This document shows positions 1-64,000 of a stretch of DNA of 64,000 nt, in pieces. Each line of letters opens with the position of its first letter. The stretch's first letter is position 1. Source of the DNA: Marinitoga aeolica (GTDB taxonomy: Bacteria; Thermotogota; Thermotogae; Petrotogales; Petrotogaceae); assembly GCF_029910535.1 (NCBI RefSeq), contig NZ_CP069362.1:2294001-2358000 (forward strand). Reading direction: 5' to 3'. Made by a program: the position numbers and the translations under genes. The notes beneath the pieces were generated by a model. That model did no database searches, was not told the origin of the DNA, and worked only from the letters and a program-made list of their open reading frames with translations.

Positions 1-647
1 GAAGAAGCAGGTTTCCATAAAACAACATTTCCCATAATAGCTGGAGCTGTTGGTAGATTCCCAGAAATAGAAGCAAAATTAAATGGAGGTACAGCAAAAA
101 TAAAGCCATCTAAAGCTCTATATTCCATTCTGTTTAAAATACCTTTTGAAGATTGTGGTTGTTCTGTATAAATTTTAGTTGCATAATATGAATTAAACCT
201 AAAGAAATCTATTAATTCACATGCAGAATCGATTTCTGCTTGGAAAACGTTTTTCCCTAAATCAAGCATTGCTGCAGCATTTAATGTGCTTCTCCAAGTA
301 GTTGATAATAATTCAGCAGCTTTTAAAAATATAGATATCCTATCAATATATGAATAATTTTCCCATTCTTCTTTTGCTTTTATAGCCGCATCGATAGCCA
401 TTTTAATTTCCTTTTCTCCTGCCATATGATAATGGGCAAGTATATGATTGTGATCATGGGGCATTACACATTTCCCTAAATTACCAGTTTTTATTTCCTT
501 TCCTCCAATTATTAATGGAATTTCAATTTCTTTAGAGGATAATTCCCCCAATTTTTCTTTTAATTCTTCTCTCTCTTTTGAACCAGGTGCATAAGATAAA
601 ATAGGTTCGTTTTTTGGCCTTTCCATCACAAAAATACTATTAAACAT
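1..647 (-). CDS. pruA: L-glutamate gamma-semialdehyde (delta-1-pyrroline-5-carboxylate) dehydrogenase, N-terminal part
   Basis: Reading leftward from the ATG at 645-647 there is an open frame to the window edge (about 215 residues, C-terminus outside). The N-terminus (MFNSIFVMERPKNEPILSYA, then a PGS-KERE stretch) resembles the ALDH4/P5C dehydrogenase branch of the aldehyde dehydrogenase superfamily, which shares a 'NEP(V/I)L' opening. The visible part includes the start of the NAD-binding domain with a GFIFAVPPFNF segment. The family oxidises glutamate semialdehyde to glutamate with NAD+. An RBS (GGGAGG) lies 7 bases before the ATG, and the gene starts 14 bases after the stop of the proline dehydrogenase-like beta subunit. 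The two consecutive steps of proline catabolism are therefore in one operon. The catalytic Cys and Glu lie outside the window. Confidence 0.9.
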   Translation of the reverse strand, partial: MFNSIFVMERPKNEPILSYAPGSKEREELKEKLGELSSKEIEIPLIIGGKEIKTGNLGKCVMPHDHNHILAHYHMAGEKEIKMAIDAAIKAKEEWENYSYIDRISIFLKAAELLSTTWRSTLNAAAMLDLGKNVFQAEIDSACELIDFFRFNSYYATKIYTEQPQSSKGILNRMEYRALDGFIFAVPPFNFASISGNLPTAPAIMGNVVLWKPAS

Positions 648-661
648 ACCATATCCCTCCC

Positions 662-1801
662 TTAAACTACTGATGGTTCTTTAATAATTTCATTGCGTTT
701 AAATCTGCCAATATCTAAAACTACATCCCAAGATAATTTTTTTTCCAAAATAATATCTTTCATCAAAATGCCTACTGCAGGTGCCAGCATAAATCCATGA
801 CCACTAAATCCTATTGCTAAATAAAAACCTTCAATTTCCTCACATTTGCTAACAATGGGTTGATGATCAGGAGACATATTATAATATCCAGCCCATTGAC
901 GCACAACTCTTAAATTTTTGGTAGGTGGTAGTAAGCGAGTTACTTTTTGAGCCATACTTTCTAAAAACTGCCAACTACTTCTCAAACTTGTTGTTCTTTC
1001 TTTCGGACCATATCCCATAATAAATGAACCATGGGGAGTTTGTTGGCAATATATGTTATATGAAAATGACATAACCATTGGCCCAAGTATTTCATTGACA
1101 GGTTCTGTAGCTAAAATTTCATGTCTCTCAGAGTAAACAGGTAAATCAATCCCAACCATTTTTCCAATATTCTGGGACCATCCACCAGCGGCATTAACCA
1201 CTTTTTCTGTTTCTATAAATCCATGATTTGTATACACACCTTTTATTCTTCCATTTTTTACTAAAATGTCCAATACCTCTACTCCTTTATTTATCTCCAC
1301 ACCTAAATTTTCAGCAGCTTTAGCATAAGCTATAGTTGTTAAAAACGGATTAGCATGACCATCTTTTTCATAATAAGCTGCACCTAATAAGTTGTCAGTA
1401 TTTAAAAATGGCACTATATTTTTTGCTTCATCTGGAGTTAATAATTTTGAATTTATCCCAAGCGAATTTTGTAATTGAACATTTTTCTGAAATTGATTCC
1501 ATTCTTTTTCGGTGAAAGCTAATAAAAGATATCCTTTTTGCTTGAATTCAATATCGATGTCTATATTTAATTCATCTTTTATATTTTCAAAGATTTTCAC
1601 ACTTTCTCTTGCTAATATACAGTTTTGTTTTGTCCCCCACTGTTGTCTAACTCCTGCTCCACATCTTCCTGTAGCGCCATAAGCTAAATATTTTCTTTCT
1701 AATAAAACTATATCTTTGACACCAGCTTTCGCTAGATTATAGGCTATAGAAACACCTGTAATACCTCCACCAATAACAACTATTGAAGCTTTATTCTTCA
1801 T
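662..1801 (-). CDS. Proline dehydrogenase-like FAD subunit (DadA/sarcosine oxidase beta family)
   Basis: This is a 379-residue FAD-dependent amine oxidoreductase of the DAO family. It has an N-terminal dinucleotide-binding motif VVIGGGITGVSIAYNLAKAG, followed by an ATGRCGAGVRQQWG segment typical of the DadA/SoxB group, and a C-terminal 'GFSGHGFMLAPAVG' flavin-contact motif. In Thermococcales dye-linked L-proline dehydrogenases the beta subunit of this family carries the proline-oxidising FAD site. The frame can open at GTG 1810, but ATG 1801 is preferred because an AGGTGA lies at the right distance before it and overlaps the GTG. The start overlaps the preceding BFD-like gene. The neighbouring P5C dehydrogenase supports proline as substrate over sarcosine or glycine (HcnC); this is inference. 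Confidence 0.85.
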   Translation of the reverse strand: MKNKASIVVIGGGITGVSIAYNLAKAGVKDIVLLERKYLAYGATGRCGAGVRQQWGTKQNCILARESVKIFENIKDELNIDIDIEFKQKGYLLLAFTEKEWNQFQKNVQLQNSLGINSKLLTPDEAKNIVPFLNTDNLLGAAYYEKDGHANPFLTTIAYAKAAENLGVEINKGVEVLDILVKNGRIKGVYTNHGFIETEKVVNAAGGWSQNIGKMVGIDLPVYSERHEILATEPVNEILGPMVMSFSYNIYCQQTPHGSFIMGYGPKERTTSLRSSWQFLESMAQKVTRLLPPTKNLRVVRQWAGYYNMSPDHQPIVSKCEEIEGFYLAIGFSGHGFMLAPAVGILMKDIILEKKLSWDVVLDIGRFKRNEIIKEPSVV

Positions 1802-2069
1802 TACTTTCACCTACAATCTCTTTAAAGAATAATCCTCCAAAAGGTGGTCTATTACTTGGTTTATATACTTCTTCTATTGGCTTACCTGTTATTTTTGAAA
1901 TTTCTCTCGCAATAATTGGGCCGCATGTTTTTCCCTGGCAAGGTCCCATTCCTGCCCTTGAAACCCTTTTTATTTCCTCAACAGTGGTATAACCTTCATG
2001 AATTAAATCTCTAATTTCTTTTAATGTGATATCTTCACATCGACAGACAATAATTTTTTCTTCATCCAT
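1791..2069 (-). CDS. BFD-like [2Fe-2S] small subunit of the proline dehydrogenase complex
   Basis: This 92-residue protein has the four-cysteine arrangement of bacterioferritin-associated-ferredoxin-like domains. An early pair, VCRCED (C-x-C), is followed by GPCQGKTCG (C-x4-C) after about 30 residues. Such domains occur in HcnA/B, NirB and multi-subunit amino-acid dehydrogenases, where they bind a [2Fe-2S] cluster and pass electrons between flavins. The gene starts one base after the stop of the 511-residue subunit and overlaps the next gene, so it is translationally coupled to both. Size and position fit a small electron-transfer subunit of the heteromeric complex. The partner assignment is by context. 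Confidence 0.82.
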   Translation of the reverse strand: MDEEKIIVCRCEDITLKEIRDLIHEGYTTVEEIKRVSRAGMGPCQGKTCGPIIAREISKITGKPIEEVYKPSNRPPFGGLFFKEIVGESNEE

Positions 2070-2070
2070 A

Positions 2071-3606
2071 TTATATCACCACCCTTATGTGGCGTGCATT
2101 ATTAATATTTTCTTTTGAAACTTTTACTTCTATTAAATTGGTTTTATCTTTCATTTTTCTAACGTTCAACACTATATTTTTTTCTAAGAAATTACCTTCT
2201 CTATCCATGATTTCAACCATTTCACCTTTTTCGGGCACAGGTAAAAATTCATAAGGTAATAATACACTTTCTTTTTTCTTATCCACTACAAAAATAGCTA
2301 ATCCAGGACAAACAGCTACGCAATTTCCACAACCTATACATTTTTTTTCATCTAATTTTGGTATCCCATTCAATGAATCCATTGATATAGCATTAGTTGG
2401 ACAACTTGCAACACATGGGTTACATGGTATATTTTGAAAACACTCCATTATTGCGAATCTATTACTATCTTTTGGAATAATATTCTCTATCATTTCTTTT
2501 TCAGGAACACCTGTCCTATGTAACTTTCCTAAATCTTTTTGTGAATCAACAATAAAATCTTTATATAAATTTAATTTTTTTAAACCACTTACTACTTTTG
2601 ATGAAGTTTTTCTTAGTTCCTTTAAATGTTCCTTAATTTCATTAATTCTTTTATCAAAAGTATTGGTTATTTCATATGATGCGTATAAACCTGCTAGTTC
2701 TCCTTCAAGCATTGCAGCGGTTGCTTCTTCTATTCCAGAAGAATCACCAGCTACAAAAACATTTTCTACAGTTGTTTTCATATTTTCATCTCTTACAGGT
2801 ACATATCCACCTAATTCTGGTATATATTTCATTTTACAATTAATTTGATTCAAGATATCAGAAAGTGGCATTAATCCAGTAGCCAAACATATTACATCAC
2901 AAGATATTTCTTTTTTTTCTTTAGTTTCAACATTCTCAATTATAGCTCCTTTAACTTTTCTATCACCTAAAGCTTTAACTATAGTATGTTTTGTATATAT
3001 TGGTATTCCCAATCTTCTTACTTTTGAAGCATGAACTAAATATCCACCTATTTTTTCTGAAATTTCTACAATACCTTTTACTTTAACTCCCACTTGAGCA
3101 AGTTGATAAGATACTATTAATCCGATATTTCCTGAACCAATCATCAATATTTCTTTTCCTGGTAATATTCCATACACGTTCATTAATGTTTGTACAGCCC
3201 CGGCACCAAACACGCCAGGTAAATCATTATTTTCAAATGGTAATGATTTTTCAAATGCTCCAGTTGCTATAATAATTTTCTTTGGCTTAAATTTTTCCAT
3301 TTTCTCTTTAACTAAAGCAGTAACAACACCATCTTCATAATATCCAAGAACCATAGAATTCAAAAATACATCGATTTTATCTTTATTATTAACTTCATTA
3401 ATTAATTTTTGTGCAATATATATTCCTCTTGTTCCAGCTGATTCATCTTTTGAACCAAAGAATTTATGTGTTTGCTTAACTAATTGACCCCCTAAAATTT
3501 CTTTTTCTTCAAATAAAGCTACTTTTAAATTTAATTTAGCAGCTGCCAATGCTGAACTTATTCCTGCAGGCCCTCCTCCAATTATTAAAATATCATAGTT
3601 TTTCAA
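2071..3606 (-). CDS. Proline dehydrogenase-like alpha subunit: FAD/NAD(P) oxidoreductase with two C-terminal 4Fe-4S motifs
   Basis: This 511-residue pyridine nucleotide-disulfide oxidoreductase-like protein starts with the FAD motif DILIIGGGPAGISSALAAAK. The second Rossmann motif is EILMIGSGNIGLIVSYQLAQ near residue 155, and an 'NVFVAGDSSGIEEATAAM' flavin motif lies near residue 285. After about residue 385 it carries two ferredoxin-type clusters, with CNPCVASCP and CIGCGNCVAVCP motifs. HcnB-like and PDH1-alpha-like subunits combine these elements in complexes with a DadA-like catalytic partner. The start overlaps the end of the 2Fe-2S gene by 14 bases. Whether NAD(P)H is really formed or a ferredoxin is reduced cannot be read from the sequence. 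Confidence 0.85.
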   Translation of the reverse strand: MKNYDILIIGGGPAGISSALAAAKLNLKVALFEEKEILGGQLVKQTHKFFGSKDESAGTRGIYIAQKLINEVNNKDKIDVFLNSMVLGYYEDGVVTALVKEKMEKFKPKKIIIATGAFEKSLPFENNDLPGVFGAGAVQTLMNVYGILPGKEILMIGSGNIGLIVSYQLAQVGVKVKGIVEISEKIGGYLVHASKVRRLGIPIYTKHTIVKALGDRKVKGAIIENVETKEKKEISCDVICLATGLMPLSDILNQINCKMKYIPELGGYVPVRDENMKTTVENVFVAGDSSGIEEATAAMLEGELAGLYASYEITNTFDKRINEIKEHLKELRKTSSKVVSGLKKLNLYKDFIVDSQKDLGKLHRTGVPEKEMIENIIPKDSNRFAIMECFQNIPCNPCVASCPTNAISMDSLNGIPKLDEKKCIGCGNCVAVCPGLAIFVVDKKKESVLLPYEFLPVPEKGEMVEIMDREGNFLEKNIVLNVRKMKDKTNLIEVKVSKENINNARHIRVVI

Positions 3607-3907
3607 TTAAATCACCCTTTGGTAGTTGTTTTCTAACTTGTATACCTTCTTTAACTGGAGTTATACAAATTCTTGTATTTGGAACACCGTCAACTTCCAT
3701 TAAACATGAAGAACAATGACCTATAGCACAAAACAGTCCTCTTGGTCTTCCAGTTTTTAATCCTTCTCTATATTCCCAAATTCCAAGTGCATGCAATGCT
3801 GCGGCTATAGTTTCTCCTTCATATCCCCAAACTTCCTGATTTTCAAAAAAAAACTTTACTTTTTTTCCTTTTTTAAAATCTAAAATTGGATGTTCTTGAA
3901 TTCTCAA
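3593..3907 (-). CDS. 2Fe-2S ferredoxin-fold subunit (Fer2_4/HcnA-like) of the proline dehydrogenase complex
   Basis: This 104-residue protein has the plant-type ferredoxin fold ligands seen in HcnA and sarcosine/proline dehydrogenase small subunits: GLFCAIGHCSSC with a later C in TRICITPV. The frame has no ATG. A TTG at 3949 would lie upstream of the predicted transcription start, whereas the TTG at 3905-3907 follows a seven-G Shine-Dalgarno tract by 5 bases, so 3907 is chosen. It is the first gene of the minus-strand proline oxidation operon, and its 3' end overlaps the FAD alpha subunit. It probably supplies a [2Fe-2S] relay; no enzymatic activity of its own is expected. Confidence 0.82.
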   Translation of the reverse strand: MRIQEHPILDFKKGKKVKFFFENQEVWGYEGETIAAALHALGIWEYREGLKTGRPRGLFCAIGHCSSCLMEVDGVPNTRICITPVKEGIQVRKQLPKGDLIEKL

Positions 3908-3940
3908 TATATCCCCCCCTATGAAAAAAGTTTCATTAGT

Positions 3941-3969
3941 ATTATACAATATATGTTAACATATATAAA
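3941..3969 (-). promoter_or_regulatory. Promoter of the proline operon with an 18-bp palindrome
   Basis: On the minus strand a perfect -10 hexamer TATAAT occupies 3946-3941. The perfect palindrome ATATATGTTAACATATAT at 3949-3966 sits in the -10/-35 spacer. The -35 itself (around 3964-3969) is poor. A palindrome there is where a repressor would block polymerase, so it is a candidate operator for proline-responsive control. The regulator is unknown. Confidence 0.55.
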
Positions 3970-4136
3970 CTAAAAAAGACATTATTTTTACTTAGTATTA
4001 CGAATTAATTAACCGTAATTTCTTATAACTCATTATTTTCAAACAGGAAAACTTTTATTAATTTATATAGATTTTCATCTTTTTAAAATCATATGTTATA
4101 ATTAAAATAAATTTAAATTAGAATGTAGGGAAATAT
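3950..4136. other. Divergent intergenic region
   Basis: This AT-rich gap lies between the leftward proline operon and the rightward HD-domain operon. It contains the leftward promoter and palindrome described separately and, for the rightward genes, a TATAAT at 4097-4102 with a weak -35. Nothing coding is seen. Confidence 0.6.
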
Positions 4137-4724
4137 ATGGATTACATAGGTATAGTCTTTAATTATATAAAAAAATTGGAATATGATCATACTCATGATA
4201 TTGGGCATATTTTAAGAGTGACCAAAACCTCTGAACTCATTGCTATTAAAGAAAATGCAGATGTTGAAGTTGTAGTTTTATCAGCTCTTTTGCATGATAT
4301 AGCACGACCAGATGAATTAAAAGGAATAATAAAGGATCATGCTTTAGAGGGGGCGGTAAGAGCCGAAGCTTATCTGAAAAGCATTAATTACTCAAAATAC
4401 AAAGATGTTTCGTATTGTATTAAAACGCATAGATTTAGCAATAATATAATTCCAAAAACATTAGAAGCTAAAATTTTACAAGATGCAGATAAATTAGATG
4501 CGTTAGGATATATTGGAATTTCCAGGGTTTTTATGCATAGAAATGGTGGCAACCTAGACGAAAGAATTAAACATTTTTATGAAAAAATTTTAAAATTAAA
4601 AGATTTAATGTATACAGATACTGCAAAAAAGCTTGCGAATGAAAAAGCAAAAATTGTAGAAAGTTTTGTTAATGGTTTGGAAAAAGAATTATATTATGAG
4701 GTGTATCATGGAAAAGAAAAATAA
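4137..4724 (+). CDS. HD-domain phosphohydrolase
   Basis: This 195-residue protein has the ordered metal ligands of the HD superfamily: H24 in HDIGHILRV, H53-D54 in ALLHDIARPDE, a later H in TIKDHALEG-type context and a distal Asp in LQDADKLDALG. It resembles the stand-alone YedJ-like group of small HD hydrolases. Substrates in the family are nucleotides or other phosphomonoesters, and none can be assigned here. ATG 4137 follows an AGGG. The last 17 bases overlap the NiaR-like regulator, so the two are co-expressed. A link to NAD or nucleotide metabolism is only suggested by that neighbour. Confidence 0.85.
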   Translation: MDYIGIVFNYIKKLEYDHTHDIGHILRVTKTSELIAIKENADVEVVVLSALLHDIARPDELKGIIKDHALEGAVRAEAYLKSINYSKYKDVSYCIKTHRFSNNIIPKTLEAKILQDADKLDALGYIGISRVFMHRNGGNLDERIKHFYEKILKLKDLMYTDTAKKLANEKAKIVESFVNGLEKELYYEVYHGKEK

Positions 4725-5205
4725 GATATTAAGAATATTAATGGATTCTGAAGAGCCTATAAAAGGAAAAGTATTAGCAGAAAAAATCGGCGTAAGCAGA
4801 CAAATGATCATTCAGTATATTTCAAAATTAAAAACTGAAGGACATAAAATAGCTTCTACAAGAGATGGTTATATATTAGAAAGAGAAAAAGGCATCAGAA
4901 AAATGATAGCAGTAAAACATTCTTCTAATGAAATTGAGGATGAACTCTTTTCTATTGTTAATGCTGGCGGAACAGTTTTAGATGTTATTGTAGAACATCC
5001 TTTATATGGCGAAATAAAAGGAAGAATAGATGTAAAAACTGTAAATGATGTAATAAAATTTATGAGCCTATTAAAAACTACACATGCTACTCCTTTATTG
5101 GAATTATCAGAAGGAATACATATTCACACAATAGAAGTTAAAGATGAAAAAACTTTTGAGGAAGTAAAAAAAGCAATAAAAAAATATTTGATATTAGATT
5201 TATAA
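4708..5205 (+). CDS. niaR: NiaR-type transcriptional regulator (HTH_11 + 3H domain)
   Basis: This 165-residue regulator has an N-terminal winged helix (residues about 5-55; VLAEKIGVSRQMIIQYISKL is the recognition region). The C-terminal 3H domain has the three characteristic histidine positions in IAVKHSSNEI, VIVEHPLYGEI and GIHIHTIEV, which bind metal and the effector. The family (B. subtilis NiaR/YrxA; a Thermotoga 3H-domain protein) represses niacin uptake and NAD synthesis genes in response to nicotinic acid. A longer frame opens at 4666, but ATG 4708 has a GAGGTG Shine-Dalgarno 4 bases upstream. No NAD biosynthesis gene is adjacent, so its targets are probably elsewhere. Confidence 0.85.
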   Translation: MEKKNKILRILMDSEEPIKGKVLAEKIGVSRQMIIQYISKLKTEGHKIASTRDGYILEREKGIRKMIAVKHSSNEIEDELFSIVNAGGTVLDVIVEHPLYGEIKGRIDVKTVNDVIKFMSLLKTTHATPLLELSEGIHIHTIEVKDEKTFEEVKKAIKKYLILDL

Positions 5206-5221
5206 TAAATGGGGGGATAAT

Positions 5222-6250
5222 ATGAAATTTATCGACTTAAGAAGTGATACTGTTACCGAACCAACTGAAGAAATGAGAAAAGCCATGTGTGAAGCAGAAG
5301 TTGGAGATGATGTATATGATGAAGATCCTACTATAAAGAAATTGGAAAGTATGGCTGCAGAAATTCTTGGTAAGGAAGCAGGACTTTTTGTTCCAAGTGG
5401 AACATTTGGTAATCAATTATCTATTTTTTCCCATTGCGAAAGAGGCAATGAGGTAATTGTCGGAGATGATTGTCATATCGTTCAACATGAAGCTGGAGCT
5501 TCTTCAATTATTGCTGGAGTTCAATTAAGAACTATAAAATCAGATAGAGGTGCCTTACCTCCAGAAGAAGTTGAAAGCAAAATCAGAAAAATAGAAGATA
5601 TTCATTTTCCAAAAACCGGATTAATTTGTCTTGAAAATGCCCATTCTAATGGTAGAGTTATACCTTTATCAAATTTTGATAAAATAAGAAAAATTGCTGA
5701 CAAATATAATGTTCCAATACATTTAGATGGTGCAAGAATATTTAATGCTGCCACTACCTTAGATGTTGATCCAAAAGAAATTGCAAAATATGCTGATTCT
5801 ATAAGTTTTTGTTTATCAAAAGGATTATGTGCTCCAGTGGGGTCTATTGTTGTAGGTAATAAAGAATTTATTGATGAAGCTAAAAAAAGAAGAAAAATAA
5901 TGGGTGGTGGAATGAGGCAAGCTGGAATTTTAGCTGCTGCGGGAATAGTTGCATTGGAAAAAATGAGATTTAGATTACATGAAGATCATGAAAACGCAAA
6001 ATATTTAGCTGAAAAATTAAGTAATTTTGATTTTATAGAAATTATTGAAAAAGTAGAAATCAATATGGTATTTTTCAAAATTAATAAAGAATTTAAAGAT
6101 GAAGATTTTATTTCATTCATGAAAGATAATGGTATAAAAATAAATCCACCAGAAGAAGGAATATATAGATTTGTTACGCATTATTGGATAAAAAAATCTG
6201 ATATTGATAAAACAATAAAGATTATAGAAGAATTTTTTACTAAATTATAA
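5222..6250 (+). CDS. ltaE: Low-specificity L-threonine aldolase
   Basis: This 342-residue fold-type I PLP enzyme matches the length of Thermotoga threonine aldolase. It opens with IDLRSDTVTEPTEEMRKAM and contains GDDVYDEDPT, the HLDGARIFNAA motif and the PLP-binding K200 in SFCLSKGLCAPVGS. It cleaves threonine/allo-threonine to glycine and acetaldehyde. The gene lies 16 bases after the NiaR-like regulator and has a GGGGGG RBS. It is the third gene of a run that continues into comM. The product assignment is secure; stereospecificity cannot be read from sequence. Confidence 0.93.
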   Translation: MKFIDLRSDTVTEPTEEMRKAMCEAEVGDDVYDEDPTIKKLESMAAEILGKEAGLFVPSGTFGNQLSIFSHCERGNEVIVGDDCHIVQHEAGASSIIAGVQLRTIKSDRGALPPEEVESKIRKIEDIHFPKTGLICLENAHSNGRVIPLSNFDKIRKIADKYNVPIHLDGARIFNAATTLDVDPKEIAKYADSISFCLSKGLCAPVGSIVVGNKEFIDEAKKRRKIMGGGMRQAGILAAAGIVALEKMRFRLHEDHENAKYLAEKLSNFDFIEIIEKVEINMVFFKINKEFKDEDFISFMKDNGIKINPPEEGIYRFVTHYWIKKSDIDKTIKIIEEFFTKL

Positions 6251-6270
6251 TGCAGTAAAGGGGGATTGGG

Positions 6271-7779
6271 GTGAAATATTCCAGAGTAAATAGCGCATAT
6301 GTTTCTGGATTTGAAGTAAAAAATATAATAGTTGAAGTTGATATAAATTCAAAAGCTACACAACAAATTTTTAAAATAGTCGGAATGCCAAATACTGCGA
6401 TTTTAGAAAGCCAAAAAAGAGTTTATAGTGCTATTAGGAATTCTGGGTTTACTTTTCCAAACGGTAATGTAACAGTTAATCTAGCTCCAAGTAATATAAA
6501 AAAGCAAGGGACACACTTTGATTTACCAATTGCAATTTCTATCTTACTAGCATCAAAACAAATCTCTTATGAAATAGATGATTATTATATCTTTGGCGAA
6601 ATAGGGTTAAATGGTGAAATAAGAGGAATTCCAGGTATAACATTATTATTATTAGATATATCCCATAAAAACAAAAATGCTAAATTCATAATACCAAAAG
6701 AAAATGAAGAAGAGTCTATATTTATTGAAAATAATGAAGTTTATGTGATAGAAAATTTAGTAGAAATAATAAAAATTCTTCATCCAAATGAAAAAGAAAA
6801 TTATAAAGCAAATCCCACTAAAAATTTTTATGAAGAAAAAGAAGAACAACTGGATTTTTCAGAAATAAAAGGGCAATTTTTTGCTAAAAGAGCAGCTGAA
6901 ATTGCAGCAGCAGGATTTCATAATTTATTAATGACAGGAAGTCCAGGATCTGGAAAAACAATGATAGCCAGAAGAATACCTTCTATTCTTCCTGAAATGA
7001 CACATGATGAAATTATAGAATCAACAAAAATTTATTCCATATATGGTTATTTAAATAAAATAGTTAATAAAAGACCATTTAGAGCACCTCATCATTCTGC
7101 ATCAACTGCTTCTATAATTGGTGGTGGAAGTGATTCTAAACCTGGAGAAGTAAGTTTGGCAAATAATGGAGTATTATTTTTAGATGAATTTCCGGAGTTT
7201 AGAACAGATGTAATAGAAGCTTTAAGACAACCAATGGAAGATGGTATTGTGACAATTTCTAGAGCAAAATTAATAGCAACTTATCCTGCAAAGTTTATGT
7301 TAGTTGCTGCACAAAATCCGTGTCCATGTGGTTATTATGGTGATCCAGAACATGAATGTACGTGTTCACTAAATCAGATAACTAATTATAATAAGAAAAT
7401 TTCAGGTCCAATCAGTGATAGAATAGACATTAAAATAAAAGTTCCAAGAGTAAAAATAGATGAAATGTTTGACAATTCACCAGGGGAAAAATCAGAAAAA
7501 ATAAGAGAAAGAGTAGAAAATGCAAGTATAATACAAATAAAAAGACAAGGGAAATTAAATGGAAAACTCTCTCAAAAAGAGGTAAAAAAATATATAATAT
7601 TAGAAGAAAAAGTTGAAGAATTTTTGAAAAATGGAGCAAGAAAATTTAAAATGACAGGTAGAGGTATAAATAGAATATTAAAAGTTTCGAGAACAATAGC
7701 TGATTTAAAAGGGAATACCGATATTTCTATAGAAGATATTGCAGAAGCATTTCAATTCAGGGGGGATAGTAATTTATAA
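6271..7779 (+). CDS. comM: YifB/ComM-family Mg-chelatase-like AAA+ ATPase
   Basis: This 502-residue protein has the ComM architecture. The N-terminal Lon-protease-like domain (residues 1 to about 165) includes VNLAPSNIKKQGTHFDLPIA. The AAA+ Mg-chelatase module has Walker A MTGSPGSGKTM, Walker B NNGVLFLDEFPEF and the zinc-like cluster CPCGYYGD...CTCS. A Mg-chelatase C-terminal domain follows. ComM helicases promote branch migration during integration of transformed DNA. The start is GTG 6271, 5 bases after a GGGGGATTGGG purine tract. Its 3' end overlaps the acetyltransferase frame. No other competence gene is in the window. Confidence 0.92.
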   Translation: MKYSRVNSAYVSGFEVKNIIVEVDINSKATQQIFKIVGMPNTAILESQKRVYSAIRNSGFTFPNGNVTVNLAPSNIKKQGTHFDLPIAISILLASKQISYEIDDYYIFGEIGLNGEIRGIPGITLLLLDISHKNKNAKFIIPKENEEESIFIENNEVYVIENLVEIIKILHPNEKENYKANPTKNFYEEKEEQLDFSEIKGQFFAKRAAEIAAAGFHNLLMTGSPGSGKTMIARRIPSILPEMTHDEIIESTKIYSIYGYLNKIVNKRPFRAPHHSASTASIIGGGSDSKPGEVSLANNGVLFLDEFPEFRTDVIEALRQPMEDGIVTISRAKLIATYPAKFMLVAAQNPCPCGYYGDPEHECTCSLNQITNYNKKISGPISDRIDIKIKVPRVKIDEMFDNSPGEKSEKIRERVENASIIQIKRQGKLNGKLSQKEVKKYIILEEKVEEFLKNGARKFKMTGRGINRILKVSRTIADLKGNTDISIEDIAEAFQFRGDSNL

Positions 7780-8863
7780 AAATCGTTTAGGAGATTTATT
7801 TTTTAAAGTAAAAAGTGAATCTGAGTTTAGAGAAATTTTAGAATCTATTATAAAAATACCAAAGAGATATGTATACTTCTTTTCAGAAGTAAAGAATGAA
7901 TTTTATTATATGAATGATATTGGAGAATTATACATTTTTAGAGCGAAAAAAGAAAAAGAAAAAATTAAATCGTTTGTAGATTTTTATCCAGATAATAAAT
8001 TGATTTATTCTATATTAAAACTTGCCCAAAAATCTCTTATACCTTTTACAATATGGGATTTAATAAATTTTTATAAAAAAGGATATAAGATCAGATATTT
8101 AGAACAAAATAATGAAATAATTTCCCTGTATATATTAAAAGATAATATAGTTGAATTTACATTTTTTGATGTGGAAAATATTAATTTAATGATTCAAATG
8201 TTAAATGATATTTCAAATTTTGTTGATGATGAATTTATTATTATAGTATATTCCAATCAAAAAAATTTTAAAAATTTATTATTAAATAAGAATTATTCAG
8301 GAGAGAAAAAATTTACCTTATATAGGTTAGATAGTGCAGGTATTTTCATAACTATGCCTAATAAAAATGATACAATAAATATAATAGAATTTTATGAGCG
8401 GGTTTTGCAAAACAACAAAACTTTAGCTACGCAATTAAGTGAATTTGATAAAACTACAAAGGATTTTGAAAAAATTATAGATCTTTCAAAAAATCTATTT
8501 GGCTTAAGAGTTTTGGTTGCAAAATATAATGACAAAATAATAGGCAATTGTGATATATATTGGAATATCCAAAGAAAAAGATTAGAAAGAACTGCAAAAT
8601 TAGGTATAAGTGTACTCGAAGAATTTAGAAACATTGGTATTGCAACAACAATGATGAATAATCATATAACCTGGTGCATAGAAAATCCTAATATACATAG
8701 ATTGGAATTAGAAGTATTTTCTAATAATTCTAAAGCAATTTCATTATATGAAAAGTTAGGATTTATTAAAGAAGGTAAAAGAAGAGAAGCTGCATATATT
8801 GGAAAAGAATATTATGATATTATATTTATGGGGATTATTACTGAACCTGTAAATTTTTTTTAA
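7772..8863 (+). CDS. GNAT-family N-acetyltransferase with an unusual start
   Basis: The C-terminal part (from about residue 245) is a GNAT fold: KLGISVLEEFRNIGIATTMM is the acetyl-CoA pyrophosphate loop region and ISLYEKLGFIKEGKRREAA the closing motif. It resembles RimJ/RimL/SpeG-like enzymes. The first 200 residues are not recognised and may be a degenerate second GNAT domain. The frame contains no ATG near the expected start. A GGGGGG Shine-Dalgarno at 7760-7765 is 6 bases before an ATT codon (7772) that overlaps the comM stop. The alternative is TTG 7739 inside comM, without a good Shine-Dalgarno. The ATT call is an inference. The substrate is unknown. Confidence 0.75.
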   Translation: MYKNRLGDLFFKVKSESEFREILESIIKIPKRYVYFFSEVKNEFYYMNDIGELYIFRAKKEKEKIKSFVDFYPDNKLIYSILKLAQKSLIPFTIWDLINFYKKGYKIRYLEQNNEIISLYILKDNIVEFTFFDVENINLMIQMLNDISNFVDDEFIIIVYSNQKNFKNLLLNKNYSGEKKFTLYRLDSAGIFITMPNKNDTINIIEFYERVLQNNKTLATQLSEFDKTTKDFEKIIDLSKNLFGLRVLVAKYNDKIIGNCDIYWNIQRKRLERTAKLGISVLEEFRNIGIATTMMNNHITWCIENPNIHRLELEVFSNNSKAISLYEKLGFIKEGKRREAAYIGKEYYDIIFMGIITEPVNFF

Positions 8864-9207
8864 AGATTGTGAAGAAAGCGAAATAAAAAGCAAAGAAAAA
8901 ATTTATTATTAATCTAAAAGTAGTTTTATATGGCTTGTTTTACGTAAAGTTAATGTTTTCTTTTCGTATTCGTTATATTTCACATATTAAATTAAATCAT
9001 AATATACTATAATAAATATGAAAAAATTTTCATTTTAATATGTTTTTGTGAGATTGTGAAAAAAGTATCTAAATCGGATAAATATTATCGTATTTAAAAT
9101 TCAATTAAACTTTTTTTAATATAGTTTGTGAAAAAAATATCTATATATTCAATATATATAATTTTTGTATATAGAATAAAAATATCATTTGTCAAGGAGG
9201 GAACGGA
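8864..9207. promoter_or_regulatory. 344-base intergenic region upstream of the hydrogenase operon with repeated TTGTGAA motifs
   Basis: No ORF with a start and RBS was found. Two near-identical 18-mers, TTGTGAAAAAAGTATCTA (9054-9071) and TTGTGAAAAAAATATCTA (9126-9143), differ at one base and start exactly 72 bases apart. A shorter TTGTGAAGAAAGCG occurs at 8867-8880. A TATAAT lies at 9157-9162. The segment probably holds the hydrogenase promoter and binding sites of its regulator; TTGTGA half-sites recall the redox regulator Rex, but no full inverted repeat is present. Confidence 0.45.
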
Positions 9208-9711
9208 ATGTCCGTAGAACTTGAAACTAAATTTAAGCAGGTAGAAGAATATATTGATTCATTGAATTTAGAAGGTAAAGACAAAGTAACCAAAAGGAGT
9301 TATCTTATTCATGTTTTACATAAAGCTCAAGAAATAATTGGTTACTTGCCTATTGAAGTTCAAAAAATCATTGCTAAAAAATTAGATGTTCATGCATCTG
9401 ATGTATATGGAGTAGTTACCTTCTATAACTTTTTTAGTATGAAACCAAAAGGGAAATATCCTATTAATATTTGTTTAGGAACTGCATGTTATGTCAGGGG
9501 TTCTGGAGATATTTTAGAAGAATTTAAAAAACAACTCGGAATCAAAGAAAATGAAACAACTGAAGACGGATTATTTAGTATTCATGCTGTAAGATGCGTA
9601 GGAGCTTGTGGATTAGCACCAGTTGTTATGATTGGTGACGAAGTTCATGGAAGACTCACTACTAAAGATGTAAAAAGATTAATAAAAGAATATAGAGAAA
9701 AGGATAAATAA
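9208..9711 (+). CDS. hndA: NuoE-like [2Fe-2S] subunit of NAD(P)-linked [FeFe] hydrogenase (HndA/HydC)
   Basis: This 167-residue thioredoxin-like ferredoxin of the NuoE family has cluster ligands in INICLGTACYVRGSG (two Cys) and HAVRCVGACGLAP (two Cys), and the family signature VYGVVTFYNFFSMKPKG. In electron-bifurcating hydrogenases this small subunit binds a [2Fe-2S] cluster next to the flavin subunit. ATG 9208 has a strong AAGGAGGGA. It is the first gene of a four-gene operon with gaps of 12-15 bases and therefore defines the transcript start. Length is close to Thermotoga HydC. Confidence 0.92.
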   Translation: MSVELETKFKQVEEYIDSLNLEGKDKVTKRSYLIHVLHKAQEIIGYLPIEVQKIIAKKLDVHASDVYGVVTFYNFFSMKPKGKYPINICLGTACYVRGSGDILEEFKKQLGIKENETTEDGLFSIHAVRCVGACGLAPVVMIGDEVHGRLTTKDVKRLIKEYREKDK

Positions 9712-9723
9712 GGAGGGAATTTT

Positions 9724-10122
9724 ATGCCTAAAATTAAAAGTTTGGAAGATTTATTAAAACAAAAAGAAGCTGCTAAAAATAAATTATTTTTGAGAAAAGT
9801 TGCCGATAAAGAAAATGTTATTACATTAAAAGTTGCCATGGGAACATGTGGAATTGCAGCAGGTGCGAAAGAAACTTTTGAAAAATTAATGGAAACTATA
9901 GAGGAAAAAGGTTTAGATAATATCAGAGTTATTCAAACAGGTTGTATGGGCTATTGTCATGCCGAACCAACTGTGGAAGTTAATGAACCAGGAAAAGAAC
10001 CGATATTATATGGAAAAATAAAAGGAGATAAAGCTAGAGAATTGATAGAAAAGCATATTTTAAATGGAGAGTTATTGCAAGATTCGATTATAGGGGAAAC
10101 TCACAAATCAATTAACGAGTAA
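9724..10122 (+). CDS. hndB: HndB-like thioredoxin-fold [2Fe-2S] hydrogenase subunit
   Basis: This 132-residue protein has a short N-terminal coil followed by a 2Fe-2S thioredoxin-like domain with AMGTCGIAAGAKETFE and IQTGCMGYCHAEPTVEV. It matches the HndB subunit of the NADP-reducing hydrogenase operons of Desulfovibrio and clostridia. The Thermotoga maritima HydABC trimer lacks a separate HndB, so this organism has the four-subunit form. Its role is presumed to be electron relay within the complex. The RBS is AGGAGGG, 12 bases after the previous stop. Confidence 0.88.
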   Translation: MPKIKSLEDLLKQKEAAKNKLFLRKVADKENVITLKVAMGTCGIAAGAKETFEKLMETIEEKGLDNIRVIQTGCMGYCHAEPTVEVNEPGKEPILYGKIKGDKARELIEKHILNGELLQDSIIGETHKSINE

Positions 10123-10135
10123 GGAGGGAATAAAA

Positions 10136-11926
10136 ATGTCATCATATAAATATCATGTTTTAATATGTGGCGGTACGGGATGTACCTCTTCAAAGAGTGA
10201 GTTAATAAAAGACAATATGGAAAAATTGGTAAAAGAAAATGGATTGGAAAATGATGTACAAATAGTTAGAACAGGTTGTTTTGGCTTTTGTGAACAAGGA
10301 CCTATAGTTAAATTTTTACCCGATAATACTTTTTATGTTAGAGTTAAACCAGAGGATGCAGAAGAATTAGTAAATGAACATATAATAAAAGGTAGAAAAG
10401 TACAAAGATTATTATATGTAGAACCAACTGAAAAAGAAAAAATTGATGAATCTAAAAAGATGCCTTTTTATAAAAAACAAATAAGAGTTGCATTAAGAAA
10501 TGCTGGTTTAATTAATCCAGATGATATTGACGAATATATAGCAAATGATGGTTATCAAGCATTAGCTAAAGCATTATCAATGACTCCAGAAGAAGTTGTT
10601 GAGGAAATAAGAGAATCAGGATTAAGAGGTAGAGGTGGAGGTGGATTTCCAACAGGATTAAAATGGGGATTTGCTCAAAAAGCTAAAGGAGAGATAAAAT
10701 ATGTAGTATGTAATGCTGATGAAGGTGATCCTGGAGCTTTTATGGATAGATCGGTTTTAGAAGGAGATCCACATTCTGTAATAGAAGGTATGGCGATAGC
10801 TGCTTATGCTATTGGAGCAAATCAAGGGTATGTTTATATAAGAGCTGAATATCCATTAGCTGTTAAAAGATTAAAAAATGCAATAAAACAGGCGAAAGAA
10901 TATGGGTTATTAGGAGAAAATATATTTGGAACAAACTTTTCATTTGACTTAGAAATTAGATTGGGAGCTGGAGCTTTTGTGTGTGGAGAGGAAACTGCAT
11001 TATTAGCTTCTATAGAAGGTTATAGAGGTGAGCCAAGAACAAAACCACCGTTTCCAGCAAATAAAGGATTGTGGGGAAAACCAACTATTATTAATAATGT
11101 TGAGACATTTGCAAATATAGCTCCAATAATGTTAAAAGGAGCAAAGTGGTTCAGAAGCTTAGGAACAGAAAAATCACCAGGAACAAAAGTATTTGCCTTA
11201 GCCGGTAAAGTTAATAATGTTGGTCTTGTAGAAGTTCCTATGGGAACAACATTAAGAGAAGTAATATTCGATATAGGTGGAGGAATTAGAGATAATAAAA
11301 AATTCAAGGCTGTTCAAACTGGTGGGCCATCTGGAGGATGTATCCCAGCTGAATATTTAGATACACCGATAGATTTTGACACTTTAACTGCTTTAGGATC
11401 TATGATGGGTTCTGGTGGTATGATTGTTATGGACGAAAATACCTGTATGCCAGATGTTGCAAAATTTTATCTTGAATTTTCTGTAGAAGAATCATGTGGT
11501 AAATGTACCCCATGTAGAATAGGAAATGTAAGATTATTAGAAATACTTGATAAAATTACATCTGGTAGAGCAACAATGGAAGATTTAGAAAGAATGGAAA
11601 TTTTAGGAAAAACTATAAAAGATTCTGCATTATGTGGTTTAGGACAAACATCACCTAACCCAATATTATCTACAATGCATTATTTTAAAGATGAATATAA
11701 AGCTCACGTATTGGATAAAACATGTCCAGCAGGTGTATGTAAGAATTTAATTACATATAAAATCGATAAAGATAAATGTGTGGGTTGTACAGCGTGTGCA
11801 AGAGTTTGTCCTGTTGAAGCTATTAGCGGATCAATTAAAAATCCTCATGAAATAGATCAAGAAGTATGTATCAAATGCGGCGCTTGTTATGCAACATGTA
11901 GATTTGGTGCTATTGAAAAGATATAG
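10136..11926 (+). CDS. hndC: NuoF-like FMN/NAD(P)H subunit of [FeFe] hydrogenase (HndC/HydB)
   Basis: This 596-residue protein has three parts. Residues 1-90 are a thioredoxin-like [2Fe-2S] domain (CGGTGCTSSKSE, RTGCFGFCEQGP). Residues about 110-530 are the NuoF core with the NAD(P)H/FMN glycine-rich loop LRGRGGGGFPTGLKW and the 4Fe-4S motif ESCGKCTPCRIG. The C-terminus is a 2x[4Fe-4S] ferredoxin (CVGCTACARVCP, CIKCGACYATC). This is the HydB/HndC architecture, in which the flavin is the proposed bifurcation site between NAD(P)H and ferredoxin. Stop and next start are separated by 15 bases. Confidence 0.94.
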   Translation: MSSYKYHVLICGGTGCTSSKSELIKDNMEKLVKENGLENDVQIVRTGCFGFCEQGPIVKFLPDNTFYVRVKPEDAEELVNEHIIKGRKVQRLLYVEPTEKEKIDESKKMPFYKKQIRVALRNAGLINPDDIDEYIANDGYQALAKALSMTPEEVVEEIRESGLRGRGGGGFPTGLKWGFAQKAKGEIKYVVCNADEGDPGAFMDRSVLEGDPHSVIEGMAIAAYAIGANQGYVYIRAEYPLAVKRLKNAIKQAKEYGLLGENIFGTNFSFDLEIRLGAGAFVCGEETALLASIEGYRGEPRTKPPFPANKGLWGKPTIINNVETFANIAPIMLKGAKWFRSLGTEKSPGTKVFALAGKVNNVGLVEVPMGTTLREVIFDIGGGIRDNKKFKAVQTGGPSGGCIPAEYLDTPIDFDTLTALGSMMGSGGMIVMDENTCMPDVAKFYLEFSVEESCGKCTPCRIGNVRLLEILDKITSGRATMEDLERMEILGKTIKDSALCGLGQTSPNPILSTMHYFKDEYKAHVLDKTCPAGVCKNLITYKIDKDKCVGCTACARVCPVEAISGSIKNPHEIDQEVCIKCGACYATCRFGAIEKI

Positions 11927-11941
11927 GAAGGAGGAAGAAAT

Positions 11942-13675
11942 ATGCCAAAAATTACTATAAATTGTAAGGAAGTTGAAGTACCAGAAAATTATACAGTTTT
12001 AGATGCTGTAAAATCAATAGGAGGTTATGTTCCTACTTTATGTTACATGAAATTGGATGATATCGGAATAGAAAATAAACCTGCTTCATGTAGAGTATGT
12101 ATGGTTGAAATAGAAGGTAGAAGAAATTTAGCACCTGCATGTGCAACTCCTGTTGCAGATGGTTTGGTTATTAAGACTCATTCAAGAAGAGCAATTCAAG
12201 CAAGAAGAACTGCAGTTCAGTTATTATTATCTGATCATCCCCAAGACTGTTTAAAATGTCCTAAAAATGGAGAATGTGAATTACAGGACTTAGCAGCAGA
12301 ATTAAATATTCATAATAATCCATATTTTGGAAAAATGTCTGTACATAAAAAAGATATATCTGCAGCAATAATTAGGGATCCAAATAAATGTGTTATGTGC
12401 CGAAGATGTGAGACAATGTGTAATGAATTTCAAACAGTAGGTGTATTATCAGCAGTGGATAGAGGTTTTGACGCTGTTGTAAAACCAACCTTTGATTGGT
12501 CTTTAGAAAGCACTGCTTGTACTTTCTGTGGTCAATGTGTTGCTGTATGTCCAACTGGTGCATTGGTTGAAAGATCATATATAGATCAAGTATGGGATGT
12601 AATAGAAGATCCTAAAAAACATGTAGTTGTTCAAACAGCCCCTGCAGTTAGGGTTGCGATTGGTGAAGAATTCGGATATGAACCAGGAACTATTTCAACA
12701 GGAAAATTAGTTGCTGCATTAAGGGTTTTAGGCTTTGATAAGGTTTTTGATACTAACTTTGCTGCCGATTTAACAATCATGGAAGAAGCTTCAGAATTCA
12801 AAGAAAGATTAGAAAATGGTGGATATTTACCTATGTTAACAAGTTGTTGTCCAGGATGGGTTAAATTCCTAGAACATCAATTCCCGAATTTATTGGAAAT
12901 GCCTTCTTCTGCAAAATCGCCACAACAAATGTTTGGTGCAATTGCTAAAACATATTATGCTCAAAAAGCTGGTATAGATCCTAAAGATATTGTTGTCGTT
13001 TCAATAATGCCATGTTTAGCAAAAAAATATGAAGCAAATAGAGAAGAATTAAGAGATTCTGGGTATCAAGATGTTGATTATGTAATTACAACAAGAGAAT
13101 TGGCAGACATGATTAGAGAATCTGGTATTAACTTCCAAAATTTACCAGAAGAAGAATATGATAGTCCATTAGGTGAATCAACAGGTGCTGCTGATATATT
13201 TGGTAGAACCGGTGGTGTTGCTGAAGCTGCTTTAAGAACTGCTTATGAATGGATTACCGGTGAAGAACTTAAAAATGTAGATTTTGAAGCGGTTAGAGGT
13301 TATGAAGGTGTAAGAATAGCTGAAGTTGATATAAAAGGAACAACTGTTAGAGTAGGTATAGCTCACGGATTAGGTAATGTAAGAAAATTATTAGAAGATA
13401 TTCAGGAAGGAAAAATAGAAGTACACATGATTGAAGTAATGGCATGTCCTGGCGGCTGTGTTGGTGGTGGAGGACAACCTTATCATCATGGAGACTTCAA
13501 TATAATTAAAAAGAGAACTGAGGCAATAAATAAAATTGATAGAAATAAGCCTATTAGAAAATCACATGAAAATCCTGCAATTAAGAAAATCTATGAAGAA
13601 TTTTTAGGAAAACCATTAAGCGAAAAGTCACATCACTTGTTACATACGGAATACTTTGAAAGAGAATGGTTATGA
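11942..13675 (+). CDS. hndD: [FeFe] hydrogenase catalytic subunit (HndD/HydA)
   Basis: This 577-residue protein has an N-terminal [2Fe-2S] domain (CRVCMVEIEG), a His-Cys [4Fe-4S] motif (HPQDCLKCPKNGECE) and two ferredoxin clusters (CVMCRRCETMC, CTFCGQCVAVCP). The H-cluster domain carries all three signatures: L1 LTSCCPGWVKF, L2 SIMPCLAKKYEANRE and L3 MACPGGCVGGGGQP. It ends with the small-subunit-like C-terminal tail. At 577 residues it is nearer to HndD than to the longer T. maritima HydA. It catalyses proton reduction/H2 oxidation in the cytoplasm; no Tat or Sec signal is present. It is the last gene of the operon, closed by a strong hairpin. Confidence 0.95.
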   Translation: MPKITINCKEVEVPENYTVLDAVKSIGGYVPTLCYMKLDDIGIENKPASCRVCMVEIEGRRNLAPACATPVADGLVIKTHSRRAIQARRTAVQLLLSDHPQDCLKCPKNGECELQDLAAELNIHNNPYFGKMSVHKKDISAAIIRDPNKCVMCRRCETMCNEFQTVGVLSAVDRGFDAVVKPTFDWSLESTACTFCGQCVAVCPTGALVERSYIDQVWDVIEDPKKHVVVQTAPAVRVAIGEEFGYEPGTISTGKLVAALRVLGFDKVFDTNFAADLTIMEEASEFKERLENGGYLPMLTSCCPGWVKFLEHQFPNLLEMPSSAKSPQQMFGAIAKTYYAQKAGIDPKDIVVVSIMPCLAKKYEANREELRDSGYQDVDYVITTRELADMIRESGINFQNLPEEEYDSPLGESTGAADIFGRTGGVAEAALRTAYEWITGEELKNVDFEAVRGYEGVRIAEVDIKGTTVRVGIAHGLGNVRKLLEDIQEGKIEVHMIEVMACPGGCVGGGGQPYHHGDFNIIKKRTEAINKIDRNKPIRKSHENPAIKKIYEEFLGKPLSEKSHHLLHTEYFEREWL

Positions 13676-13680
13676 TATAA

Positions 13681-13704
13681 TTAAGGCGGGTTCTCCCGCC
13701 TTAA
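13681..13704 (+). terminator. Hairpin after the hydrogenase operon
   Basis: There is a perfect 10-bp stem (TTAAGGCGGG / CCCGCCTTAA) with a TTCT loop, 5 bases after the hndD stop. The following TCTATATAAT is a poor U-tract, so it may be a leaky terminator or a 3'-end stabiliser rather than a full stop. Confidence 0.65.
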
Positions 13705-13729
13705 TCTATATAATAGAAGGAGGAATTTC

Positions 13730-14155
13730 ATGTATACATATGGATTGATTTTAATTGTTGAAAATGAAAACGAAGCATATATTGAAGCATCTAAAAGAGC
13801 TGGAAGATATGGTGACCATAATGTTTCTTCATGTATTAATTATTCCAAAGAAAAAAAATTATTTGAAGAAACAGTAAGAGAAATGATTTCTATGTATGAT
13901 GGATTAAAAAAAGCTTCAGAAAATATGATTGTAAGATTTGAAGGAAAAGTTCCTGAAGATGATTTTATATTGAATCAATTAAAAGAAAATATAAGAAGAT
14001 ATGAAAATGGTTCATATGCTTACCCAGAAGAATGGAGATTAGTTTATCATGACGGAAATGAATTTGAACATATAGATGATTATAAATATTTTGAAGAAAT
14101 AATAAATAAAAATAATCCTGATAATATTTATTTATTTATTATAGATATACCATGA
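13730..14155 (+). CDS. Conserved-looking hypothetical cytoplasmic protein downstream of hydrogenase
   Basis: This 141-residue soluble protein has no family recognised. Visible features are a beta strand at the start (YTYGLILIVENENEAY), many acidic and aromatic residues, a His/Asp-rich C-terminal segment (WRLVYHDGNEFEHIDDYKYF) and a hydrophobic end (NIYLFIIDIP). It has one cysteine (VSSCINYS). It has a good RBS (GAAGGAGGA) and is bracketed by the hydrogenase hairpin and a strong terminator, so it may be expressed by read-through. Any role in hydrogenase function is only positional. Confidence 0.75.
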   Translation: MYTYGLILIVENENEAYIEASKRAGRYGDHNVSSCINYSKEKKLFEETVREMISMYDGLKKASENMIVRFEGKVPEDDFILNQLKENIRRYENGSYAYPEEWRLVYHDGNEFEHIDDYKYFEEIINKNNPDNIYLFIIDIP

Positions 14156-14181
14156 TGGCTTTTAGCCATCATTTTTTATTT
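14152..14181 (+). terminator. Rho-independent terminator
   Basis: A perfect 9-bp stem ATGATGGCT / AGCCATCAT with a TTT loop is followed by TTTTTATTTATTT. It overlaps the stop codon of the hypothetical gene. Confidence 0.88.
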
Positions 14182-14186
14182 ATTTG

Positions 14187-14310
14187 TGATATAATTTTAA
14201 CCGGGAGATGATGACGTAACTCAATTATGGAATACAACACCAAGTGCTACAAAACATATAAATTTAACTAAAAAAGCAAGTATAACAATTTTACTTGGTG
14301 AAAATGAATA
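14187..14310 (+). promoter_or_regulatory. Extended -10 promoter and long leader of the ferritin-like gene
   Basis: TGTGATATAAT places an extended -10 (TATAAT 14190-14195), implying a leader of about 120 bases before the ATG at 14325. An inverted repeat CACCAAGT (14238-14245) / ACTTGGTG (14293-14300) ends 10 bases before the AAGGAGGGG Shine-Dalgarno. The same stretch is open from 14201 to a TAA at 14309-14311 but has no start codon. It could be a regulatory leader or a gene relic. Confidence 0.45.
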
Positions 14311-14324
14311 AAGGAGGGGATGGC

Positions 14325-14669
14325 ATGCCTGAATTTGCAAATCCATTTTCTGGATTAAAAAATGATAAAAAATTAAGTAAAGAAGAACTAATCAGAGCTA
14401 TAAGATTTTTTATTTCAGCTGAATATGAAGCCGTTCAAATGTATATGCAGTTAGCAGAATCTATAGATAATGAACTAGCTAAAGAAGTGCTAACAGATAT
14501 TGCAAATGAAGAAAGAGTTCATGCAGGTGAATTTTTAAGATTATTAAAAGAATTAGATCCTGAAGAAGAAAAATATTATGAAGAAGGTGCAAAAGAGGTT
14601 GAGGAAGAGCTAAAAAAGCTGGAAAAAGAAAGAAAATTCAATAGAGAATTAAAAAAATTTGAAGAATAA
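14325..14669 (+). CDS. Small ferritin-like (EncFtn-like) iron-binding protein
   Basis: This 114-residue protein is a two-helix half-ferritin. Helix 1 carries the EYEAVQMYMQLAESIDN motif and helix 2 carries TDIANEERVHAGEFLRLLKELDP, giving the Glu and E-x-x-H metal ligands of the encapsulated-ferritin type, with a charged coiled C-terminal tail. The family oxidises and mineralises Fe2+, usually as a cargo inside encapsulin shells. No encapsulin gene or obvious shell-targeting tail is visible here. The chosen ATG has AAGGAGGGG 5 bases upstream; an in-frame upstream GTG at 14295 is rejected. The promoter and terminator make it a monocistronic unit. Confidence 0.8.
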   Translation: MPEFANPFSGLKNDKKLSKEELIRAIRFFISAEYEAVQMYMQLAESIDNELAKEVLTDIANEERVHAGEFLRLLKELDPEEEKYYEEGAKEVEEELKKLEKERKFNRELKKFEE

Positions 14670-14671
14670 CT

Positions 14672-14711
14672 AATAATAAATCGACATCTTAATTGATGTC
14701 GATTTATTATT
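14672..14711. terminator. Long perfect hairpin terminator
   Basis: A 17-bp perfect stem (AATAATAAATCGACATC and its complement) with a TTAATT loop lies 3 bases after the ferritin stop. A- and T-rich flanks allow function on either strand. Confidence 0.85.
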
Positions 14712-14738
14712 TGAAAATATATTTATTTATGATATAAT
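14711..14738 (+). promoter_or_regulatory. Promoter of the pyrophosphatase gene
   Basis: TTGAAA (14711-14716), a 16-base spacer and TATAAT (14733-14738) with an extended TGA just before it. It abuts the preceding terminator stem and is followed by the GGAGGGG-ATG of the gene. Confidence 0.82.
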
Positions 14739-14769
14739 ATCTCCGTTAAATTAAAATTGGAGGGGAAAT

Positions 14770-16395
14770 ATGAAAGGAAAAGTTTATGTTATTGGACATA
14801 AAAGACCTGATACAGATAGTATTGCTTCAGCTATTTCATATGCGTATTTAAAAAATCAACTTGATAATGAAAATCATTATGTACCTTATAGATTGGGAGA
14901 AATAAATCCTGAAAGTAGTTTTGTTTTAAAACGTTTCAACATTCCACAACCAGAATTTTTAGATCATGTTTATATTCAAGTAAAAGATGTAATGGTTGAA
15001 GAAGTTATTGTTGCTGATAAAGAATCGACAATATATGAAATAGGAAATACTATGCTTGAAAAACATGTGAAAAGTATTCCTATTGTAGATAAAAATAAAA
15101 AACTTATAGGATTATTAACAGAAAGAGAATTAGCCAGAAATTTTTTACAGGAAATACAAAACTTTACTCTGGAAGAAAATCCTCCTAAAGTAAAAGACAT
15201 AATAAAAACAATGAATGGGAAATTGATAGTTGGAGATGAAAATAAAAATTTAAAAGGATGTCCTATAATTGGTGCAATGACATCAAATGAAGTAAAAAGA
15301 TATGTAAAAAAGGATGATGTGTTAATTACTGGAAATAGAAAAGATGTTCAAAAAATAGCTATTGAAAAAGAAGTAAGTTGTTTAATTATAACCGGTGGCT
15401 TTATTCCAGATGAAGAGATCGTTCAACTTGCAGAAAATAAAAAAATCCCTATAGTTATTTCCCCTCATCCTACTTATGTAACAGGTAGATTATTACGATT
15501 AAGTACTCATGTTGAGAGGATTATGGAAAGAAATCCACTCACAATACATCCTGACGAAATATTAAAAGATTTTGAAGAAGATTTGATGCAGGATAAAAAA
15601 GGTATTGCCATAGTTATAGATGGAGATGGAATAGTAAAAGGAATTCTTACCAGACATGATTTAATTAGACCAAAACCTAAAAAAGTAATACTGGTTGATC
15701 ACTCTGAGAAATCACAAACTGTAAATGGAATAGAAGAAGCAGAAATATTAGAAATTGTTGATCATCACAGGTTGGGAGGACTAGAAACAGGATTACCTAT
15801 TACTGCCCATATAAGGCCAGTAGGTTCTACAAATACTATTATTTGGGATTTATATAAAAAAAATAATATTAAACCTCCAAAAGAGATTGCTGGATTAATG
15901 TTGTCAGCAATATTATCAGATACAATGATATTAAAATCCCCTACTACAACTCTCGAAGATGAAAAAGTGGTTAATGAAATTGCAAAATACTTAGAAATAG
16001 ATCCTATAGAATATGGAATAGAAATGTATAGGGCAAAAACTAACCTTGAAGGTTTTTCTGAAAAAGAAATATTAACTCTTGATCTTAAAGAATCAAGGGT
16101 TTCCCGGGGAAGAATTGCAGTTTCTCAAATTGAAGTTATTGCTTCAGAAGAGTTATTAACAAAAAAGGATGAAATTCTTAAAAGTATGAAAAAAATGGCA
16201 AAAGAAAGAAATTATATATTATTCCTTTTTTTATTGACCGATGTATTGAAAGAGGGATCTTATATTTTCGTCGCTGGACAACACAAATTAGCAGAAAAAA
16301 TATTTAAATGTAAATTTGAAAGAAATATTCCTTTTTTAAAAGGTGTAGTGTCTAGAAAAAAACAGGTGATGCCATTAATATTTAGAAATATTTAA
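14770..16395 (+). CDS. ppaC: Family II Mn-dependent inorganic pyrophosphatase with CBS and DRTGG domains
   Basis: This 541-residue cytoplasmic enzyme hydrolyses PPi. The DHH domain is split: the N-terminal GHKRPDTDSIASAISYAY holds the H-x-D-x-D metal motif, and VDHHRLGGLET lies near residue 330. Between them are CBS repeat 1 (about residue 70-125), a DRTGG domain (about 135-245, LIITGGFIPDEEIVQL) and CBS repeat 2 (about 250-300). The DHHA2 substrate-binding domain follows (GSTNTIIWDLY, and a C-terminal SRKKQVMPLI Arg-Lys motif). Ordinary family II enzymes are about 310 residues. In this CBS-DRTGG subclass the insert binds adenine nucleotides and gives allosteric control. Confidence 0.94.
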   Translation: MKGKVYVIGHKRPDTDSIASAISYAYLKNQLDNENHYVPYRLGEINPESSFVLKRFNIPQPEFLDHVYIQVKDVMVEEVIVADKESTIYEIGNTMLEKHVKSIPIVDKNKKLIGLLTERELARNFLQEIQNFTLEENPPKVKDIIKTMNGKLIVGDENKNLKGCPIIGAMTSNEVKRYVKKDDVLITGNRKDVQKIAIEKEVSCLIITGGFIPDEEIVQLAENKKIPIVISPHPTYVTGRLLRLSTHVERIMERNPLTIHPDEILKDFEEDLMQDKKGIAIVIDGDGIVKGILTRHDLIRPKPKKVILVDHSEKSQTVNGIEEAEILEIVDHHRLGGLETGLPITAHIRPVGSTNTIIWDLYKKNNIKPPKEIAGLMLSAILSDTMILKSPTTTLEDEKVVNEIAKYLEIDPIEYGIEMYRAKTNLEGFSEKEILTLDLKESRVSRGRIAVSQIEVIASEELLTKKDEILKSMKKMAKERNYILFLFLLTDVLKEGSYIFVAGQHKLAEKIFKCKFERNIPFLKGVVSRKKQVMPLIFRNI

Positions 16396-16441
16396 TACTG
16401 ATAAAAAAAGTCTTCATTTAAAAAGCTGTAAAGATACAATT

Positions 16442-16475
16442 AAAGAGCGTAAAAAACGCTCTTTTTTATTTTTTT
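16442..16475 (+). terminator. Rho-independent terminator after ppaC
   Basis: Stem AAAGAGCGT / ACGCTCTTT with an A5 loop, followed by a run of T (TTTATTTTTTTTG). Confidence 0.88.
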
Positions 16476-16573
16476 TGTATATTTTCTTGATTATTGCTAA
16501 TTAATAATAATTAAAATGTATTATTCTCAATTATAATTATAAATCTTTATTTTAGCAATTGAGGTTTTTGTAT

Positions 16574-16601
16574 TATAATAATATTAGAATTTTCTAATAT
16601 T
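16574..16601 (+). promoter_or_regulatory. Promoter and operator-like inverted repeat before the ArsR-family gene
   Basis: TATAAT (16574-16579) is immediately followed by a perfect inverted repeat, AATATTAGAA-TT-TTCTAATATT (16580-16601), which would cover the transcription start. This is the typical position for an autoregulated ArsR operator. The -35 is weak (TTTAGC at 16551-16556, spacer 17). Confidence 0.65.
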
Positions 16602-16637
16602 CTTTTTCCATTAATCTTTAAATAGGGAGATGATATT

Positions 16638-16949
16638 TTGGATGAATGTAAGTTGATATCTAATGTTTTTAAATGTTTATCTCACCCGATTAGATTAAGA
16701 ATAATCAAGCTTCTAAGTAAAGAAAAATTATCAGTTTTAGAAATTACAGAGAAATTAAATACAAGCCAATCCAGTATATCTCAACATCTAAAGCTTTTAG
16801 AAGAAAACGGTATTATTTTAAAAGAGAAAAAAGGTAACATAGTTTATTGTAAATTAAAACATAATTTGGTTTTAGAACTTTTATCCGATGGAAAAAGAAT
16901 AATTTCACAAGAGCTCAAAGAAGCTAATAATATTATAAGAAAAGCATAA
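16638..16949 (+). CDS. ArsR-family winged-helix regulator
   Basis: This 103-residue ArsR/SmtB-type repressor begins with FKCLSHPIRLRIIKLLSKE, and its recognition helix region is ITEKLNTSQSSISQHLKLLEENGI (residues about 36-58). It lacks the ELCVCDL metal motif but has three cysteines (C4, C13, C71 in NIVYCKL). This leaves metal or thiol/redox sensing possible. The start is TTG 16638 with GGGAG upstream; no in-frame ATG is available. It precedes the Mrp/Mbx operon by about 80 bases in the same direction and has its own palindromic operator. Control of that operon, by analogy with the archaeal ArsR-type redox regulator SurR, is inference. Confidence 0.85.
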   Translation: MDECKLISNVFKCLSHPIRLRIIKLLSKEKLSVLEITEKLNTSQSSISQHLKLLEENGIILKEKKGNIVYCKLKHNLVLELLSDGKRIISQELKEANNIIRKA

Positions 16950-17026
16950 AATTAATTAGTATACTATATCTTTTGATAAAAATAAAGATTTTTTTCACAA
17001 ACAATATTTCAAAAGGAGGGAGTATT

Positions 17027-17512
17027 TTGAAAAAGTATTTATCAACTTTTCTAACCCTGTGGGTTATCTGGATTGCTTTAACAGGTTTTAGCAGTGCAGA
17101 ATTACTCACAGGTTTGATAGTTTCTCTGGTTTTGGCTGGAGTAATCTCAAAAGTAGTTGACTATTCTTTTGATTTTACAATTATACCAAAACTATTTGTC
17201 TTCATTTTTGTTTATGTACCAGTTTTTATAGTAGAAATGATAAAGGCAAATTTTGATGTTGCAGCAAGGGTTTTAAATCCTGCGTTACCTTTAAATCCTG
17301 GTTTTGTAAAGATTCCTACAAAACTGAAAGGAAATGTTGGAAAATTAACTTTAGCAAATTCTATTACATTAACTCCTGGTACTTTATCTATTGATGCAGA
17401 CGATGACTATATCTATATTCATTGGATTGATGTAAAAGGTGAAACTCCCGAAGAATATCAAAAACATGTCTCAAGTAAATTTGAGAAAATTTTGGGAGGG
17501 ATTTATAGATGA
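17027..17512 (+). CDS. mnhE: MnhE/MrpE-like Na+/H+ antiporter subunit of the Mbx-type complex
   Basis: This 161-residue protein has two to three N-terminal membrane helices (FLTLWVIWIALTGFSS; LLTGLIVSLVLAGVI; IIPKLFVFIFVYVPVFIVEMI) and the family C-terminal part LANSITLTPGTLSIDADDDYIYIHWIDV. It is the first of thirteen co-directional, mostly overlapping genes. The frame opens at 16973, but TTG 17027 sits 4 bases after AAGGAGGGAG and gives the normal family length. In Mrp antiporters and Mbh/Mbx complexes this subunit belongs to the ion-translocating module. Confidence 0.9.
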   Translation: MKKYLSTFLTLWVIWIALTGFSSAELLTGLIVSLVLAGVISKVVDYSFDFTIIPKLFVFIFVYVPVFIVEMIKANFDVAARVLNPALPLNPGFVKIPTKLKGNVGKLTLANSITLTPGTLSIDADDDYIYIHWIDVKGETPEEYQKHVSSKFEKILGGIYR

Positions 17513-17757
17513 ATATTTTGATAGGTACTTTAATAATCATAGGAGCATTTTTTTCTGTTTTACGATTAGTTTTTGGTCCTACAACTCCAGATAGAATAGT
17601 AGCTGTAGATACTTTAAATGTAATAATAACAGGATCAATAGTTTTTATAGCATTTCTTTTAAAAAGTGATTTATATTTAGACATTGCATTAGTTTATGGG
17701 GCTTTATCATTCTTAGAAACAGTTGTTATTGCCCGTTATTTGGAGGGGAAAAAATGA
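17509..17757 (+). CDS. mnhF: MnhF/MrpF-like subunit
   Basis: This 82-residue protein has three hydrophobic helices and the family motifs RLVFGPTTPDRIVAVDTLN and LDIALVYGALSFLETVVIARYLE. It is a small subunit of the Na+/H+ antiporter module (the MbhB/MbxB position). It overlaps both neighbours by 4 bases (ATGA), indicating translational coupling. Confidence 0.92.
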   Translation: MNILIGTLIIIGAFFSVLRLVFGPTTPDRIVAVDTLNVIITGSIVFIAFLLKSDLYLDIALVYGALSFLETVVIARYLEGKK

Positions 17758-18095
17758 GTGCTATAGGATATATATTAATGATAATAGGTGCTCTTTTCTA
17801 TGTTCTTGGTGGCTTAGGATTATACAGAATGCCAGATGTGTATAATAGACTTCAAGCTGCAACTAAAGCTACAACATTAGGTACTTTTTCTTTAGTTTTA
17901 GGTGTTGGGATAGCTCAACCTGAATGGTTTGTAAAAACTTTATTAATTGTAGTATTTTTGACAATTACAAACCCTGTAGGAAGTTCTGTTTTAGCAAAAG
18001 CTTCTTATATTTATGGTGCAAAACCATTTAAAGTAGTTAAAAATGATTTAGACGAACTCTACCAAAGTAGAGGTGATGAAAATGCAGATAATTGA
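17754..18095 (+). CDS. mnhG: MnhG/MrpG-like subunit
   Basis: This 113-residue, three-helix protein has the MrpG signature GGLGLYRMPDVYNRLQAATK followed by TLGTFSLVLGVG and VFLTITNPVGSSVLAKA. It occupies the MbhC/MbxC position of the antiporter module. It is ATGA-coupled to MrpF upstream, and its end overlaps the next gene. Confidence 0.92.
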   Translation: MSAIGYILMIIGALFYVLGGLGLYRMPDVYNRLQAATKATTLGTFSLVLGVGIAQPEWFVKTLLIVVFLTITNPVGSSVLAKASYIYGAKPFKVVKNDLDELYQSRGDENADN

Positions 18096-18327
18096 AATTA
18101 TTGTTGGATTTGCTTTATTAATATTTGCATTCATGGCTATTGAATCAAAAAAATTAATAAATTCAATTATTTATTTATCTATTTTAAGTATGTTATCAGT
18201 AGTTTCATTTGTATTTATGAAGGCTCCAGATGTTGCTATTACAGAAGCTGTAATAGGATCAGGTTTAGTTACTGCAGTGTTTATCTTTACCCTTTTTTCT
18301 TTAAAAAAGGCTGGTGATAAAAAATGA
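18082..18327 (+). CDS. MbhD-like small membrane subunit (DUF4040)
   Basis: This 81-residue protein has three helices and the conserved block MKAPDVAITEAVIGSGLVTAVFI, the MbhD/MrpA-C-terminal signature with the membrane-embedded acidic residue (Glu in ITEAV). It corresponds to the D subunit of Mbh/Mbx, which in Mrp is fused into MrpA. GTG/ATG codons at 18073-18078 are possible, but ATG 18082 has AGAGGTG upstream at normal spacing. Confidence 0.88.
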   Translation: MQIIEIIVGFALLIFAFMAIESKKLINSIIYLSILSMLSVVSFVFMKAPDVAITEAVIGSGLVTAVFIFTLFSLKKAGDKK

Positions 18328-19076
18328 TGAAAAGAGTTATTGCGGTATTATTAGTTGGTGTTTTAGGATTTTTCATTTATTCAAATTTATATTCTACTGG
18401 TAATGGAAACCTATTTCCAAAATTTGGAGAAGCAAAATTATCAGAAAGAGTTTCAAATAAATTTATAAAAAAGAGTGTTAATGGAAATGAATCCGAAGTT
18501 ATATATAATCAAACTAAAGATGCCGAAAGTGGTTCAGCAAACATGGTTACATCAATAGTTGTAAACTACAGATCATTTGATACTTTAGGAGAAGTTACAG
18601 TATTATTCGTTTCAGCTTTAGGTGTTGGATTGTTGTTAAGTGGAAAATCAAGAATGAAATTCAAAACACCACCTAATTTTATTTTAAGATCTGCAGTCAG
18701 GGTTATTGCAGGAATAATATTAATTACAGGTGTATATATTTTCATTCATGGGCATTTAACACCTGGTGGAGGATTCCCAGGAGGTTCTATGATTGCATCA
18801 GCTGTATTATTGTTTTACATTTCAGATGATGAATTCAAAACTAAAGTTAAAGCATTTAAATTTTTGGAAGGTACAGCTGGAAGTTTATATTTGATTTTTG
18901 GGTTATTAGGATTATCCTTAGGTGGTTATTTCTTATACAATTTCTTACCAACAGGAGTTGTAGGAAACTTATTTAGTGCAGGAATTGTTCCAATAATATA
19001 CATTTTTGTTGGATTAAAAGTAGGATCTGAGCTTTCAAATTTAATCTCAGATTTTCTCTCAGAGGAGGGGAAATAA
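18324..19076 (+). CDS. mnhB: Fused MbhE-MnhB-like subunit
   Basis: This 250-residue protein joins two units. The N-terminal MbhE-like part (to about residue 110) contains NYRSFDTLGEVTVLFVSALG, and the MnhB/MrpB domain (about 115-250) contains FIHGHLTPGGGFPGGSMIAS. In Pyrococcus Mbh these are separate E and F subunits; here one reading frame carries both. About six membrane helices are visible. It is coupled upstream by ATGA and ends exactly one base before the MnhC start. Confidence 0.9.
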   Translation: MMKRVIAVLLVGVLGFFIYSNLYSTGNGNLFPKFGEAKLSERVSNKFIKKSVNGNESEVIYNQTKDAESGSANMVTSIVVNYRSFDTLGEVTVLFVSALGVGLLLSGKSRMKFKTPPNFILRSAVRVIAGIILITGVYIFIHGHLTPGGGFPGGSMIASAVLLFYISDDEFKTKVKAFKFLEGTAGSLYLIFGLLGLSLGGYFLYNFLPTGVVGNLFSAGIVPIIYIFVGLKVGSELSNLISDFLSEEGK

Positions 19077-19421
19077 ATGATACAATACTTATTTATTGGA
19101 TTAATATTAATAGGAATATATGGATTATTAACTCAAAAGAACTTAATTAAATTAGTAGTAGCTTTAAATGTTTTGGAAGTTGGAGTTAATTTGTTTATTG
19201 TTTCAACAGGTTATGTAAAAGATGGAATTGCTCCAATTTTATTTAAAGGCGCTACATCAACAAATAATAATTTCGTAGATCCATTGCCACAAGCATTAGT
19301 ACTTACAGCTATTGTAATTGGTGTTGGAGTTACAGCACTTTCTTTAACAGTTGTAAGGAAAATATATGAAAAACATGGAACTTTGGAAATGGACGAGATA
19401 GGGAGTGAAAGCGATGATTAA
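19077..19421 (+). CDS. mnhC: MnhC/NuoK-like subunit
   Basis: This 114-residue, three-helix NuoK-like protein includes GLLTQKNLIKLVVALNVLEVGVN and PLPQALVLTAIVIGVGVTAL, the membrane-embedded carboxylate motifs used in ion transfer. It corresponds to MbhG/MbxG. It starts directly after the MnhB stop (SD GGAGGGG) and overlaps the following gene by 8 bases. Confidence 0.93.
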   Translation: MIQYLFIGLILIGIYGLLTQKNLIKLVVALNVLEVGVNLFIVSTGYVKDGIAPILFKGATSTNNNFVDPLPQALVLTAIVIGVGVTALSLTVVRKIYEKHGTLEMDEIGSESDD

Positions 19422-20814
19422 TCCTGTCTTATTAATTGCGATACCATTATTATTTGCATTTTTATCAGTAATGTTTAAAAAAGCAGACAAAGGTTTTCTA
19501 ATTCTTGGAATTTTATTTAATTTAATATCTGCATTTTTCCTCAAAGAAACTGAAGTAATAATTGGTGGTTGGAAACCTCCTTTCGGTATTAACTTAGTTG
19601 CAGATCAATATTCAATATTTGGATTAATAATTTTAAACATTGTATTTGCATTCTCAGTAGTATCTTCTTTACCATCAGTAAAAAAATATTCAACATTATT
19701 ATTAGTTTCATTGGCATCATTGAATGGTATGTTATTAACTGGAGATTTATTTAATTTATTTGTTTTCTTAGAAATAGCATCAATATCAGCATATATAATG
19801 TCAACAATGACAAAAAAATATAAAGGTACATTCAACTATATTATTTTAGGTGCATTAGGTTCTAATTTATATTTATTAGGTATTATATTCTTATATTCAA
19901 CAGTAGGAACATTAAATATGTCAGATATGGCATCAAAATTACATTTAGTAAATAACAATGTACTTTTATTATCAATCACGTTTATATTTGCAGGTTTTGC
20001 CGTTGAAGCAAAATTAATTCCATTTAATGGATGGGTTAAAGGTGTTTATGGAAATGCAAATGATTTAAATGGTGGAATATTTGCTTCTGCATATGCAACA
20101 GCAGCTATTATGGTATTTGGAAGATTATTTACAAATGTATTTACATTAGATGGCACATTAAAAACTATATTGCTTGCAGTAACAGTATCCACATTTATTT
20201 TTGGCGAAATAGCTGCATTTTCACAAAAAAATATCAGAAGTACATTAGCCTTTTCAAGTGTTGGACAAGCTGGATTAATTGCAACTTTATTTTTAACTGG
20301 AATAACTGGCGGAGCAATGATGCAAGTTGCTAATAATGCCTTTGCTAAATTAGTAATGTTTACAATAGCTGGAGCGATGTATGTTTATACAGGAACAGAT
20401 AATGTTGAAAAATTACAGGGATTATTTAAAAAACATAAATTAATAGGTTTTGGTTTTAGTATAGCAGCATTATCATTAGTAGGATTGCCAATATTCTATG
20501 GATTTTATGTAAAAATATTTGCTTTAACAAATTTATTTAAAATCAATAGCTATTGGTTACCAGCATTTATTTTATTCTCCAGTTTAATAGAAGGAATTTA
20601 TTATATTAGAATGCTAGTTAAATTATGGAACCCTGGAGAAGAAGGAAAAGAATCAAAAGACGAATATACAACAAAACTTTCTTTGGAAAACACATTTGCT
20701 TATGCTGTGTTAGCAGTTATTATAGGATTATTTATCATTTATATAAGTGTTAATCCAGAATTCATAACACAAGGTATAAGCAATTACCTTTCCAATATAC
20801 CGGGAGGGATGTGA
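19414..20814 (+). CDS. mnhD: MnhD/MbxH antiporter-like (NuoN-type) subunit
   Basis: This 466-residue protein has about 14 membrane helices. Conserved elements of proton-pumping NuoL/M/N subunits are visible: the helix-5 region NLFVFLEIASISAYI with its Glu, the helix-7 Lys in AVEAKLIPFNGWVKGVYGNA, the discontinuous helix FSSVGQAGLIATLF, and SLVGLPIFYGFYVKIFAL. The start at ATG 19414, with AGGGAG upstream, is favoured over GTG 19405. It corresponds to MbhH/MbxH and forms the main ion channel of the complex. Confidence 0.93.
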   Translation: MINPVLLIAIPLLFAFLSVMFKKADKGFLILGILFNLISAFFLKETEVIIGGWKPPFGINLVADQYSIFGLIILNIVFAFSVVSSLPSVKKYSTLLLVSLASLNGMLLTGDLFNLFVFLEIASISAYIMSTMTKKYKGTFNYIILGALGSNLYLLGIIFLYSTVGTLNMSDMASKLHLVNNNVLLLSITFIFAGFAVEAKLIPFNGWVKGVYGNANDLNGGIFASAYATAAIMVFGRLFTNVFTLDGTLKTILLAVTVSTFIFGEIAAFSQKNIRSTLAFSSVGQAGLIATLFLTGITGGAMMQVANNAFAKLVMFTIAGAMYVYTGTDNVEKLQGLFKKHKLIGFGFSIAALSLVGLPIFYGFYVKIFALTNLFKINSYWLPAFILFSSLIEGIYYIRMLVKLWNPGEEGKESKDEYTTKLSLENTFAYAVLAVIIGLFIIYISVNPEFITQGISNYLSNIPGGM

Positions 20815-20815
20815 C

Positions 20816-22657
20816 ATGGCTTTGAATACATTAATATTGTTCATATTATTAGGCGGATTAGTAACCTATTTTGTAAGTAAAGTAAATAACAAAGCTGGAG
20901 CATGGCTTACTGTAATTATTTCTTTGGTAGCTTTATTTTATGTTTATTCACTAAAAGATTCATCAGGAGAAGTATTTAACGTTTTTAATTATGGAAATTA
21001 TTCATTGAATTTAGTAACTTCTAATTATGCATGGTTTTTCTCTATTGTAATGGTTTTAGTATATTCAATGGTTTCATTCTTTAATCCATATTGGATGGAA
21101 AAAGTAATACACCCTTCAGCATATAACCTATTTTATTTATTATCTTTAGGTGGTACTTTAGGTGTATTCTATGCAAAAGACTTTTTAACACTATTTATTT
21201 TCTGGGAATTAGTTGTTTGGTCATCAATGTTTATTATTCCTTTAGGTAAATCAAGAAGAGCATCTGTTGTATATTATGGAATTAGTACAATAGGTTCTTT
21301 TGCAATGTTATATGCAATTTTAATGCTTAATGTAAAATATGGAACATTTGATATTCAATCAAATATTCAAAATATGTCAAGTGATCCTAAATTTGCAGTA
21401 TTATTCTTCTTTTTAATAGTAATGGCAGGATTAACGAAATTGGGTATTTTCCCATTTTACACATGGTTACCTATAGCTCATGGTAATGCACCACACACAT
21501 TCTCACCTGTATTATCAGGTGGTCTTGTAAAAATGGGTGGTTTTGTAGCGTTTTTAATGACTGCAGTATTACCAACATCAAAAGTTTTTGCAAATCATGT
21601 ACAAATAATAAATAATCCATATGAAAATTACATATTAATGATTCTTGGTGCAATAAGTATTATCATTGGAACATTAATGGCTATAAAACAAGATGATGCA
21701 AAAAAACTTATAGCTTATTCAACAGTAAGTAACAGTGGATATATTTTAATAGGTTTGGCAATGGTTGATCAAACAGGATTTGCAGGTGGTATGATGCATG
21801 TATTTAATCATGCTATGGCTTCAGGTGCAATGTTCCTTTCATTTGCTGCAGTAGCATATAGAACAGGAACCACAAAAATATCTGAATTGGGTGGATTAAT
21901 CAAAAGAATGCCTGTAACCTTTACAGCATACTTAGTTGCAATTATCTCATTAGCTGGTATACCACCAATGAGTGGATTTGCTTCAAAATGGTTAATATAT
22001 CAAGGTTTATTGAGAAAAGGAAATATGTTCATCGCTTTTGCAGCATTTTTTGGTAGTGTAGGATCATTTATGTATGTATTCAGACCATTAGCTGGAGCAT
22101 TTTTAGGTCAATTATCTCCTAAACACAAAGAAATAAAAGAAGTTCCATTTTGGATGCAATTACCAATGTTAATAATGTCTGGTTTAACAATATTATATGG
22201 TGTATATCCAGGATTAATGTTAAAATACATTGCAAAAATACAAGAAACTATTGGATTAACTCCACTTCAAATTGATGGAACTAAAATATTAACTCCTAAT
22301 GGTATGTGGGATTCATGGATTGTAACTCTCGTATTTACTATTGGATTCATTATTGCAGCTGTAATTTATTTTGTATTACCAAAAGCAAAATCAGTGGATT
22401 TAATGGATACATATACCGGTGGAGAATTTATTTATGATCCTGACAAATATCATTATTCATCAAACTATTACGCACCATTTGAAAGATTATATAAAAATCA
22501 TCCTTCGGTAGAGAAATTTTATGATGCAATTGCATTGAGATTCCACGAATTTGGATTATTAGTAAAAACATGGTTCTTTAATGAAAATCCTGCATTTACT
22601 GTATTTTGGATTTCGTTAGTGATGACTGCAATAATAATGTGGGGTGATAAAATATGA
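20816..22657 (+). CDS. Second antiporter-like subunit (MbxH'-type, NuoL/MrpA-related)
   Basis: This 613-residue, multi-spanning NuoL/N-family protein has the helix-5 FLTLFIFWELVVWSSMF motif with Glu, the helix-7 FPFYTWLPIAHGNAPHTFSPVLSGGLVKMG loop with Lys, the KKLIAYSTVSNSGYI segment and the LAGIPPMSGFASKWL motif. A long polar C-terminus (TYTGGEFIYDPDKYHYSSN) and one final helix follow. The presence of two such antiporter subunits is the difference between Mbx (H and H') and Mbh complexes in archaea. It starts one base after the mnhD stop. Confidence 0.9.
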   Translation: MALNTLILFILLGGLVTYFVSKVNNKAGAWLTVIISLVALFYVYSLKDSSGEVFNVFNYGNYSLNLVTSNYAWFFSIVMVLVYSMVSFFNPYWMEKVIHPSAYNLFYLLSLGGTLGVFYAKDFLTLFIFWELVVWSSMFIIPLGKSRRASVVYYGISTIGSFAMLYAILMLNVKYGTFDIQSNIQNMSSDPKFAVLFFFLIVMAGLTKLGIFPFYTWLPIAHGNAPHTFSPVLSGGLVKMGGFVAFLMTAVLPTSKVFANHVQIINNPYENYILMILGAISIIIGTLMAIKQDDAKKLIAYSTVSNSGYILIGLAMVDQTGFAGGMMHVFNHAMASGAMFLSFAAVAYRTGTTKISELGGLIKRMPVTFTAYLVAIISLAGIPPMSGFASKWLIYQGLLRKGNMFIAFAAFFGSVGSFMYVFRPLAGAFLGQLSPKHKEIKEVPFWMQLPMLIMSGLTILYGVYPGLMLKYIAKIQETIGLTPLQIDGTKILTPNGMWDSWIVTLVFTIGFIIAAVIYFVLPKAKSVDLMDTYTGGEFIYDPDKYHYSSNYYAPFERLYKNHPSVEKFYDAIALRFHEFGLLVKTWFFNENPAFTVFWISLVMTAIIMWGDKI

Positions 22658-23565
22658 GCACATTCTTTTTAGCTGTAGCTTTATTACTATTAGCATTTTT
22701 TTGGCAGATTACATTATCTGGTATTCAAAGAAAGGTTACAGCCAGAATTCATAGAAGAGTTGGATCACCTTGGTACCAAAATTTTATAGATTTGTTTAAA
22801 GCATGGAGTAAAAGTTCAATATCACACGGATTTATATATGATTTTGGTGTTTTAATGGCTCTAGGTGGAACAATTGCAACATTAATTTTTGTTCCTGCTG
22901 GAAACTTAATTGTTTTCAAAAATCTTGATAACTTTTTTGTTATAGTTTATTTATTAGCAATAGGTTCTTTGGGTATGGCTATGAGTGCAGTTGGCTCAGG
23001 AAACCCATGGGCTAGTATTGGTGTTATGAGAGCATTAACTCAAATGCTAGGATATGAATTACCATATATTATGACTGTATTTGGAATAATATATGCAAAT
23101 AAAACTGCTTCTATTCACGCAATTGCAGAAGCACAACAAACTATGGGTATAATGGGATGGAATATGTTCAGAATGCCTTTAGGTGTAATTGTTGGATTTA
23201 TATCATTAATGGGTATGTTAGGTAAAAAACCATTTGATACACCTATAGCTCCAGCTGAAATAGCATCTGGTCCATTGGTAGAATATGGTGGAAAACATTT
23301 AGGAATGTTGATGTTACAACATGAATTTGCAACTTTTGTAGAAGTAGGCCTATTTGTAAATTTATTTATGGGCGGAGGAACTATAATTACTTTCTTAATT
23401 AAATATTTTGTAGTATATATGTTAGCAACCATGATTGCTTCTGTAGTTGCAAGGTTTAAAATTGATCAATTAGTAACATTTTATTATAAAGTTCCATTAG
23501 CATTAGCATTTATTCAAACAGCAATTATAATATTCACCGGTTTGGGGGTGAGCATATGGCTTTAA
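22654..23565 (+). CDS. mbxM: NuoH/MbxM-like membrane anchor subunit
   Basis: This 303-residue, eight-helix protein of the NuoH/MbhM family shows GIQRKVTARIHRRVGSPWYQNFIDLFKAWSKSS near the N-terminus, the cytoplasmic GKKPFDTPIAPAEIASGPLVEYGGKHLGML loop with its acidic residues, and the LQHEFATFVEVGLF segment. This subunit links the peripheral iron-sulfur arm to the ion-pumping module. It is ATGA-coupled to the preceding gene, and its end overlaps the next start by 10 bases. Confidence 0.93.
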   Translation: MSTFFLAVALLLLAFFWQITLSGIQRKVTARIHRRVGSPWYQNFIDLFKAWSKSSISHGFIYDFGVLMALGGTIATLIFVPAGNLIVFKNLDNFFVIVYLLAIGSLGMAMSAVGSGNPWASIGVMRALTQMLGYELPYIMTVFGIIYANKTASIHAIAEAQQTMGIMGWNMFRMPLGVIVGFISLMGMLGKKPFDTPIAPAEIASGPLVEYGGKHLGMLMLQHEFATFVEVGLFVNLFMGGGTIITFLIKYFVVYMLATMIASVVARFKIDQLVTFYYKVPLALAFIQTAIIIFTGLGVSIWL

Positions 23566-24149
23566 ATGAAAATGAAAAAATAAATGAAATAGATGTTAAT
23601 GAATTGGATTGTAGAGATACATTGACATTCTGGGAAAAATTTGGAAATATATTCAGAAGTAAATCTATTTGGATGCTTCACTATTGTACAGGTTGTGGAG
23701 CTATGGAATTGCCTCCAACAATGACATCAAGATTTGATATGGAAAGAATTGGTATGGCTCCAATGGCTACTCCAAGACAAGCAGATGTTTTATTAATAAC
23801 TGGATATTTAAGTGTAAAAACTTTAAGAAGAATTATTTATACATATGAACAAATGCAAAATCCAAAATATGTAGTAGGTTTTGGATCATGTACATTAAAT
23901 GGTGGAGTTTATTATGATTCATATGCAGTTATTTCCAGATTAGATTATTATTTACCAGTTGATTTATATATTGCGGGATGTATGCCAAGACCAGAAGCTG
24001 TAATGAGTGGATTTAAAAAATTAATGGATATGATTAAAAAAGGTGAGGCTCTTGGTTGGAAAAGATATCAAAAATATTATGATTGGTACAAAAAGAATCA
24101 GGTTCGCGCCCTTGGGGAGGTGTATGTAAAAGATGAATTTCATGAATAA
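23556..24149 (+). CDS. mbxJ: NuoB/MbxJ-like [4Fe-4S] subunit
   Basis: This 197-residue protein has the proximal-cluster ligands of NuoB/small hydrogenase subunits: two Cys in MLHYCTGCGAMELPP, one in VVGFGSCTLNGGVYYDS and one in IAGCMPRPEAVMSG. The cluster lies next to the active-site subunit and is the end of the electron wire. GGGGGTG precedes ATG 23556. The C-terminal 20 bases overlap the next frame. Confidence 0.94.
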   Translation: MALNENEKINEIDVNELDCRDTLTFWEKFGNIFRSKSIWMLHYCTGCGAMELPPTMTSRFDMERIGMAPMATPRQADVLLITGYLSVKTLRRIIYTYEQMQNPKYVVGFGSCTLNGGVYYDSYAVISRLDYYLPVDLYIAGCMPRPEAVMSGFKKLMDMIKKGEALGWKRYQKYYDWYKKNQVRALGEVYVKDEFHE

Positions 24150-24648
24150 TATAATTGAGGATATAAAATCTAGATTTAATCCTGAAAACACAGAAATAGT
24201 AAAAAAGAATCAAATTGCTATAGATTTTAAAAATGAAGAAGTACACTCTGCTTTGGCTTATTTAAAATCTCAAGGTTGGAAGCAATTAACGATACTTACA
24301 TGTGTAGACTGGATAAAAGAAAATAAATTTCAATTAGTATATATACTAATGAATTGGGATAATTCAATAACTATTCAAGTAAGAACAAAAATTGATAGAG
24401 ATAATCCTAAATTTAGAACAGTTATAAATATTTATCCTGGTGCAGAAATGTATGAAAGAGATGTTCATGAATTTTTTGGAGTAGAATTTGAAGGTAATCC
24501 AAATCATGAAAAAGAATTATTCCTTGAATTATGGGATGATTTACCACCAATGCGAAAAGATTTTGATCCATTAGCATATTCAAAGAAGAAATTTGATGTT
24601 AGAGAATATAAAGTTGATTTCATTCCGAAAGAAGGTGAAGCAGAATGA
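24133..24648 (+). CDS. mbxK: NuoC/MbxK-like subunit
   Basis: This 171-residue protein carries the 30-kDa subunit signature YERDVHEFFGVEFEGNP...LFLELWDDLPPMRKDFDP. It packs against the MbxL catalytic-like subunit and has no cofactor. ATG 24133 or ATG 24142 may be the real start; a GGGGAGG lies about 12 bases upstream. It is ATGA-coupled to mbxL. Confidence 0.92.
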   Translation: MNFMNNIIEDIKSRFNPENTEIVKKNQIAIDFKNEEVHSALAYLKSQGWKQLTILTCVDWIKENKFQLVYILMNWDNSITIQVRTKIDRDNPKFRTVINIYPGAEMYERDVHEFFGVEFEGNPNHEKELFLELWDDLPPMRKDFDPLAYSKKKFDVREYKVDFIPKEGEAE

Positions 24649-25757
24649 AAAGACAGGTGAAATTATTTTTAGGTCCTAATCATCCAGGTATGCATGGTAA
24701 CTTTAGTGTTCATTTATATGTAGATGGTGACATTGTAGAAAAAGCAAGACCATTACCTGGTATGCTTCATCGTGGATTTGAAAAATTGATGGAAAGAAGA
24801 TTATGGATGAATAATCTTGCTTTAATACCAAGAATTTGTGTTCCTGAACCTGATATAAATGAAATGGTTTATGCAATGGGTGTTGAAACATTAGCTAAAG
24901 TAGATGTTCCTGAAAGAGCTCATTGGATAAGAATGATTATTTTAGAATTAGCAAGGATTGCAAATCACTTAATGTCTTTAGGTGGAATAGGTGGTCCTAC
25001 AGGATTATATACAGGTCCAAACTGGGCAATTGCTGATAGGGATTTAATACTTGATATTTTTGAAGAAATAACAGGCGCAAGGGTTTATCACATGTATATT
25101 GTTCCTGGAGGAGTAAGAAAAGATTTACCAAAAGGAATTGAAAAGAAAATAGAAAATTTCTTAGATTACCTAGAAAAAAGATTGCCAGAATATGATGATT
25201 TAATCTTAAAAAATCCAATGGTTCAAGCAAGAACAGTAGATAATATTGTTTTACCTGAAGAAGTTTGTTGGGAATTAGGAGTTACAGGTATAGGCCTAAG
25301 ATCCTCTTCAGGAAAACCATATGATATAAGAAAAGTTGATCCATATGCAAGATACGATGAAGTAGAATTTGAAGTACCAACTGCAACATATTCAGATGCA
25401 TATACCAGATTAACTATAAAATATAAAGAAATACAGCAAAGTATTAGAATAATCAGACAGGTATTAGATAAAATGCCAAAAGAAGGTCCAGTAAGAGCAA
25501 GGATTTCAAGAGGTAGTGCTTTAAGATGGAGAGTACCTAAGGGACAAGTATTCAGTCATATTGAATGTGCTCGTGGAGAATACGGATATTATATAGTATC
25601 TGATGGTTCAAATATGCCATATAGAATTGCAGTTAGAGGAGCTTCATATCCACAAGGATTATTAGGAATTGAAAAATATTTACCAGGCACAAGAATTGAT
25701 GATGTTGCAATCTGGTTAGATACTATGGGCGTATGTGCTCCAGAAATTGATAGGTAG
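24645..25757 (+). CDS. mbxL: NuoD/MbxL-like large subunit lacking the [NiFe] site
   Basis: This 370-residue member of the NuoD/group 4 hydrogenase large-subunit family includes GPNHPGMHGNFSVHL, ERAHWIRMIILELARIANHL, and GSALRWRVPKGQVFSHIECARGEYGYYIVSDGS. In true group 4 [NiFe] hydrogenases two C-x-x-C pairs bind nickel and iron. Here the equivalent positions read C65-V-P-E68 and C364-A-P-E367, so each pair retains one Cys and one is Glu. A working NiFe centre is therefore not expected, as in archaeal Mbx (sulfane reductase) rather than Mbh. The short C-terminus also lacks the peptide removed on hydrogenase maturation. Confidence 0.93.
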   Translation: MKRQVKLFLGPNHPGMHGNFSVHLYVDGDIVEKARPLPGMLHRGFEKLMERRLWMNNLALIPRICVPEPDINEMVYAMGVETLAKVDVPERAHWIRMIILELARIANHLMSLGGIGGPTGLYTGPNWAIADRDLILDIFEEITGARVYHMYIVPGGVRKDLPKGIEKKIENFLDYLEKRLPEYDDLILKNPMVQARTVDNIVLPEEVCWELGVTGIGLRSSSGKPYDIRKVDPYARYDEVEFEVPTATYSDAYTRLTIKYKEIQQSIRIIRQVLDKMPKEGPVRARISRGSALRWRVPKGQVFSHIECARGEYGYYIVSDGSNMPYRIAVRGASYPQGLLGIEKYLPGTRIDDVAIWLDTMGVCAPEIDR

Positions 25758-25770
25758 GTGAGGTGAGAAA

Positions 25771-27624
25771 ATGTCTGAAATAAATAAAAGTTTCTTTTCA
25801 CCAGCAAAAGCTTGGAAATATTTAACTAAGAAACCTGTAACTTTACCTCTAGAAGATATAATAGATAATCCAAGAGAAGCTGCAGATAATTATAGAGGAT
25901 TTCATACAAATGATTGGGAAAAATGTATAGGTTGTGGAACATGTTCTAAAATATGTCCTGCAGAAGCTATTAATATGATAAGAATTCCAGAATTACCAGA
26001 TGAAGAAGGCTCAAAACCAGAAAGACCTGCATTTGATTATGGAAGATGTACCTTCTGTGGATTATGTGTTGATATTTGTACTACAGGTTCATTGAATATG
26101 TCAAAGGAATATGTTCATTTATCAAAAGATCCAAATTCATTCTTCTTTTTACCAAAAGAAGATGGAATACATCATATAGAAGTTGAAAAAGCATATCAAA
26201 GAACAGAAGATTCAGAATTGTTGGATTTAGAAAGAGTTCCAATGGAAATATTAGATGCAGATACAAGAAAGAAAACATTCCTTGAAGTTGTAAAAGGTTT
26301 CTCAAAACAACAAGCTATTGAAGAAGCCGCAAGATGTGTTGATTGTGGAATTTGTACAAAAACATGTCCAGCACATATGGATATTCCAGACTATATTAGA
26401 ACAGTATATGATGATAATGTAGAAGAAGGTTTAAGATGGTTATATAAAACAAATCCATTACCTTTAGTTTGTGGTAAAATGTGTACTCACAGATGTGAAA
26501 CAGCATGTACTATAGGTCATAGAGGAGAAGCTGTTTCAATAAGATGGTTAAAAAGATACATTGTTGATCAAATTCCTGCTGAAGAATATCATGAAGTATT
26601 AAAACATGAACAACAAATAATCAAAAAAGTAGATAAAAAAATAGCTATAGTTGGTGGGGGTCCAGCAGGTTTATCAGCAGCATATTACTTAATTTTAATG
26701 GGATACAAAGTTACAGTATTTGAAGCAGAAAAAAGACCTGGTGGTGTTCTAAATTACGGTGGTCCTGTATATAGGTTACCTCTTGAATCATTTGAAAAAG
26801 ATTGGAAATATATTGAATCGCTTGGCGTAGAATTCAAATTAAATACAAGAGTTGGTGTAGACGTAACTTTAGAAGAATTAAAAGACAACTATGATGCTGT
26901 TTTCCTATCTTCAGGGTTTACATTGGGAAGATCAACTGGAGTTCCTGGAACAGAACATCCAATGGTAAAACAAGCTATGGTTGTATTAAAAGAAATGAAA
27001 TATTACATTATAGGAGATGGACCAAAACCATATATTCCTAAAAAATTAGTTGTTATTGGTGGAGGTAACGTTGCTATGGACGTTGCCAGAACAATGGTTA
27101 GATTACAAAATATTGAATATGGAAAATCTGAAGTACATGTTGTAAGTTTAGAAAGAACATTAGATGAAATGCCTGCTGATTGGGATGAAAAACACGAAGG
27201 TGGAGAAGAAGGTGTAATATTCCATCCAGGTTGGGGACCAATTGAAATAGTAACTGATGGCGATAAGATTAAAAAAGCAAGATTTAAGAAAGTTTTATCA
27301 ATATTCGATGAAAATAGAAGATTTAATCCAAAATATGATGAATCACAAATATTAGAAATAGAAGCTGATATGGTTGTAGAATCTATAGGTCAAATGCCGG
27401 ATTATTCATACTTACCAGAAGAAATTAAAGAAAAAATCGAAATCGTTAGAGGAAGAATAAAAACTGATGAATATAATCATGTTGTTGGTGTTCCATGGTT
27501 ATTCGCTGGTGGAGATATCGTACATGGTCCGGATATTATTCACGGTATTGCTGATGGACACAAGGCAGCACAAGGAATAGATTTTTATTTAACAGGTTAT
27601 GATCAAAATAAAAATAAGAAATAA
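25771..27624 (+). CDS. mbxN: Fusion of NuoI/MbxN ferredoxin subunit with a GltD/NfnL-like NAD(P)H oxidoreductase
   Basis: This 617-residue protein is fused. Residues 1 to about 165 are the NuoI/MbxN iron-sulfur subunit with CIGCGTCSKICP (52-63) and CTFCGLCVDIC (93-103). Residues about 170-617 are a glutamate synthase small-subunit-like module: Fe-S ligands CVDCGICTKTCP (189-200) and CGKMCTHRCETAC, FAD motif IAIVGGGPAGLSAAYYL (from 291), NAD(P) motif LVVIGGGNVAMDVARTM, and C-terminal FAD motif WLFAGGDIVHGPDIIHGIAD. No gltB large subunit is present. The fusion suggests that the membrane complex exchanges electrons directly with NAD(P)H. A similarly annotated 'glutamate synthase beta' gene ends the T. 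maritima Mbx-like locus as I recall. Confidence 0.92.
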   Translation: MSEINKSFFSPAKAWKYLTKKPVTLPLEDIIDNPREAADNYRGFHTNDWEKCIGCGTCSKICPAEAINMIRIPELPDEEGSKPERPAFDYGRCTFCGLCVDICTTGSLNMSKEYVHLSKDPNSFFFLPKEDGIHHIEVEKAYQRTEDSELLDLERVPMEILDADTRKKTFLEVVKGFSKQQAIEEAARCVDCGICTKTCPAHMDIPDYIRTVYDDNVEEGLRWLYKTNPLPLVCGKMCTHRCETACTIGHRGEAVSIRWLKRYIVDQIPAEEYHEVLKHEQQIIKKVDKKIAIVGGGPAGLSAAYYLILMGYKVTVFEAEKRPGGVLNYGGPVYRLPLESFEKDWKYIESLGVEFKLNTRVGVDVTLEELKDNYDAVFLSSGFTLGRSTGVPGTEHPMVKQAMVVLKEMKYYIIGDGPKPYIPKKLVVIGGGNVAMDVARTMVRLQNIEYGKSEVHVVSLERTLDEMPADWDEKHEGGEEGVIFHPGWGPIEIVTDGDKIKKARFKKVLSIFDENRRFNPKYDESQILEIEADMVVESIGQMPDYSYLPEEIKEKIEIVRGRIKTDEYNHVVGVPWLFAGGDIVHGPDIIHGIADGHKAAQGIDFYLTGYDQNKNKK

Positions 27625-27632
27625 TTGATAAG

Positions 27633-27663
27633 CTCCCTGCTTTTTGCAGGGAGTTTTATTTTA
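27633..27663 (+). terminator. Terminator of the Mbx operon
   Basis: Perfect 8-bp stem CTCCCTGC / GCAGGGAG with a T5 loop and a TTTTATTTTAT tail, 8 bases after the mbxN stop. Confidence 0.9.
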
Positions 27664-27683
27664 TGCATAATAACTTCATCACT

Positions 27684-27711
27684 TTGACTTTTATAAATAA
27701 GATGATATAAT
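27684..27711 (+). promoter_or_regulatory. Promoter of the AddB-AddA-like operon
   Basis: TTGACT (27684-27689), a 16-base spacer and TATAAT (27706-27711) preceded by TGA (extended -10), about 77 bases before the first ATG. Confidence 0.82.
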
Positions 27712-27788
27712 TTATTAAGATAGAATGTTAATTTTTTTAATAAAATTATTATTAATATGTATTTAAAGTTGAAAACGAGAGGTGAACC

Positions 27789-30700
27789 ATGAAAAAAGCA
27801 ATATTGATAGATTTAGAAAAAGAACATTTTAATAGAATTGCTGATTTTATATTACCATTATATAAAAAAGAACCTTTGAATTTTTTATTTATTGGTCCAT
27901 CAGGTGATTATGTAAAGCAAGTAGCAGAAAATATTGCTCGAAAAATAGACAAAACCTTAAACAGAGATGCATTTAGAGTTATAAATCAATATATAGTGGA
28001 ATTATTTAAAAAATACGAACCTTCTTCACTTTTTATAGATAGAGAATTCTTAAAAGCGTATATAGCAAAAGAATTAGAAGATTTAATTGAATTAGAAAAA
28101 AATAATATTGAATTTAAAAATTATCTGAAAACTCTTTCAAAATCCAAACAGTCAATTGAATATTTACTAGAAATTTTTGAGAAAAAATGGGAAATCTCTA
28201 GAATATCCGATAAGGAGATTATTAAAAAAAATGAATTATATTCAGAAATAGATAAAGATATAGAAAGTGATGATAGCTTATTAAAATTATATAAACATTT
28301 AGAAGAAAAATTGGAAGATATTTTAAATGCAAAGTTTGATAATTCAAAAATAGAAAACAAAAATTATGATCAAATAAGTGTATATAAGTGGTTCTACGAA
28401 GAATTTTCTAAAATAGAGAATAAATTAGGAAATACTTTAGTAATAGGAGGATTTTTTGATTTACCTCCTATTTTAATGAACGTATTAAGAACATTATTTG
28501 ATATGTTTGATAATGTATATTTTTTGGCATGGAATCCTGTAAATGATGAATCATTTGATAGTCTAAACAAAATACTTTTATTTTTAAAAGATAATGGTTT
28601 TATTTTTAATAGCAAAATAGGGGATTTAAAAAACATTTTTTCTGAAACCAATTTTTTTAAATCACAATTTAAAAATAATATTTTGGAAATAGAAAATATT
28701 GCTAAAGAAATAAAAAGGAAAATTATATATGAAAATTACGAACCCCAAGATTTTGGAATAATTGTTTCTGATAGCCAAACTGCAAATTCATTTGCAGAGT
28801 TTTTTGATGAGTTAAATGTACCTTATAGATTGAAAAATGATATACCTCTTTCAGAAAGTTTGGTTGTTTCAAAACTATTATTGCCTTTAAAAACAAAATA
28901 TTCTGGATATGAAATCAATGATTTAATAGCTCTAATAGAAACAGGCTATGGGGGTGAAAGAACATTATCTATTGATGAAATAGAAAATATATTAAAAAAT
29001 TTAAATTTATTCTATGACTTTCCAAAATCCACCTTGAATAGCAGAAGAAATAAATGGTTGGAAACTATAGAAATAAGAATAAATGAAATAAATAATGAAC
29101 TTAATTCCTCTGATGAAAAAGAAAGACTTGAAAAACAATTAGAAGAATTGGAAGAAGTACATTCATTATTCAAATCGTTATTTGATTTATTAGAAGAAAT
29201 AGATAAAAATGATTTTGAATTATCTTATTATAGAAATTTATTAAACAAATGGATAGATAAAGGAATAATTAATTTCAAAAATATAGAAAAAGTAGAAAGC
29301 GAATTAAATGCATTATATAAATTTCAAGAGCTATTATTAAAAACGGAAAGAAATTTAGAAAAATTAGTGACAGGTAATATTAAACTTTCTAAATTCTATA
29401 ATATTTTATCCAGTTTAATAGAAACAGAAAAATATAGAATATCTGAAAGATATTCCAATACTGTAGAAATATTTAGCTTAAATGATTCGAGATTTATACA
29501 TAAAAAATATAAGATTTTTGTATCTTTTACTGATAACAATTATCCTTCTATTGGAGTAAATCCTCTTCTTTCATATATTACAGAAAACAATAATTACTCA
29601 AAAATTTCAGAATTGCAATTTAGGGAAAATTTATACATTTCCATGATTTTTGCTGATAATGTTATTTTCACATATCCAAAAGCTACACTCTCCGGAGAAG
29701 AAATACTTGCATCCCCATATGAAAAAGATTTTGAAAAAATATTTAAAATACATGAATATAATTTCTTCTCAAAAAGTGAAGAAATTATTCCAGAAACTTC
29801 TGATGAAATATATTCATTTGATCAGGCTGCATTATATTTTACATACAATAAATTAGATTCTGAAATTGATGAAATTAATGAGATTATTAAAGAAGTTAAT
29901 GAGTTAAATAATAAAAAGAATAATAACAAGTGGATATTAAATGATAAATATGATATTGGAGAAATCAGTCATAATAAAATATCTACATATGTAGATTGCC
30001 CATTCAAATATTATTTAAGTTATATAGCAAAAATAAAAACAAATAAAGATTTTTCTGTTTTTTATGTTGGGAATTTAAAACATAAAATAATGAAAAAATT
30101 ATTTGATAAATATCCTAATTATAATGAAATAAAATCAAAATTACAAAATATGGATGAATTATATGATGAAATAAAGAATATCGCATATGATGTATGGGAT
30201 AACTCTGGGATTGAAGAATTAAAAACATATAAAATAGTAAAAGAAATTGAAATAGAAGAAATATCCGTCGAAGTTCTCAATGTAATTGAAAAATTAATAA
30301 TTTCATATATTTATTTCGGATCTTCAAGAGGAAAAAATAAAGAAGAAAAAACGATCTTATATGATAAAGTATTAAAAAGTGAATATTCTATTTTTGGAGA
30401 ATATAACAATCATACTTTATTTTCAAGAATAGATAGAATAGATATTTTAAATGAAGATTTGCGTCTTGAATATAATAAAAAAAATGAATTAAAACCTTTA
30501 AATAAAATAGAAAAAACATCTTATTCTATTATTGATTATAAAAACAAAAACAGCTTTCAATCAGAACAATTATTCTTCTATTATTTAATTTTATTGAATA
30601 ATAAAGAGTGGAGAGAGAAAATTAAAAATCACTCTGTTTTTCTCAATTTTTTACCAATGAGTGAGATAAATGGGAAATATAAATCATTGCAATGGATAAA

Positions 30701-31052
30701 AATAGAAAATGAATCTATATATATAAAATATCCCGGAAATTCCACATCCTATGAACAAATAAGTTTAAGGGAATTCGAGATTTGGTTTAATGATATTATT
30801 AATTCTATTAGAAACTCTGAATTTTTACCGGCATTTATTGAAGAAGCGAAAAATTTAAAACTCAGGTTTTTAGATTATTTAAAAGATAAAGGGTATAATG
30901 TACAAAATTCAAATGAAAAATACTATTCTTGTATAGTTGGAAATGGGAACTATTGTGAATATCATAAACTATGCAGTTTATTATTATGGTCTGGAAATTA
31001 TTCCTTAAGTAATAGAGGTCATATTACTAATAGTAATAGAGGTGGGAAATAA
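27789..31052 (+). CDS. addB: AddB/RexB-like subunit of an ATP-dependent nuclease
   Basis: This 1087-residue protein has the AddB layout: a degenerate helicase-like N-terminal region beginning LNFLFIGPSGDYVKQ and a C-terminal PD-(D/E)XK nuclease. The nuclease region starts at about residue 722 with SHNKISTYVDCPFKYYLSYI and includes SRIDRIDIL and YSIIDYKNKN. Four cysteines typical of the AddB iron-sulfur staple are visible: one in YVDCPF and three near the C-terminus (YYSCIVGNGNYCEYHKLC). With AddA it would resect double-strand breaks for recombination. It overlaps the helicase gene by one base (TAATG). Sequence divergence from characterised AddB makes the name a family-level call. Confidence 0.82.
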   Translation: MKKAILIDLEKEHFNRIADFILPLYKKEPLNFLFIGPSGDYVKQVAENIARKIDKTLNRDAFRVINQYIVELFKKYEPSSLFIDREFLKAYIAKELEDLIELEKNNIEFKNYLKTLSKSKQSIEYLLEIFEKKWEISRISDKEIIKKNELYSEIDKDIESDDSLLKLYKHLEEKLEDILNAKFDNSKIENKNYDQISVYKWFYEEFSKIENKLGNTLVIGGFFDLPPILMNVLRTLFDMFDNVYFLAWNPVNDESFDSLNKILLFLKDNGFIFNSKIGDLKNIFSETNFFKSQFKNNILEIENIAKEIKRKIIYENYEPQDFGIIVSDSQTANSFAEFFDELNVPYRLKNDIPLSESLVVSKLLLPLKTKYSGYEINDLIALIETGYGGERTLSIDEIENILKNLNLFYDFPKSTLNSRRNKWLETIEIRINEINNELNSSDEKERLEKQLEELEEVHSLFKSLFDLLEEIDKNDFELSYYRNLLNKWIDKGIINFKNIEKVESELNALYKFQELLLKTERNLEKLVTGNIKLSKFYNILSSLIETEKYRISERYSNTVEIFSLNDSRFIHKKYKIFVSFTDNNYPSIGVNPLLSYITENNNYSKISELQFRENLYISMIFADNVIFTYPKATLSGEEILASPYEKDFEKIFKIHEYNFFSKSEEIIPETSDEIYSFDQAALYFTYNKLDSEIDEINEIIKEVNELNNKKNNNKWILNDKYDIGEISHNKISTYVDCPFKYYLSYIAKIKTNKDFSVFYVGNLKHKIMKKLFDKYPNYNEIKSKLQNMDELYDEIKNIAYDVWDNSGIEELKTYKIVKEIEIEEISVEVLNVIEKLIISYIYFGSSRGKNKEEKTILYDKVLKSEYSIFGEYNNHTLFSRIDRIDILNEDLRLEYNKKNELKPLNKIEKTSYSIIDYKNKNSFQSEQLFFYYLILLNNKEWREKIKNHSVFLNFLPMSEINGKYKSLQWIKIENESIYIKYPGNSTSYEQISLREFEIWFNDIINSIRNSEFLPAFIEEAKNLKLRFLDYLKDKGYNVQNSNEKYYSCIVGNGNYCEYHKLCSLLLWSGNYSLSNRGHITNSNRGGK

Positions 31053-34000
31053 TGTCTAATACTTTAAATATAGAAGAAATGAAAAAAAACTTAGATAAAA
31101 ATTATTTCATATCTGCTTCTGCTGGAACAGGAAAAACATATACCATAACTCAATACTATTTAGCAATATTAGAAAAATATGAAAAAGAAAATAATGCAGA
31201 TATTATTCAAAACATCTTAGCAGTTACATTCACTAATAAAGCCGCAGGAGAAATGAAAGAAAGAATATTAGAAGAAGTTGATAAAAAATTAGAAAAAGGA
31301 AAAAATTATAAATATTGGAGACAAATAAAAACTAATTTAAATAGAGCCTGGATAATGACAATAGACAGTTTTTGCTCAAGAATCTTAAGAGAAAATAATA
31401 TAGTAATTGGAGTTGATCCGAATTTTACAATAATAAATGAATTAAGAATGGAAATAGAAATAGAAAAAGCTGTATATAATACTTTAAAAATATTATTTAA
31501 ATTATATGAAAACCCCGAAAATGATTTAGATGAATTAACCAATTTCCTAAATGACAGAAAATTTATAGTCAAGAAATATTTAAAAGAAATAATTGACAAC
31601 AAAGATAAATTTTCCAATTCTTTGAAATATATTCTTAAAGAATTGAAATTAGATACTTTTAAAAAGGTATTATCAGATACTTTAAAAAACTGGAGAACTG
31701 AAATGAAATTAAGTTCTGTTCCAGAATTCGATTTGATTAATAAGGATTTCAATGATGTATTATGGTTATTTAAAATAGCGGTTTTAATTGCTCAAGAGAT
31801 ATATTATTCATATACCAACGACCAATATCAATTTGATTTTAAAGGCGTTTTAGACAAAACACTTGAAACTCTTGATGAAGAAAGAATAAAAGAAAAATAT
31901 CAAAGAAAATTTAAATATATAATAGTTGACGAATATCAAGATACCAATTTTCTCCAAAAAGCTTTATTTGATAAGATTCATAATGATAATAATTATATAT
32001 TTTATGTGGGAGATAGAAAACAATCTATTTATAGATTCAGAGGAGCTGATGTATCTGTTTTTGCTGTAACTGAACAAGAATTTGATGAAAATAGTAGATT
32101 TCAATTAAATGTAAATAGACGTTCCAATGCTTCTATAGTTGAGTTTGCAAATGCTTTTTCTAAAGATGTTTTATTTAATAAAGAATTATTAGAAAGCTAT
32201 TATAATGCTGAATATAAAAATGTTTTTAATAATTTATTATATAGTGAAGATAAAGATAGATCAGAATATGAAAAGAAAACTATAAATGATATTATTCCCT
32301 CAATTGGAAATGATGATAAATATAGAATAAAATACATATTTGTTTCTAAAAATACAGATAATAAAGGTTATGTAGAATATGAAACTATTGCTAAAACTAT
32401 AAATTCCTTAATTGGAAAAAAGATGAAATTTAGAAAAAGAGAAAATGGGAAGATAATTTTTGAAGAAAGAGAAATTAAATATAATGATATCGCTGTTTTG
32501 GTTAAAGAACTCAAAAATTCCGAAGAACCTATAAGAAATGCTTTTAAGAAATATAATATACCATTTTATATATTAGGTAGTAAATCATTTTATAATAAAA
32601 ATGAGGTGCAAACAGTATTTTCGGCTTTGAATGCTGTGCAAAATCCACATAATGATTTTAATTTTACAGGTTATATGATGTCATTAATGGTTGGCATGAA
32701 TTTTGAAAAATTGAATGAATTAGTAAAAATCAAAAAAGAAAAGAATTATAAATCATTATATGAAACAGCAGAGAAAGAAAATATTTTATCTAAAGCAGAA
32801 AGAAAAGGGCTCGAAGTATTAAAAAAATATGTAGAATTAAAATATTATTTAAAACCAACTATAATATTAAAAGGATTAATAACAGAAAATAATTATTTTT
32901 CAAAATTGACTATTTTACCAGATTCACATTATGCTATTGCTAATGTTAAAAAGCTTATTAATGAAGCAGAAAAGTATAATACTTTAGCTGTTTCTTTTTC
33001 TGAATTAATTAGATTACTTAGAAAGACCTCGGAACTCACAGAAAGCGAAGCGGCAATTGAAGATGAAAAACAAAATGTTGTAAGAGTTTTAACCATTCAT
33101 AAGTCCAAAGGATTGGAATTTCCTATTGTGATTTTAAGCGGATTAGATAAAAAATCACAAATTGATAGCGAAGAAAAAATTGATGAAGATATGAAAATCT
33201 CTACAGAAAGCGTTGAATTTTCTCTTCCAGATAATAATATTAGATATTTTGTTTTAAAAAAACTTTTTTTGAAAAAAATAAAAAGCATGGATATTTCATC
33301 ATTATCAATGCAAGATAAGATAAAAATAGAACTTGGTGAAAAGTATTTAAAGATGTTTGACATTAATAAATTTTTAGAGGATACAGAAGAATTAAGATTA
33401 TTATATGTTGCCATAACAAGACCAAAAGAAATGTTAATTCCTATTATTGTTGAAAAAGAAAAAAATAAATCAAATACACTATCAGACTTATTTAAAAAGG
33501 TAAAATATGAAAAGATAGATATTATCTCGTTTAACGATTTAAAATATGAAATAAAACACAAAGAAGAAAAGATAAAAGATAAAATAAAAGATATTAAAGA
33601 AGAAAATCTAAAAGATTTAACTGATTTTGCATATAAAAAGTACATTGCTCCTACATATATTATCAATGAATTAAAAAGAGAAGAAAACAGTGAAGATTTA
33701 ACCGATGAAAATTATATAAAAGTAGATTTAAATGATTTCTTTTCAGAACAGGAATTTATTCTAAAAGGCACTGAATTACATTCTTTAATGGAAAGTATAA
33801 ATAGTTTTAGCCAGATAAAAAATTTAATAAAATTAAAAATATTACCAGAAGAATTAGATAATAGTTTAATAAAAAGATTATTTTCATATAAAAATTTTAA
33901 AACAGAGTGGAGATTAGTAAAAAGAAAGGTCATAAATGACAGAGAATATATGATTTTCGGGGTGCCCGATAGAGTTGTATTTGATGAAAATAATAATATA

Positions 34001-34210
34001 GAAGTATTAGATTATAAATATTCTGATTTAAATAATCCAAATAAAATAGAAGATTATAAATTCCAATTACAATTTTATATGTATCTTTTAAAAGATTTTG
34101 GAATTCCTCAAAAAGGATATATTATTAGTTTAAAAAATGGTAAGATAATAGAAGTTGAATATGATGAAGAATTTGAAGAAAAATTAGAATCAAAAATTAA
34201 ACCATTATAG
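31052..34210 (+). CDS. addA: AddA-like UvrD-family helicase-nuclease
   Basis: This 1052-residue superfamily 1 helicase shows Walker A SASAGTGKTYTITQYYL (about residue 22), an AVTFTNKAAGEMKERIL motif Ia, YIIVDEYQDTNFLQ (motif II), VGDRKQSIYRFRGAD (motif III), VLTIHKSKGLEFPIVIL (motif V) and LLYVAITRPKEM (motif VI). A C-terminal nuclease domain contains MIFGVPDRVVF and IEVLDYKYSDL, the PD-(D/E)XK residues. It is the motor/nuclease partner of the preceding gene and the last gene of the operon. The pair plays the RecBCD role in Thermotogota and Firmicutes. Confidence 0.88.
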   Translation: MSNTLNIEEMKKNLDKNYFISASAGTGKTYTITQYYLAILEKYEKENNADIIQNILAVTFTNKAAGEMKERILEEVDKKLEKGKNYKYWRQIKTNLNRAWIMTIDSFCSRILRENNIVIGVDPNFTIINELRMEIEIEKAVYNTLKILFKLYENPENDLDELTNFLNDRKFIVKKYLKEIIDNKDKFSNSLKYILKELKLDTFKKVLSDTLKNWRTEMKLSSVPEFDLINKDFNDVLWLFKIAVLIAQEIYYSYTNDQYQFDFKGVLDKTLETLDEERIKEKYQRKFKYIIVDEYQDTNFLQKALFDKIHNDNNYIFYVGDRKQSIYRFRGADVSVFAVTEQEFDENSRFQLNVNRRSNASIVEFANAFSKDVLFNKELLESYYNAEYKNVFNNLLYSEDKDRSEYEKKTINDIIPSIGNDDKYRIKYIFVSKNTDNKGYVEYETIAKTINSLIGKKMKFRKRENGKIIFEEREIKYNDIAVLVKELKNSEEPIRNAFKKYNIPFYILGSKSFYNKNEVQTVFSALNAVQNPHNDFNFTGYMMSLMVGMNFEKLNELVKIKKEKNYKSLYETAEKENILSKAERKGLEVLKKYVELKYYLKPTIILKGLITENNYFSKLTILPDSHYAIANVKKLINEAEKYNTLAVSFSELIRLLRKTSELTESEAAIEDEKQNVVRVLTIHKSKGLEFPIVILSGLDKKSQIDSEEKIDEDMKISTESVEFSLPDNNIRYFVLKKLFLKKIKSMDISSLSMQDKIKIELGEKYLKMFDINKFLEDTEELRLLYVAITRPKEMLIPIIVEKEKNKSNTLSDLFKKVKYEKIDIISFNDLKYEIKHKEEKIKDKIKDIKEENLKDLTDFAYKKYIAPTYIINELKREENSEDLTDENYIKVDLNDFFSEQEFILKGTELHSLMESINSFSQIKNLIKLKILPEELDNSLIKRLFSYKNFKTEWRLVKRKVINDREYMIFGVPDRVVFDENNNIEVLDYKYSDLNNPNKIEDYKFQLQFYMYLLKDFGIPQKGYIISLKNGKIIEVEYDEEFEEKLESKIKPL

Positions 34211-34243
34211 TTTAATAAATATTCTAAATATGTTTAATTATGC

Positions 34244-34435
34244 TGTCCAAAAAGTTTAAAAGAAGTGAAGACTCGAAGATTGCCTTTAAAAATTATGAAT
34301 GAAAGCCGTCAAAAAAACAGGATGTTTTTTTGAGTGAAGCTTTTGCATGGATGCAAAATCTGAACGACGGCTGGGAATGAATAATTTTTAAAGATTTGCA
34401 ATCAAGCTGTCTGAACGATTTTAACTTTTTGGACA
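34244..34435. repeat. 192-bp imperfect palindromic element with two internal hairpins
   Basis: The outer arms TGTCCAAAAAGTT (34244-34256) and AACTTTTTGGACA (34423-34435) are perfectly complementary. Further pairing blocks lie inside: GATTGC / GCAATC, TTTAAAAATTAT / ATAATTTTTAAA and AGCCGTC / GACGGCT. The centre holds two perfect hairpins: AAAAAAACA-GGA-TGTTTTTTT (34311-34331) and TTTTGCAT-GG-ATGCAAAA (34341-34358). There is no ORF. It resembles a MITE-like or structured-RNA element; it lacks a recognised family and only one copy is in the window. Confidence 0.7.
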
Positions 34436-34456
34436 ACCTATGTTTAATTTATACAC

Positions 34457-34485
34457 TTGACTAAAAGCAAAAGTTATGATAAAAT
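34457..34485 (+). promoter_or_regulatory. Promoter of tRNA-Ser
   Basis: TTGACT (34457-34462), a 17-base spacer and TAAAAT (34480-34485) with a preceding TGA, 27 bases before the tRNA 5' end. Confidence 0.75.
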
Positions 34486-34512
34486 ATGTTGGAAAGTTAA
34501 TATTGTGAAGAT

Positions 34513-34603
34513 GGAGAGATGGCCGAGCGGTCTAAGGCGCACGCCTGGAGAGCGTGTGACGGGCACAACCCGTCCGTGGGTTCAAATCCCACTCTCTCCG
34601 CCA
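34513..34603 (+). tRNA. tRNA-Ser (anticodon GGA)
   Basis: This 91-base class II tRNA has a 7-bp acceptor stem GGAGAGA / TCTCTCC and an anticodon stem CACGC / GCGTG with loop CTGGAGA, giving anticodon GGA (reads UCC/UCU). A long variable arm is formed by GACGGGCACAACCCGTC, followed by a T-loop GGGTTCAAATCCC, discriminator G and encoded CCA. A strong terminator follows, so it is a single-tRNA transcript. Confidence 0.97.
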
Positions 34604-34605
34604 GG

Positions 34606-34636
34606 AAGAGCAGGATTTCCTGCTCTTTTTTTATTT
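34606..34636 (+). terminator. Terminator after tRNA-Ser
   Basis: Perfect 10-bp stem AAGAGCAGGA / TCCTGCTCTT with a TT loop followed by TTTTTTATTTT. Confidence 0.93.
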
Positions 34637-34645
34637 TAGATTTTG

Positions 34646-34654
34646 TGATATAAT
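34646..34654 (+). promoter_or_regulatory. Extended -10 promoter of the 35-codon ORF
   Basis: TGATATAAT (TATAAT at 34649-34654), the same extended -10 seen before other genes of the window; the -35 is T-rich and not recognisable. It is 38 bases before the ATG of the small ORF. Confidence 0.6.
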
Positions 34655-34691
34655 ATATTAAACAAAATTAAAAAATAATCAGGAGGATATA

Positions 34692-34799
34692 ATGACTTTT
34701 TTTGAAAAATGGAAAATGAGATGTCCAATTATTAGATTTATAGAACGCTTGAGAATGAAAAGAATAAAGGTAAAAGTTAATAAAATAAAAATAAAATGA
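34692..34799 (+). CDS. Small basic 35-residue ORF
   Basis: ATG 34692 follows a full AGGAGG at 34681-34686 by 5 bases. The frame runs MTFFEKWKMRCPIIRFIERL, then a Lys/Arg-rich tail (about 14 Lys/Arg in total), to TGA 34797-34799. The predicted peptide is an amphipathic helix with one Cys and a polybasic end, suggesting nucleic-acid or membrane-surface binding. It has its own extended -10 promoter and lies between the tRNA terminator and the lysine riboswitch. No homologue is recognised. Perfect promoter and RBS placement is the main reason to accept it. Confidence 0.55.
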   Translation: MTFFEKWKMRCPIIRFIERLRMKRIKVKVNKIKIK

Positions 34800-34884
34800 A
34801 TGTATTAACATAAATATAACTACCAAGAAAATAAATCTTAAATTTAATTTGTTAAACTACGGAAAAGTTAATATGTTTTACGAA

Positions 34885-35051
34885 CAAACGGAGGCGCAAC
34901 TGAGATGAGTAATCTACCTATCGCTTGGGTAGGCTTGGGGTAGGTGAAAGGCGAGGTTGCCGAAGGATGTAAGATTTACCCGTCTTACATGCCTGGTTGT
35001 ATAGGGAATACCTATGCGACTGTCGCATGATTGCATGCGGAGAGCCGTTTG
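34885..35051 (+). promoter_or_regulatory. Lysine riboswitch aptamer (L box)
   Basis: The conserved core matches the Thermotoga maritima lysine aptamer block by block: ACGGAGGCGC, GAGATGAGTA, GGTGAAAGGCGAGG, GCCGAAGG, GGGAATACC, ACTGTCGC and GCGGAGAGCCGT. P1 is closed by CAAACGG (34885-34891) with CCGTTTG (35045-35051). It precedes asd and the whole lysine operon. Lysine binding is expected to favour the terminator just downstream and shut off synthesis. Confidence 0.95.
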
Positions 35052-35085
35052 GGATAATATGTTATATATAATATTATTTCAAATA

Positions 35086-35120
35086 TTGGCCTTCCCATGC
35101 GGAAGGCCAATTTTATTTTA
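35086..35120 (+). terminator. Riboswitch-controlled terminator of the lysine operon
   Basis: Perfect 10-bp stem TTGGCCTTCC / GGAAGGCCAA with a CATGC loop and a TTTTATTTTA tail, ending 14 bases before the asd ATG. An AT-rich hairpin (ATAATAT / ATATTAT, 35054-35077) lies between the aptamer and the terminator. The exact antiterminator pairing is not evident by eye. Confidence 0.9.
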
Positions 35121-35133
35121 GAGGAGGGAGAAT

Positions 35134-36117
35134 ATGAAAGTTGGTGTAGTTGGTGCAACAGGTGAAGTTGGAAGAACAATGGTTAAGGTATTAGAAGAAA
35201 AAAATATTGATATTAATGAATTGCGATTATTTGCAAGTAAAAAATCTGAAGGAAAAGAGATTAAATTTAAAGATAAAATATATTATGTTGAAGAATTAAC
35301 TGAAGAAAAAATGAAAGAAAAATATGATTATTTATTATTTTCTGCTGGAGGTTCCGTTTCTAAAAAATATGCTCCAATTGCGAGTGAATATGGTAATACT
35401 GTAATAGATAATTCTTCAGCTTTTAGAATGGTGAATGATATACCTTTAGTTGTTCCAGAAATAAATGGAGATATTATAAAAGGATATAGAGGAATTATTG
35501 CAAATCCTAACTGTTCTACTATTCAAATGGTATTAGCTCTAAGAAATGTAGAAAAAGAATTAGGGATTTCAGAAATTTTTGTAAGCACTTATCAAGCAGT
35601 TTCTGGAGCTGGAAATAAAGGTATAAAAGAATTATTAGATCAACAAAATGGTATAAATAATATAAATCATTTTCCAGAAATAATAAACAATAATGTAATA
35701 CCGATAATAGGACCTGTATTAGAAAATGGATTTACAGAAGAAGAAATGAAAATGGTAAATGAAACAAGAAAAATATATGATGATTATGGTATTAAAGTTT
35801 ATCCAACAGCTGTAAGAGTTCCTGTATTATACGGACATTCTGAAAGTATTACTTTTAGGGTAAAAAAGAAATCAACATTAGAAGATGTTAAAAAGCTTTT
35901 ATCTTCAGTAGATAATGTAGTATATACAGATGATTTAGTAACTCCTATAAACATAGCTGGATCAGATATTACATATGTTTCCAGATTAAGGCAAATGGAC
36001 GAAACAACTTTTTTAATATGGGTTGTAGCAGATAATGTTAGAGTTGGAGCTGCAACAAATGCTGTAAGAATATTATTAAAACATTATGAATTAAATAATA
36101 ATAAAAGAGATGAGTGA
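35134..36117 (+). CDS. asd: Aspartate-semialdehyde dehydrogenase
   Basis: This 327-residue NADP-dependent enzyme makes aspartate semialdehyde from aspartyl phosphate. It shows the Rossmann motif GVVGATGEVGRTMVKVL, the catalytic Cys127 in IIANPNCSTIQM, and the C-terminal RVPVLYGHSESITF motif that includes the active-site His. It is the first gene behind the lysine riboswitch and terminator and has the RBS GAGGAGGGAG. The eight genes 35134-43009 overlap or are within 16 bases of each other, so all are under the switch. Confidence 0.95.
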   Translation: MKVGVVGATGEVGRTMVKVLEEKNIDINELRLFASKKSEGKEIKFKDKIYYVEELTEEKMKEKYDYLLFSAGGSVSKKYAPIASEYGNTVIDNSSAFRMVNDIPLVVPEINGDIIKGYRGIIANPNCSTIQMVLALRNVEKELGISEIFVSTYQAVSGAGNKGIKELLDQQNGINNINHFPEIINNNVIPIIGPVLENGFTEEEMKMVNETRKIYDDYGIKVYPTAVRVPVLYGHSESITFRVKKKSTLEDVKKLLSSVDNVVYTDDLVTPINIAGSDITYVSRLRQMDETTFLIWVVADNVRVGAATNAVRILLKHYELNNNKRDE

Positions 36118-37345
36118 AAATATGAAAAAATTTCCTTTTAAAAATGAAATACACCAGTTATTAAAAAAATATCCAACACCATTTTATGTATATGATGAAA
36201 TAGGAATATTAAATTCATTGAAAAAATTACAAAATGCATTTTCTTGGTGTGAATTTAAAGAATATTTTGCTGTTAAGGCTACCCCTACACCTTATATTTT
36301 AAAAATTTTAGGAAAAAATAATTGTGGAACAGATTGTAGTTCATTAGCAGAATTATATTTGTCAGAAATGGTTAATATTACAGGAGAAAATATATTATTT
36401 ACTTCAAATAATACACCTATAGAAGAATATAAAAAAGCATATGAGTTAGGAGCTATAATAAATTTTGATGATATAGGTCATATTGATAAATTTATTAAAG
36501 AAGTTGGAATTCCCAAAATAGCTTCTATAAGATATACCCCTAAAGAAGCTTTTGGAACAGAAATAATTGGTGATCCAGTGAATTCAAAATTTGGAATGCC
36601 TTTTAATAAATTGTTAGAAGGATATAAAAAGATGAAAGATATAGGAGTAAAAAGATTTGGTTTACATGCAATGCTCGTATCAAATACATTAGATGAAGAC
36701 TTGATTGCAAAAAATACAGAGATAATATTCAAAGCAGTTAATGAATTATCTAATATATTAAATATAGAATATGAGTTTATTGATATTGGTGGTGGTTTTG
36801 GAATCCCATATAAACCAGATGATAAAGAATTAGATTTGCATTTATTAAGCAATAATATAAAAGAATTGTATGAAAAACATTTTAAAGAATTTAAACCAAA
36901 AATATTTACAGAGAATGGAAGATATATCACAGGTCCCCACGGATACTTAATTACAAAGGTTTTACATATTAAAGAAAGTTATAAAACATATGTTGGTGTA
37001 GATGCAAATATGGCTAATTTAATGAGACCAGGAATGTATGGAGCATATCATCACATATCTGTATTGGGTAAAGAAGGTAACTTTAAAAAATATGATGTTG
37101 TAGGCTCATTATGTGAGAATAACGATAAATTTGCTATAGATAGAGAATTACCTGAGTTAGAAGAAGGAGATATTTTAATCATACACGACGCAGGAGCACA
37201 CGGCCATTCTATGGGATTTAATTATAATGGTAAGCTTAGATCTGCAGAGTTTATATATGATGGAAATGAATTTAAAATGATTAGAAGAGCACAAACATTG
37301 GATGATTATTTTTCAACAATACAAGGAGGGGATATTTATGTTTAA
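36110..37345 (+). CDS. lysA: Diaminopimelate decarboxylase
   Basis: This fold-type III PLP decarboxylase of about 411 residues produces lysine from meso-diaminopimelate. The PLP lysine is in EYFAVKATPTPYIL, the glycine-rich phosphate loop in FIDIGGGFGIPY, and the C-terminal region includes GSLCENNDKFAIDRELPELEEGD with the catalytic Cys. ATG 36110 overlaps the asd stop, and ATG 36122 is an equally possible start. The family requires the meso isomer, so an epimerase must be supplied from elsewhere. Confidence 0.93.
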   Translation: MSENMKKFPFKNEIHQLLKKYPTPFYVYDEIGILNSLKKLQNAFSWCEFKEYFAVKATPTPYILKILGKNNCGTDCSSLAELYLSEMVNITGENILFTSNNTPIEEYKKAYELGAIINFDDIGHIDKFIKEVGIPKIASIRYTPKEAFGTEIIGDPVNSKFGMPFNKLLEGYKKMKDIGVKRFGLHAMLVSNTLDEDLIAKNTEIIFKAVNELSNILNIEYEFIDIGGGFGIPYKPDDKELDLHLLSNNIKELYEKHFKEFKPKIFTENGRYITGPHGYLITKVLHIKESYKTYVGVDANMANLMRPGMYGAYHHISVLGKEGNFKKYDVVGSLCENNDKFAIDRELPELEEGDILIIHDAGAHGHSMGFNYNGKLRSAEFIYDGNEFKMIRRAQTLDDYFSTIQGGDIYV

Positions 37346-38213
37346 AGGCGTTGGAACTGCAATTATTACACCATTCGATGAAAATTATAATGTTGATTAC
37401 AAAGCATTAGAAGAATTTGTAAATTTTCAATTAGATTATGTGGATGCATTAATTGTATTAGGCACTACAGGTGAGGCACCTACTATTAATGAGGATGAAA
37501 GAGAAAAAATAGTTTCTACAGTAGTTAATGTGACAAATAAAAAAGTTCCTGTAATAGTTGGAACAGGCTCAAATAATCCAGAACATGTTTTACATAATAA
37601 TAAATTAGCGGAAAAATCTGGTGCTGATGGATTACTTATTGTTAGTCCATATTATAATAAATCAACACAAAAAGGATTAGTGGAATATTTTTCATATGTT
37701 GCACAAAGAACAGATCTTCCTATAATATTATATAATGTACCTTCAAGAACAGGAGGAAATATATTACCAGATACTGCTATAGAAATATTTGAAAAAAATG
37801 CAAATGTTATAGGAATAAAAGAAGCCAGTGGGAATATTTCTCAAATTGCAGAATTAATATCAAAAAAACCTAAAGATATGAAGGTATATTCTGGAAATGA
37901 TGATCAAGCATTACCATTAATGGCATTGGGCGGAGATGGAGTTATATCCGTTTTTTCAAATGTTTTGCCAAACCAAATGAAAGAATTAACTCAGTCAATT
38001 TTAAATAATGATTATGCAAAAGCTCAAGAAATAAATAATAAGTATAACATTTTAATGAGAAAACTATTTATTGAAGTTAATCCTATTCCTGTTAAATATG
38101 CAGTTTCTAAACTGGGATACTGTAAAAATATTTTAAGATTACCATTAATTCCAATAAGCGAATCAGGAAAAGAGGTAATTGATAATTTGTTTGAGGAGAT
38201 GAATATATTATGA
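37338..38213 (+). CDS. dapA: 4-Hydroxy-tetrahydrodipicolinate synthase
   Basis: This 291-residue aldolase-family TIM barrel condenses pyruvate with aspartate semialdehyde. It has GTAIITPF, LGTTGEAPTI, the catalytic Tyr region VSPYYNKSTQKG and the Schiff-base Lys161 in IGIKEASGN. The frame is open from 37302, but ATG 37338 has GGAGGGG 6 bases upstream and gives the normal start. It overlaps the lysA stop by 8 bases and dapB by 4. Confidence 0.95.
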   Translation: MFKGVGTAIITPFDENYNVDYKALEEFVNFQLDYVDALIVLGTTGEAPTINEDEREKIVSTVVNVTNKKVPVIVGTGSNNPEHVLHNNKLAEKSGADGLLIVSPYYNKSTQKGLVEYFSYVAQRTDLPIILYNVPSRTGGNILPDTAIEIFEKNANVIGIKEASGNISQIAELISKKPKDMKVYSGNDDQALPLMALGGDGVISVFSNVLPNQMKELTQSILNNDYAKAQEINNKYNILMRKLFIEVNPIPVKYAVSKLGYCKNILRLPLIPISESGKEVIDNLFEEMNIL

Positions 38214-38866
38214 AATATGGAATTATAGGAAGAAATGGAAGAATGGGAAATGAAATATACAATCTATTTTCTGAAAAAGGTCATGAATTAGTTTTTTCAT
38301 ATGATAATACTGGAGAAAAATTTTTAGAAAAACCACAAGTGTTAATTGATTTTTCATTACCAGAAGCATTTGAAAAGACTATTGAATATGTTGATAAATT
38401 CCATTGTTCTTTAATTATTGGTACTACTGGATTAAGTGAAATACAGTTAAAAAAATTACATGAAATTGCCCAGAATGTTCCGGTTATACAAAGTTATAAT
38501 TTTTCTTTAGGTATTCAAGTACTCTTAAAACTTGTAAAAGTTGCAAATGAATTATTAGATGATGTTGATATTGAAATATCAGAAACACATCATAGATTTA
38601 AAAAAGATAAACCATCTGGAACTGCTAAGATGATTAAAAAGGTTATAGGAAAAGATGTAAATATATCATCATTGAGATTAGGGAATATACCAGGAGATCA
38701 TACCATATATTTTGGTAATTTAGGAGAAGTAATAAGTATATCTCATAGGGCATTATCTAGAAGGACATTTGCTGAAGGAGTATTAAAGTCTGCAGAATTT
38801 GCATTAAAAACTGTAGCAGGTTTTTATACTTTTCAAGATGTTTTTGAAATAACTATGAAAAGATGA
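38210..38866 (+). CDS. dapB: 4-Hydroxy-tetrahydrodipicolinate reductase
   Basis: This 218-residue short form, as in Thermotoga, is smaller than the roughly 270 residues of enterobacterial DapB. It has the NAD(P) motif IIGRNGRMGNEIYNLF, LIIGTTGLS, the SETHHRFKKDKPSGTAKM active-site motif with His and Lys, and a C-terminal RTFAEGVLKSAEFALKT. It is ATGA-coupled to dapA. Confidence 0.95.
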   Translation: MKYGIIGRNGRMGNEIYNLFSEKGHELVFSYDNTGEKFLEKPQVLIDFSLPEAFEKTIEYVDKFHCSLIIGTTGLSEIQLKKLHEIAQNVPVIQSYNFSLGIQVLLKLVKVANELLDDVDIEISETHHRFKKDKPSGTAKMIKKVIGKDVNISSLRLGNIPGDHTIYFGNLGEVISISHRALSRRTFAEGVLKSAEFALKTVAGFYTFQDVFEITMKR

Positions 38867-38881
38867 GAAGGAGGAAATAAT

Positions 38882-39574
38882 ATGGATTCATATGAAATAA
38901 TTGAATATATTGCAAAATCAAAAAAAGTAACACCAATAAAAGTTTATATAAAAGGTGATATAAAAGATTTACCATTTGAAGAATATTATGGTGATGATAA
39001 TTGCGGTATATTATTCTGTGAATTAGATGAATTCGAAAAATATTTAAGTGAAAATAAAGAAAAGATAGAAAAATATAGGATAGAAATGGATAGAAGAAAT
39101 TCTGCAATTCCATTGTTAGATTTGAAGAAAATAAATGCAAGAATAGAGCCTGGTGCAATAATTAGAGATTTAGTTAAGATAGGTGATAATGCTGTTATTA
39201 TGATGGGAGCTGTAATAAATATTGGAGCAAAAATTGGTAAAAAAACAATGATAGATATGAATGTCGTTGTAGGTGGAAGAGCACAAATTGGAGATAATTG
39301 TCATATAGGTGCAGGATCTGTTATAGCAGGTGTTATAGAACCGCCAAGTGCAGATCCTGTAGTGATAGAAGATAATGTTTTAATTGGAGCAAATGCTGTT
39401 GTACTTGAAGGAGTAAGAATAGGTAGAAATTCTGTTGTGGCAGCTGGGTCTGTTGTTACAAAAAATGTTGAGCCAAATACTGTAGTTGCAGGAGTTCCAG
39501 CAAGAGTAATAAAAAAAGTTGATGAAAAAACAAAGGATAAAACAAAATTATTAGATGAATTAAGAAATTTGTAG
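38882..39574 (+). CDS. dapH: Tetrahydrodipicolinate N-acetyltransferase
   Basis: This 230-residue left-handed beta-helix enzyme has an N-terminal DapH domain followed by hexapeptide repeats ([20 protein letters not shown] onward). The characteristic loop [33 protein letters not shown] identifies it. The motif set matches the acetyl-CoA dependent DapH rather than succinyl-dependent DapD, and the downstream deacetylase agrees. It lies 15 bases after dapB with a GAAGGAGG RBS. Confidence 0.95.
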
Positions 39575-39582
39575 GTGATAAA

Positions 39583-40773
39583 ATGAATATAGTTGTTCAA
39601 AAATATGGTGGTTCATCTGTAGCAGATACTGAAAAAATAAAATTTGTAGCTAATAAGGTTAAAAAGAGAGTTGATGAAGGTTATAAGATAGTAGTAATTG
39701 TTTCGGCTATGGGTAAAACCACAGATAATTTAATTAAATTAGCAAAAGAAATATCAGAAAAACCACATCCTAGGGAATTAGATATGTTGCTTACTACAGG
39801 AGAACAAGTATCTGTAGCATTGCTATCAATGGCATTAATAGATTTAAATGTAAACACAAAATCTTTAAATGCTTTTCAAGCGGGGATATTTACAACATCT
39901 GATTTTAACAAAGCCAGAATACAAAAATTTAAAGTATCAAAAATAATAGACTTATTAAAAGAGCACGATGTTTTAGTAATAACAGGATTTCAAGGAATTA
40001 CTGAAGAAGGAGATTATACCACTTTAGGTAGAGGAGGTTCAGATACTTCTGCTGTTGCAATAGCAGCTGCTCTTCACTCTGAGTGTGAAATATATAGTGA
40101 TTTTCCAGGAATTTATACTTTTGATCCAAGAAGATATTCAAATGCCAAAAAATTAAAATATGTAACCTATGATGAAATGCTTGAAATGGCAAGTTTGGGT
40201 GCAAAAGTCCTTCACAGTAGAGCAGTAGAAGTAGCAAAAAAATTTAACGTAAAGGTTTATTGTGCGTCTACTTTTTCCGAAGAGGAGGGAACATATGTGG
40301 TTGCAGATAATATAGAAAATCCTGTTGTAACAGGAATGAGTGTTATGGAAAATCAGACTCAAGTTACAATAACTAATTTACCTTTTGATCATGCAATAAT
40401 ATATAATATATTTGATAAAATAGCTCAAAAAGGTTTTAATGTGGATATGATTTCCATTATTAATATTAATGATAGACTTAACGTTTCATTTACAATAATA
40501 GAAGAAGAAATGGAAAATTTTGATAAATACTTAAAAGAGGCACTTTCGAATTTCAACGAATCTCAGGTAACGTATGAACATGGTTATGCTAAACTTTCAG
40601 TAGTGGGCATTGGAATGAAAACAGAAAAAGGAGTTGCATCAAGATTTTTTAAAGCCTTAAAAGATGTGCCACTGAGAATGGTAACAACTTCTGAAATTAA
40701 AATTTCATGTTTGTTAGATAAAAAAAATTTAGAAAAAGCAACAAATGCATTGATAAAGGAGTTTGAATTATGA
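39583..40773 (+). CDS. lysC: Aspartokinase
   Basis: This 396-residue amino-acid kinase has VQKYGGSSVADTEKI at the start, the active-site LGRGGSDTSAVAIAAAL, and two C-terminal ACT domains (residues about 255-396). It catalyses the first committed step of the aspartate family. The ACT domains imply feedback inhibition by lysine or threonine in addition to riboswitch control. Its stop overlaps the aminotransferase start by 4 bases. Confidence 0.95.
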   Translation: MNIVVQKYGGSSVADTEKIKFVANKVKKRVDEGYKIVVIVSAMGKTTDNLIKLAKEISEKPHPRELDMLLTTGEQVSVALLSMALIDLNVNTKSLNAFQAGIFTTSDFNKARIQKFKVSKIIDLLKEHDVLVITGFQGITEEGDYTTLGRGGSDTSAVAIAAALHSECEIYSDFPGIYTFDPRRYSNAKKLKYVTYDEMLEMASLGAKVLHSRAVEVAKKFNVKVYCASTFSEEEGTYVVADNIENPVVTGMSVMENQTQVTITNLPFDHAIIYNIFDKIAQKGFNVDMISIININDRLNVSFTIIEEEMENFDKYLKEALSNFNESQVTYEHGYAKLSVVGIGMKTEKGVASRFFKALKDVPLRMVTTSEIKISCLLDKKNLEKATNALIKEFEL

Positions 40774-41906
40774 TTTTGAAAATGTATGATTATTATAAAA
40801 TGGATATTGATTATGCTGAAGGTATAAATATTTATACAAAAGATGGGAAAAAATATATTGATACTTTTTCTGGAATAGGAGTTTTAGCTTTAGGACATTC
40901 TAATAAAGAATTAATAGAAAGATTAAAAAATAAAATGGATAGATATATGCATTTATCCAACTATTTTTTAGATGAAGATGCAGAATGGGTGGCAAATAAA
41001 TTAATTGAATTAACAGGTGAAAAAGGTTCTGTGTTTTTTACGAATTCAGGCACTGAAGCTACAGAAGCAGCTTTAAAAGCTATAAAAAAGTTAGCTACAA
41101 AAGATAAAAGAAAGATAATATATTTTAATAATGGATTTCATGGTAGAACATTAGGTGCTTTATCTATTAATGGGTTTGAAAATTTAAAAGCTCCGTTTAG
41201 GCCACTAATTCCTAATTGTCAGGAATTTGTTTTTAATGATGTAGAAGGATTTAAGGACTACATGGAATTTCATGGTGATGAAGTATTAGCAGTATTTGTA
41301 GAACCTATTCAAGGATCAGGTGGAATTGTACCTTTAACTCAAGAATTTGCTGATGTTTTAAGTTATTACCAAAAGGAAAAAAATTATATTCTTGTATCTG
41401 ATGAAATACAGGCAGGTTTAGGTAGGACAGGAAAGTTTTATTCATATGAGCATTGTAATTTAAAACCTGATATTATTACCATAGGTAAAGCTATAGGTGG
41501 TGGATTACCTTTAGGAGCTACAATATTTTTAAATGATACAGCAAATATTTTAAAACCAGGTGATCATGGATCAACATTTGCACCTAATCCTATTGCATTA
41601 GCTGGAGCAAGATTTGTTTTAGAAAATATTCCAAATATGTTAGATGACATTAAAGAAAAAGGCAAATATTTTATGGAAAAATTAAATAGCTTAGAATCAT
41701 TTGAAATAGCAGATATTAGAGGTAAAGGGTTAATGATAGGGATTGAATTAATTGAATCATCACCGGATTTAAAACAGAGAGCCTTTGAAAAAAATTTGCT
41801 ATTAAATGTTATTTCTAATAATAGTGTTATTAGATTATTACCTGCATTGAATATAACTTATGAGGAAATAGATATTATTATTAATAAATTGGAGGAATTA
41901 TTATGA
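40770..41906 (+). CDS. Class III aminotransferase, probably N-acetyl-LL-2,6-diaminopimelate aminotransferase
   Basis: This 378-residue PLP enzyme resembles acetylornithine aminotransferase. It has FFTNSGTEATEAALKAIKK, the FHGRTLGALSING loop, VSDEIQAGLGRTGKFYSYEH, and the PLP lysine in IITIGKAIGGGLPLGA. By position between lysC and the deacetylase, and with dapH in the same operon, the most likely substrate is N-acetyl-2-amino-6-oxopimelate. ArgD-type activity cannot be excluded. It is ATGA-coupled on both sides. Confidence 0.88.
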   Translation: MILKMYDYYKMDIDYAEGINIYTKDGKKYIDTFSGIGVLALGHSNKELIERLKNKMDRYMHLSNYFLDEDAEWVANKLIELTGEKGSVFFTNSGTEATEAALKAIKKLATKDKRKIIYFNNGFHGRTLGALSINGFENLKAPFRPLIPNCQEFVFNDVEGFKDYMEFHGDEVLAVFVEPIQGSGGIVPLTQEFADVLSYYQKEKNYILVSDEIQAGLGRTGKFYSYEHCNLKPDIITIGKAIGGGLPLGATIFLNDTANILKPGDHGSTFAPNPIALAGARFVLENIPNMLDDIKEKGKYFMEKLNSLESFEIADIRGKGLMIGIELIESSPDLKQRAFEKNLLLNVISNNSVIRLLPALNITYEEIDIIINKLEELL

Positions 41907-43009
41907 TATCTCCTATTGAATTAAGACATGTTTTACACCAAAATCCTGAAATTGGATTCATGGAATTTAAAACAACAAAAATTTTAGAAGATGCGATAAC
42001 TGATTTAGCTAAACATTATAATATAGATATAGAAATATTAAAACCATTAGAGACAGGGTTAATTATTAAATATGCACCTCTAAATAATAATGAATATATA
42101 TTATTTAGAGCAGATATAGATGCTTTACCTATTAAAGAACAAAATGATGTAGAATTTAAATCAAAAAATGATAATATGCATGCATGTGGTCATGATATGC
42201 ATATGTCGATTTTATACGGGTTTATGGAATACATATTTAGAAATAAAATCCAAAAGAATATTTTATTTTTATTTCAACCAGCAGAAGAAGGTGGAGGTGG
42301 AGCTAAAAAGATTTTAGATACTGGAGTTTTGGATCAATTTAATATAATAAGGGCACATGCTTTACATGTAACTGATGAATATGATAAGGGTATAATTGCA
42401 GCATCTAAAGGAGTTTTGTTTGCATCGGCAGTAGAAATTGATATAGAATTTTTGGGTAAAAATGCTCATATAGCTTTTCCACAAGATGGTAAAAATGCGT
42501 TAAATGCTATGAGATTGTTTTTAGATGCAGTAGAAAAAATACCAAAAAATCCAGTTCAACCATTAATTTTTGGTATTGGAAAAGTTTTTTCAGGAGAAGT
42601 TAGAAATATTATTCCAGCTTATGCAAAAATAGAAGGTAGTATTAGATCTTTAAACTTAGATTATACAATGGAATATATAGAAATTTTAAAAGAAATACTT
42701 GAATCAATTAAAAAAATGACAGGGGTAACTTATAAAATAACATTAGGATCTATGTATAAGGAAGTAGTAAATGATGAAAATATATATAATGAATTTGTTG
42801 AAAAGTTAAAAGATAAATATCAAATAATTGATTGTGGTTACAAGATGACAGGAGAAGATTTTGGATTTATAGCAGAAAAATATCCTGCTGTTATGTTTTG
42901 GTTAGGGACAAAAACGGATAAAAAAGTAGGATTACATTCGCCCGATTTTCTACCTGATGATGATGTGATTAGTATTGGAATTAATATTTATAGTGATTTA
43001 ATAAAATAG
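41903..43009 (+). CDS. M20-family N-acetyldiaminopimelate deacetylase
   Basis: This 368-residue amidohydrolase has the metal motifs LRHVLHQNPEIGFMEFKT, MHACGHDMHMSILYG, FLFQPAEEGGGGAKKIL and the distal HSPDFLPDD. It corresponds to the B. subtilis YkuR-type deacetylase that releases LL-diaminopimelate. It is the last gene of the riboswitch-controlled operon, followed immediately by a terminator that overlaps its stop. Confidence 0.92.
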   Translation: MISPIELRHVLHQNPEIGFMEFKTTKILEDAITDLAKHYNIDIEILKPLETGLIIKYAPLNNNEYILFRADIDALPIKEQNDVEFKSKNDNMHACGHDMHMSILYGFMEYIFRNKIQKNILFLFQPAEEGGGGAKKILDTGVLDQFNIIRAHALHVTDEYDKGIIAASKGVLFASAVEIDIEFLGKNAHIAFPQDGKNALNAMRLFLDAVEKIPKNPVQPLIFGIGKVFSGEVRNIIPAYAKIEGSIRSLNLDYTMEYIEILKEILESIKKMTGVTYKITLGSMYKEVVNDENIYNEFVEKLKDKYQIIDCGYKMTGEDFGFIAEKYPAVMFWLGTKTDKKVGLHSPDFLPDDDVISIGINIYSDLIK

Positions 43010-43040
43010 CATACCTTTTCGGGTATGCTTTATTCTTTTT
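43008..43040. terminator. Convergent terminator
   Basis: Stem AGCATACC / GGTATGCT with a short loop, followed by TTATTCTTTTTT on the plus strand. It lies between the lysine operon and the convergent minus-strand gene that ends at 43030; minus-strand function is possible. Confidence 0.85.
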
Positions 43041-43485
43041 TAAGGTTAAACAATGGTATTTTATTTTCTTTAATTTTTGTTTTCACATGTTTTATAGTAT
43101 CAATTTCATTATTCATGCTATAAAATGTCCTTGAATTCTCCGGATCTTCAAAATGCCATACTCCTTCATTATCTCTCCATTCTGGTATATTTACCTTATA
43201 AATTGTACCTTTATTTGATTGATCAATAACTTCAATAGCTCCCATTTTTTTTAAGTTGCGAATAGCTTGTTCCGTAATTCCATATGAAATCTCCAAAGTT
43301 TTTGAAATTTGTCTATAAGATATTGGATAAGTATATTTCCTAGCTTTTCCAAGTTTCCATGAATGAGCAAGGGAGTTTAAATATAAATATATGTATATTT
43401 TTGCAGCATTTGCTGGTCTAACAGTAAGTATAAAATATACTGCATTATGAGGTAACATTAAAAAAGCATCATTTAAGTGAAACAC
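43030..43485 (-). CDS. Winged-helix DNA-binding protein of unknown role
   Basis: This 151-residue protein contains an HTH in the middle (ISYRQISKTLEISYGITEQAIRNLKKMGAIEVID, residues about 54-88), followed by a wing-like KGTIYKVNIPEW. The N-terminal part is helical and hydrophobic. It resembles the DNA-reading domain of DnaD/replication-initiator-like proteins, but no family is certain. The only workable start is GTG 43485 with GGAG 11 bases upstream. It is convergent to the lysine operon and 111 bases downstream of the AraC-GGDEF gene, separated from it by a terminator. Confidence 0.72.
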   Translation of the reverse strand: MFHLNDAFLMLPHNAVYFILTVRPANAAKIYIYLYLNSLAHSWKLGKARKYTYPISYRQISKTLEISYGITEQAIRNLKKMGAIEVIDQSNKGTIYKVNIPEWRDNEGVWHFEDPENSRTFYSMNNEIDTIKHVKTKIKENKIPLFNLKKE

Positions 43486-43556
43486 TTACATCACATCTCC
43501 TTATCTATCTAAATAATTGACCACCTGTTTTTAATTATAACAAAAAATTAAACAAA

Positions 43557-43588
43557 TACAAAAAAATCCCTCCACAATTTGGAGGGAT
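43557..43588 (-). terminator. Terminator of the AraC-GGDEF gene
   Basis: On the minus strand, stem ATCCCTCCA / TGGAGGGAT with a 5-base loop is followed by TTTTTTTG; 9 bases after the gene's stop. Confidence 0.88.
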
Positions 43589-43596
43589 AATAAATA

Positions 43597-44391
43597 TTAA
43601 CTTATCTTATAATTATTCCTTCCATCTTTTTTCGCACTTATTAAAGCATCATAAGCAATATTATACGGATCTTTAGTATAAATAGCATATTCCGTAATTC
43701 CTATACTTACTGTAACTTTAGCTTCTATTCCTTCATATATTATTGGATTACTAACTTCTCTTAAAATTTTTTCAGAAATATTTTTTGCCATTTGTTCATC
43801 AATATTTTTTAATACTAATATAAATTCATCGCCACCCATTCTTTCCAATTTAGCATTTTTACTATCTTCATACTCAATTTTTTCAATGGCTAATATTTTT
43901 TTAATCCTTTCAGGTATTTTAAATAATACAAAATCTCCAAATTTTCTACCATAATTTTTATTTATATTTGCAAATTTATCTATATCAATTAAAAATAAAT
44001 AATTCTTTTTTTCCATAATAATACCTCCCTGCAATTTAATAGGTTCAAATAATAATAAATTAATACCTTTCTTTTTAACTTCACTTGGACATACACCAAA
44101 TTCTTTTTTAAATGCTCTTGAATATGATTCATATGAATTATACTGATATTTAATAGAAATCTCTAGAATATTCATATTTGAATTTACTAAATCTTTTACA
44201 GATTCAGAAAGTCTCCTCTTTCTTACATATTCTTTTATTGACATTCCTACGATTAAATTAAATAATTTATATAAATAGGATAATGAATAATTTGCATAGT
44301 TAGCTATATCTTCTAAAGAAAAATAATTATCAATATTTTTTTCAATATATTCTAAAGATTTTTGAATACATTCAATTAAATAATTTTCCAT
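43597..44391 (-). CDS. AraC-type HTH fused to a GGDEF domain
   Basis: This 264-residue protein has two domains. Residues 1 to about 107 form an AraC/XylS double HTH (FSLEDIANYANYSLSYLYKL; ILEISIKYQYNSYESYSRAF with FKKEFGVCPSEVKKK). Residues about 128-264 form a GGDEF domain with LIDIDKFANINKNYGRKFGD and an intact LERMGGDEFILVL signature. This suggests a transcription factor whose activity is tied to cyclic-di-nucleotide or GTP binding. No sensor or membrane domain is present. ATG 44391 has GGGGGAG 5 bases upstream; the longer frame from 44454 is rejected. Diguanylate cyclase activity is plausible because the signature is complete. Confidence 0.88.
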   Translation of the reverse strand: MENYLIECIQKSLEYIEKNIDNYFSLEDIANYANYSLSYLYKLFNLIVGMSIKEYVRKRRLSESVKDLVNSNMNILEISIKYQYNSYESYSRAFKKEFGVCPSEVKKKGINLLLFEPIKLQGGIIMEKKNYLFLIDIDKFANINKNYGRKFGDFVLFKIPERIKKILAIEKIEYEDSKNAKLERMGGDEFILVLKNIDEQMAKNISEKILREVSNPIIYEGIEAKVTVSIGITEYAIYTKDPYNIAYDALISAKKDGRNNYKIS

Positions 44392-44408
44392 TATAACTCC
44401 CCCTTCTT

Positions 44409-44431
44409 TGTGGCGCCACATTAAAATTATA
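44409..44431 (-). promoter_or_regulatory. Promoter/operator of the AraC-GGDEF gene
   Basis: A minus-strand TATAAT (44431-44426) is followed by the perfect GC-rich palindrome TGTGGCGCCACA (44409-44420), which overlaps the expected transcription start. The palindrome stands out in very AT-rich surroundings and is a candidate repressor site. Confidence 0.6.
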
Positions 44432-44574
44432 TAATAAATATGAAATGTAAGCATGATATTTTTTATCTAAATAGTTATATCTGAAAATCATTTTAAGTTA
44501 GAAAAGAAGTTTAAGAAAGTTTTTAAAGAAGGAAAATAGTGAAAAGATTTTTTTGATAATAATTTATATATACA

Positions 44575-44600
44575 TAAAAAAAGGGCATTTGCCCTTTTTA
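44575..44600 (-). terminator. Terminator of the small membrane protein gene
   Basis: Minus-strand hairpin AAAAAGGGCAAATGCCCTTTTTTT; the stop codon of the 54-residue gene lies at the start of the stem. Confidence 0.82.
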
Positions 44601-44762
44601 TTTTATGTTTTTATCTGTAAGAGTTCCAATAAGTAACCCTGCCCCTATTCCTATCAAAATTGATGCAATAAAATATAATGCAGAAAATTTAAGTAAAATA
44701 AATCCAACTCCAATTCCTATAAATGTAAAACCACCTGTAATAAAAAAACTCTTTTTTGTCAT
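44598..44762 (-). CDS. 54-residue two-helix membrane protein
   Basis: Start ATG 44760-44762 has AGAGGTGGG upstream; the stop is 44598-44600. The peptide begins MTKKSFFITGGFTFIGIGVG, then continues with FILLKFSALYFIASILIGIG and a short polar tail. Two glycine-rich transmembrane helices with small-residue (GxxxG-like) faces are predicted. A TATAAT on the minus strand (44807-44802) and a terminator at the stop support an independent transcript. No family is recognised; function unknown. Confidence 0.7.
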   Translation of the reverse strand: MTKKSFFITGGFTFIGIGVGFILLKFSALYFIASILIGIGAGLLIGTLTDKNIK

Positions 44763-44943
44763 TTTCCCACCTCTTTAAAATATATTTTTATTATATGTTT
44801 AATTATAGTATATCATAAAACATGGATAATAGATATAACACAATAATTCTGATTTATATATAATTATAATTTAAAAATATAAATGTGTAAATAAATCTAT
44901 AGAAATAATATCTCATCTATTATTTTTATAAATTCTAAATAAA

Positions 44944-44952
44944 TGCTATAAT
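44944..44952 (+). promoter_or_regulatory. Extended -10 promoter of the tldD-tldE operon
   Basis: TGCTATAAT with TATAAT at 44947-44952, 42 bases before the tldD ATG; no clear -35. Confidence 0.6.
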
Positions 44953-44993
44953 AAATATATCTTACATTTATTTTTATAGAATGGGGGGATAAA

Positions 44994-46331
44994 ATGTTCA
45001 AATTTCCTAAAGGTGTATATGTGGATGTTAGAATAGAAAATGTTTTTGAAACAAGTATTCAAAATACTTTAGGTAGATTAGAAGAATTTAAAGAAAGAAG
45101 ATATTCAGGAGCTTTTATTAGACTATTTGATGGTAAAAGATGGTATTATTCATCCACAACTGATGTAGAGAATATTCAAAAGGAAATAGATGAATTGTAT
45201 AAGATTTCATCTCCAAGTGAAGGTATAAATGAACATCCAATAGTAAAAAAATTTGAAGTTCATAATGGGAATTATTTGGAATTTGAAAAAAGCGCTATAG
45301 ATAATATTGAAAAAAACAAAAAATTAGAACTGATGGAAAAATATATACCAATTGTTTCAGAAAATCAATTTGTTAAATTATGGAAAGCAAATTATGTAGA
45401 TAAAAAAATAGTTAAACGATTTATATCTTCAAATGGTAGTGATTTTAAATTTGATTTTCAAAGAGTAGGATTTAGAATATTTTTTGAGTTAGTTGATGGA
45501 GAAAAAAAGTTTAGTGAAAGATTTGATACTGCATCAAATTATTTTGAAGATTTATATAATTTAGAAGATAAGGTAAAAAAATCACTAGAAGAAGCAATAT
45601 ATTATATGAAAAATGCAGAAGATGTAGAACCTGGACAATATACAGTTATTTTATCACCAGAAGCTGCTGGAGTATTTGCTCATGAAAGTTTTGGTCATAA
45701 ATCAGAAGCGGATTTTATGATTGGTGATGAAAATATGAAAAAAGAATGGAGTATAGGTAAAAAAGTTGGTTCTGGTATTTTAAGTATTGTAGATGATGGA
45801 AATATTAAAGGAGTTGGATATACCCCGTTTGATGATGATGGAACAAAAGCAAAAAAAACATATCTTGTAAAAAATGGTGTTTTATCTGGTAGATTACATA
45901 GTGGTATTACAGCAGTTTCATTAAATGAGGAATTGACTGGTAATGCTAGAGCATTGAATTTTGAGTTTGAACCTATAGTGAGAATGACTACAACATATAT
46001 AAAACCTGGAGAGAAAACATTAGAAGAATTAATATCTGAAGTGGATAATGGATTTTTAATTAAAACTATTAAACATGGATCAGGTATGTCTACTTTTACT
46101 ATTGCTCCGAGTTTGGCATATAAAATTAAAAATGGGAAGATATATAAACCAGTAAAAATATCTGTTATTACAGGAACTGTTTTTGATACTTTAAATAATA
46201 TAGATGGCTTATCAAATGAATTGAAATTGTTATCATTTGCATTAGGTGGATGTGGTAAATTTGAACAATATCCTTTACCAGTAGGTTTTGGTGGTCCGTA
46301 TGTTAGAGTTAAAAATATGAATGTGCAATAG
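44994..46331 (+). CDS. tldD: TldD-family metalloprotease
   Basis: This 445-residue protein carries the TldD zinc motif H230-E231-S-F-G-H235 with downstream acidic residue (HESFGHKSEAD). Conserved GILSIVDDGNIKGVGYTPFDDDG and the C-terminal GGCGKFEQYPLPVGFGGP are also present. TldD with TldE forms a heterodimeric protease that degrades unfolded peptides and processes microcin/antitoxin proteins in E. coli. It has a GGGGGG RBS and is followed by tldE with a 13-base gap to its preferred start. Confidence 0.93.
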   Translation: MFKFPKGVYVDVRIENVFETSIQNTLGRLEEFKERRYSGAFIRLFDGKRWYYSSTTDVENIQKEIDELYKISSPSEGINEHPIVKKFEVHNGNYLEFEKSAIDNIEKNKKLELMEKYIPIVSENQFVKLWKANYVDKKIVKRFISSNGSDFKFDFQRVGFRIFFELVDGEKKFSERFDTASNYFEDLYNLEDKVKKSLEEAIYYMKNAEDVEPGQYTVILSPEAAGVFAHESFGHKSEADFMIGDENMKKEWSIGKKVGSGILSIVDDGNIKGVGYTPFDDDGTKAKKTYLVKNGVLSGRLHSGITAVSLNEELTGNARALNFEFEPIVRMTTTYIKPGEKTLEELISEVDNGFLIKTIKHGSGMSTFTIAPSLAYKIKNGKIYKPVKISVITGTVFDTLNNIDGLSNELKLLSFALGGCGKFEQYPLPVGFGGPYVRVKNMNVQ

Positions 46332-46344
46332 GGGGGGAGAAAAA

Positions 46345-47571
46345 ATGATTAAAGAAAAATATCAAATTCATAATAGGGAATTATCTTTAAATATAGTTCA
46401 AACAGAAATAGAGTCAATTAGAAAAAAAGATATTGTTAAGACAGGTATTAGAATATATGACAATGGTAAAATAGGTGTTGCAGGAAGTTTGGGGAATTAT
46501 AATGAAAAAGAATTAGAAACAAAAGCAAAAGAAAATTTGAAATTAAATATACCATATGAATATGATATAACACAAAATATATCAAGAGAAGAAGTTGAAA
46601 TTGTAGAAATTTCAGAAAATGAATTTGTGGAGAAGATAGAAAAATTAATGAGAGAAATAAAAGAAAAACATAATGATTTTAGTTTTTCAAATAAAATCAC
46701 ATTAAAAAATAGTATAAAGATACTTGAAAATGATTTAAATACAAAACTATATTCTGAATTAAAATATTTTTCTTTTGAATTAATATTTAAGCACAAAAGT
46801 TCTGCTAATATTTTTGATGGATTTGTAGGATATGAGGGTTTTGATTACTCTCATGAGAAATTTATAAATATAGTAGATGAAGTTTGTGGAGCTTTTAATA
46901 ATGTTGTTGATATTGAGGAAAATGAATATCCAATTATTTTCTTATCAGATGATTTTACAATATTAAAGAAGTTTTATACAGATTTAAACGGATTATCTTT
47001 TGGTAGTGAAAGTTCAATTTTTTCCAATAAAATAGGTGAAAAAATATTTTCTAATGATTTTACACTATATCAAAGCAGGAATCATGAAGATGGTATTATA
47101 GAACATTTCTTTGATGCAGAAGGAACAATAAATGAAGAAAATAGATTTCCGTTGATAGAAAATGGGGTATTAAAATCCCCTTATACAGACAAAAAAACTG
47201 CTAATATGTTTAATTTACCTTTAACAGGAGCAGCTGAAGCTGATTATGATTCCGTACCATCTCTTGGATTTGTTCCAATGTCAATAAAGAAATCAGATAA
47301 AACATTAAAAGAATTATTAAATGGGAAAAAAGGAATATTAGTATTTATAGCTTCAGGTGGAGACTTTACTCCTGATGGTAAATTTGGTACTCCAGTACAA
47401 TTAGGGTTTTTATATGATGGCGAGAAATTAATTGGCAGAGTTCCAGAATTTAAAATAAATTCTGATATATATAGTATGTTTGGTAAAGATTTCATCGGAG
47501 TAGGAAAAGATTCAATTACACAATTAGGTAAAAATTTTGGAGTAGTAATTAATATGAAAATTATGAAATGA
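46345..47571 (+). CDS. pmbA: PmbA/TldE-family protease subunit
   Basis: This 408-residue partner of TldD lacks the HExxxH motif, as is normal for TldE/PmbA. It shows the family blocks NKIGEKIFSNDFTLYQS, HEDGIIEHFFDAEGT, KTANMFNLPLTGAAEADYDS and GGDFTPDGKFGTPVQLGFL. ATG 46345 follows a GGGGGGGAG tract; an upstream in-frame start at 46321 overlapping tldD is rejected. It completes the TldDE heterodimer. Confidence 0.92.
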   Translation: MIKEKYQIHNRELSLNIVQTEIESIRKKDIVKTGIRIYDNGKIGVAGSLGNYNEKELETKAKENLKLNIPYEYDITQNISREEVEIVEISENEFVEKIEKLMREIKEKHNDFSFSNKITLKNSIKILENDLNTKLYSELKYFSFELIFKHKSSANIFDGFVGYEGFDYSHEKFINIVDEVCGAFNNVVDIEENEYPIIFLSDDFTILKKFYTDLNGLSFGSESSIFSNKIGEKIFSNDFTLYQSRNHEDGIIEHFFDAEGTINEENRFPLIENGVLKSPYTDKKTANMFNLPLTGAAEADYDSVPSLGFVPMSIKKSDKTLKELLNGKKGILVFIASGGDFTPDGKFGTPVQLGFLYDGEKLIGRVPEFKINSDIYSMFGKDFIGVGKDSITQLGKNFGVVINMKIMK

Positions 47572-47589
47572 ACCTTATCGTAAAATATA

Positions 47590-47598
47590 TGATATAAT
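47590..47598 (+). promoter_or_regulatory. Extended -10 promoter
   Basis: TGATATAAT (TATAAT 47593-47598), 46 bases before the ATG of the AAA-ATPase/PD-(D/E)XK gene. No convincing -35. Confidence 0.6.
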
Positions 47599-47643
47599 TT
47601 GTATAGTATATGAACAGAATTGTTAGGTTTGGAGGATAAAACG

Positions 47644-49185
47644 ATGAAAAAATTGCCAATAGGGATACAAGATTATAAAAAAATAATAGAAGGAAATTAC
47701 ATATATGTAGATAAAACAAAATATATATACGAATTAATAAGTTCAGAAGTGCCTATCTTTCTATCTCGTCCAAGAAGATTTGGAAAGAGTTTAACGATAT
47801 CGACATTATATTACATATTCAAAGGAGAAAAAGAATTATTTAAAGATACATATATATATGACAAATGGGATTTTAAAGAATATCCCATAATAAGATTAAA
47901 CATTTTATTAGCAGCAACAGATAGCGAAGAAAGATTTAAAAAGAGTTTGACAAAATTAATAAAGCAAGAAGGTCAAAGGAATAATGTTGAAATTATAGAA
48001 GAAGATTATAAATTTGCATTTGATGAATTAATAATAAAACTTTCCAAAAAAGGAAAAGTAGTAATATTAGTAGATGAATACGAAAAACCGATATTAGATA
48101 ATATAAATAACAAAGAAAAAGCAGAAAGATATAGAGAAATATTAAGAGATTTCTATGTAACAATAAAATCCAGGGATGAATACATAAAATTCGTTTTTTT
48201 AACAGGAATAACGAAGTTTACTAAAACGGGTGTGTTCTCTGCATTAAATAATTTAAATGACATATCACTAAACAGAAAATACTCTCAAATGTTAGGTTAT
48301 ACCCAAGAAGAATTAGAACATTATTTCAAAGAACACATAGAAGAAACAGCAAAAGAAATGGGAATAAGTAAAGAAGAATTATTAAAAGAAATAAAAACAT
48401 ATTATAATGGATTCTCGTTTGATGGAGAACATTTTGTGTATAATCCATTCTCAGTATTAAGATTCTTTGATGAAAGGAAATTTCAAAATTATTGGTTTGA
48501 AAGTGGATCACCATCATTTATATATGAATATGTAAAAGGAAGAAAAATAGAATATGAGGATTTAGTAAAATACACAGTAGATACATTAGACTTTACAACA
48601 AGAGAAATAGAAGATGCAAATGCTAATATATTCTTTGCACAAGCAGGATATTTGACATTTAAAGGAATTAAAAAGTATGGAATAACAGAAAAATATATAT
48701 TAGACTATCCAAATCTTGAAGTAAAAAATAGTTTCTCAAAATTAATATTAGAAGCAAATTATAGTTTAAACGAAGAAACATATGAAAAAATATATGAAAT
48801 ATATGAACTAGTAGAAGAAAATAAGATAGAGGGATTAATAAAAGAAATAAAAAGAATAATAAGTGCAATACCGTATAATTTACATCAAAATAGAGAAAGT
48901 TATTATCACTCATTAATATATACGATATTAGCATCAGCGGGATTAAATGTAACAGCAGAAGAATTAACAAATCTTGGAAGAATAGATTTATTATTAGAGC
49001 ATAATGACAAAATATACTTATTTGAAATAAAACTAGATAAAAGCGCTAAAGAAGCAATAAATCAAATAAAAGAAAAGAAATATTATGAAAAATACACAAG
49101 TAGAAATAAAGAAATATATATAATAGGAATAAAGATAAACTCAGAAAAAAGAAATATTGAAGAATATATTATTGAAAAAATATAA
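47644..49185 (+). CDS. AAA-ATPase-like protein with C-terminal PD-(D/E)XK nuclease domain
   Basis: This 513-residue protein is of the AAA-ATPase_like (PF09820) plus PD-(D/E)XK_9 (PF08011) type. It has the typical opening KKLPIGIQDYKKIIEGNYIYVDKT, the P-loop IFLSRPRRFGKSLTIST, Walker B VVILVDEYEKPIL, and the nuclease core GRIDLLLEHNDKIYLFEIKLDK near the C-terminus. The family is multi-copy in Thermotogota, Fusobacteria and Bacteroidota. Its role is not established; defence or mobile-element-like functions have been suggested. ATG 47644 after GGAGG is preferred over 47620. It is monocistronic, with its own promoter and terminator. Confidence 0.9.
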   Translation: MKKLPIGIQDYKKIIEGNYIYVDKTKYIYELISSEVPIFLSRPRRFGKSLTISTLYYIFKGEKELFKDTYIYDKWDFKEYPIIRLNILLAATDSEERFKKSLTKLIKQEGQRNNVEIIEEDYKFAFDELIIKLSKKGKVVILVDEYEKPILDNINNKEKAERYREILRDFYVTIKSRDEYIKFVFLTGITKFTKTGVFSALNNLNDISLNRKYSQMLGYTQEELEHYFKEHIEETAKEMGISKEELLKEIKTYYNGFSFDGEHFVYNPFSVLRFFDERKFQNYWFESGSPSFIYEYVKGRKIEYEDLVKYTVDTLDFTTREIEDANANIFFAQAGYLTFKGIKKYGITEKYILDYPNLEVKNSFSKLILEANYSLNEETYEKIYEIYELVEENKIEGLIKEIKRIISAIPYNLHQNRESYYHSLIYTILASAGLNVTAEELTNLGRIDLLLEHNDKIYLFEIKLDKSAKEAINQIKEKKYYEKYTSRNKEIYIIGIKINSEKRNIEEYIIEKI

Positions 49186-49203
49186 ATACTTTGTCAACAA
49201 TCT

Positions 49204-49238
49204 AATATGCCGGTGTTTTACCGGCATATTTTGTTTTT
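49204..49238 (+). terminator. Terminator
   Basis: Perfect 11-bp stem AATATGCCGGT / ACCGGCATATT with a GTTTT loop and TTGTTTTTAT tail. Confidence 0.92.
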
Positions 49239-49258
49239 ATAGAAATATATAGTATAAT
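49231..49258 (+). promoter_or_regulatory. Promoter of the oligopeptidase gene
   Basis: TTGTTT (49231-49236), a 16-base spacer and TATAAT (49253-49258), overlapping the tail of the preceding terminator. Confidence 0.6.
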
Positions 49259-49292
49259 TAGTATAACTAACAAAATAATGAGGGGGTAAATT

Positions 49293-51005
49293 ATGATAGT
49301 TACAAATGAAAAAATTGAAAAAAAACCAAGAAAATATTTTAAAAAAGAAATTAATTTGAATATTTGGGAAGAAGTTAAAGGTGAATTAGAAAAACTCTTA
49401 AATGAAAAAATAAACTCTGTTGAAGATTTATTAACTTTTTTAGAAAAATGGTCTGAATTAGAAAGTATATTATCTGAAGAAATGGCATGGAGATATATTA
49501 GAATGACATGTGATACAAAAGAAGAAAATTCAAAAGCATTTAATGAGTTTTATGCTAATATAGCATCTCCTGCACAAGAATATGATTTCCTATTAAAAAA
49601 GAAATTTTATGATTCTCCATTTAGAAATGAATTAAAAGGAGAAAGTTATGAACATATGAATAGATTAATATCTAGAGATATAGAATTATTTAGAAAAGAA
49701 AATTTACCATTAAAAGTTAAAGAACAAGAATTAAGTTCGAAATATGGAGAAATTATTTCGAAAATAACAGTGAAATATGATGGAGAAGAAAAAACATTAT
49801 CCCAAATGGGAATATATTTAAAAAATCCTGATAGAAAAGTTCGAGAAGAGGCTTGGAGATTAATAAATAATGCAGTACTTGAACATCATGAAGAATTAGA
49901 AAAATTATTTGATGAATTAAAAGAAATAAGAATTCAAATTGCAAAAAATGCTGGATATGATAATTATAGGGATTATATGCATGATGCAAAAAGAAGATTT
50001 GATTTTAAACCAGAAGATTTATATGAATTTCATAATGCAGTAGAAAAAGCAGTAGTTCCTGCATTAACAAAATTAAATGAAGAAAGAAAAGAAAAATTAG
50101 GATTAGAATCGTTAAGACCATGGGATACAGAAGTTGATGTTGACGGAAAAATATTAAAACCATTTGAAAAGGAAGAAGAATTTGTTGAAAAAGCTATAAA
50201 AATATTATCAAAAGTAGATAAAAGTTTTGCAGAAAATCTTGAAAAAATGAGAAATACAGGATTTTTAGACTTAATTAATAGAAAAGGAAAAGCACCAGGT
50301 GGATATAATTATCCTTTAAGTGAAACTGGAGCAGCATTTATTTTTATGAATGCTGTAGGTATTCATAGGGATGTTAGAACATTATTACACGAATCTGGAC
50401 ACGCACAACATACGTTCTATTCAAAAGATATTCCAATATCTCACTTAAAAGATTTTCCTAGTGAGATAGCTGAATTAGCATCCATGTCTATGGAATTATT
50501 AACTTTAGAATATTTAGATGAATATTATTCTGATCCTGAAGATTTAAAGAAAGCAAAAAGAGAACAATTAGAAGGAACATTAAAAATATTACCCTGGGTA
50601 ATGATAGTAGATGCCTTTCAACATTGGATGTATTTAAATCCAAATCATACTCCAGAAGAAAGAGACGATTATTTTGCTAGTTTGATGGATAGATTTAATA
50701 CAGGTATTGATTGGAAAGGTTTAGATAAAGAAAAAAGAATTAGATGGTTAAGACAATTACATATATTTGAAGTGCCTTTCTATTACATTGAGTATGCAAT
50801 GTCACAATTAGGTGCTATTGCAGTTTATAAGAATTACAAAGAAAATGGTAAAAAAGCAATTGAACAGTATAAAGAATTTTTGAGTTCAGGTTATAAGTAT
50901 CCAGTTAAAAAATTATATGAAATAGCTGGAATTAAATTTGACTTTTCAGAAAAATATATATCTGAGTTAGTTAAATTCATTATGAATGAAATTGAATCAT
51001 TATAA
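49293..51005 (+). CDS. pepF: M3-family oligoendopeptidase (PepF-like)
   Basis: This 570-residue zinc metallopeptidase has the HExxH motif at H366-E367-S-G-H370 (LLHESGHAQHTF). The third ligand region is FPSEIAELASMSMELLTLEY, and the C-terminal substrate-contact region is HIFEVPFYYIEYAMSQLGA. These enzymes cleave short peptides in the cytoplasm; no signal peptide is present. It has a GAGGGGG RBS, a promoter directly after the previous terminator, and a hairpin after the stop. Confidence 0.94.
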   Translation: MIVTNEKIEKKPRKYFKKEINLNIWEEVKGELEKLLNEKINSVEDLLTFLEKWSELESILSEEMAWRYIRMTCDTKEENSKAFNEFYANIASPAQEYDFLLKKKFYDSPFRNELKGESYEHMNRLISRDIELFRKENLPLKVKEQELSSKYGEIISKITVKYDGEEKTLSQMGIYLKNPDRKVREEAWRLINNAVLEHHEELEKLFDELKEIRIQIAKNAGYDNYRDYMHDAKRRFDFKPEDLYEFHNAVEKAVVPALTKLNEERKEKLGLESLRPWDTEVDVDGKILKPFEKEEEFVEKAIKILSKVDKSFAENLEKMRNTGFLDLINRKGKAPGGYNYPLSETGAAFIFMNAVGIHRDVRTLLHESGHAQHTFYSKDIPISHLKDFPSEIAELASMSMELLTLEYLDEYYSDPEDLKKAKREQLEGTLKILPWVMIVDAFQHWMYLNPNHTPEERDDYFASLMDRFNTGIDWKGLDKEKRIRWLRQLHIFEVPFYYIEYAMSQLGAIAVYKNYKENGKKAIEQYKEFLSSGYKYPVKKLYEIAGIKFDFSEKYISELVKFIMNEIESL

Positions 51006-51007
51006 TT

Positions 51008-51032
51008 AAAAGGCGGAGTTTTCCGCCTTTTT
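51008..51032 (+). terminator. Terminator after pepF
   Basis: Perfect 10-bp stem AAAAGGCGGA / TCCGCCTTTT with a 4-base loop and a short T-rich end. The next gene's AAGGAGG starts only a few bases later and has no visible promoter, so partial read-through is likely. Confidence 0.82.
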
Positions 51033-51049
51033 ATATAAGGAGGTGCAGA

Positions 51050-52267
51050 ATGAAAAAAATTATCATTGTAATTTCTTTAATTATGATATTATTTAGTAGT
51101 TGTTCTGTTTTTCAAAATAATAACTCTAATGTTTTAGACGATGGTTATAATTATGTGACTATAATTGTTAATATACCAGATTATACACCTGATGATTCAA
51201 GTATATATATTGCAGGAAATTTTAATAGTTGGAATCCTGGGGATAAAAGATTTAAATTAAAAAATGAAAATGGTAAGTACAAAATAACTTTAAAAGCTGA
51301 GCCTGGATTTACTATTGAGTATAAAATAACCAGAGGGAATTGGGAAACTGTTGAAAAAGGTAAAGATGGAGAAGAAATACCAAATAGAATATACACTTTT
51401 GATAGTAAAAAAAATACCATTGAAATTACAGTATATAATTGGAGGGATTTTGTAGAAAAAGGAGATGGAAATGTGAAACATACAATTACTGGTAATGTGA
51501 AAATTATAAATGATTTTTATTTAAAAGAGTTAGATAAAAAAAGAAGAATTTGGATATATTTACCACCAGATTATGAAACATCAAATAAAAGATATCCGGT
51601 ATTATACATGCATGATGGACAAAATGTTTTTGATGCAGCAACATCTTTTGTTGGAGAATGGGAAGTAGATGAAACATTAGAGAAATTATTTAAAGAAGGT
51701 AAAACATCAGGAGTTATTGTTGTTGCTATAGATAATGGCGGTAGTGACAGATTAAATGAATATTCTCCTTGGAAATGGGATAATACAAATATTCAAATTG
51801 CTAAAGGTCAAGGTGGAGAAGGAGATAAATATGTAGATTCAATAGTAAAATCAGTTAAACCATACATAGACAAAAATTTTAGAACAATACCTGAAGATAA
51901 TGGTATAATGGGAAGTTCAATGGGTGGATTAATATCATTATATGCTGCAATAAAATACCCTGAAGTATTTAAAAAAGTTGGTGCATTATCATCAGCATTT
52001 TGGTTTGCTGACAATAAAATTACTGATTATGTAAAAGAAAGAGGTTATGTAGGAGATTTAAAAATTTTTTTATATATAGGCGGTAAAGAAGAAAGCTCGA
52101 TGGATGATGCAAATAAATATAAAAATGATACAATTGAGATGGCAGAATTATTGAAAAATTTAGGTTATAAAAATGTAAAATTATTAATAGATGAGAACGG
52201 TATTCACAATGAAAGCTTTTGGGCAAAACATTTTGCAGAGATTTTTTTGTGGTTATATAATAATTAA
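51050..52267 (+). CDS. Secreted lipoprotein esterase with an N-terminal starch-binding-like domain
   Basis: This 405-residue protein has a lipoprotein signal KKIIIVISLIMILFSSC with a lipobox Cys (about residue 19). A CBM20/48-like beta domain (about 35-135) contains SIYIAGNFNSWNPGDKRF. The esterase D/Fes-type alpha/beta hydrolase follows: RRIWIYLPPDYE, YPVLYMHDGQNVFD, the nucleophile elbow G-S-S290-M-G, and a His in the ENGIHNESFWAKHF region. It is probably anchored outside the cytoplasm and may deacylate polysaccharide substituents or other carboxylic esters. The sugar-binding domain suggests a carbohydrate ester substrate; no specificity can be assigned. Confidence 0.88.
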   Translation: MKKIIIVISLIMILFSSCSVFQNNNSNVLDDGYNYVTIIVNIPDYTPDDSSIYIAGNFNSWNPGDKRFKLKNENGKYKITLKAEPGFTIEYKITRGNWETVEKGKDGEEIPNRIYTFDSKKNTIEITVYNWRDFVEKGDGNVKHTITGNVKIINDFYLKELDKKRRIWIYLPPDYETSNKRYPVLYMHDGQNVFDAATSFVGEWEVDETLEKLFKEGKTSGVIVVAIDNGGSDRLNEYSPWKWDNTNIQIAKGQGGEGDKYVDSIVKSVKPYIDKNFRTIPEDNGIMGSSMGGLISLYAAIKYPEVFKKVGALSSAFWFADNKITDYVKERGYVGDLKIFLYIGGKEESSMDDANKYKNDTIEMAELLKNLGYKNVKLLIDENGIHNESFWAKHFAEIFLWLYNN

Positions 52268-52301
52268 AGTAATAATAAATTAGAATTATCAGAGGTGAAA
52301 T

Positions 52302-53447
52302 ATGAAAAAAGCACAATTAGTATTTGGGTTTAGTAGTTTTTTTATATTTGGTTTTTCTTTAATTTTAAACAGCACATTAATTCCTGTTATTGAAAAATCA
52401 TATTCTATAGATCATTCTTTAGTGGGATTGGCTTTATCATTGGGATCAATAGCATTTTTGATTTCATCATTATTATATGGTTATTTGCTGGAAAAATACA
52501 AAGCGTTTTACGTTATTGTTAGTGGAATATTAGTATTATTAGCAGGTAATTTAACAATGCTTTTTATGAATTCATATATTATGCTTATTTTAGGTATGTT
52601 TTTTATAAATTTTGGTGGAGGAGCTTTAGAAGTGTCAGTTCCATTTTTAATCGGAGTTTCTGGCGAAGGGAAAAAAGGGAAGATTTTAAATTTATTGCAT
52701 GCATCATTTGCAATGGGGGCTGTAATTAGTCCTATTGTTTCTTCTTTAGTGTTAAGATATACACCATATTGGAAATCATCATACTTATTTGCTGCATTAA
52801 TTAATTTAATTCCATTAATATCAATATATATTATAAAAAATGATATTTTAAATTTACATACAAATTATTTGGAAAGCGGTAAAGGTTCATTAAAGGAAGT
52901 ATTAAATTCTTCCTTGATAATATTAGTTTTAGCATTATCATTTTATGTTGGTTATGAAATGAATTTTACATCATGGATATCTACATTCTTGTTTGAAGTA
53001 AGAAATTTTGATGTATCTAATGCAGCTATTTTTCCTTCATTCTTATGGTTAGGGTTATTTTTAGGCAGATCATTTCTGTCTGGAATGCCAGAGAAAATGG
53101 GGTATAAAAAGTGGTTGTTCATAGTTGTATTTTTATCAATAGTATTTTCTACACTTACTATATTATTAGGTAAAAACATGATAATTTCAGCTATTGGAAC
53201 TATACTTACTGGATTATCGTATGCTACAACATATCCAACTCTGCAGGCTATAATTGTTGAAAAATACAAACGTAATAAGGGAATAGCTTTAAGTATATCT
53301 TCTGCGGCAACATCTATTATTTCTGGTTGTTTTTCATATGTTATTGGTTTGATAGGAACATTGTATGGACTTTTTGCAGGATTAATAATTATTATAGTTA
53401 TTAATGTTATTGAATTGCTTTTTATTTCGTTATTGAAAGAAAATTAA
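52302..53447 (+). CDS. MFS transporter
   Basis: This 381-residue protein has about 12 transmembrane helices, with the cytoplasmic loop 2-3 LLYGYLLEKYKAFYVIVSG and the repeat-related FLGRSFLSGMPEKMGYKKW. It resembles the FHS/glucose-mannose-type branch and YfkF-like permeases, but the substrate is unknown. It lies 34 bases after the esterase and 16 before the amidase, so the three form one transcription unit. Uptake or export of a compound released by these hydrolases is a context inference. Confidence 0.85.
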   Translation: MKKAQLVFGFSSFFIFGFSLILNSTLIPVIEKSYSIDHSLVGLALSLGSIAFLISSLLYGYLLEKYKAFYVIVSGILVLLAGNLTMLFMNSYIMLILGMFFINFGGGALEVSVPFLIGVSGEGKKGKILNLLHASFAMGAVISPIVSSLVLRYTPYWKSSYLFAALINLIPLISIYIIKNDILNLHTNYLESGKGSLKEVLNSSLIILVLALSFYVGYEMNFTSWISTFLFEVRNFDVSNAAIFPSFLWLGLFLGRSFLSGMPEKMGYKKWLFIVVFLSIVFSTLTILLGKNMIISAIGTILTGLSYATTYPTLQAIIVEKYKRNKGIALSISSAATSIISGCFSYVIGLIGTLYGLFAGLIIIIVINVIELLFISLLKEN

Positions 53448-53463
53448 TATTGGAGGGGATAGG

Positions 53464-54846
53464 ATGGATTTGAGAAATTTAACAATAAAAAAAGCTAATG
53501 AATATTTTGAAAAAGGATTAACTTCTGTAGAATTGGTAGAATATTATTTAGAAAGAATTGCTAAATATGAGAATTTAAATGCTATATTAGAATTAAATCC
53601 TGATGCATTGTTTATTGCTCATCAACTAGATATTGAAAGAAAAAATGGTCATATAAGAAGTAAATTGCATGGTATTCCTATAATTATTAAAGGTAATATA
53701 GACACTGGAGATAAAATGCAAACAACAGCAGGAGTTAAAGCTTTAGAAGGTAATTATGTTGAAGAAGATGCATTTTCAGTAAAAAAATTAAGAGAAGCTG
53801 GAGCTATTATTTTAGCCAAAGCTAATTTAACAGAATTTGCTAACTTTGTATCTTTTAATATGCCAAATGGATATAGTACTTTAGGAGATCAAACAAAAAA
53901 TCCGTATGGCGATTTTGATACTGGTGGATCAAGTTCTGGTTCTGCAGTTGCAGTTGCTGCAGATTTATGTTTAGCTGCAATAGGAACAGAGACATCAGGA
54001 TCTATTTTATCTCCTTCTAGTTCAAATTCGTGTGTTGGATTAAAACCAACAACAGGTACTATTAGCAGAAGTGGAATTATACCAATTTCCTATACTCAAG
54101 ATACTGCTGGACCAATTGCAAGAAATGTTGAAGATGTATATGAAATATATAACATTTTAATTGGTTATGACGAAAAAGATCCAGCATCTTATATTGCTAA
54201 AGATTATAACGTGAAATTAGAAAAATTAAATGATTTTAATGGTTTAAAATTTGGAGTATCCAAAAACCATTTAAAATGGTTGTCAGAAGATCAAAAAGAT
54301 ACATTCTATAAATCACTGGATAGAATAAGAAAATTTGATGGAGAAATTATAGAATTTGAATTTGATCATTTAGATAAAATAAATAATATAAATGTATTGT
54401 ATTATGAATTTAAGCATGGTATTAATAATTATTTGAAAGACAAAAATTTAAAAGTTAAAACACTAAATGATATTATAAAATTCAATATTCATAATAGAGA
54501 AGCAATAAAATATGGTCAAAATATATTGATAAAATCTGATGGAACCAATTTAAAAGATAAAGAATATATTGAAAGTTTAATTAATGATAGAAAGTATTCT
54601 AGGAAATTCGGTATTGATAAGGTTATGGAAGAATATGACTTATTTGCATTAATATTCCCAGCAAATTATGGAGCTGGAATATCAGCAAAAGCAGGATATC
54701 CATCTGTAACTGTCCCTGCTGGATATACTAAAGATGGTCCTTTTGGAATAACCTTTACAGCAAAAGCATTAGAAGAAGGTAAAATATTATCTTTAGCAAA
54801 ATGTTTTGAAGAAAAATATCCTATAAGAGAAATTCCTGAAATATAA
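53464..54846 (+). CDS. Amidase signature family enzyme
   Basis: This 460-residue protein has the Ser-cisSer-Lys triad visible: K76 in IPIIIKGNIDTGD, cis-Ser near 156 in DTGGSSSGSAVAVAADL, and nucleophile Ser180 in GTETSGSILSPSS. It lacks GatA-specific context (no gatC/gatB nearby), so a stand-alone amidase is more likely than the tRNA amidotransferase subunit. The RBS is GGAGGGG. It ends the esterase-MFS-amidase unit with a terminator after its stop. Confidence 0.88.
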   Translation: MDLRNLTIKKANEYFEKGLTSVELVEYYLERIAKYENLNAILELNPDALFIAHQLDIERKNGHIRSKLHGIPIIIKGNIDTGDKMQTTAGVKALEGNYVEEDAFSVKKLREAGAIILAKANLTEFANFVSFNMPNGYSTLGDQTKNPYGDFDTGGSSSGSAVAVAADLCLAAIGTETSGSILSPSSSNSCVGLKPTTGTISRSGIIPISYTQDTAGPIARNVEDVYEIYNILIGYDEKDPASYIAKDYNVKLEKLNDFNGLKFGVSKNHLKWLSEDQKDTFYKSLDRIRKFDGEIIEFEFDHLDKINNINVLYYEFKHGINNYLKDKNLKVKTLNDIIKFNIHNREAIKYGQNILIKSDGTNLKDKEYIESLINDRKYSRKFGIDKVMEEYDLFALIFPANYGAGISAKAGYPSVTVPAGYTKDGPFGITFTAKALEEGKILSLAKCFEEKYPIREIPEI

Positions 54847-54873
54847 GCAGCCTTAGCTGCTTATTTATTTTTT
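54844..54873 (+). terminator. Terminator after the amidase gene
   Basis: Stem TAAGCAGC / GCTGCTTA with a CTTA loop and TTTATTTTTT tail, overlapping the stop codon. Confidence 0.88.
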
Positions 54874-54894
54874 AAAAAAGCTAGAAATATTATA

Positions 54895-54903
54895 TGGTAT
54901 AAT
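54895..54903 (+). promoter_or_regulatory. Extended -10 promoter of the two-component operon
   Basis: TGGTATAAT (TATAAT 54898-54903), 42 bases before the response-regulator ATG; no recognisable -35. Confidence 0.6.
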
Positions 54904-54945
54904 ATAATTAAAATAATGTTAAACTTCAGGATATCGGAGGGGATT

Positions 54946-55626
54946 ATGAAAATTTTGATTATTGAAGATGAGGATAGTATTAGAGATTTAATAAGGATGA
55001 ATTTAATCTTGGAAAATTTTGATGTTATTGCTGCAGAAAATGGCAATAAAGGAATAGAATTATTTAAAAAAGAAAATCCAGAACTTGTCGTTTTAGATTT
55101 AATGCTACCGGATAAAGATGGATTTGATGTTCTAAAAGAATTACAAAGTATAAATTATAAAATTCCAATAATTATACTAACAGCGAAAAATAATCAAAAT
55201 GACAAATTATTGGGATTGGAATTAGGAGCAGATGATTATATAACTAAACCTTTTGATAGTAAAGAATTGATTTTAAGGATACGCAATATCTTGAAAAGGA
55301 TTAAAAAAGCTAATATTTTCTTAAAAAGAAAAGTTATAGGGCCATTATCATTAGAAAATGATTCAAGAAAATTTTTTATTAATAATAATGAGATATATTT
55401 AACAAAAAGAGAATTCGAATTAATGGAAATTTTTATGAATAATCATAATCAGGTTTTAAAAAGAGAAATATTATTAGAAAAAATATGGGGATATGATACA
55501 TCTATAGATACAAGAGCTGTAGATATGGCAATTCAACGATTAAGAAAAAAAATGGGAGAATATGGAAAATATATTAAATCATTATATGGAGTTGGCTATA
55601 AATTAGAGGTGACTGATGAAGAATAG
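54946..55626 (+). CDS. OmpR/PhoB-family response regulator
   Basis: This 226-residue protein has a receiver domain (1 to about 118) with acidic pocket IIEDEDS, phospho-acceptor D51 in LVVLDLMLPDKDG and conserved Lys in DYITKPFDSKEL. The C-terminal winged helix (about 128-226) has LTKREFELMEIFMNN, VLKREILLEKIWGY and RAVDMAIQRLRKKMG. It controls transcription after phosphorylation by the adjacent kinase. ATG 54946 with GGAGGGG is chosen over 54916. The last 11 bases overlap the kinase start. Confidence 0.93.
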   Translation: MKILIIEDEDSIRDLIRMNLILENFDVIAAENGNKGIELFKKENPELVVLDLMLPDKDGFDVLKELQSINYKIPIIILTAKNNQNDKLLGLELGADDYITKPFDSKELILRIRNILKRIKKANIFLKRKVIGPLSLENDSRKFFINNNEIYLTKREFELMEIFMNNHNQVLKREILLEKIWGYDTSIDTRAVDMAIQRLRKKMGEYGKYIKSLYGVGYKLEVTDEE

Positions 55627-57046
55627 TATTAGAAATGAAATTTTGTTTTTAAATATCTCTACAACTTTTATTATTCTTATAATAATTTTTTTTATTACTC
55701 TAAATACTTTTCAAAAAAATATTATCAATAATACTGTCAAAAAAATGACTGAGTATAGTCAAGAAAGTCAAATATATTTTATGAATTCTCTAAAAGATTA
55801 TAATTACAATGATGTGTTTGCCGAATTAGAAAAAATGGCTCCGTTTATTTCGGATTATTTATCTAAAAAATATCATCTACATATTGAAATATATGATATC
55901 AGAAAAAAACTTCTTGCTGATACCTCACCAGATATAAAATACTTCGTATATCAAGATGTTCACTATGCAATTAATAATTTAAAAAATTATATTTTAAAAA
56001 AAGAACGTAACCATATAATTTTATTTTTTTCAAGCCCAATTTTTTTAAAAAATGATGTTATTGGAGCTATACGTTTTATTTATCCTATGGATTCTGAATA
56101 CCAATTAATATTGCAAGTAAAAAAAACTCTTATTATAATAGATATTATATCAATTATAGCAATAATATTTTTTAATTATATTCTTTCTAATTCTATTACA
56201 ATACCTATAAAAAAATTAAGAAATGAAACAGAAAAAATTGCTAATGGGAATTTTAAAGAAAGAATAAATATAAAAAGTAATGATGATATTAATTCTCTTG
56301 TAAAATCATTTAATCTTATGGTTGATAAAATAGAACATTACATTAAATCATTAAAAGATGAAAAAGATAAGCAAAAAATTTTTATAAACAATATTACTCA
56401 TGAACTTAAAACTCCAATAACCTCAATTTTAGGACATGCTGAACTCATAAAAAAACTAAATAATGAAGAAGATAAAAACATTTCTCTTAATTACATTATT
56501 AAAGAAGGAAATAGATTATTGAAGTTGGTTGAAGAACTATTATATGTATCCAAGCTTAATAAAAATTCTTTTGAATTTGAATTTGAAGAATATAATATAA
56601 AAAAGCTTGTGGATGAATGTATAAGTATATTGAAACCTCGATTCAAAAAATTCAATATCAAAATAAAGGCGAATGTTGATTTTATAGAATTATTTATTGA
56701 CCATGAAAAAATAAAAGAAATTATTTTAAATATATTGGATAATGCAATTAAACATAGCAAATGTTCAAAAATTAAAATATATTCCGAAATAAAAAGAAAT
56801 TATTTTTATTTAATTATAGAAGATGATGGTATTGGTATAGATGATAATGTAAAGAAAACTTTATTTAATCCCTTTTATATTCCTAAAAGAGAAAAAAGTA
56901 ACGGTTTAGGTTTATGTATTTCTCAGGAAATTGCCAAAAAACATGATGGAGAAATATATTTGGAATCTGAAATGAATAAAGGATCCAAGTTTATTATCAA
57001 ATTACCTTTAAATGTTAATAACAAAGGAGAAAGAAAGTATGATTAA
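55616..57046 (+). CDS. Membrane sensor histidine kinase
   Basis: This 476-residue kinase has TM1 (about 8-30, ending in a run of Ile/Phe). An extracytoplasmic sensor domain (about 31-165) is followed by TM2 (TLIIIDIISIIAIIFFNYIL), then HAMP (ITIPIKKLRNETEKIANGNF). HisKA has the phospho-His in NITHELKTPITSILGHAEL, and HATPase_c shows ILDNAIKHSK, EDDGIGIDDNV and KSNGLGLCISQEIAKKHDGE. The arrangement is PhoR-like. The signal is unknown. Its stop overlaps the third gene by 8 bases, so the three proteins are co-translated. Confidence 0.93.
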   Translation: MKNSIRNEILFLNISTTFIILIIIFFITLNTFQKNIINNTVKKMTEYSQESQIYFMNSLKDYNYNDVFAELEKMAPFISDYLSKKYHLHIEIYDIRKKLLADTSPDIKYFVYQDVHYAINNLKNYILKKERNHIILFFSSPIFLKNDVIGAIRFIYPMDSEYQLILQVKKTLIIIDIISIIAIIFFNYILSNSITIPIKKLRNETEKIANGNFKERINIKSNDDINSLVKSFNLMVDKIEHYIKSLKDEKDKQKIFINNITHELKTPITSILGHAELIKKLNNEEDKNISLNYIIKEGNRLLKLVEELLYVSKLNKNSFEFEFEEYNIKKLVDECISILKPRFKKFNIKIKANVDFIELFIDHEKIKEIILNILDNAIKHSKCSKIKIYSEIKRNYFYLIIEDDGIGIDDNVKKTLFNPFYIPKREKSNGLGLCISQEIAKKHDGEIYLESEMNKGSKFIIKLPLNVNNKGERKYD

Positions 57047-57815
57047 TAATAAAATTAAAATATATATAATCTTTTTTATTCTCATAGCAGCTATTTCTAT
57101 AATTATGGGAATATATTTAAATAATAAAGATTATAATAAGGTTTTTTTTATAAATGATAATGACGAATTAATGAAAAAATATATTTCTTCTACTCCAATT
57201 AAAATTGAAGTTAAAATGAAATATTTACCCACATATGTTTTAAATAGCCCAACAGAAATTATTGAATTATGGAGAAAAATCATCGATTTGCCAACTTATA
57301 ACTACATTTCTCCGAATTTAGATAATTCTGAAAATAAAATATATGGATATATATATTTTCTCGATGGTAGAAAAGTATATTATGAGTTTTCGAATAATTT
57401 ATTAATAAACAATTTAACTTATGGATCTGAAAATGATGAAGATCTACTTTTTGTAAAGGAAAAATTAATAAATAAAATTTATTCTTTAGAAAATATATCA
57501 AGAGCTTTTCTTGATAATGATAATAAAATAATTATCTTTAACCATGAAAAAGGGGTTTATTTAAAAAACCCAAAAAAATTAATAGAATTGTATCAAATAA
57601 TAGAAAAATCCAGCAAAATAAACTCCACAAAAAAAATAGGAGAAATTTTACAAAGTGAATCCAATCCAATTTATGTTATTAAAATATTAAGAAACAACAA
57701 AGAATTTTTAGTTTTAAACATATATAATGAAAAATATTTTTCTATATATTATATGAACAACTTCCTTTATCTCCTTGAAGGGAATTTCTTCCCATTTTTA
57801 AATTCTGCTTTTTAA
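57039..57815 (+). CDS. Membrane-anchored hypothetical protein linked to the two-component system
   Basis: This 258-residue protein has a single N-terminal membrane anchor (IYIIFFILIAAISIIMGIYL) and an extracytoplasmic domain of about 230 residues rich in Asn, Tyr and Ile, with no cysteine in the exported part. No family is recognised. Placement and topology recall accessory proteins that modulate a sensor kinase from outside (as YycH/YycI do for WalK), but no sequence similarity can be claimed. ATG 57039 with AAAGGAG upstream is preferred to 57012. Confidence 0.78.
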   Translation: MINNKIKIYIIFFILIAAISIIMGIYLNNKDYNKVFFINDNDELMKKYISSTPIKIEVKMKYLPTYVLNSPTEIIELWRKIIDLPTYNYISPNLDNSENKIYGYIYFLDGRKVYYEFSNNLLINNLTYGSENDEDLLFVKEKLINKIYSLENISRAFLDNDNKIIIFNHEKGVYLKNPKKLIELYQIIEKSSKINSTKKIGEILQSESNPIYVIKILRNNKEFLVLNIYNEKYFSIYYMNNFLYLLEGNFFPFLNSAF

Positions 57816-57867
57816 TCCTCATTTTGTTACATTCTTAATACATTTCTGATGATTTTTTAATTCATTT
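57812..57867 (+). promoter_or_regulatory. Direct repeats upstream of the first ABC importer
   Basis: Three related motifs occur at near-helical spacing: TTAATCCTCATTT (57812), TTAATACATTT (57835) and TTAATTCATTT (57857), starting 23 and 22 bases apart. Tandem half-sites in phase are how OmpR/PhoB-type regulators bind, and such a regulator is encoded just upstream. A promoter -10 downstream is not clear. Confidence 0.45.
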
Positions 57868-57900
57868 TTTTATTATTATGGTATTGTAACTAAATTTTGT

Positions 57901-58899
57901 ATGGGGGGTATTGAAATGAAAAAGATTTTGTTAATTGGTTTAATGTTAATTGCATTAAGTCTTTCTTTTGCTGAATTAATTATTTATAGTAGTGTAGATG
58001 AGGCAAATGCTAGAAAAATTTTAAATGCATTTTCAAAACAAACTGGTATTGAAGTAAAGTATATATTCTTATCTTCAGGACCTGCATTAGCAAGAATGGA
58101 AGCAGAAAAAAATAATCCACAAGCTGATGTATGGTTTGGGGCACCAATGCCAAATCATATTATTGCAAAAGAAAAGGGTTTGACAGAGCCATATAAAACT
58201 TTAAGTGTATATGGTATATCTCCTAACTTTTATGATGTTGATGGATATTTCCATGCTTTTTATATGAATCCGCTTGGAATTGGTGTTAACTTAAAAGTTT
58301 TAGAACAAATAAAAGCAGATTTACCAAAAAGCTGGATGGATTTGTTAAAACCTGAATATAAAAATATGATTCAATATCCAAGTCCTCAAACATCAGGTAC
58401 AGCATATGCATTTATAACAGGATTAATAGCTACTTACGGTGAAGACGGCATGATAGATTATTTAAAGAAACTAGCAAAGAATGTTCAATCATACACTCAA
58501 AGTGGAACAGGCCCTTCAAAAGCTGTTGGAGTTGGACAAGCTGGATTAGGAATTCAATTTACACCAGCATTCTTCCAATTTAAAGAACAAGGTTATCCAA
58601 TAGAAGTTGTATTTCCTAAAGAAGGAGTACCATATGAAGCAGCATGTGTTTCAATTATAAAAGGAGCTAAACACAAATATGAAGCAAAAGTTTTAGTAGA
58701 TTGGTTATTATCTAAAAAAGGACAACAAACAATAGTTGATGAAAAAACATTCTTCTATCCTGTAAGATCAGATGTTGATTTCGGTACATTACAACCATTA
58801 TCAACAATAAAATTAATTACAGTTGATGAGAATTGGGCTGCACAAAATAAGAAGAGAATAGTTGAAAGATGGATAAAAGAGGTTTTACCAGTTAAATAA
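57901..58899 (+). CDS. ABC importer substrate-binding protein (Fe3+/hexose-phosphate/phosphonate family), system 1
   Basis: This 332-residue periplasmic-type binding protein (mature fold of the AfuA/FbpA/PhnS cluster) has a signal peptide (ILLIGLMLIALSLSFA). Its preferred start is the ATG of MKKILL at 57916, with a GGGGGG a few bases upstream of the longer MGGIEMKK reading; the longer reading starts at 57901. Family motifs are IYSSVDEANARKIL, ARMEAEKNNPQADVWFGAP, and YPSPQTSGTAYAFITGL. No adjacent Tyr pair typical of iron binding is evident, so iron is not the only candidate. It is separated from its permease by a hairpin that can raise binding-protein levels. Confidence 0.85.
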   Translation: MGGIEMKKILLIGLMLIALSLSFAELIIYSSVDEANARKILNAFSKQTGIEVKYIFLSSGPALARMEAEKNNPQADVWFGAPMPNHIIAKEKGLTEPYKTLSVYGISPNFYDVDGYFHAFYMNPLGIGVNLKVLEQIKADLPKSWMDLLKPEYKNMIQYPSPQTSGTAYAFITGLIATYGEDGMIDYLKKLAKNVQSYTQSGTGPSKAVGVGQAGLGIQFTPAFFQFKEQGYPIEVVFPKEGVPYEAACVSIIKGAKHKYEAKVLVDWLLSKKGQQTIVDEKTFFYPVRSDVDFGTLQPLSTIKLITVDENWAAQNKKRIVERWIKEVLPVK

Positions 58900-58900
58900 C

Positions 58901-58925
58901 AAAAGGGGGTATTCCCCCTTTTTTT
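58901..58925 (+). terminator. Intra-operon attenuator hairpin
   Basis: Stem AAAAGGGGG / CCCCCTTTT with a TATT loop and a T tail sits between the binding protein and its permease. It probably lets only part of the transcripts continue. Confidence 0.8.
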
Positions 58926-58937
58926 GGAGGAATTTAT

Positions 58938-60629
58938 ATGGAAATAGCAAATAAAGAATTCTCAAATAAAATAAAAAAAATGTTGAAAAATCCTTCTTTA
59001 ATAATATTGCTTATTTTAATTTTTATATCTTTATTTATATTTATAATTTTCCCATTATATAAGGTCTTCATAATTAGTTTTACAAATTCAGAAAATAAGT
59101 TTTCTTTGGATGTGTATAAAGAAGCATTGGCTAATGATTATATGAGACAAGGTTTTAAAAATAGTATTTTTATTGCAACATTAACAGCTGTCATTGGTAC
59201 TTTTATTGGATTTCTTTATGCATATACTATAAATAGAGCAAATATTCCATTTAAAAAATTTTTTAGAACAATAGCTATTATTCCCATGGTGTTTCCTCCC
59301 TTTATTGGAGCTATGGCAATAATTATGCTATTTGGTTTTAATGGATTATTGACAGCAAAACTATTTGGTATAAGGACATTTCCAGTATATGGGTTATGGG
59401 GATTAATGATAGCTCAGGTAATTACTTTTTTCCCTGTTGCATTTATCACATTAGATGGTGTCATTTCGACAATATCACCTACTCTTGAAGATGCCGCTTT
59501 TAATTTAAAAGCTTCAAGATGGCAGGTTTTTACAAAAATAATATTACCATTATCTGTTCCAGGAATAGCCAGTACAATGCTTGTTTTATTTATAGAATCA
59601 TTAGCAGATTTTGGAAATCCATTAATTTTAGCTGGTTCCAGATTTCCTATATTATCAGTCCAAGCATATTTGCAAATTACAGGTATGTTTGATTTGAAAA
59701 CTGGATCTGCTTTAGCTGTATGGCTTTTATTACCCTCTTTAATAGCATTTGTAATACAAAAATATTGGATTGGAAAGAAAAAATATATAACAGTAACGGG
59801 AAAACCCAATACTTCGCAATTAAAAAGTGTAAATAAATTTGCTAAATGGCTACTTTTTACATTGGTATTAATAATATCCTTATTTATTTTACTTATTTAT
59901 GTAACTATTTTCTGGGGTGCATTTACGAAATTATGGGGAATGAATAATGAGTTTACTTTAGAAAATTTCAAATATGTTTTTGATGTTGGTAAAGAAGCTA
60001 TAAAAGATACATTGACTATAGCATTAACATCAACACCAATTTCTGCAGTTTTAGGTATGATTATAGCATTTTTAATTGTAAGAAAAACATTTCCTGGTAA
60101 AAAAACACTTGAATTCGTATCATTATTGAATTTTGCTGTTCCAGGAACAGTTGTTGGTATAGGATATATCTTAGCTTTTAATTCAAAACCATTATTATTA
60201 ACAGGAACTTTTGCAATTTTAGTTTTGAATTTTATTTTTAGGTATATTCCAGTAGGAATACAAAGTGGGATTTCTTTGCTTAATCAGATAGATCCTGCTA
60301 TTGAGGAAGCAGCGTATACTTTAGGAGCAGATGATAAAACAGTTTTTAGCAAAATAACATTGCCATTAATTGTCCCAGCATTTTTTTCTGCATTAGTATA
60401 TTCTTTTGTTAGAGCTATGACAGCTATTAGCGCTGCAATATTTCTGGTATCAGCTGATTGGAATTTAATGACTGTACAAATATTAAGTCAAACAGATTCT
60501 GGTAGATTATCTGAAGCGTGTGCTTTCTCTGTTGTTTTAATAATGTTGATTTTATCTTTTGTATTCATCTTGAAAATATTTTTGAAAAACAAAATTTCTT
60601 TAGTAAACAATAATTATGCTTCAGAATAG
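58938..60629 (+). CDS. ABC importer permease, two fused permease domains, system 1
   Basis: This 563-residue protein has about 12 helices and two MetI-like permease domains, each with an EAA loop: EDAAFNLKASRWQVFTKIILP near residue 180 and EEAAYTLGADDKTVFSKITLP near 455. It is an FbpB/AfuB-type single-chain transmembrane unit. The substrate is that of the neighbouring binding protein. The RBS is GGAGGAATTTAT. The ATPase follows within 20 bases. Confidence 0.92.
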   Translation: MEIANKEFSNKIKKMLKNPSLIILLILIFISLFIFIIFPLYKVFIISFTNSENKFSLDVYKEALANDYMRQGFKNSIFIATLTAVIGTFIGFLYAYTINRANIPFKKFFRTIAIIPMVFPPFIGAMAIIMLFGFNGLLTAKLFGIRTFPVYGLWGLMIAQVITFFPVAFITLDGVISTISPTLEDAAFNLKASRWQVFTKIILPLSVPGIASTMLVLFIESLADFGNPLILAGSRFPILSVQAYLQITGMFDLKTGSALAVWLLLPSLIAFVIQKYWIGKKKYITVTGKPNTSQLKSVNKFAKWLLFTLVLIISLFILLIYVTIFWGAFTKLWGMNNEFTLENFKYVFDVGKEAIKDTLTIALTSTPISAVLGMIIAFLIVRKTFPGKKTLEFVSLLNFAVPGTVVGIGYILAFNSKPLLLTGTFAILVLNFIFRYIPVGIQSGISLLNQIDPAIEEAAYTLGADDKTVFSKITLPLIVPAFFSALVYSFVRAMTAISAAIFLVSADWNLMTVQILSQTDSGRLSEACAFSVVLIMLILSFVFILKIFLKNKISLVNNNYASE

Positions 60630-60649
60630 GTTGAATGGGTGGTGCAAAA

Positions 60650-61729
60650 ATGAGTTTAGAACTAAAAAATATCTATAAAATATTTAAAAGTGAAAATACA
60701 GAAACAGTTGCAGTAAAAAATTTTTCATTAAAAGTTGAAAAAGGACAATTAGTAACTTTTTTAGGACCTTCTGGTTGTGGAAAAACAACAACACTCAGAA
60801 TGATAGCTGGGTTTGAAACTCCAACAAATGGAAAAATATTTCTTGAAGGCAAAGATATAACTAATGATCCACCAAATAAAAGGGATATATCTATGATGTT
60901 TCAAAGTTATGCATTATTTCCACATATGACAATAAAAGAAAATATTGAATTTGGATTAAAATTAAAAAAATTACCTAAAAATACAATTGAAGAAAAAGTA
61001 AAAAAAATAATTAATTTAACTGGATTAGAAGGAATGGAAAATAGAAGGCCAGATCAAATATCAGGTGGCCAGCAGCAGCGTGTAGCATTAGCCAGAAGTT
61101 TGGTTATGGAACCTAAAGTTTTATTATTTGATGAACCATTATCTAATTTAGATGCTAAATTAAGGGAATCAATGAGAACAGAAATAAGAAGAATTCAAAA
61201 AGAATTAAATATAACAAGTGTTTATGTTACACATGATCAAATTGAAGCCATGAGTATTTCTGATGTCATTGTAGTTATGAATAAAGGTGAAATAATGCAA
61301 GTGGGAACACCATTTGAAATATATGCTAAACCACAAAATAAATTTGTAGCAGATTTTATTGGTAGAGTTAATTTTATAAATGGTAAAGTAGTTGATATTA
61401 ATGAAGATAAAATAACAATATTTAATGAGGAATTAAATGCCACCTTCTACGGAATTAGTAATATCAATTTGGAAAAAGATGATGATGTATTATTAGTTGT
61501 TAGACCAGAATCTATAGACTACAAAGAAAAGAAAAATAGCATTTCTGGAATTATTGAAAAAACAGTATTTCTTGGTTCACATGTGGAATATGATGTGAGA
61601 TTAGAAAACAATTATCTTGTTAGCGGTGTCTTATATAATCCAATAGAAAATCGTATTCCTAAAAAGGGTGAAAATATTAAATTATTTTTTAGTGAGAAAG
61701 CTTCATGGATTATTAAAAATAATGAATAA
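60650..61729 (+). CDS. ABC importer ATPase, system 1
   Basis: This 359-residue MalK/PotA/FbpC-family ATPase has Walker A FLGPSGCGKTTTLRMIAG, Q-loop MMFQSYALFPHM, signature ISGGQQQRVALARSL, Walker B VLLFDEPLSNLDAKLRE, H-loop VYVTHDQIEAMS, and a C-terminal TOBE domain (about 240-359). An upstream in-frame ATG (60635) exists, but ATG 60650 has the better RBS. It may energise both adjacent importers, since the second one has no ATPase inside the window. Confidence 0.92.
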   Translation: MSLELKNIYKIFKSENTETVAVKNFSLKVEKGQLVTFLGPSGCGKTTTLRMIAGFETPTNGKIFLEGKDITNDPPNKRDISMMFQSYALFPHMTIKENIEFGLKLKKLPKNTIEEKVKKIINLTGLEGMENRRPDQISGGQQQRVALARSLVMEPKVLLFDEPLSNLDAKLRESMRTEIRRIQKELNITSVYVTHDQIEAMSISDVIVVMNKGEIMQVGTPFEIYAKPQNKFVADFIGRVNFINGKVVDINEDKITIFNEELNATFYGISNINLEKDDDVLLVVRPESIDYKEKKNSISGIIEKTVFLGSHVEYDVRLENNYLVSGVLYNPIENRIPKKGENIKLFFSEKASWIIKNNE

Positions 61730-61753
61730 TATCTTAAATATGGGGGTGTTTGT

Positions 61754-62746
61754 ATGAAAAAGTTAGCATTTTTAGTATCGTTATTATTGATAGGTATTTT
61801 TGCTTTCTCAGCTGGAGATGTTGTAAAGGCATATACAACATTAGAAGAACCTCTTGCTAAAGAATTATTTGATAAATTTGAACAAGAAACAGGTATTAAA
61901 GTTGAATGGGTAAGATTATCTACCGGAGAAACAGTTGCTAGGTTAGAAGCAGAAAGAGAAAATCCTCAAGCATCAATTTGGGTTGGTGGTGTAGGTTTAG
62001 GTCATGTTGAAGCTAAACAAAAAGGTTTAACAACTCCTTATAAATCACCTTTAGCTCAATATACTCCTGCACAATTCAGGGATCCTGAAAATTATTGGAT
62101 TGGTTTATATATTGGTGTTTTAGCTTTTGCAACAAATGAACAAAGAGCAAAAGAATTAGGATTAGAAGCACCAACAGGTTGGTTTGATATTATTGATTCA
62201 AAGTATGAAAAATTAGTAAGAGTTGCAAATCCTAATACTTCTGGAACAGCATATAACGTAATAACTACAATACTTCATATGTTCCATGAAGACGAAGAAT
62301 TAACATTCATGTTCTTACATCACTTAGATAGAAGTATAGATCAATATACAAAATCTGGTTCTGCTGGCGGAAAACAAGCAGCTATAGGTGAAATACCTTT
62401 TGCAATTGGTTATGCTCATGATTTATTCAGATTAATAGCAAATGGAGCACCATTAAAAGTAACAGTTCCAAAAGAAGGAACAGGATTTGAGCTTGCATCT
62501 ATGTCATTAATAAAAAATGGGCCTAATCCCGTTACAGCAAAAAAATTATATAACTGGATGTTACAAAAAGAAGCACAATCAATGATTGCTGAATGGTATG
62601 TTTTACCAGTTTCCAAATTAGCTCCAAAAGATAAAGCACCTTTAAATATTGATGAATTAAGAATAGTAAATCAAAATTTTGTTTGGGATGCAGCTAATAG
62701 AGAAAGATTAGTTGATAGATGGAATAGAGAAATAGGTGCAAAATAA
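61754..62746 (+). CDS. ABC importer substrate-binding protein, system 2
   Basis: This 330-residue protein has a signal peptide (KLAFLVSLLLIGIFAFSAG). It belongs to the same family as the first binding protein but is clearly divergent. Common blocks are ARLEAERENPQASIWVGGVG, ANPNTSGTAYNVITTIL and PKEGTGFELASMSLIKNG. It contains GYAHDLFRL and a Glu in FELAS. His-Asp and Glu at such places are, as I recall, sugar-phosphate contacts in the hexose-phosphate binder AfuA. A sugar-phosphate ligand is thus a possibility, not a result. It is 24 bases after the first system's ATPase, so both systems form one locus. Confidence 0.86.
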   Translation: MKKLAFLVSLLLIGIFAFSAGDVVKAYTTLEEPLAKELFDKFEQETGIKVEWVRLSTGETVARLEAERENPQASIWVGGVGLGHVEAKQKGLTTPYKSPLAQYTPAQFRDPENYWIGLYIGVLAFATNEQRAKELGLEAPTGWFDIIDSKYEKLVRVANPNTSGTAYNVITTILHMFHEDEELTFMFLHHLDRSIDQYTKSGSAGGKQAAIGEIPFAIGYAHDLFRLIANGAPLKVTVPKEGTGFELASMSLIKNGPNPVTAKKLYNWMLQKEAQSMIAEWYVLPVSKLAPKDKAPLNIDELRIVNQNFVWDAANRERLVDRWNREIGAK

Positions 62747-62751
62747 TTTTA

Positions 62752-62778
62752 TTAGGCGGCAATCTTTTTGCCGCCTAA
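62752..62778 (+). other. Intercistronic stem-loop
   Basis: Perfect 11-bp stem TTAGGCGGCAA / TTGCCGCCTAA with a TCTTT loop between the second binding protein and its permease. There is no T-tract (ATTAAAAT follows), so it looks like an mRNA stabiliser/processing hairpin rather than a terminator. Confidence 0.75.
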
Positions 62779-62807
62779 ATTAAAATACTGTACAGGAGTT
62801 GAAAAAT

Positions 62808-64000
62808 ATGTTTACTAAAAGAAAAGTAGTCTATTTCATTATACTGCTAATTTTTGTCAGTGTATTAGATTTCTGGATATTTTCAAATGTAAAAAAATCC
62901 TATAATTCTGTTTTAAATGATAATTTTTTAAAAACAAGTCATATTATATCCAGATCAATTCCTCAAGATGGAGCAGATTATAAAAAATGGATAAAAAAAT
63001 ATGAAGAAGAAAATGAGAATTTAAAGATAATCTATATTAATGGATTGCCTGGATTTTTTGAAACAACTGATTATTATGATGATAATGACTTATATAATTT
63101 TTATAAAGAAAATTATAATTCTGAAGACTTTAAAAAAGGAATTGAAAGTGCCGAATATAGTGAATTTTACTTCTCAAAACAAGATTATGAGTTTAATAAT
63201 TCAAAATATAGAATTATTTTTGCTCCTATCATAAATGATGATTATGATGTTTTAGGAATAGGTGTATTCTTTTTCAAAATGGATGGATATATGAAATTTT
63301 ATAGACTAGTGAATATTTTTATGTATTCTATAATAATTATATTTGCATTGCTATATGGAATAATAAACTTTTCAAGAGATCCTGTAATGAATTTCATAAT
63401 CTTAACTATATTTATTATAGTAGCACTTTTTACAGCTTATCCCTTATTTGAAGCTGTAAGATTGACGTTTATAAAAAACGGAGAATTTTCCTTAGAGATA
63501 TGGAAAAGAATACTTACCACTAAACAATATTTAAGTGCTTTTTGGGGTAGTATTAAATTAGGAATTTCTACAGCAACTTTATCTACTTTAGTAGGATTTT
63601 TATTTGCATTTGTTTTAGCGCGAACAGGAATTAAAGGTAAAAAATTCTTTAGTACTATGGCGACATTACCTGTTATCTCCCCACCATTTTCTTTAACATT
63701 GTCGATATTACTATTATTTGGGAATAATGGTTTAATTACGAAAAAAATATTAGGTTTACATAATTTTAGTATATATGGTTTAACTGGATTAACTTTAGTT
63801 CAAACAATGGGAATGTTTCCGATAGCTTATTTAACCATGGTTGGTGTACTACATTCTATTGATTCTACTTTAGAAGATGCATCGCTTGATTTAAATGCAT
63901 CTAAATTAAAAACATTTTTAAAGGTAACATTACCTCTTTCAATGCCTGGAATATTAAGTGCGTGGTTATTAGTGTTTACCAACTCATTAGCAGATTTTGC
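62808..64000 (+). CDS. ABC importer permease with extra N-terminal extracytoplasmic domain, system 2 (partial)
   Basis: The frame is open from ATG 62808 (AGGAGTT upstream) to the window end, 397 codons without stop. TM1 lies at residues about 7-27 (VVYFIILLIFVSVLDFWIF). A soluble segment of about 140 residues follows, with a TM helix near 175-195. The permease core then starts with FIILTIFIIVALFTAYPLFE and an EDASLDLNASKLKTFLKVTLP EAA loop. The first-system permease lacks this N-terminal module. The soluble segment resembles a small sensor-like (Cache-like) domain in size and topology, but no motif proves it. A second permease domain is expected beyond the window. Confidence 0.85.
   Translation, partial: MFTKRKVVYFIILLIFVSVLDFWIFSNVKKSYNSVLNDNFLKTSHIISRSIPQDGADYKKWIKKYEEENENLKIIYINGLPGFFETTDYYDDNDLYNFYKENYNSEDFKKGIESAEYSEFYFSKQDYEFNNSKYRIIFAPIINDDYDVLGIGVFFFKMDGYMKFYRLVNIFMYSIIIIFALLYGIINFSRDPVMNFIILTIFIIVALFTAYPLFEAVRLTFIKNGEFSLEIWKRILTTKQYLSAFWGSIKLGISTATLSTLVGFLFAFVLARTGIKGKKFFSTMATLPVISPPFSLTLSILLLFGNNGLITKKILGLHNFSIYGLTGLTLVQTMGMFPIAYLTMVGVLHSIDSTLEDASLDLNASKLKTFLKVTLPLSMPGILSAWLLVFTNSLADF

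What the first reader, a model, noticed from the sequence alone, without database searches (positions are those of the whole stretch)
34244..34435. 192-bp cruciform-like element with two internal hairpins
Perfectly complementary 13-base ends, several further complementary blocks in register and two perfect apical hairpins give a four-arm structure with no ORF, between a recombination-nuclease operon and a tRNA gene. It could be a MITE-type mobile repeat or a folded RNA. Compensatory mismatches between the arms would tell them apart. No recognised family fits.
Basis: seen in the sequence. Interest (0 to 1): 0.62.

Follow-up and report, generated by a model that had tools for sequence, protein, structure and literature searches.

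The report
Transposable repeat carrying CsrA-type RNA hairpins
The folded element is one of about forty related copies in this Marinitoga genome: a small gene-less transposon that carries a known RNA shape (TwoAYGGAY) thought to catch the global regulator CsrA, so a regulatory RNA appears to have been spread by jumping DNA.

Summary
The element (34240-34438) has perfect 13-bp inverted ends, an 11-bp target-site duplication and a fold far more stable than shuffles. It is not unique: a model of its core finds 41 copies in its own genome, copies in all seven genomes of the genus (Marinitoga), and divergent ones in two other Thermotogota families. Its ends match a ~1-kb insertion sequence with a DDE_Tnp_1 transposase in the same genus, so it is a MITE. 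'No recognised family fits' is wrong: the core passes the Rfam cut-off for TwoAYGGAY (RF01731), a candidate CsrA-binding RNA. 94 of 105 distinct copies keep GGA in both loops, 24-26 nt apart; 22 of 32 base pairs show changes on both sides. All 11 carrier genomes have csrA. New here: TwoAYGGAY RNA travels as a multicopy transposable element in Thermotogota, in several arm types, one of which sits against terminators and duplicates the whole terminator hairpin. Shown: family, copies, covariation, duplications, shared ends. Inferred: transcription, CsrA binding and its effect.

The parts
34240..34438 (+). whole MITE-like element; + is the strand that folds with GGA loops and tandem G.A
   Evidence: copies; bounded by direct repeats
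34229..34239 (.). left target-site duplication TATGTTTAATT
   Evidence: the sister copy at G000:C1:1548098 has a different duplication (TTCTTTTAATT)
34439..34449 (.). right target-site duplication TATGTTTAATT
34244..34256 (+). left terminal inverted repeat TGTCCAAAAAGTT
   Evidence: shared with the ends of a DDE_Tnp_1 insertion sequence
34423..34435 (-). right terminal inverted repeat
34265..34272 (+). outer tandem G.A motif, 5' side (GTGAAGAC; partner GTCTGAAC 34409-34416)
34409..34416 (+). outer tandem G.A motif, 3' side
34285..34393 (+). conserved core (covariance model R1)
   Evidence: 108.9 bits
34271..34410 (+). Rfam RF01731 TwoAYGGAY match, 47.8 bits, cut-off 43
34304..34310 (+). junction stem P1, 5' side (pairs with 34366-34372)
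   Evidence: 6 of 7 pairs with changes on both sides
34366..34372 (+). junction stem P1, 3' side
34311..34331 (+). hairpin 1, GGA at 34320-34322 in the loop
34338..34361 (+). hairpin 2, GGA at 34349-34351 in the loop; tandem G.A motif at its base (34334-34339 with 34360-34365)

Best explanation
The element is a MITE: a gene-less derivative moved by the transposase of a ~1-kb DDE_Tnp_1 (IS5/IS982-like) insertion sequence whose terminal repeats it shares, inserting into AT-rich sites with a duplication of about 9-13 bp. Its interior is a TwoAYGGAY-class RNA domain (Rfam RF01731): on the + strand it folds into a long stem containing tandem G.A pairs, topped by a three-way junction that presents two hairpins with GGA in the loop about 25 nt apart. 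Most likely, when transcribed, one CsrA dimer clamps both hairpins; dozens of dispersed copies would then act together as CsrA decoys, or place CsrA on the transcripts they lie in. Shown: the fold class, its conservation on one strand, copy number, duplications and shared ends. Inferred: transcription, CsrA binding, titration or local regulation, and present mobility.
For: Rfam RF01731 at 47.8 bits, above the cut-off of 43; other copies also pass. 41 core matches in the own genome; 11 of 103 Thermotogota genomes, all 7 of the genus. 22 of 32 base pairs with changes on both sides, 150 double-change cells against 51.5 in shuffles. G.U pairs exceed A.C mismatches 63 to 22 on the + strand, so one strand is selected. 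GGA in both loops in 94 of 105 distinct cores, the neighbouring base free to vary, spacing always 24-26 nt. TwoAYGGAY was independently predicted to bind CsrA and to hold tandem GAs (PMC4333381). csrA is present and keeps the residue equivalent to E. coli Arg44 (YREE); it is in all 11 carrier genomes, and none of the 25 genomes without a csrA match carries the element. MITE: flanking direct repeats average 9.3 bp against 5.4 in mispaired flanks; insertion-sequence copies with PF01609 and matching ends, one decayed copy in the own genome.
Against: No transcript or binding data. Copies do not favour the sense orientation relative to neighbouring genes: 48 antisense against 26 sense in tandem gene pairs (crude ORF calls). 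No convincing promoter within the window copy. The csrA association is weak once shared ancestry is considered, because most csrA-less genomes belong to one family. The loop of hairpin 1 in the window lacks one base of strict AYGGAY (it is AGGAU). No intact transposase was found in the own genome.
Confidence: 0.7

Rival explanations
1. Plain MITE whose fold matters only as DNA: the palindrome is kept because the transposase or replication needs inverted arms, and the TwoAYGGAY resemblance has no RNA-level role today.
For: Terminal repeats, duplications and shared ends with an insertion sequence; stable DNA fold; no sense-orientation preference; no clear promoter in the window copy.
Against: One strand is favoured: G.U 63 against A.C 22 and tandem G.A whose complement is T.C. 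GGA loops and their 24-26 nt spacing are kept across genera while stem sequences change. A DNA-only MITE would not be expected to match an RNA family known from other phyla.
Confidence: 0.2
2. Structured RNA domain bound by a protein other than CsrA (for example the transposase or a double-strand RNA-binding factor), serving the transposon, e.g. to keep its own mobility low.
For: Conservation of tandem G.A arms and junction goes beyond what two CsrA hairpins need; the domain recurs in elements with unrelated arms and ends.
Against: ANGGA loops in a dimer-compatible pair are the signature of CsrA sites; carriers always have csrA.
Confidence: 0.15
3. Chance palindrome or assembly artefact.
For: None found.
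Against: Copies, covariation and an Rfam match.
Confidence: 0.01

Closest known systems
TwoAYGGAY RNA (Rfam RF01731)
   Same: Two adjacent hairpins with (A)YGGAY loops, a basal stem with tandem GAs; score above the gathering cut-off.
   Different: Described from human gut, Clostridiales and gammaproteobacteria (PMC2864571); here in Thermotogota, multicopy, between transposon ends. I found no report of it as a mobile repeat.
CsrB/CsrC/RsmX/RsmY/RsmZ CsrA-sequestering sRNAs
   Same: Pairs of hairpins with GGA in the loop.
   Different: Those are sRNA genes with many sites at one locus in gammaproteobacteria; this is a two-site unit at dozens of loci, and binding is untested.
MITEs of DDE (IS5/IS982/IS4-like) insertion sequences
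   Same: Ends shared with an insertion sequence, about 200 bp, no ORF, target-site duplications, high copy number.
   Different: The interior is a conserved structured RNA family, not a relic of the transposase gene.
IS1272/TnSha1 (IS1182 family)
   Same: The related C-type elements also choose terminators and other hairpins as targets.
   Different: IS1272 deletes part of the hairpin and makes no duplication (PMC4923244); C-type elements duplicate the whole hairpin, 17-32 bp, and no PF13751 transposase is in the genome.

Membership tests
TwoAYGGAY (RF01731) | covariance-model score at or above the gathering score of 43 bits | tested here: met
   47.8 bits over the whole model
TwoAYGGAY (RF01731) | two adjacent hairpins with AYGGAY loops | tested here: met
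   Hairpin 2 is AUGGAU; hairpin 1 of the window copy is AGGAU, one base short of strict AYGGAY, but AYGGAY in most other copies
TwoAYGGAY (RF01731) | tandem G.A pairs in a stem | tested here: met
   34334-34339 with 34360-34365 and 34265-34272 with 34409-34416; found by a crude pattern in 84 of 105 distinct cores; feature reported in PMC4333381
CsrA-binding RNA | paired hairpins with GGA in the loop, csrA in the genome | tested here: met
CsrA-binding RNA | a transcript that binds CsrA | not testable with these tools
   needs RNA-seq and a binding assay
MITE | terminal inverted repeats, no ORF, many dispersed copies | tested here: met
MITE | target-site duplications | tested here: met
   19 of 23 copies share 8 bp or more, against 6% of mispaired flanks
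MITE | ends shared with an autonomous insertion sequence | tested here: met
   Copies in G040, G041, G043, G044 and a decayed one in G000 with CTGTCCAAAAAGT-type ends and a PF01609 transposase; the IS subfamily is unsettled, all NCBIfam scores below cut-off
MITE | empty site or observed transposition | tested here: inconclusive
   The window locus is not syntenic in the six other genomes of the genus
IS1182-type element | DDE_Tnp_1_6 (PF13751) transposase in the genome | tested here: not met
   no match

The most novel reading that the evidence does not exclude
TwoAYGGAY is in general a transposon-borne CsrA decoy: in Marinitoga and relatives dozens of mobile copies form a dispersed, redundant counterpart of CsrB, so that transposition itself sets the size of the pool of CsrA-binding sites.
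Probability: 0.3. Interest if true: 0.82.

Novelty: new variant of a known kind. Interest (0 to 1): 0.62.

Why it matters
CsrA-sequestering RNAs had been identified only in gammaproteobacteria when the CsrA prediction for TwoAYGGAY was made (PMC4333381). This result gives that Rfam family of unknown function a genetic context, extends it to Thermotogota, and shows a candidate regulatory RNA being carried by an insertion-sequence system. It makes the CsrA prediction directly testable in Marinitoga strains with many natural copies.

Tried and rejected
Rfam gathering-mode scan of the window: no match for the element; the permissive scan of the short stretch found it. IS1182-type transposase in the own genome: none. 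An autonomous element with C-type ends (CAGACTGTTGACAAA): none seen among 42 end matches. Phages, plasmids, viral contigs: no match. Outside Thermotogota: a strict hairpin-2 pattern over the genome collection gave 14 stretches, all Thermotogota; it would miss divergent members. Internal promoter: C-type ends carry TTGACA 16-17 nt before AATAAT/TAATAT, but the window type does not and one C-type copy (G000:C1:1383392) has its core inverted relative to the ends, so it is not claimed. Sense 3'-UTR role: not supported by orientation counts. Empty-site comparison at the window locus: no synteny. Literature on Marinitoga MITEs or mobile TwoAYGGAY: nothing found in the library.

Full report
What is there. 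The stretch 34244-34435 has the features described: perfect 13-base inverted ends (34244-34256 with 34423-34435), further complementary blocks in register, and two apical hairpins. As RNA the + strand folds at -68 kcal/mol, z = -7.3, and no shuffle does as well. It lies between the stop of an AddA-like gene at 34210 and tRNA-Ser at 34513. The mobile unit is 34240-34438, because the 11-bp TATGTTTAATT stands on both sides (34229-34239 and 34439-34449).

Copies. The element against its own 2.44-Mb genome gave 53 matches: one copy 98% identical at 1548098 with different flanks, a group at about 76%, and many that share only the core. The window copy and its sister carry different flanking repeats (TATGTTTAATT and TTCTTTTAATT), each matched within its own copy. 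A covariance model of the core finds 41 copies in the own genome and matches in 11 of 103 Thermotogota genomes: all seven of the genus (1 to 37 copies each in that search) and, with lower scores, four genomes of two other families. A pattern scan over named records placed copies in Marinitoga lauensis, Mesoaciditoga MAGs and another Thermotogae MAG, and nowhere else. The genus name Marinitoga for the window rests on this scan together with G040 having the contig length of M. lauensis.

Fold. On 22 core sequences, 92.8% of cells pair, 22 of 32 pairs have changes on both sides, and there are 150 double-change cells against 51.5 in shuffles; sliding the partner by one column drops pairing to 52% or less. 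On 105 distinct cores from many genomes, 63 G.U pairs stand against 22 A.C mismatches, as expected if the + strand is the selected one (sequences are related, so the formal probability is only a guide). The arms are interrupted by 2x2 tandem G.A mismatches (GTGAAG/CTGAAC and similar); their complement would be T.C, so again the + strand is the folding strand (inference from the sequence). Hairpin 1 has GGA in its loop in 102 of 105 distinct cores, hairpin 2 in 97, both in 94, and the distance between the two GGAs is 24-26 nt in every one of those 94, while the base before GGA may be T, C, A or G or missing.

Known family. A permissive Rfam scan identifies the core as TwoAYGGAY, RF01731, 47.8 bits against a gathering score of 43; other copies in the genus also pass. 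The family was listed from human gut, Clostridiales and gammaproteobacteria as probably an RNA and probably not cis-regulatory (PMC2864571). Gardner and Eldai noted its tandem GAs and predicted that it binds CsrA (PMC4333381). The loops found here agree with the known CsrA recognition element (GGA in a small hairpin loop, in pairs; general knowledge, also PMC4333381). The own csrA (G000:C1:1634671) keeps the arginine equivalent to E. coli Arg44 (the comparison with E. coli is from memory). All 11 carrier genomes have csrA, and none of the 25 genomes without a csrA match carries the element; this is consistent but phylogenetically clustered.

Mobility. In 23 copies with the window's arm type, the flanks share a direct repeat of mean length 9.3 bp (19 of 23 at least 8 bp); mispaired flanks share 5.4 bp and reach 8 bp in 6%. 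A pattern search for the ends led to a ~1-kb insertion sequence with the same ends (GTGTCCAAAAAGT on both sides in G041; CTGTCCAAAAAGTCTAA in others) and a DDE_Tnp_1 transposase in sister genomes, and a decayed copy in the own genome. Its subfamily is near IS982/IS5 but below every curated cut-off. The window element is therefore best read as a MITE of that insertion sequence. An empty site could not be shown because the locus is not syntenic in the other genomes.

Related arm types. Some thirty further elements have other ends (CAGACTGTTGACAAA...TTTGTCTACAAACTG). Most stand at the base of terminator-like hairpins, and in 20 of 31 the direct repeat is the whole palindromic hairpin, 17-32 bp. 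The same ends also enclose a different core without GGA loops. Their transposase was not found; the IS1182 type is absent. IS1272 of that family also targets hairpins but deletes part of them and makes no duplication (PMC4923244).

How it most likely works. Shown: a transposon-type element that carries a conserved one-strand RNA domain. Inferred from the family: a CsrA dimer binds the two hairpins of each transcript. Whether this titrates CsrA, guides it to neighbouring transcripts, or serves the transposon is open. Orientation counts do not favour sense insertion (48 antisense against 26 sense in tandem gene pairs, crude gene calls), and the window copy has no convincing promoter of its own, so transcription is the weakest step.

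Verdict. What is new is the combination: TwoAYGGAY RNA as the cargo of a multicopy transposable element, in a phylum where it had not been reported in the sources I could search.

Noticed in passing
G000:C1, e.g. 676837 (+), 1315061 (-), 1390899 (-), 1552688 (-): C-type elements (ends CAGACTGTTGACAAA / TTTGTCTACAAACTG, mostly 233-370 bp) stand at terminator-like hairpins and duplicate the complete hairpin (17-32 bp), so a hairpin remains at each end; no transposase with these ends was found.
   Followed up: partly
G000:C1:2428579, 1953320, 358024, 1682710, 1446744: The same C-type ends enclose a different core (CTTTCGCTTCGCGAAA ... TTTTTAATGCTGCGCATTAAAAA) without GGA hairpins, and B-type arms are nested inside C-type arms: cores seem to be exchanged at hairpin bases.
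   Followed up: partly
G000:C1:1383392-1383624 (L040): A C-type element whose core is inverted relative to its two distinguishable ends.
   Followed up: no
window 49190-49204: Degenerate C-type end (TTTGTCAACAATCTA) directly before a terminator-like hairpin ATGCCGGTGTTTTACCGGCAT.
   Followed up: no
L013, G000:C1:1867967-1868044: The 5' half of a window-type element is fused to an ORF; the GGA of hairpin 1 has become an AGGAGG ribosome-binding-site-like sequence before an ATG.
   Followed up: no
window 34881-35055: Lysine riboswitch (RF00168, 110 bits) upstream of genes that begin with an aspartate-semialdehyde dehydrogenase-like ORF at 35134.
   Followed up: no
L075, L084, L092 (G012); L077, L085, L093 (G102): Deeply divergent homologues with unrelated arms and ends in other Thermotogota families; not listed by the Rfam scan, but with GGA hairpins and a GCGAAGC-type tandem G.A motif.
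   Followed up: partly
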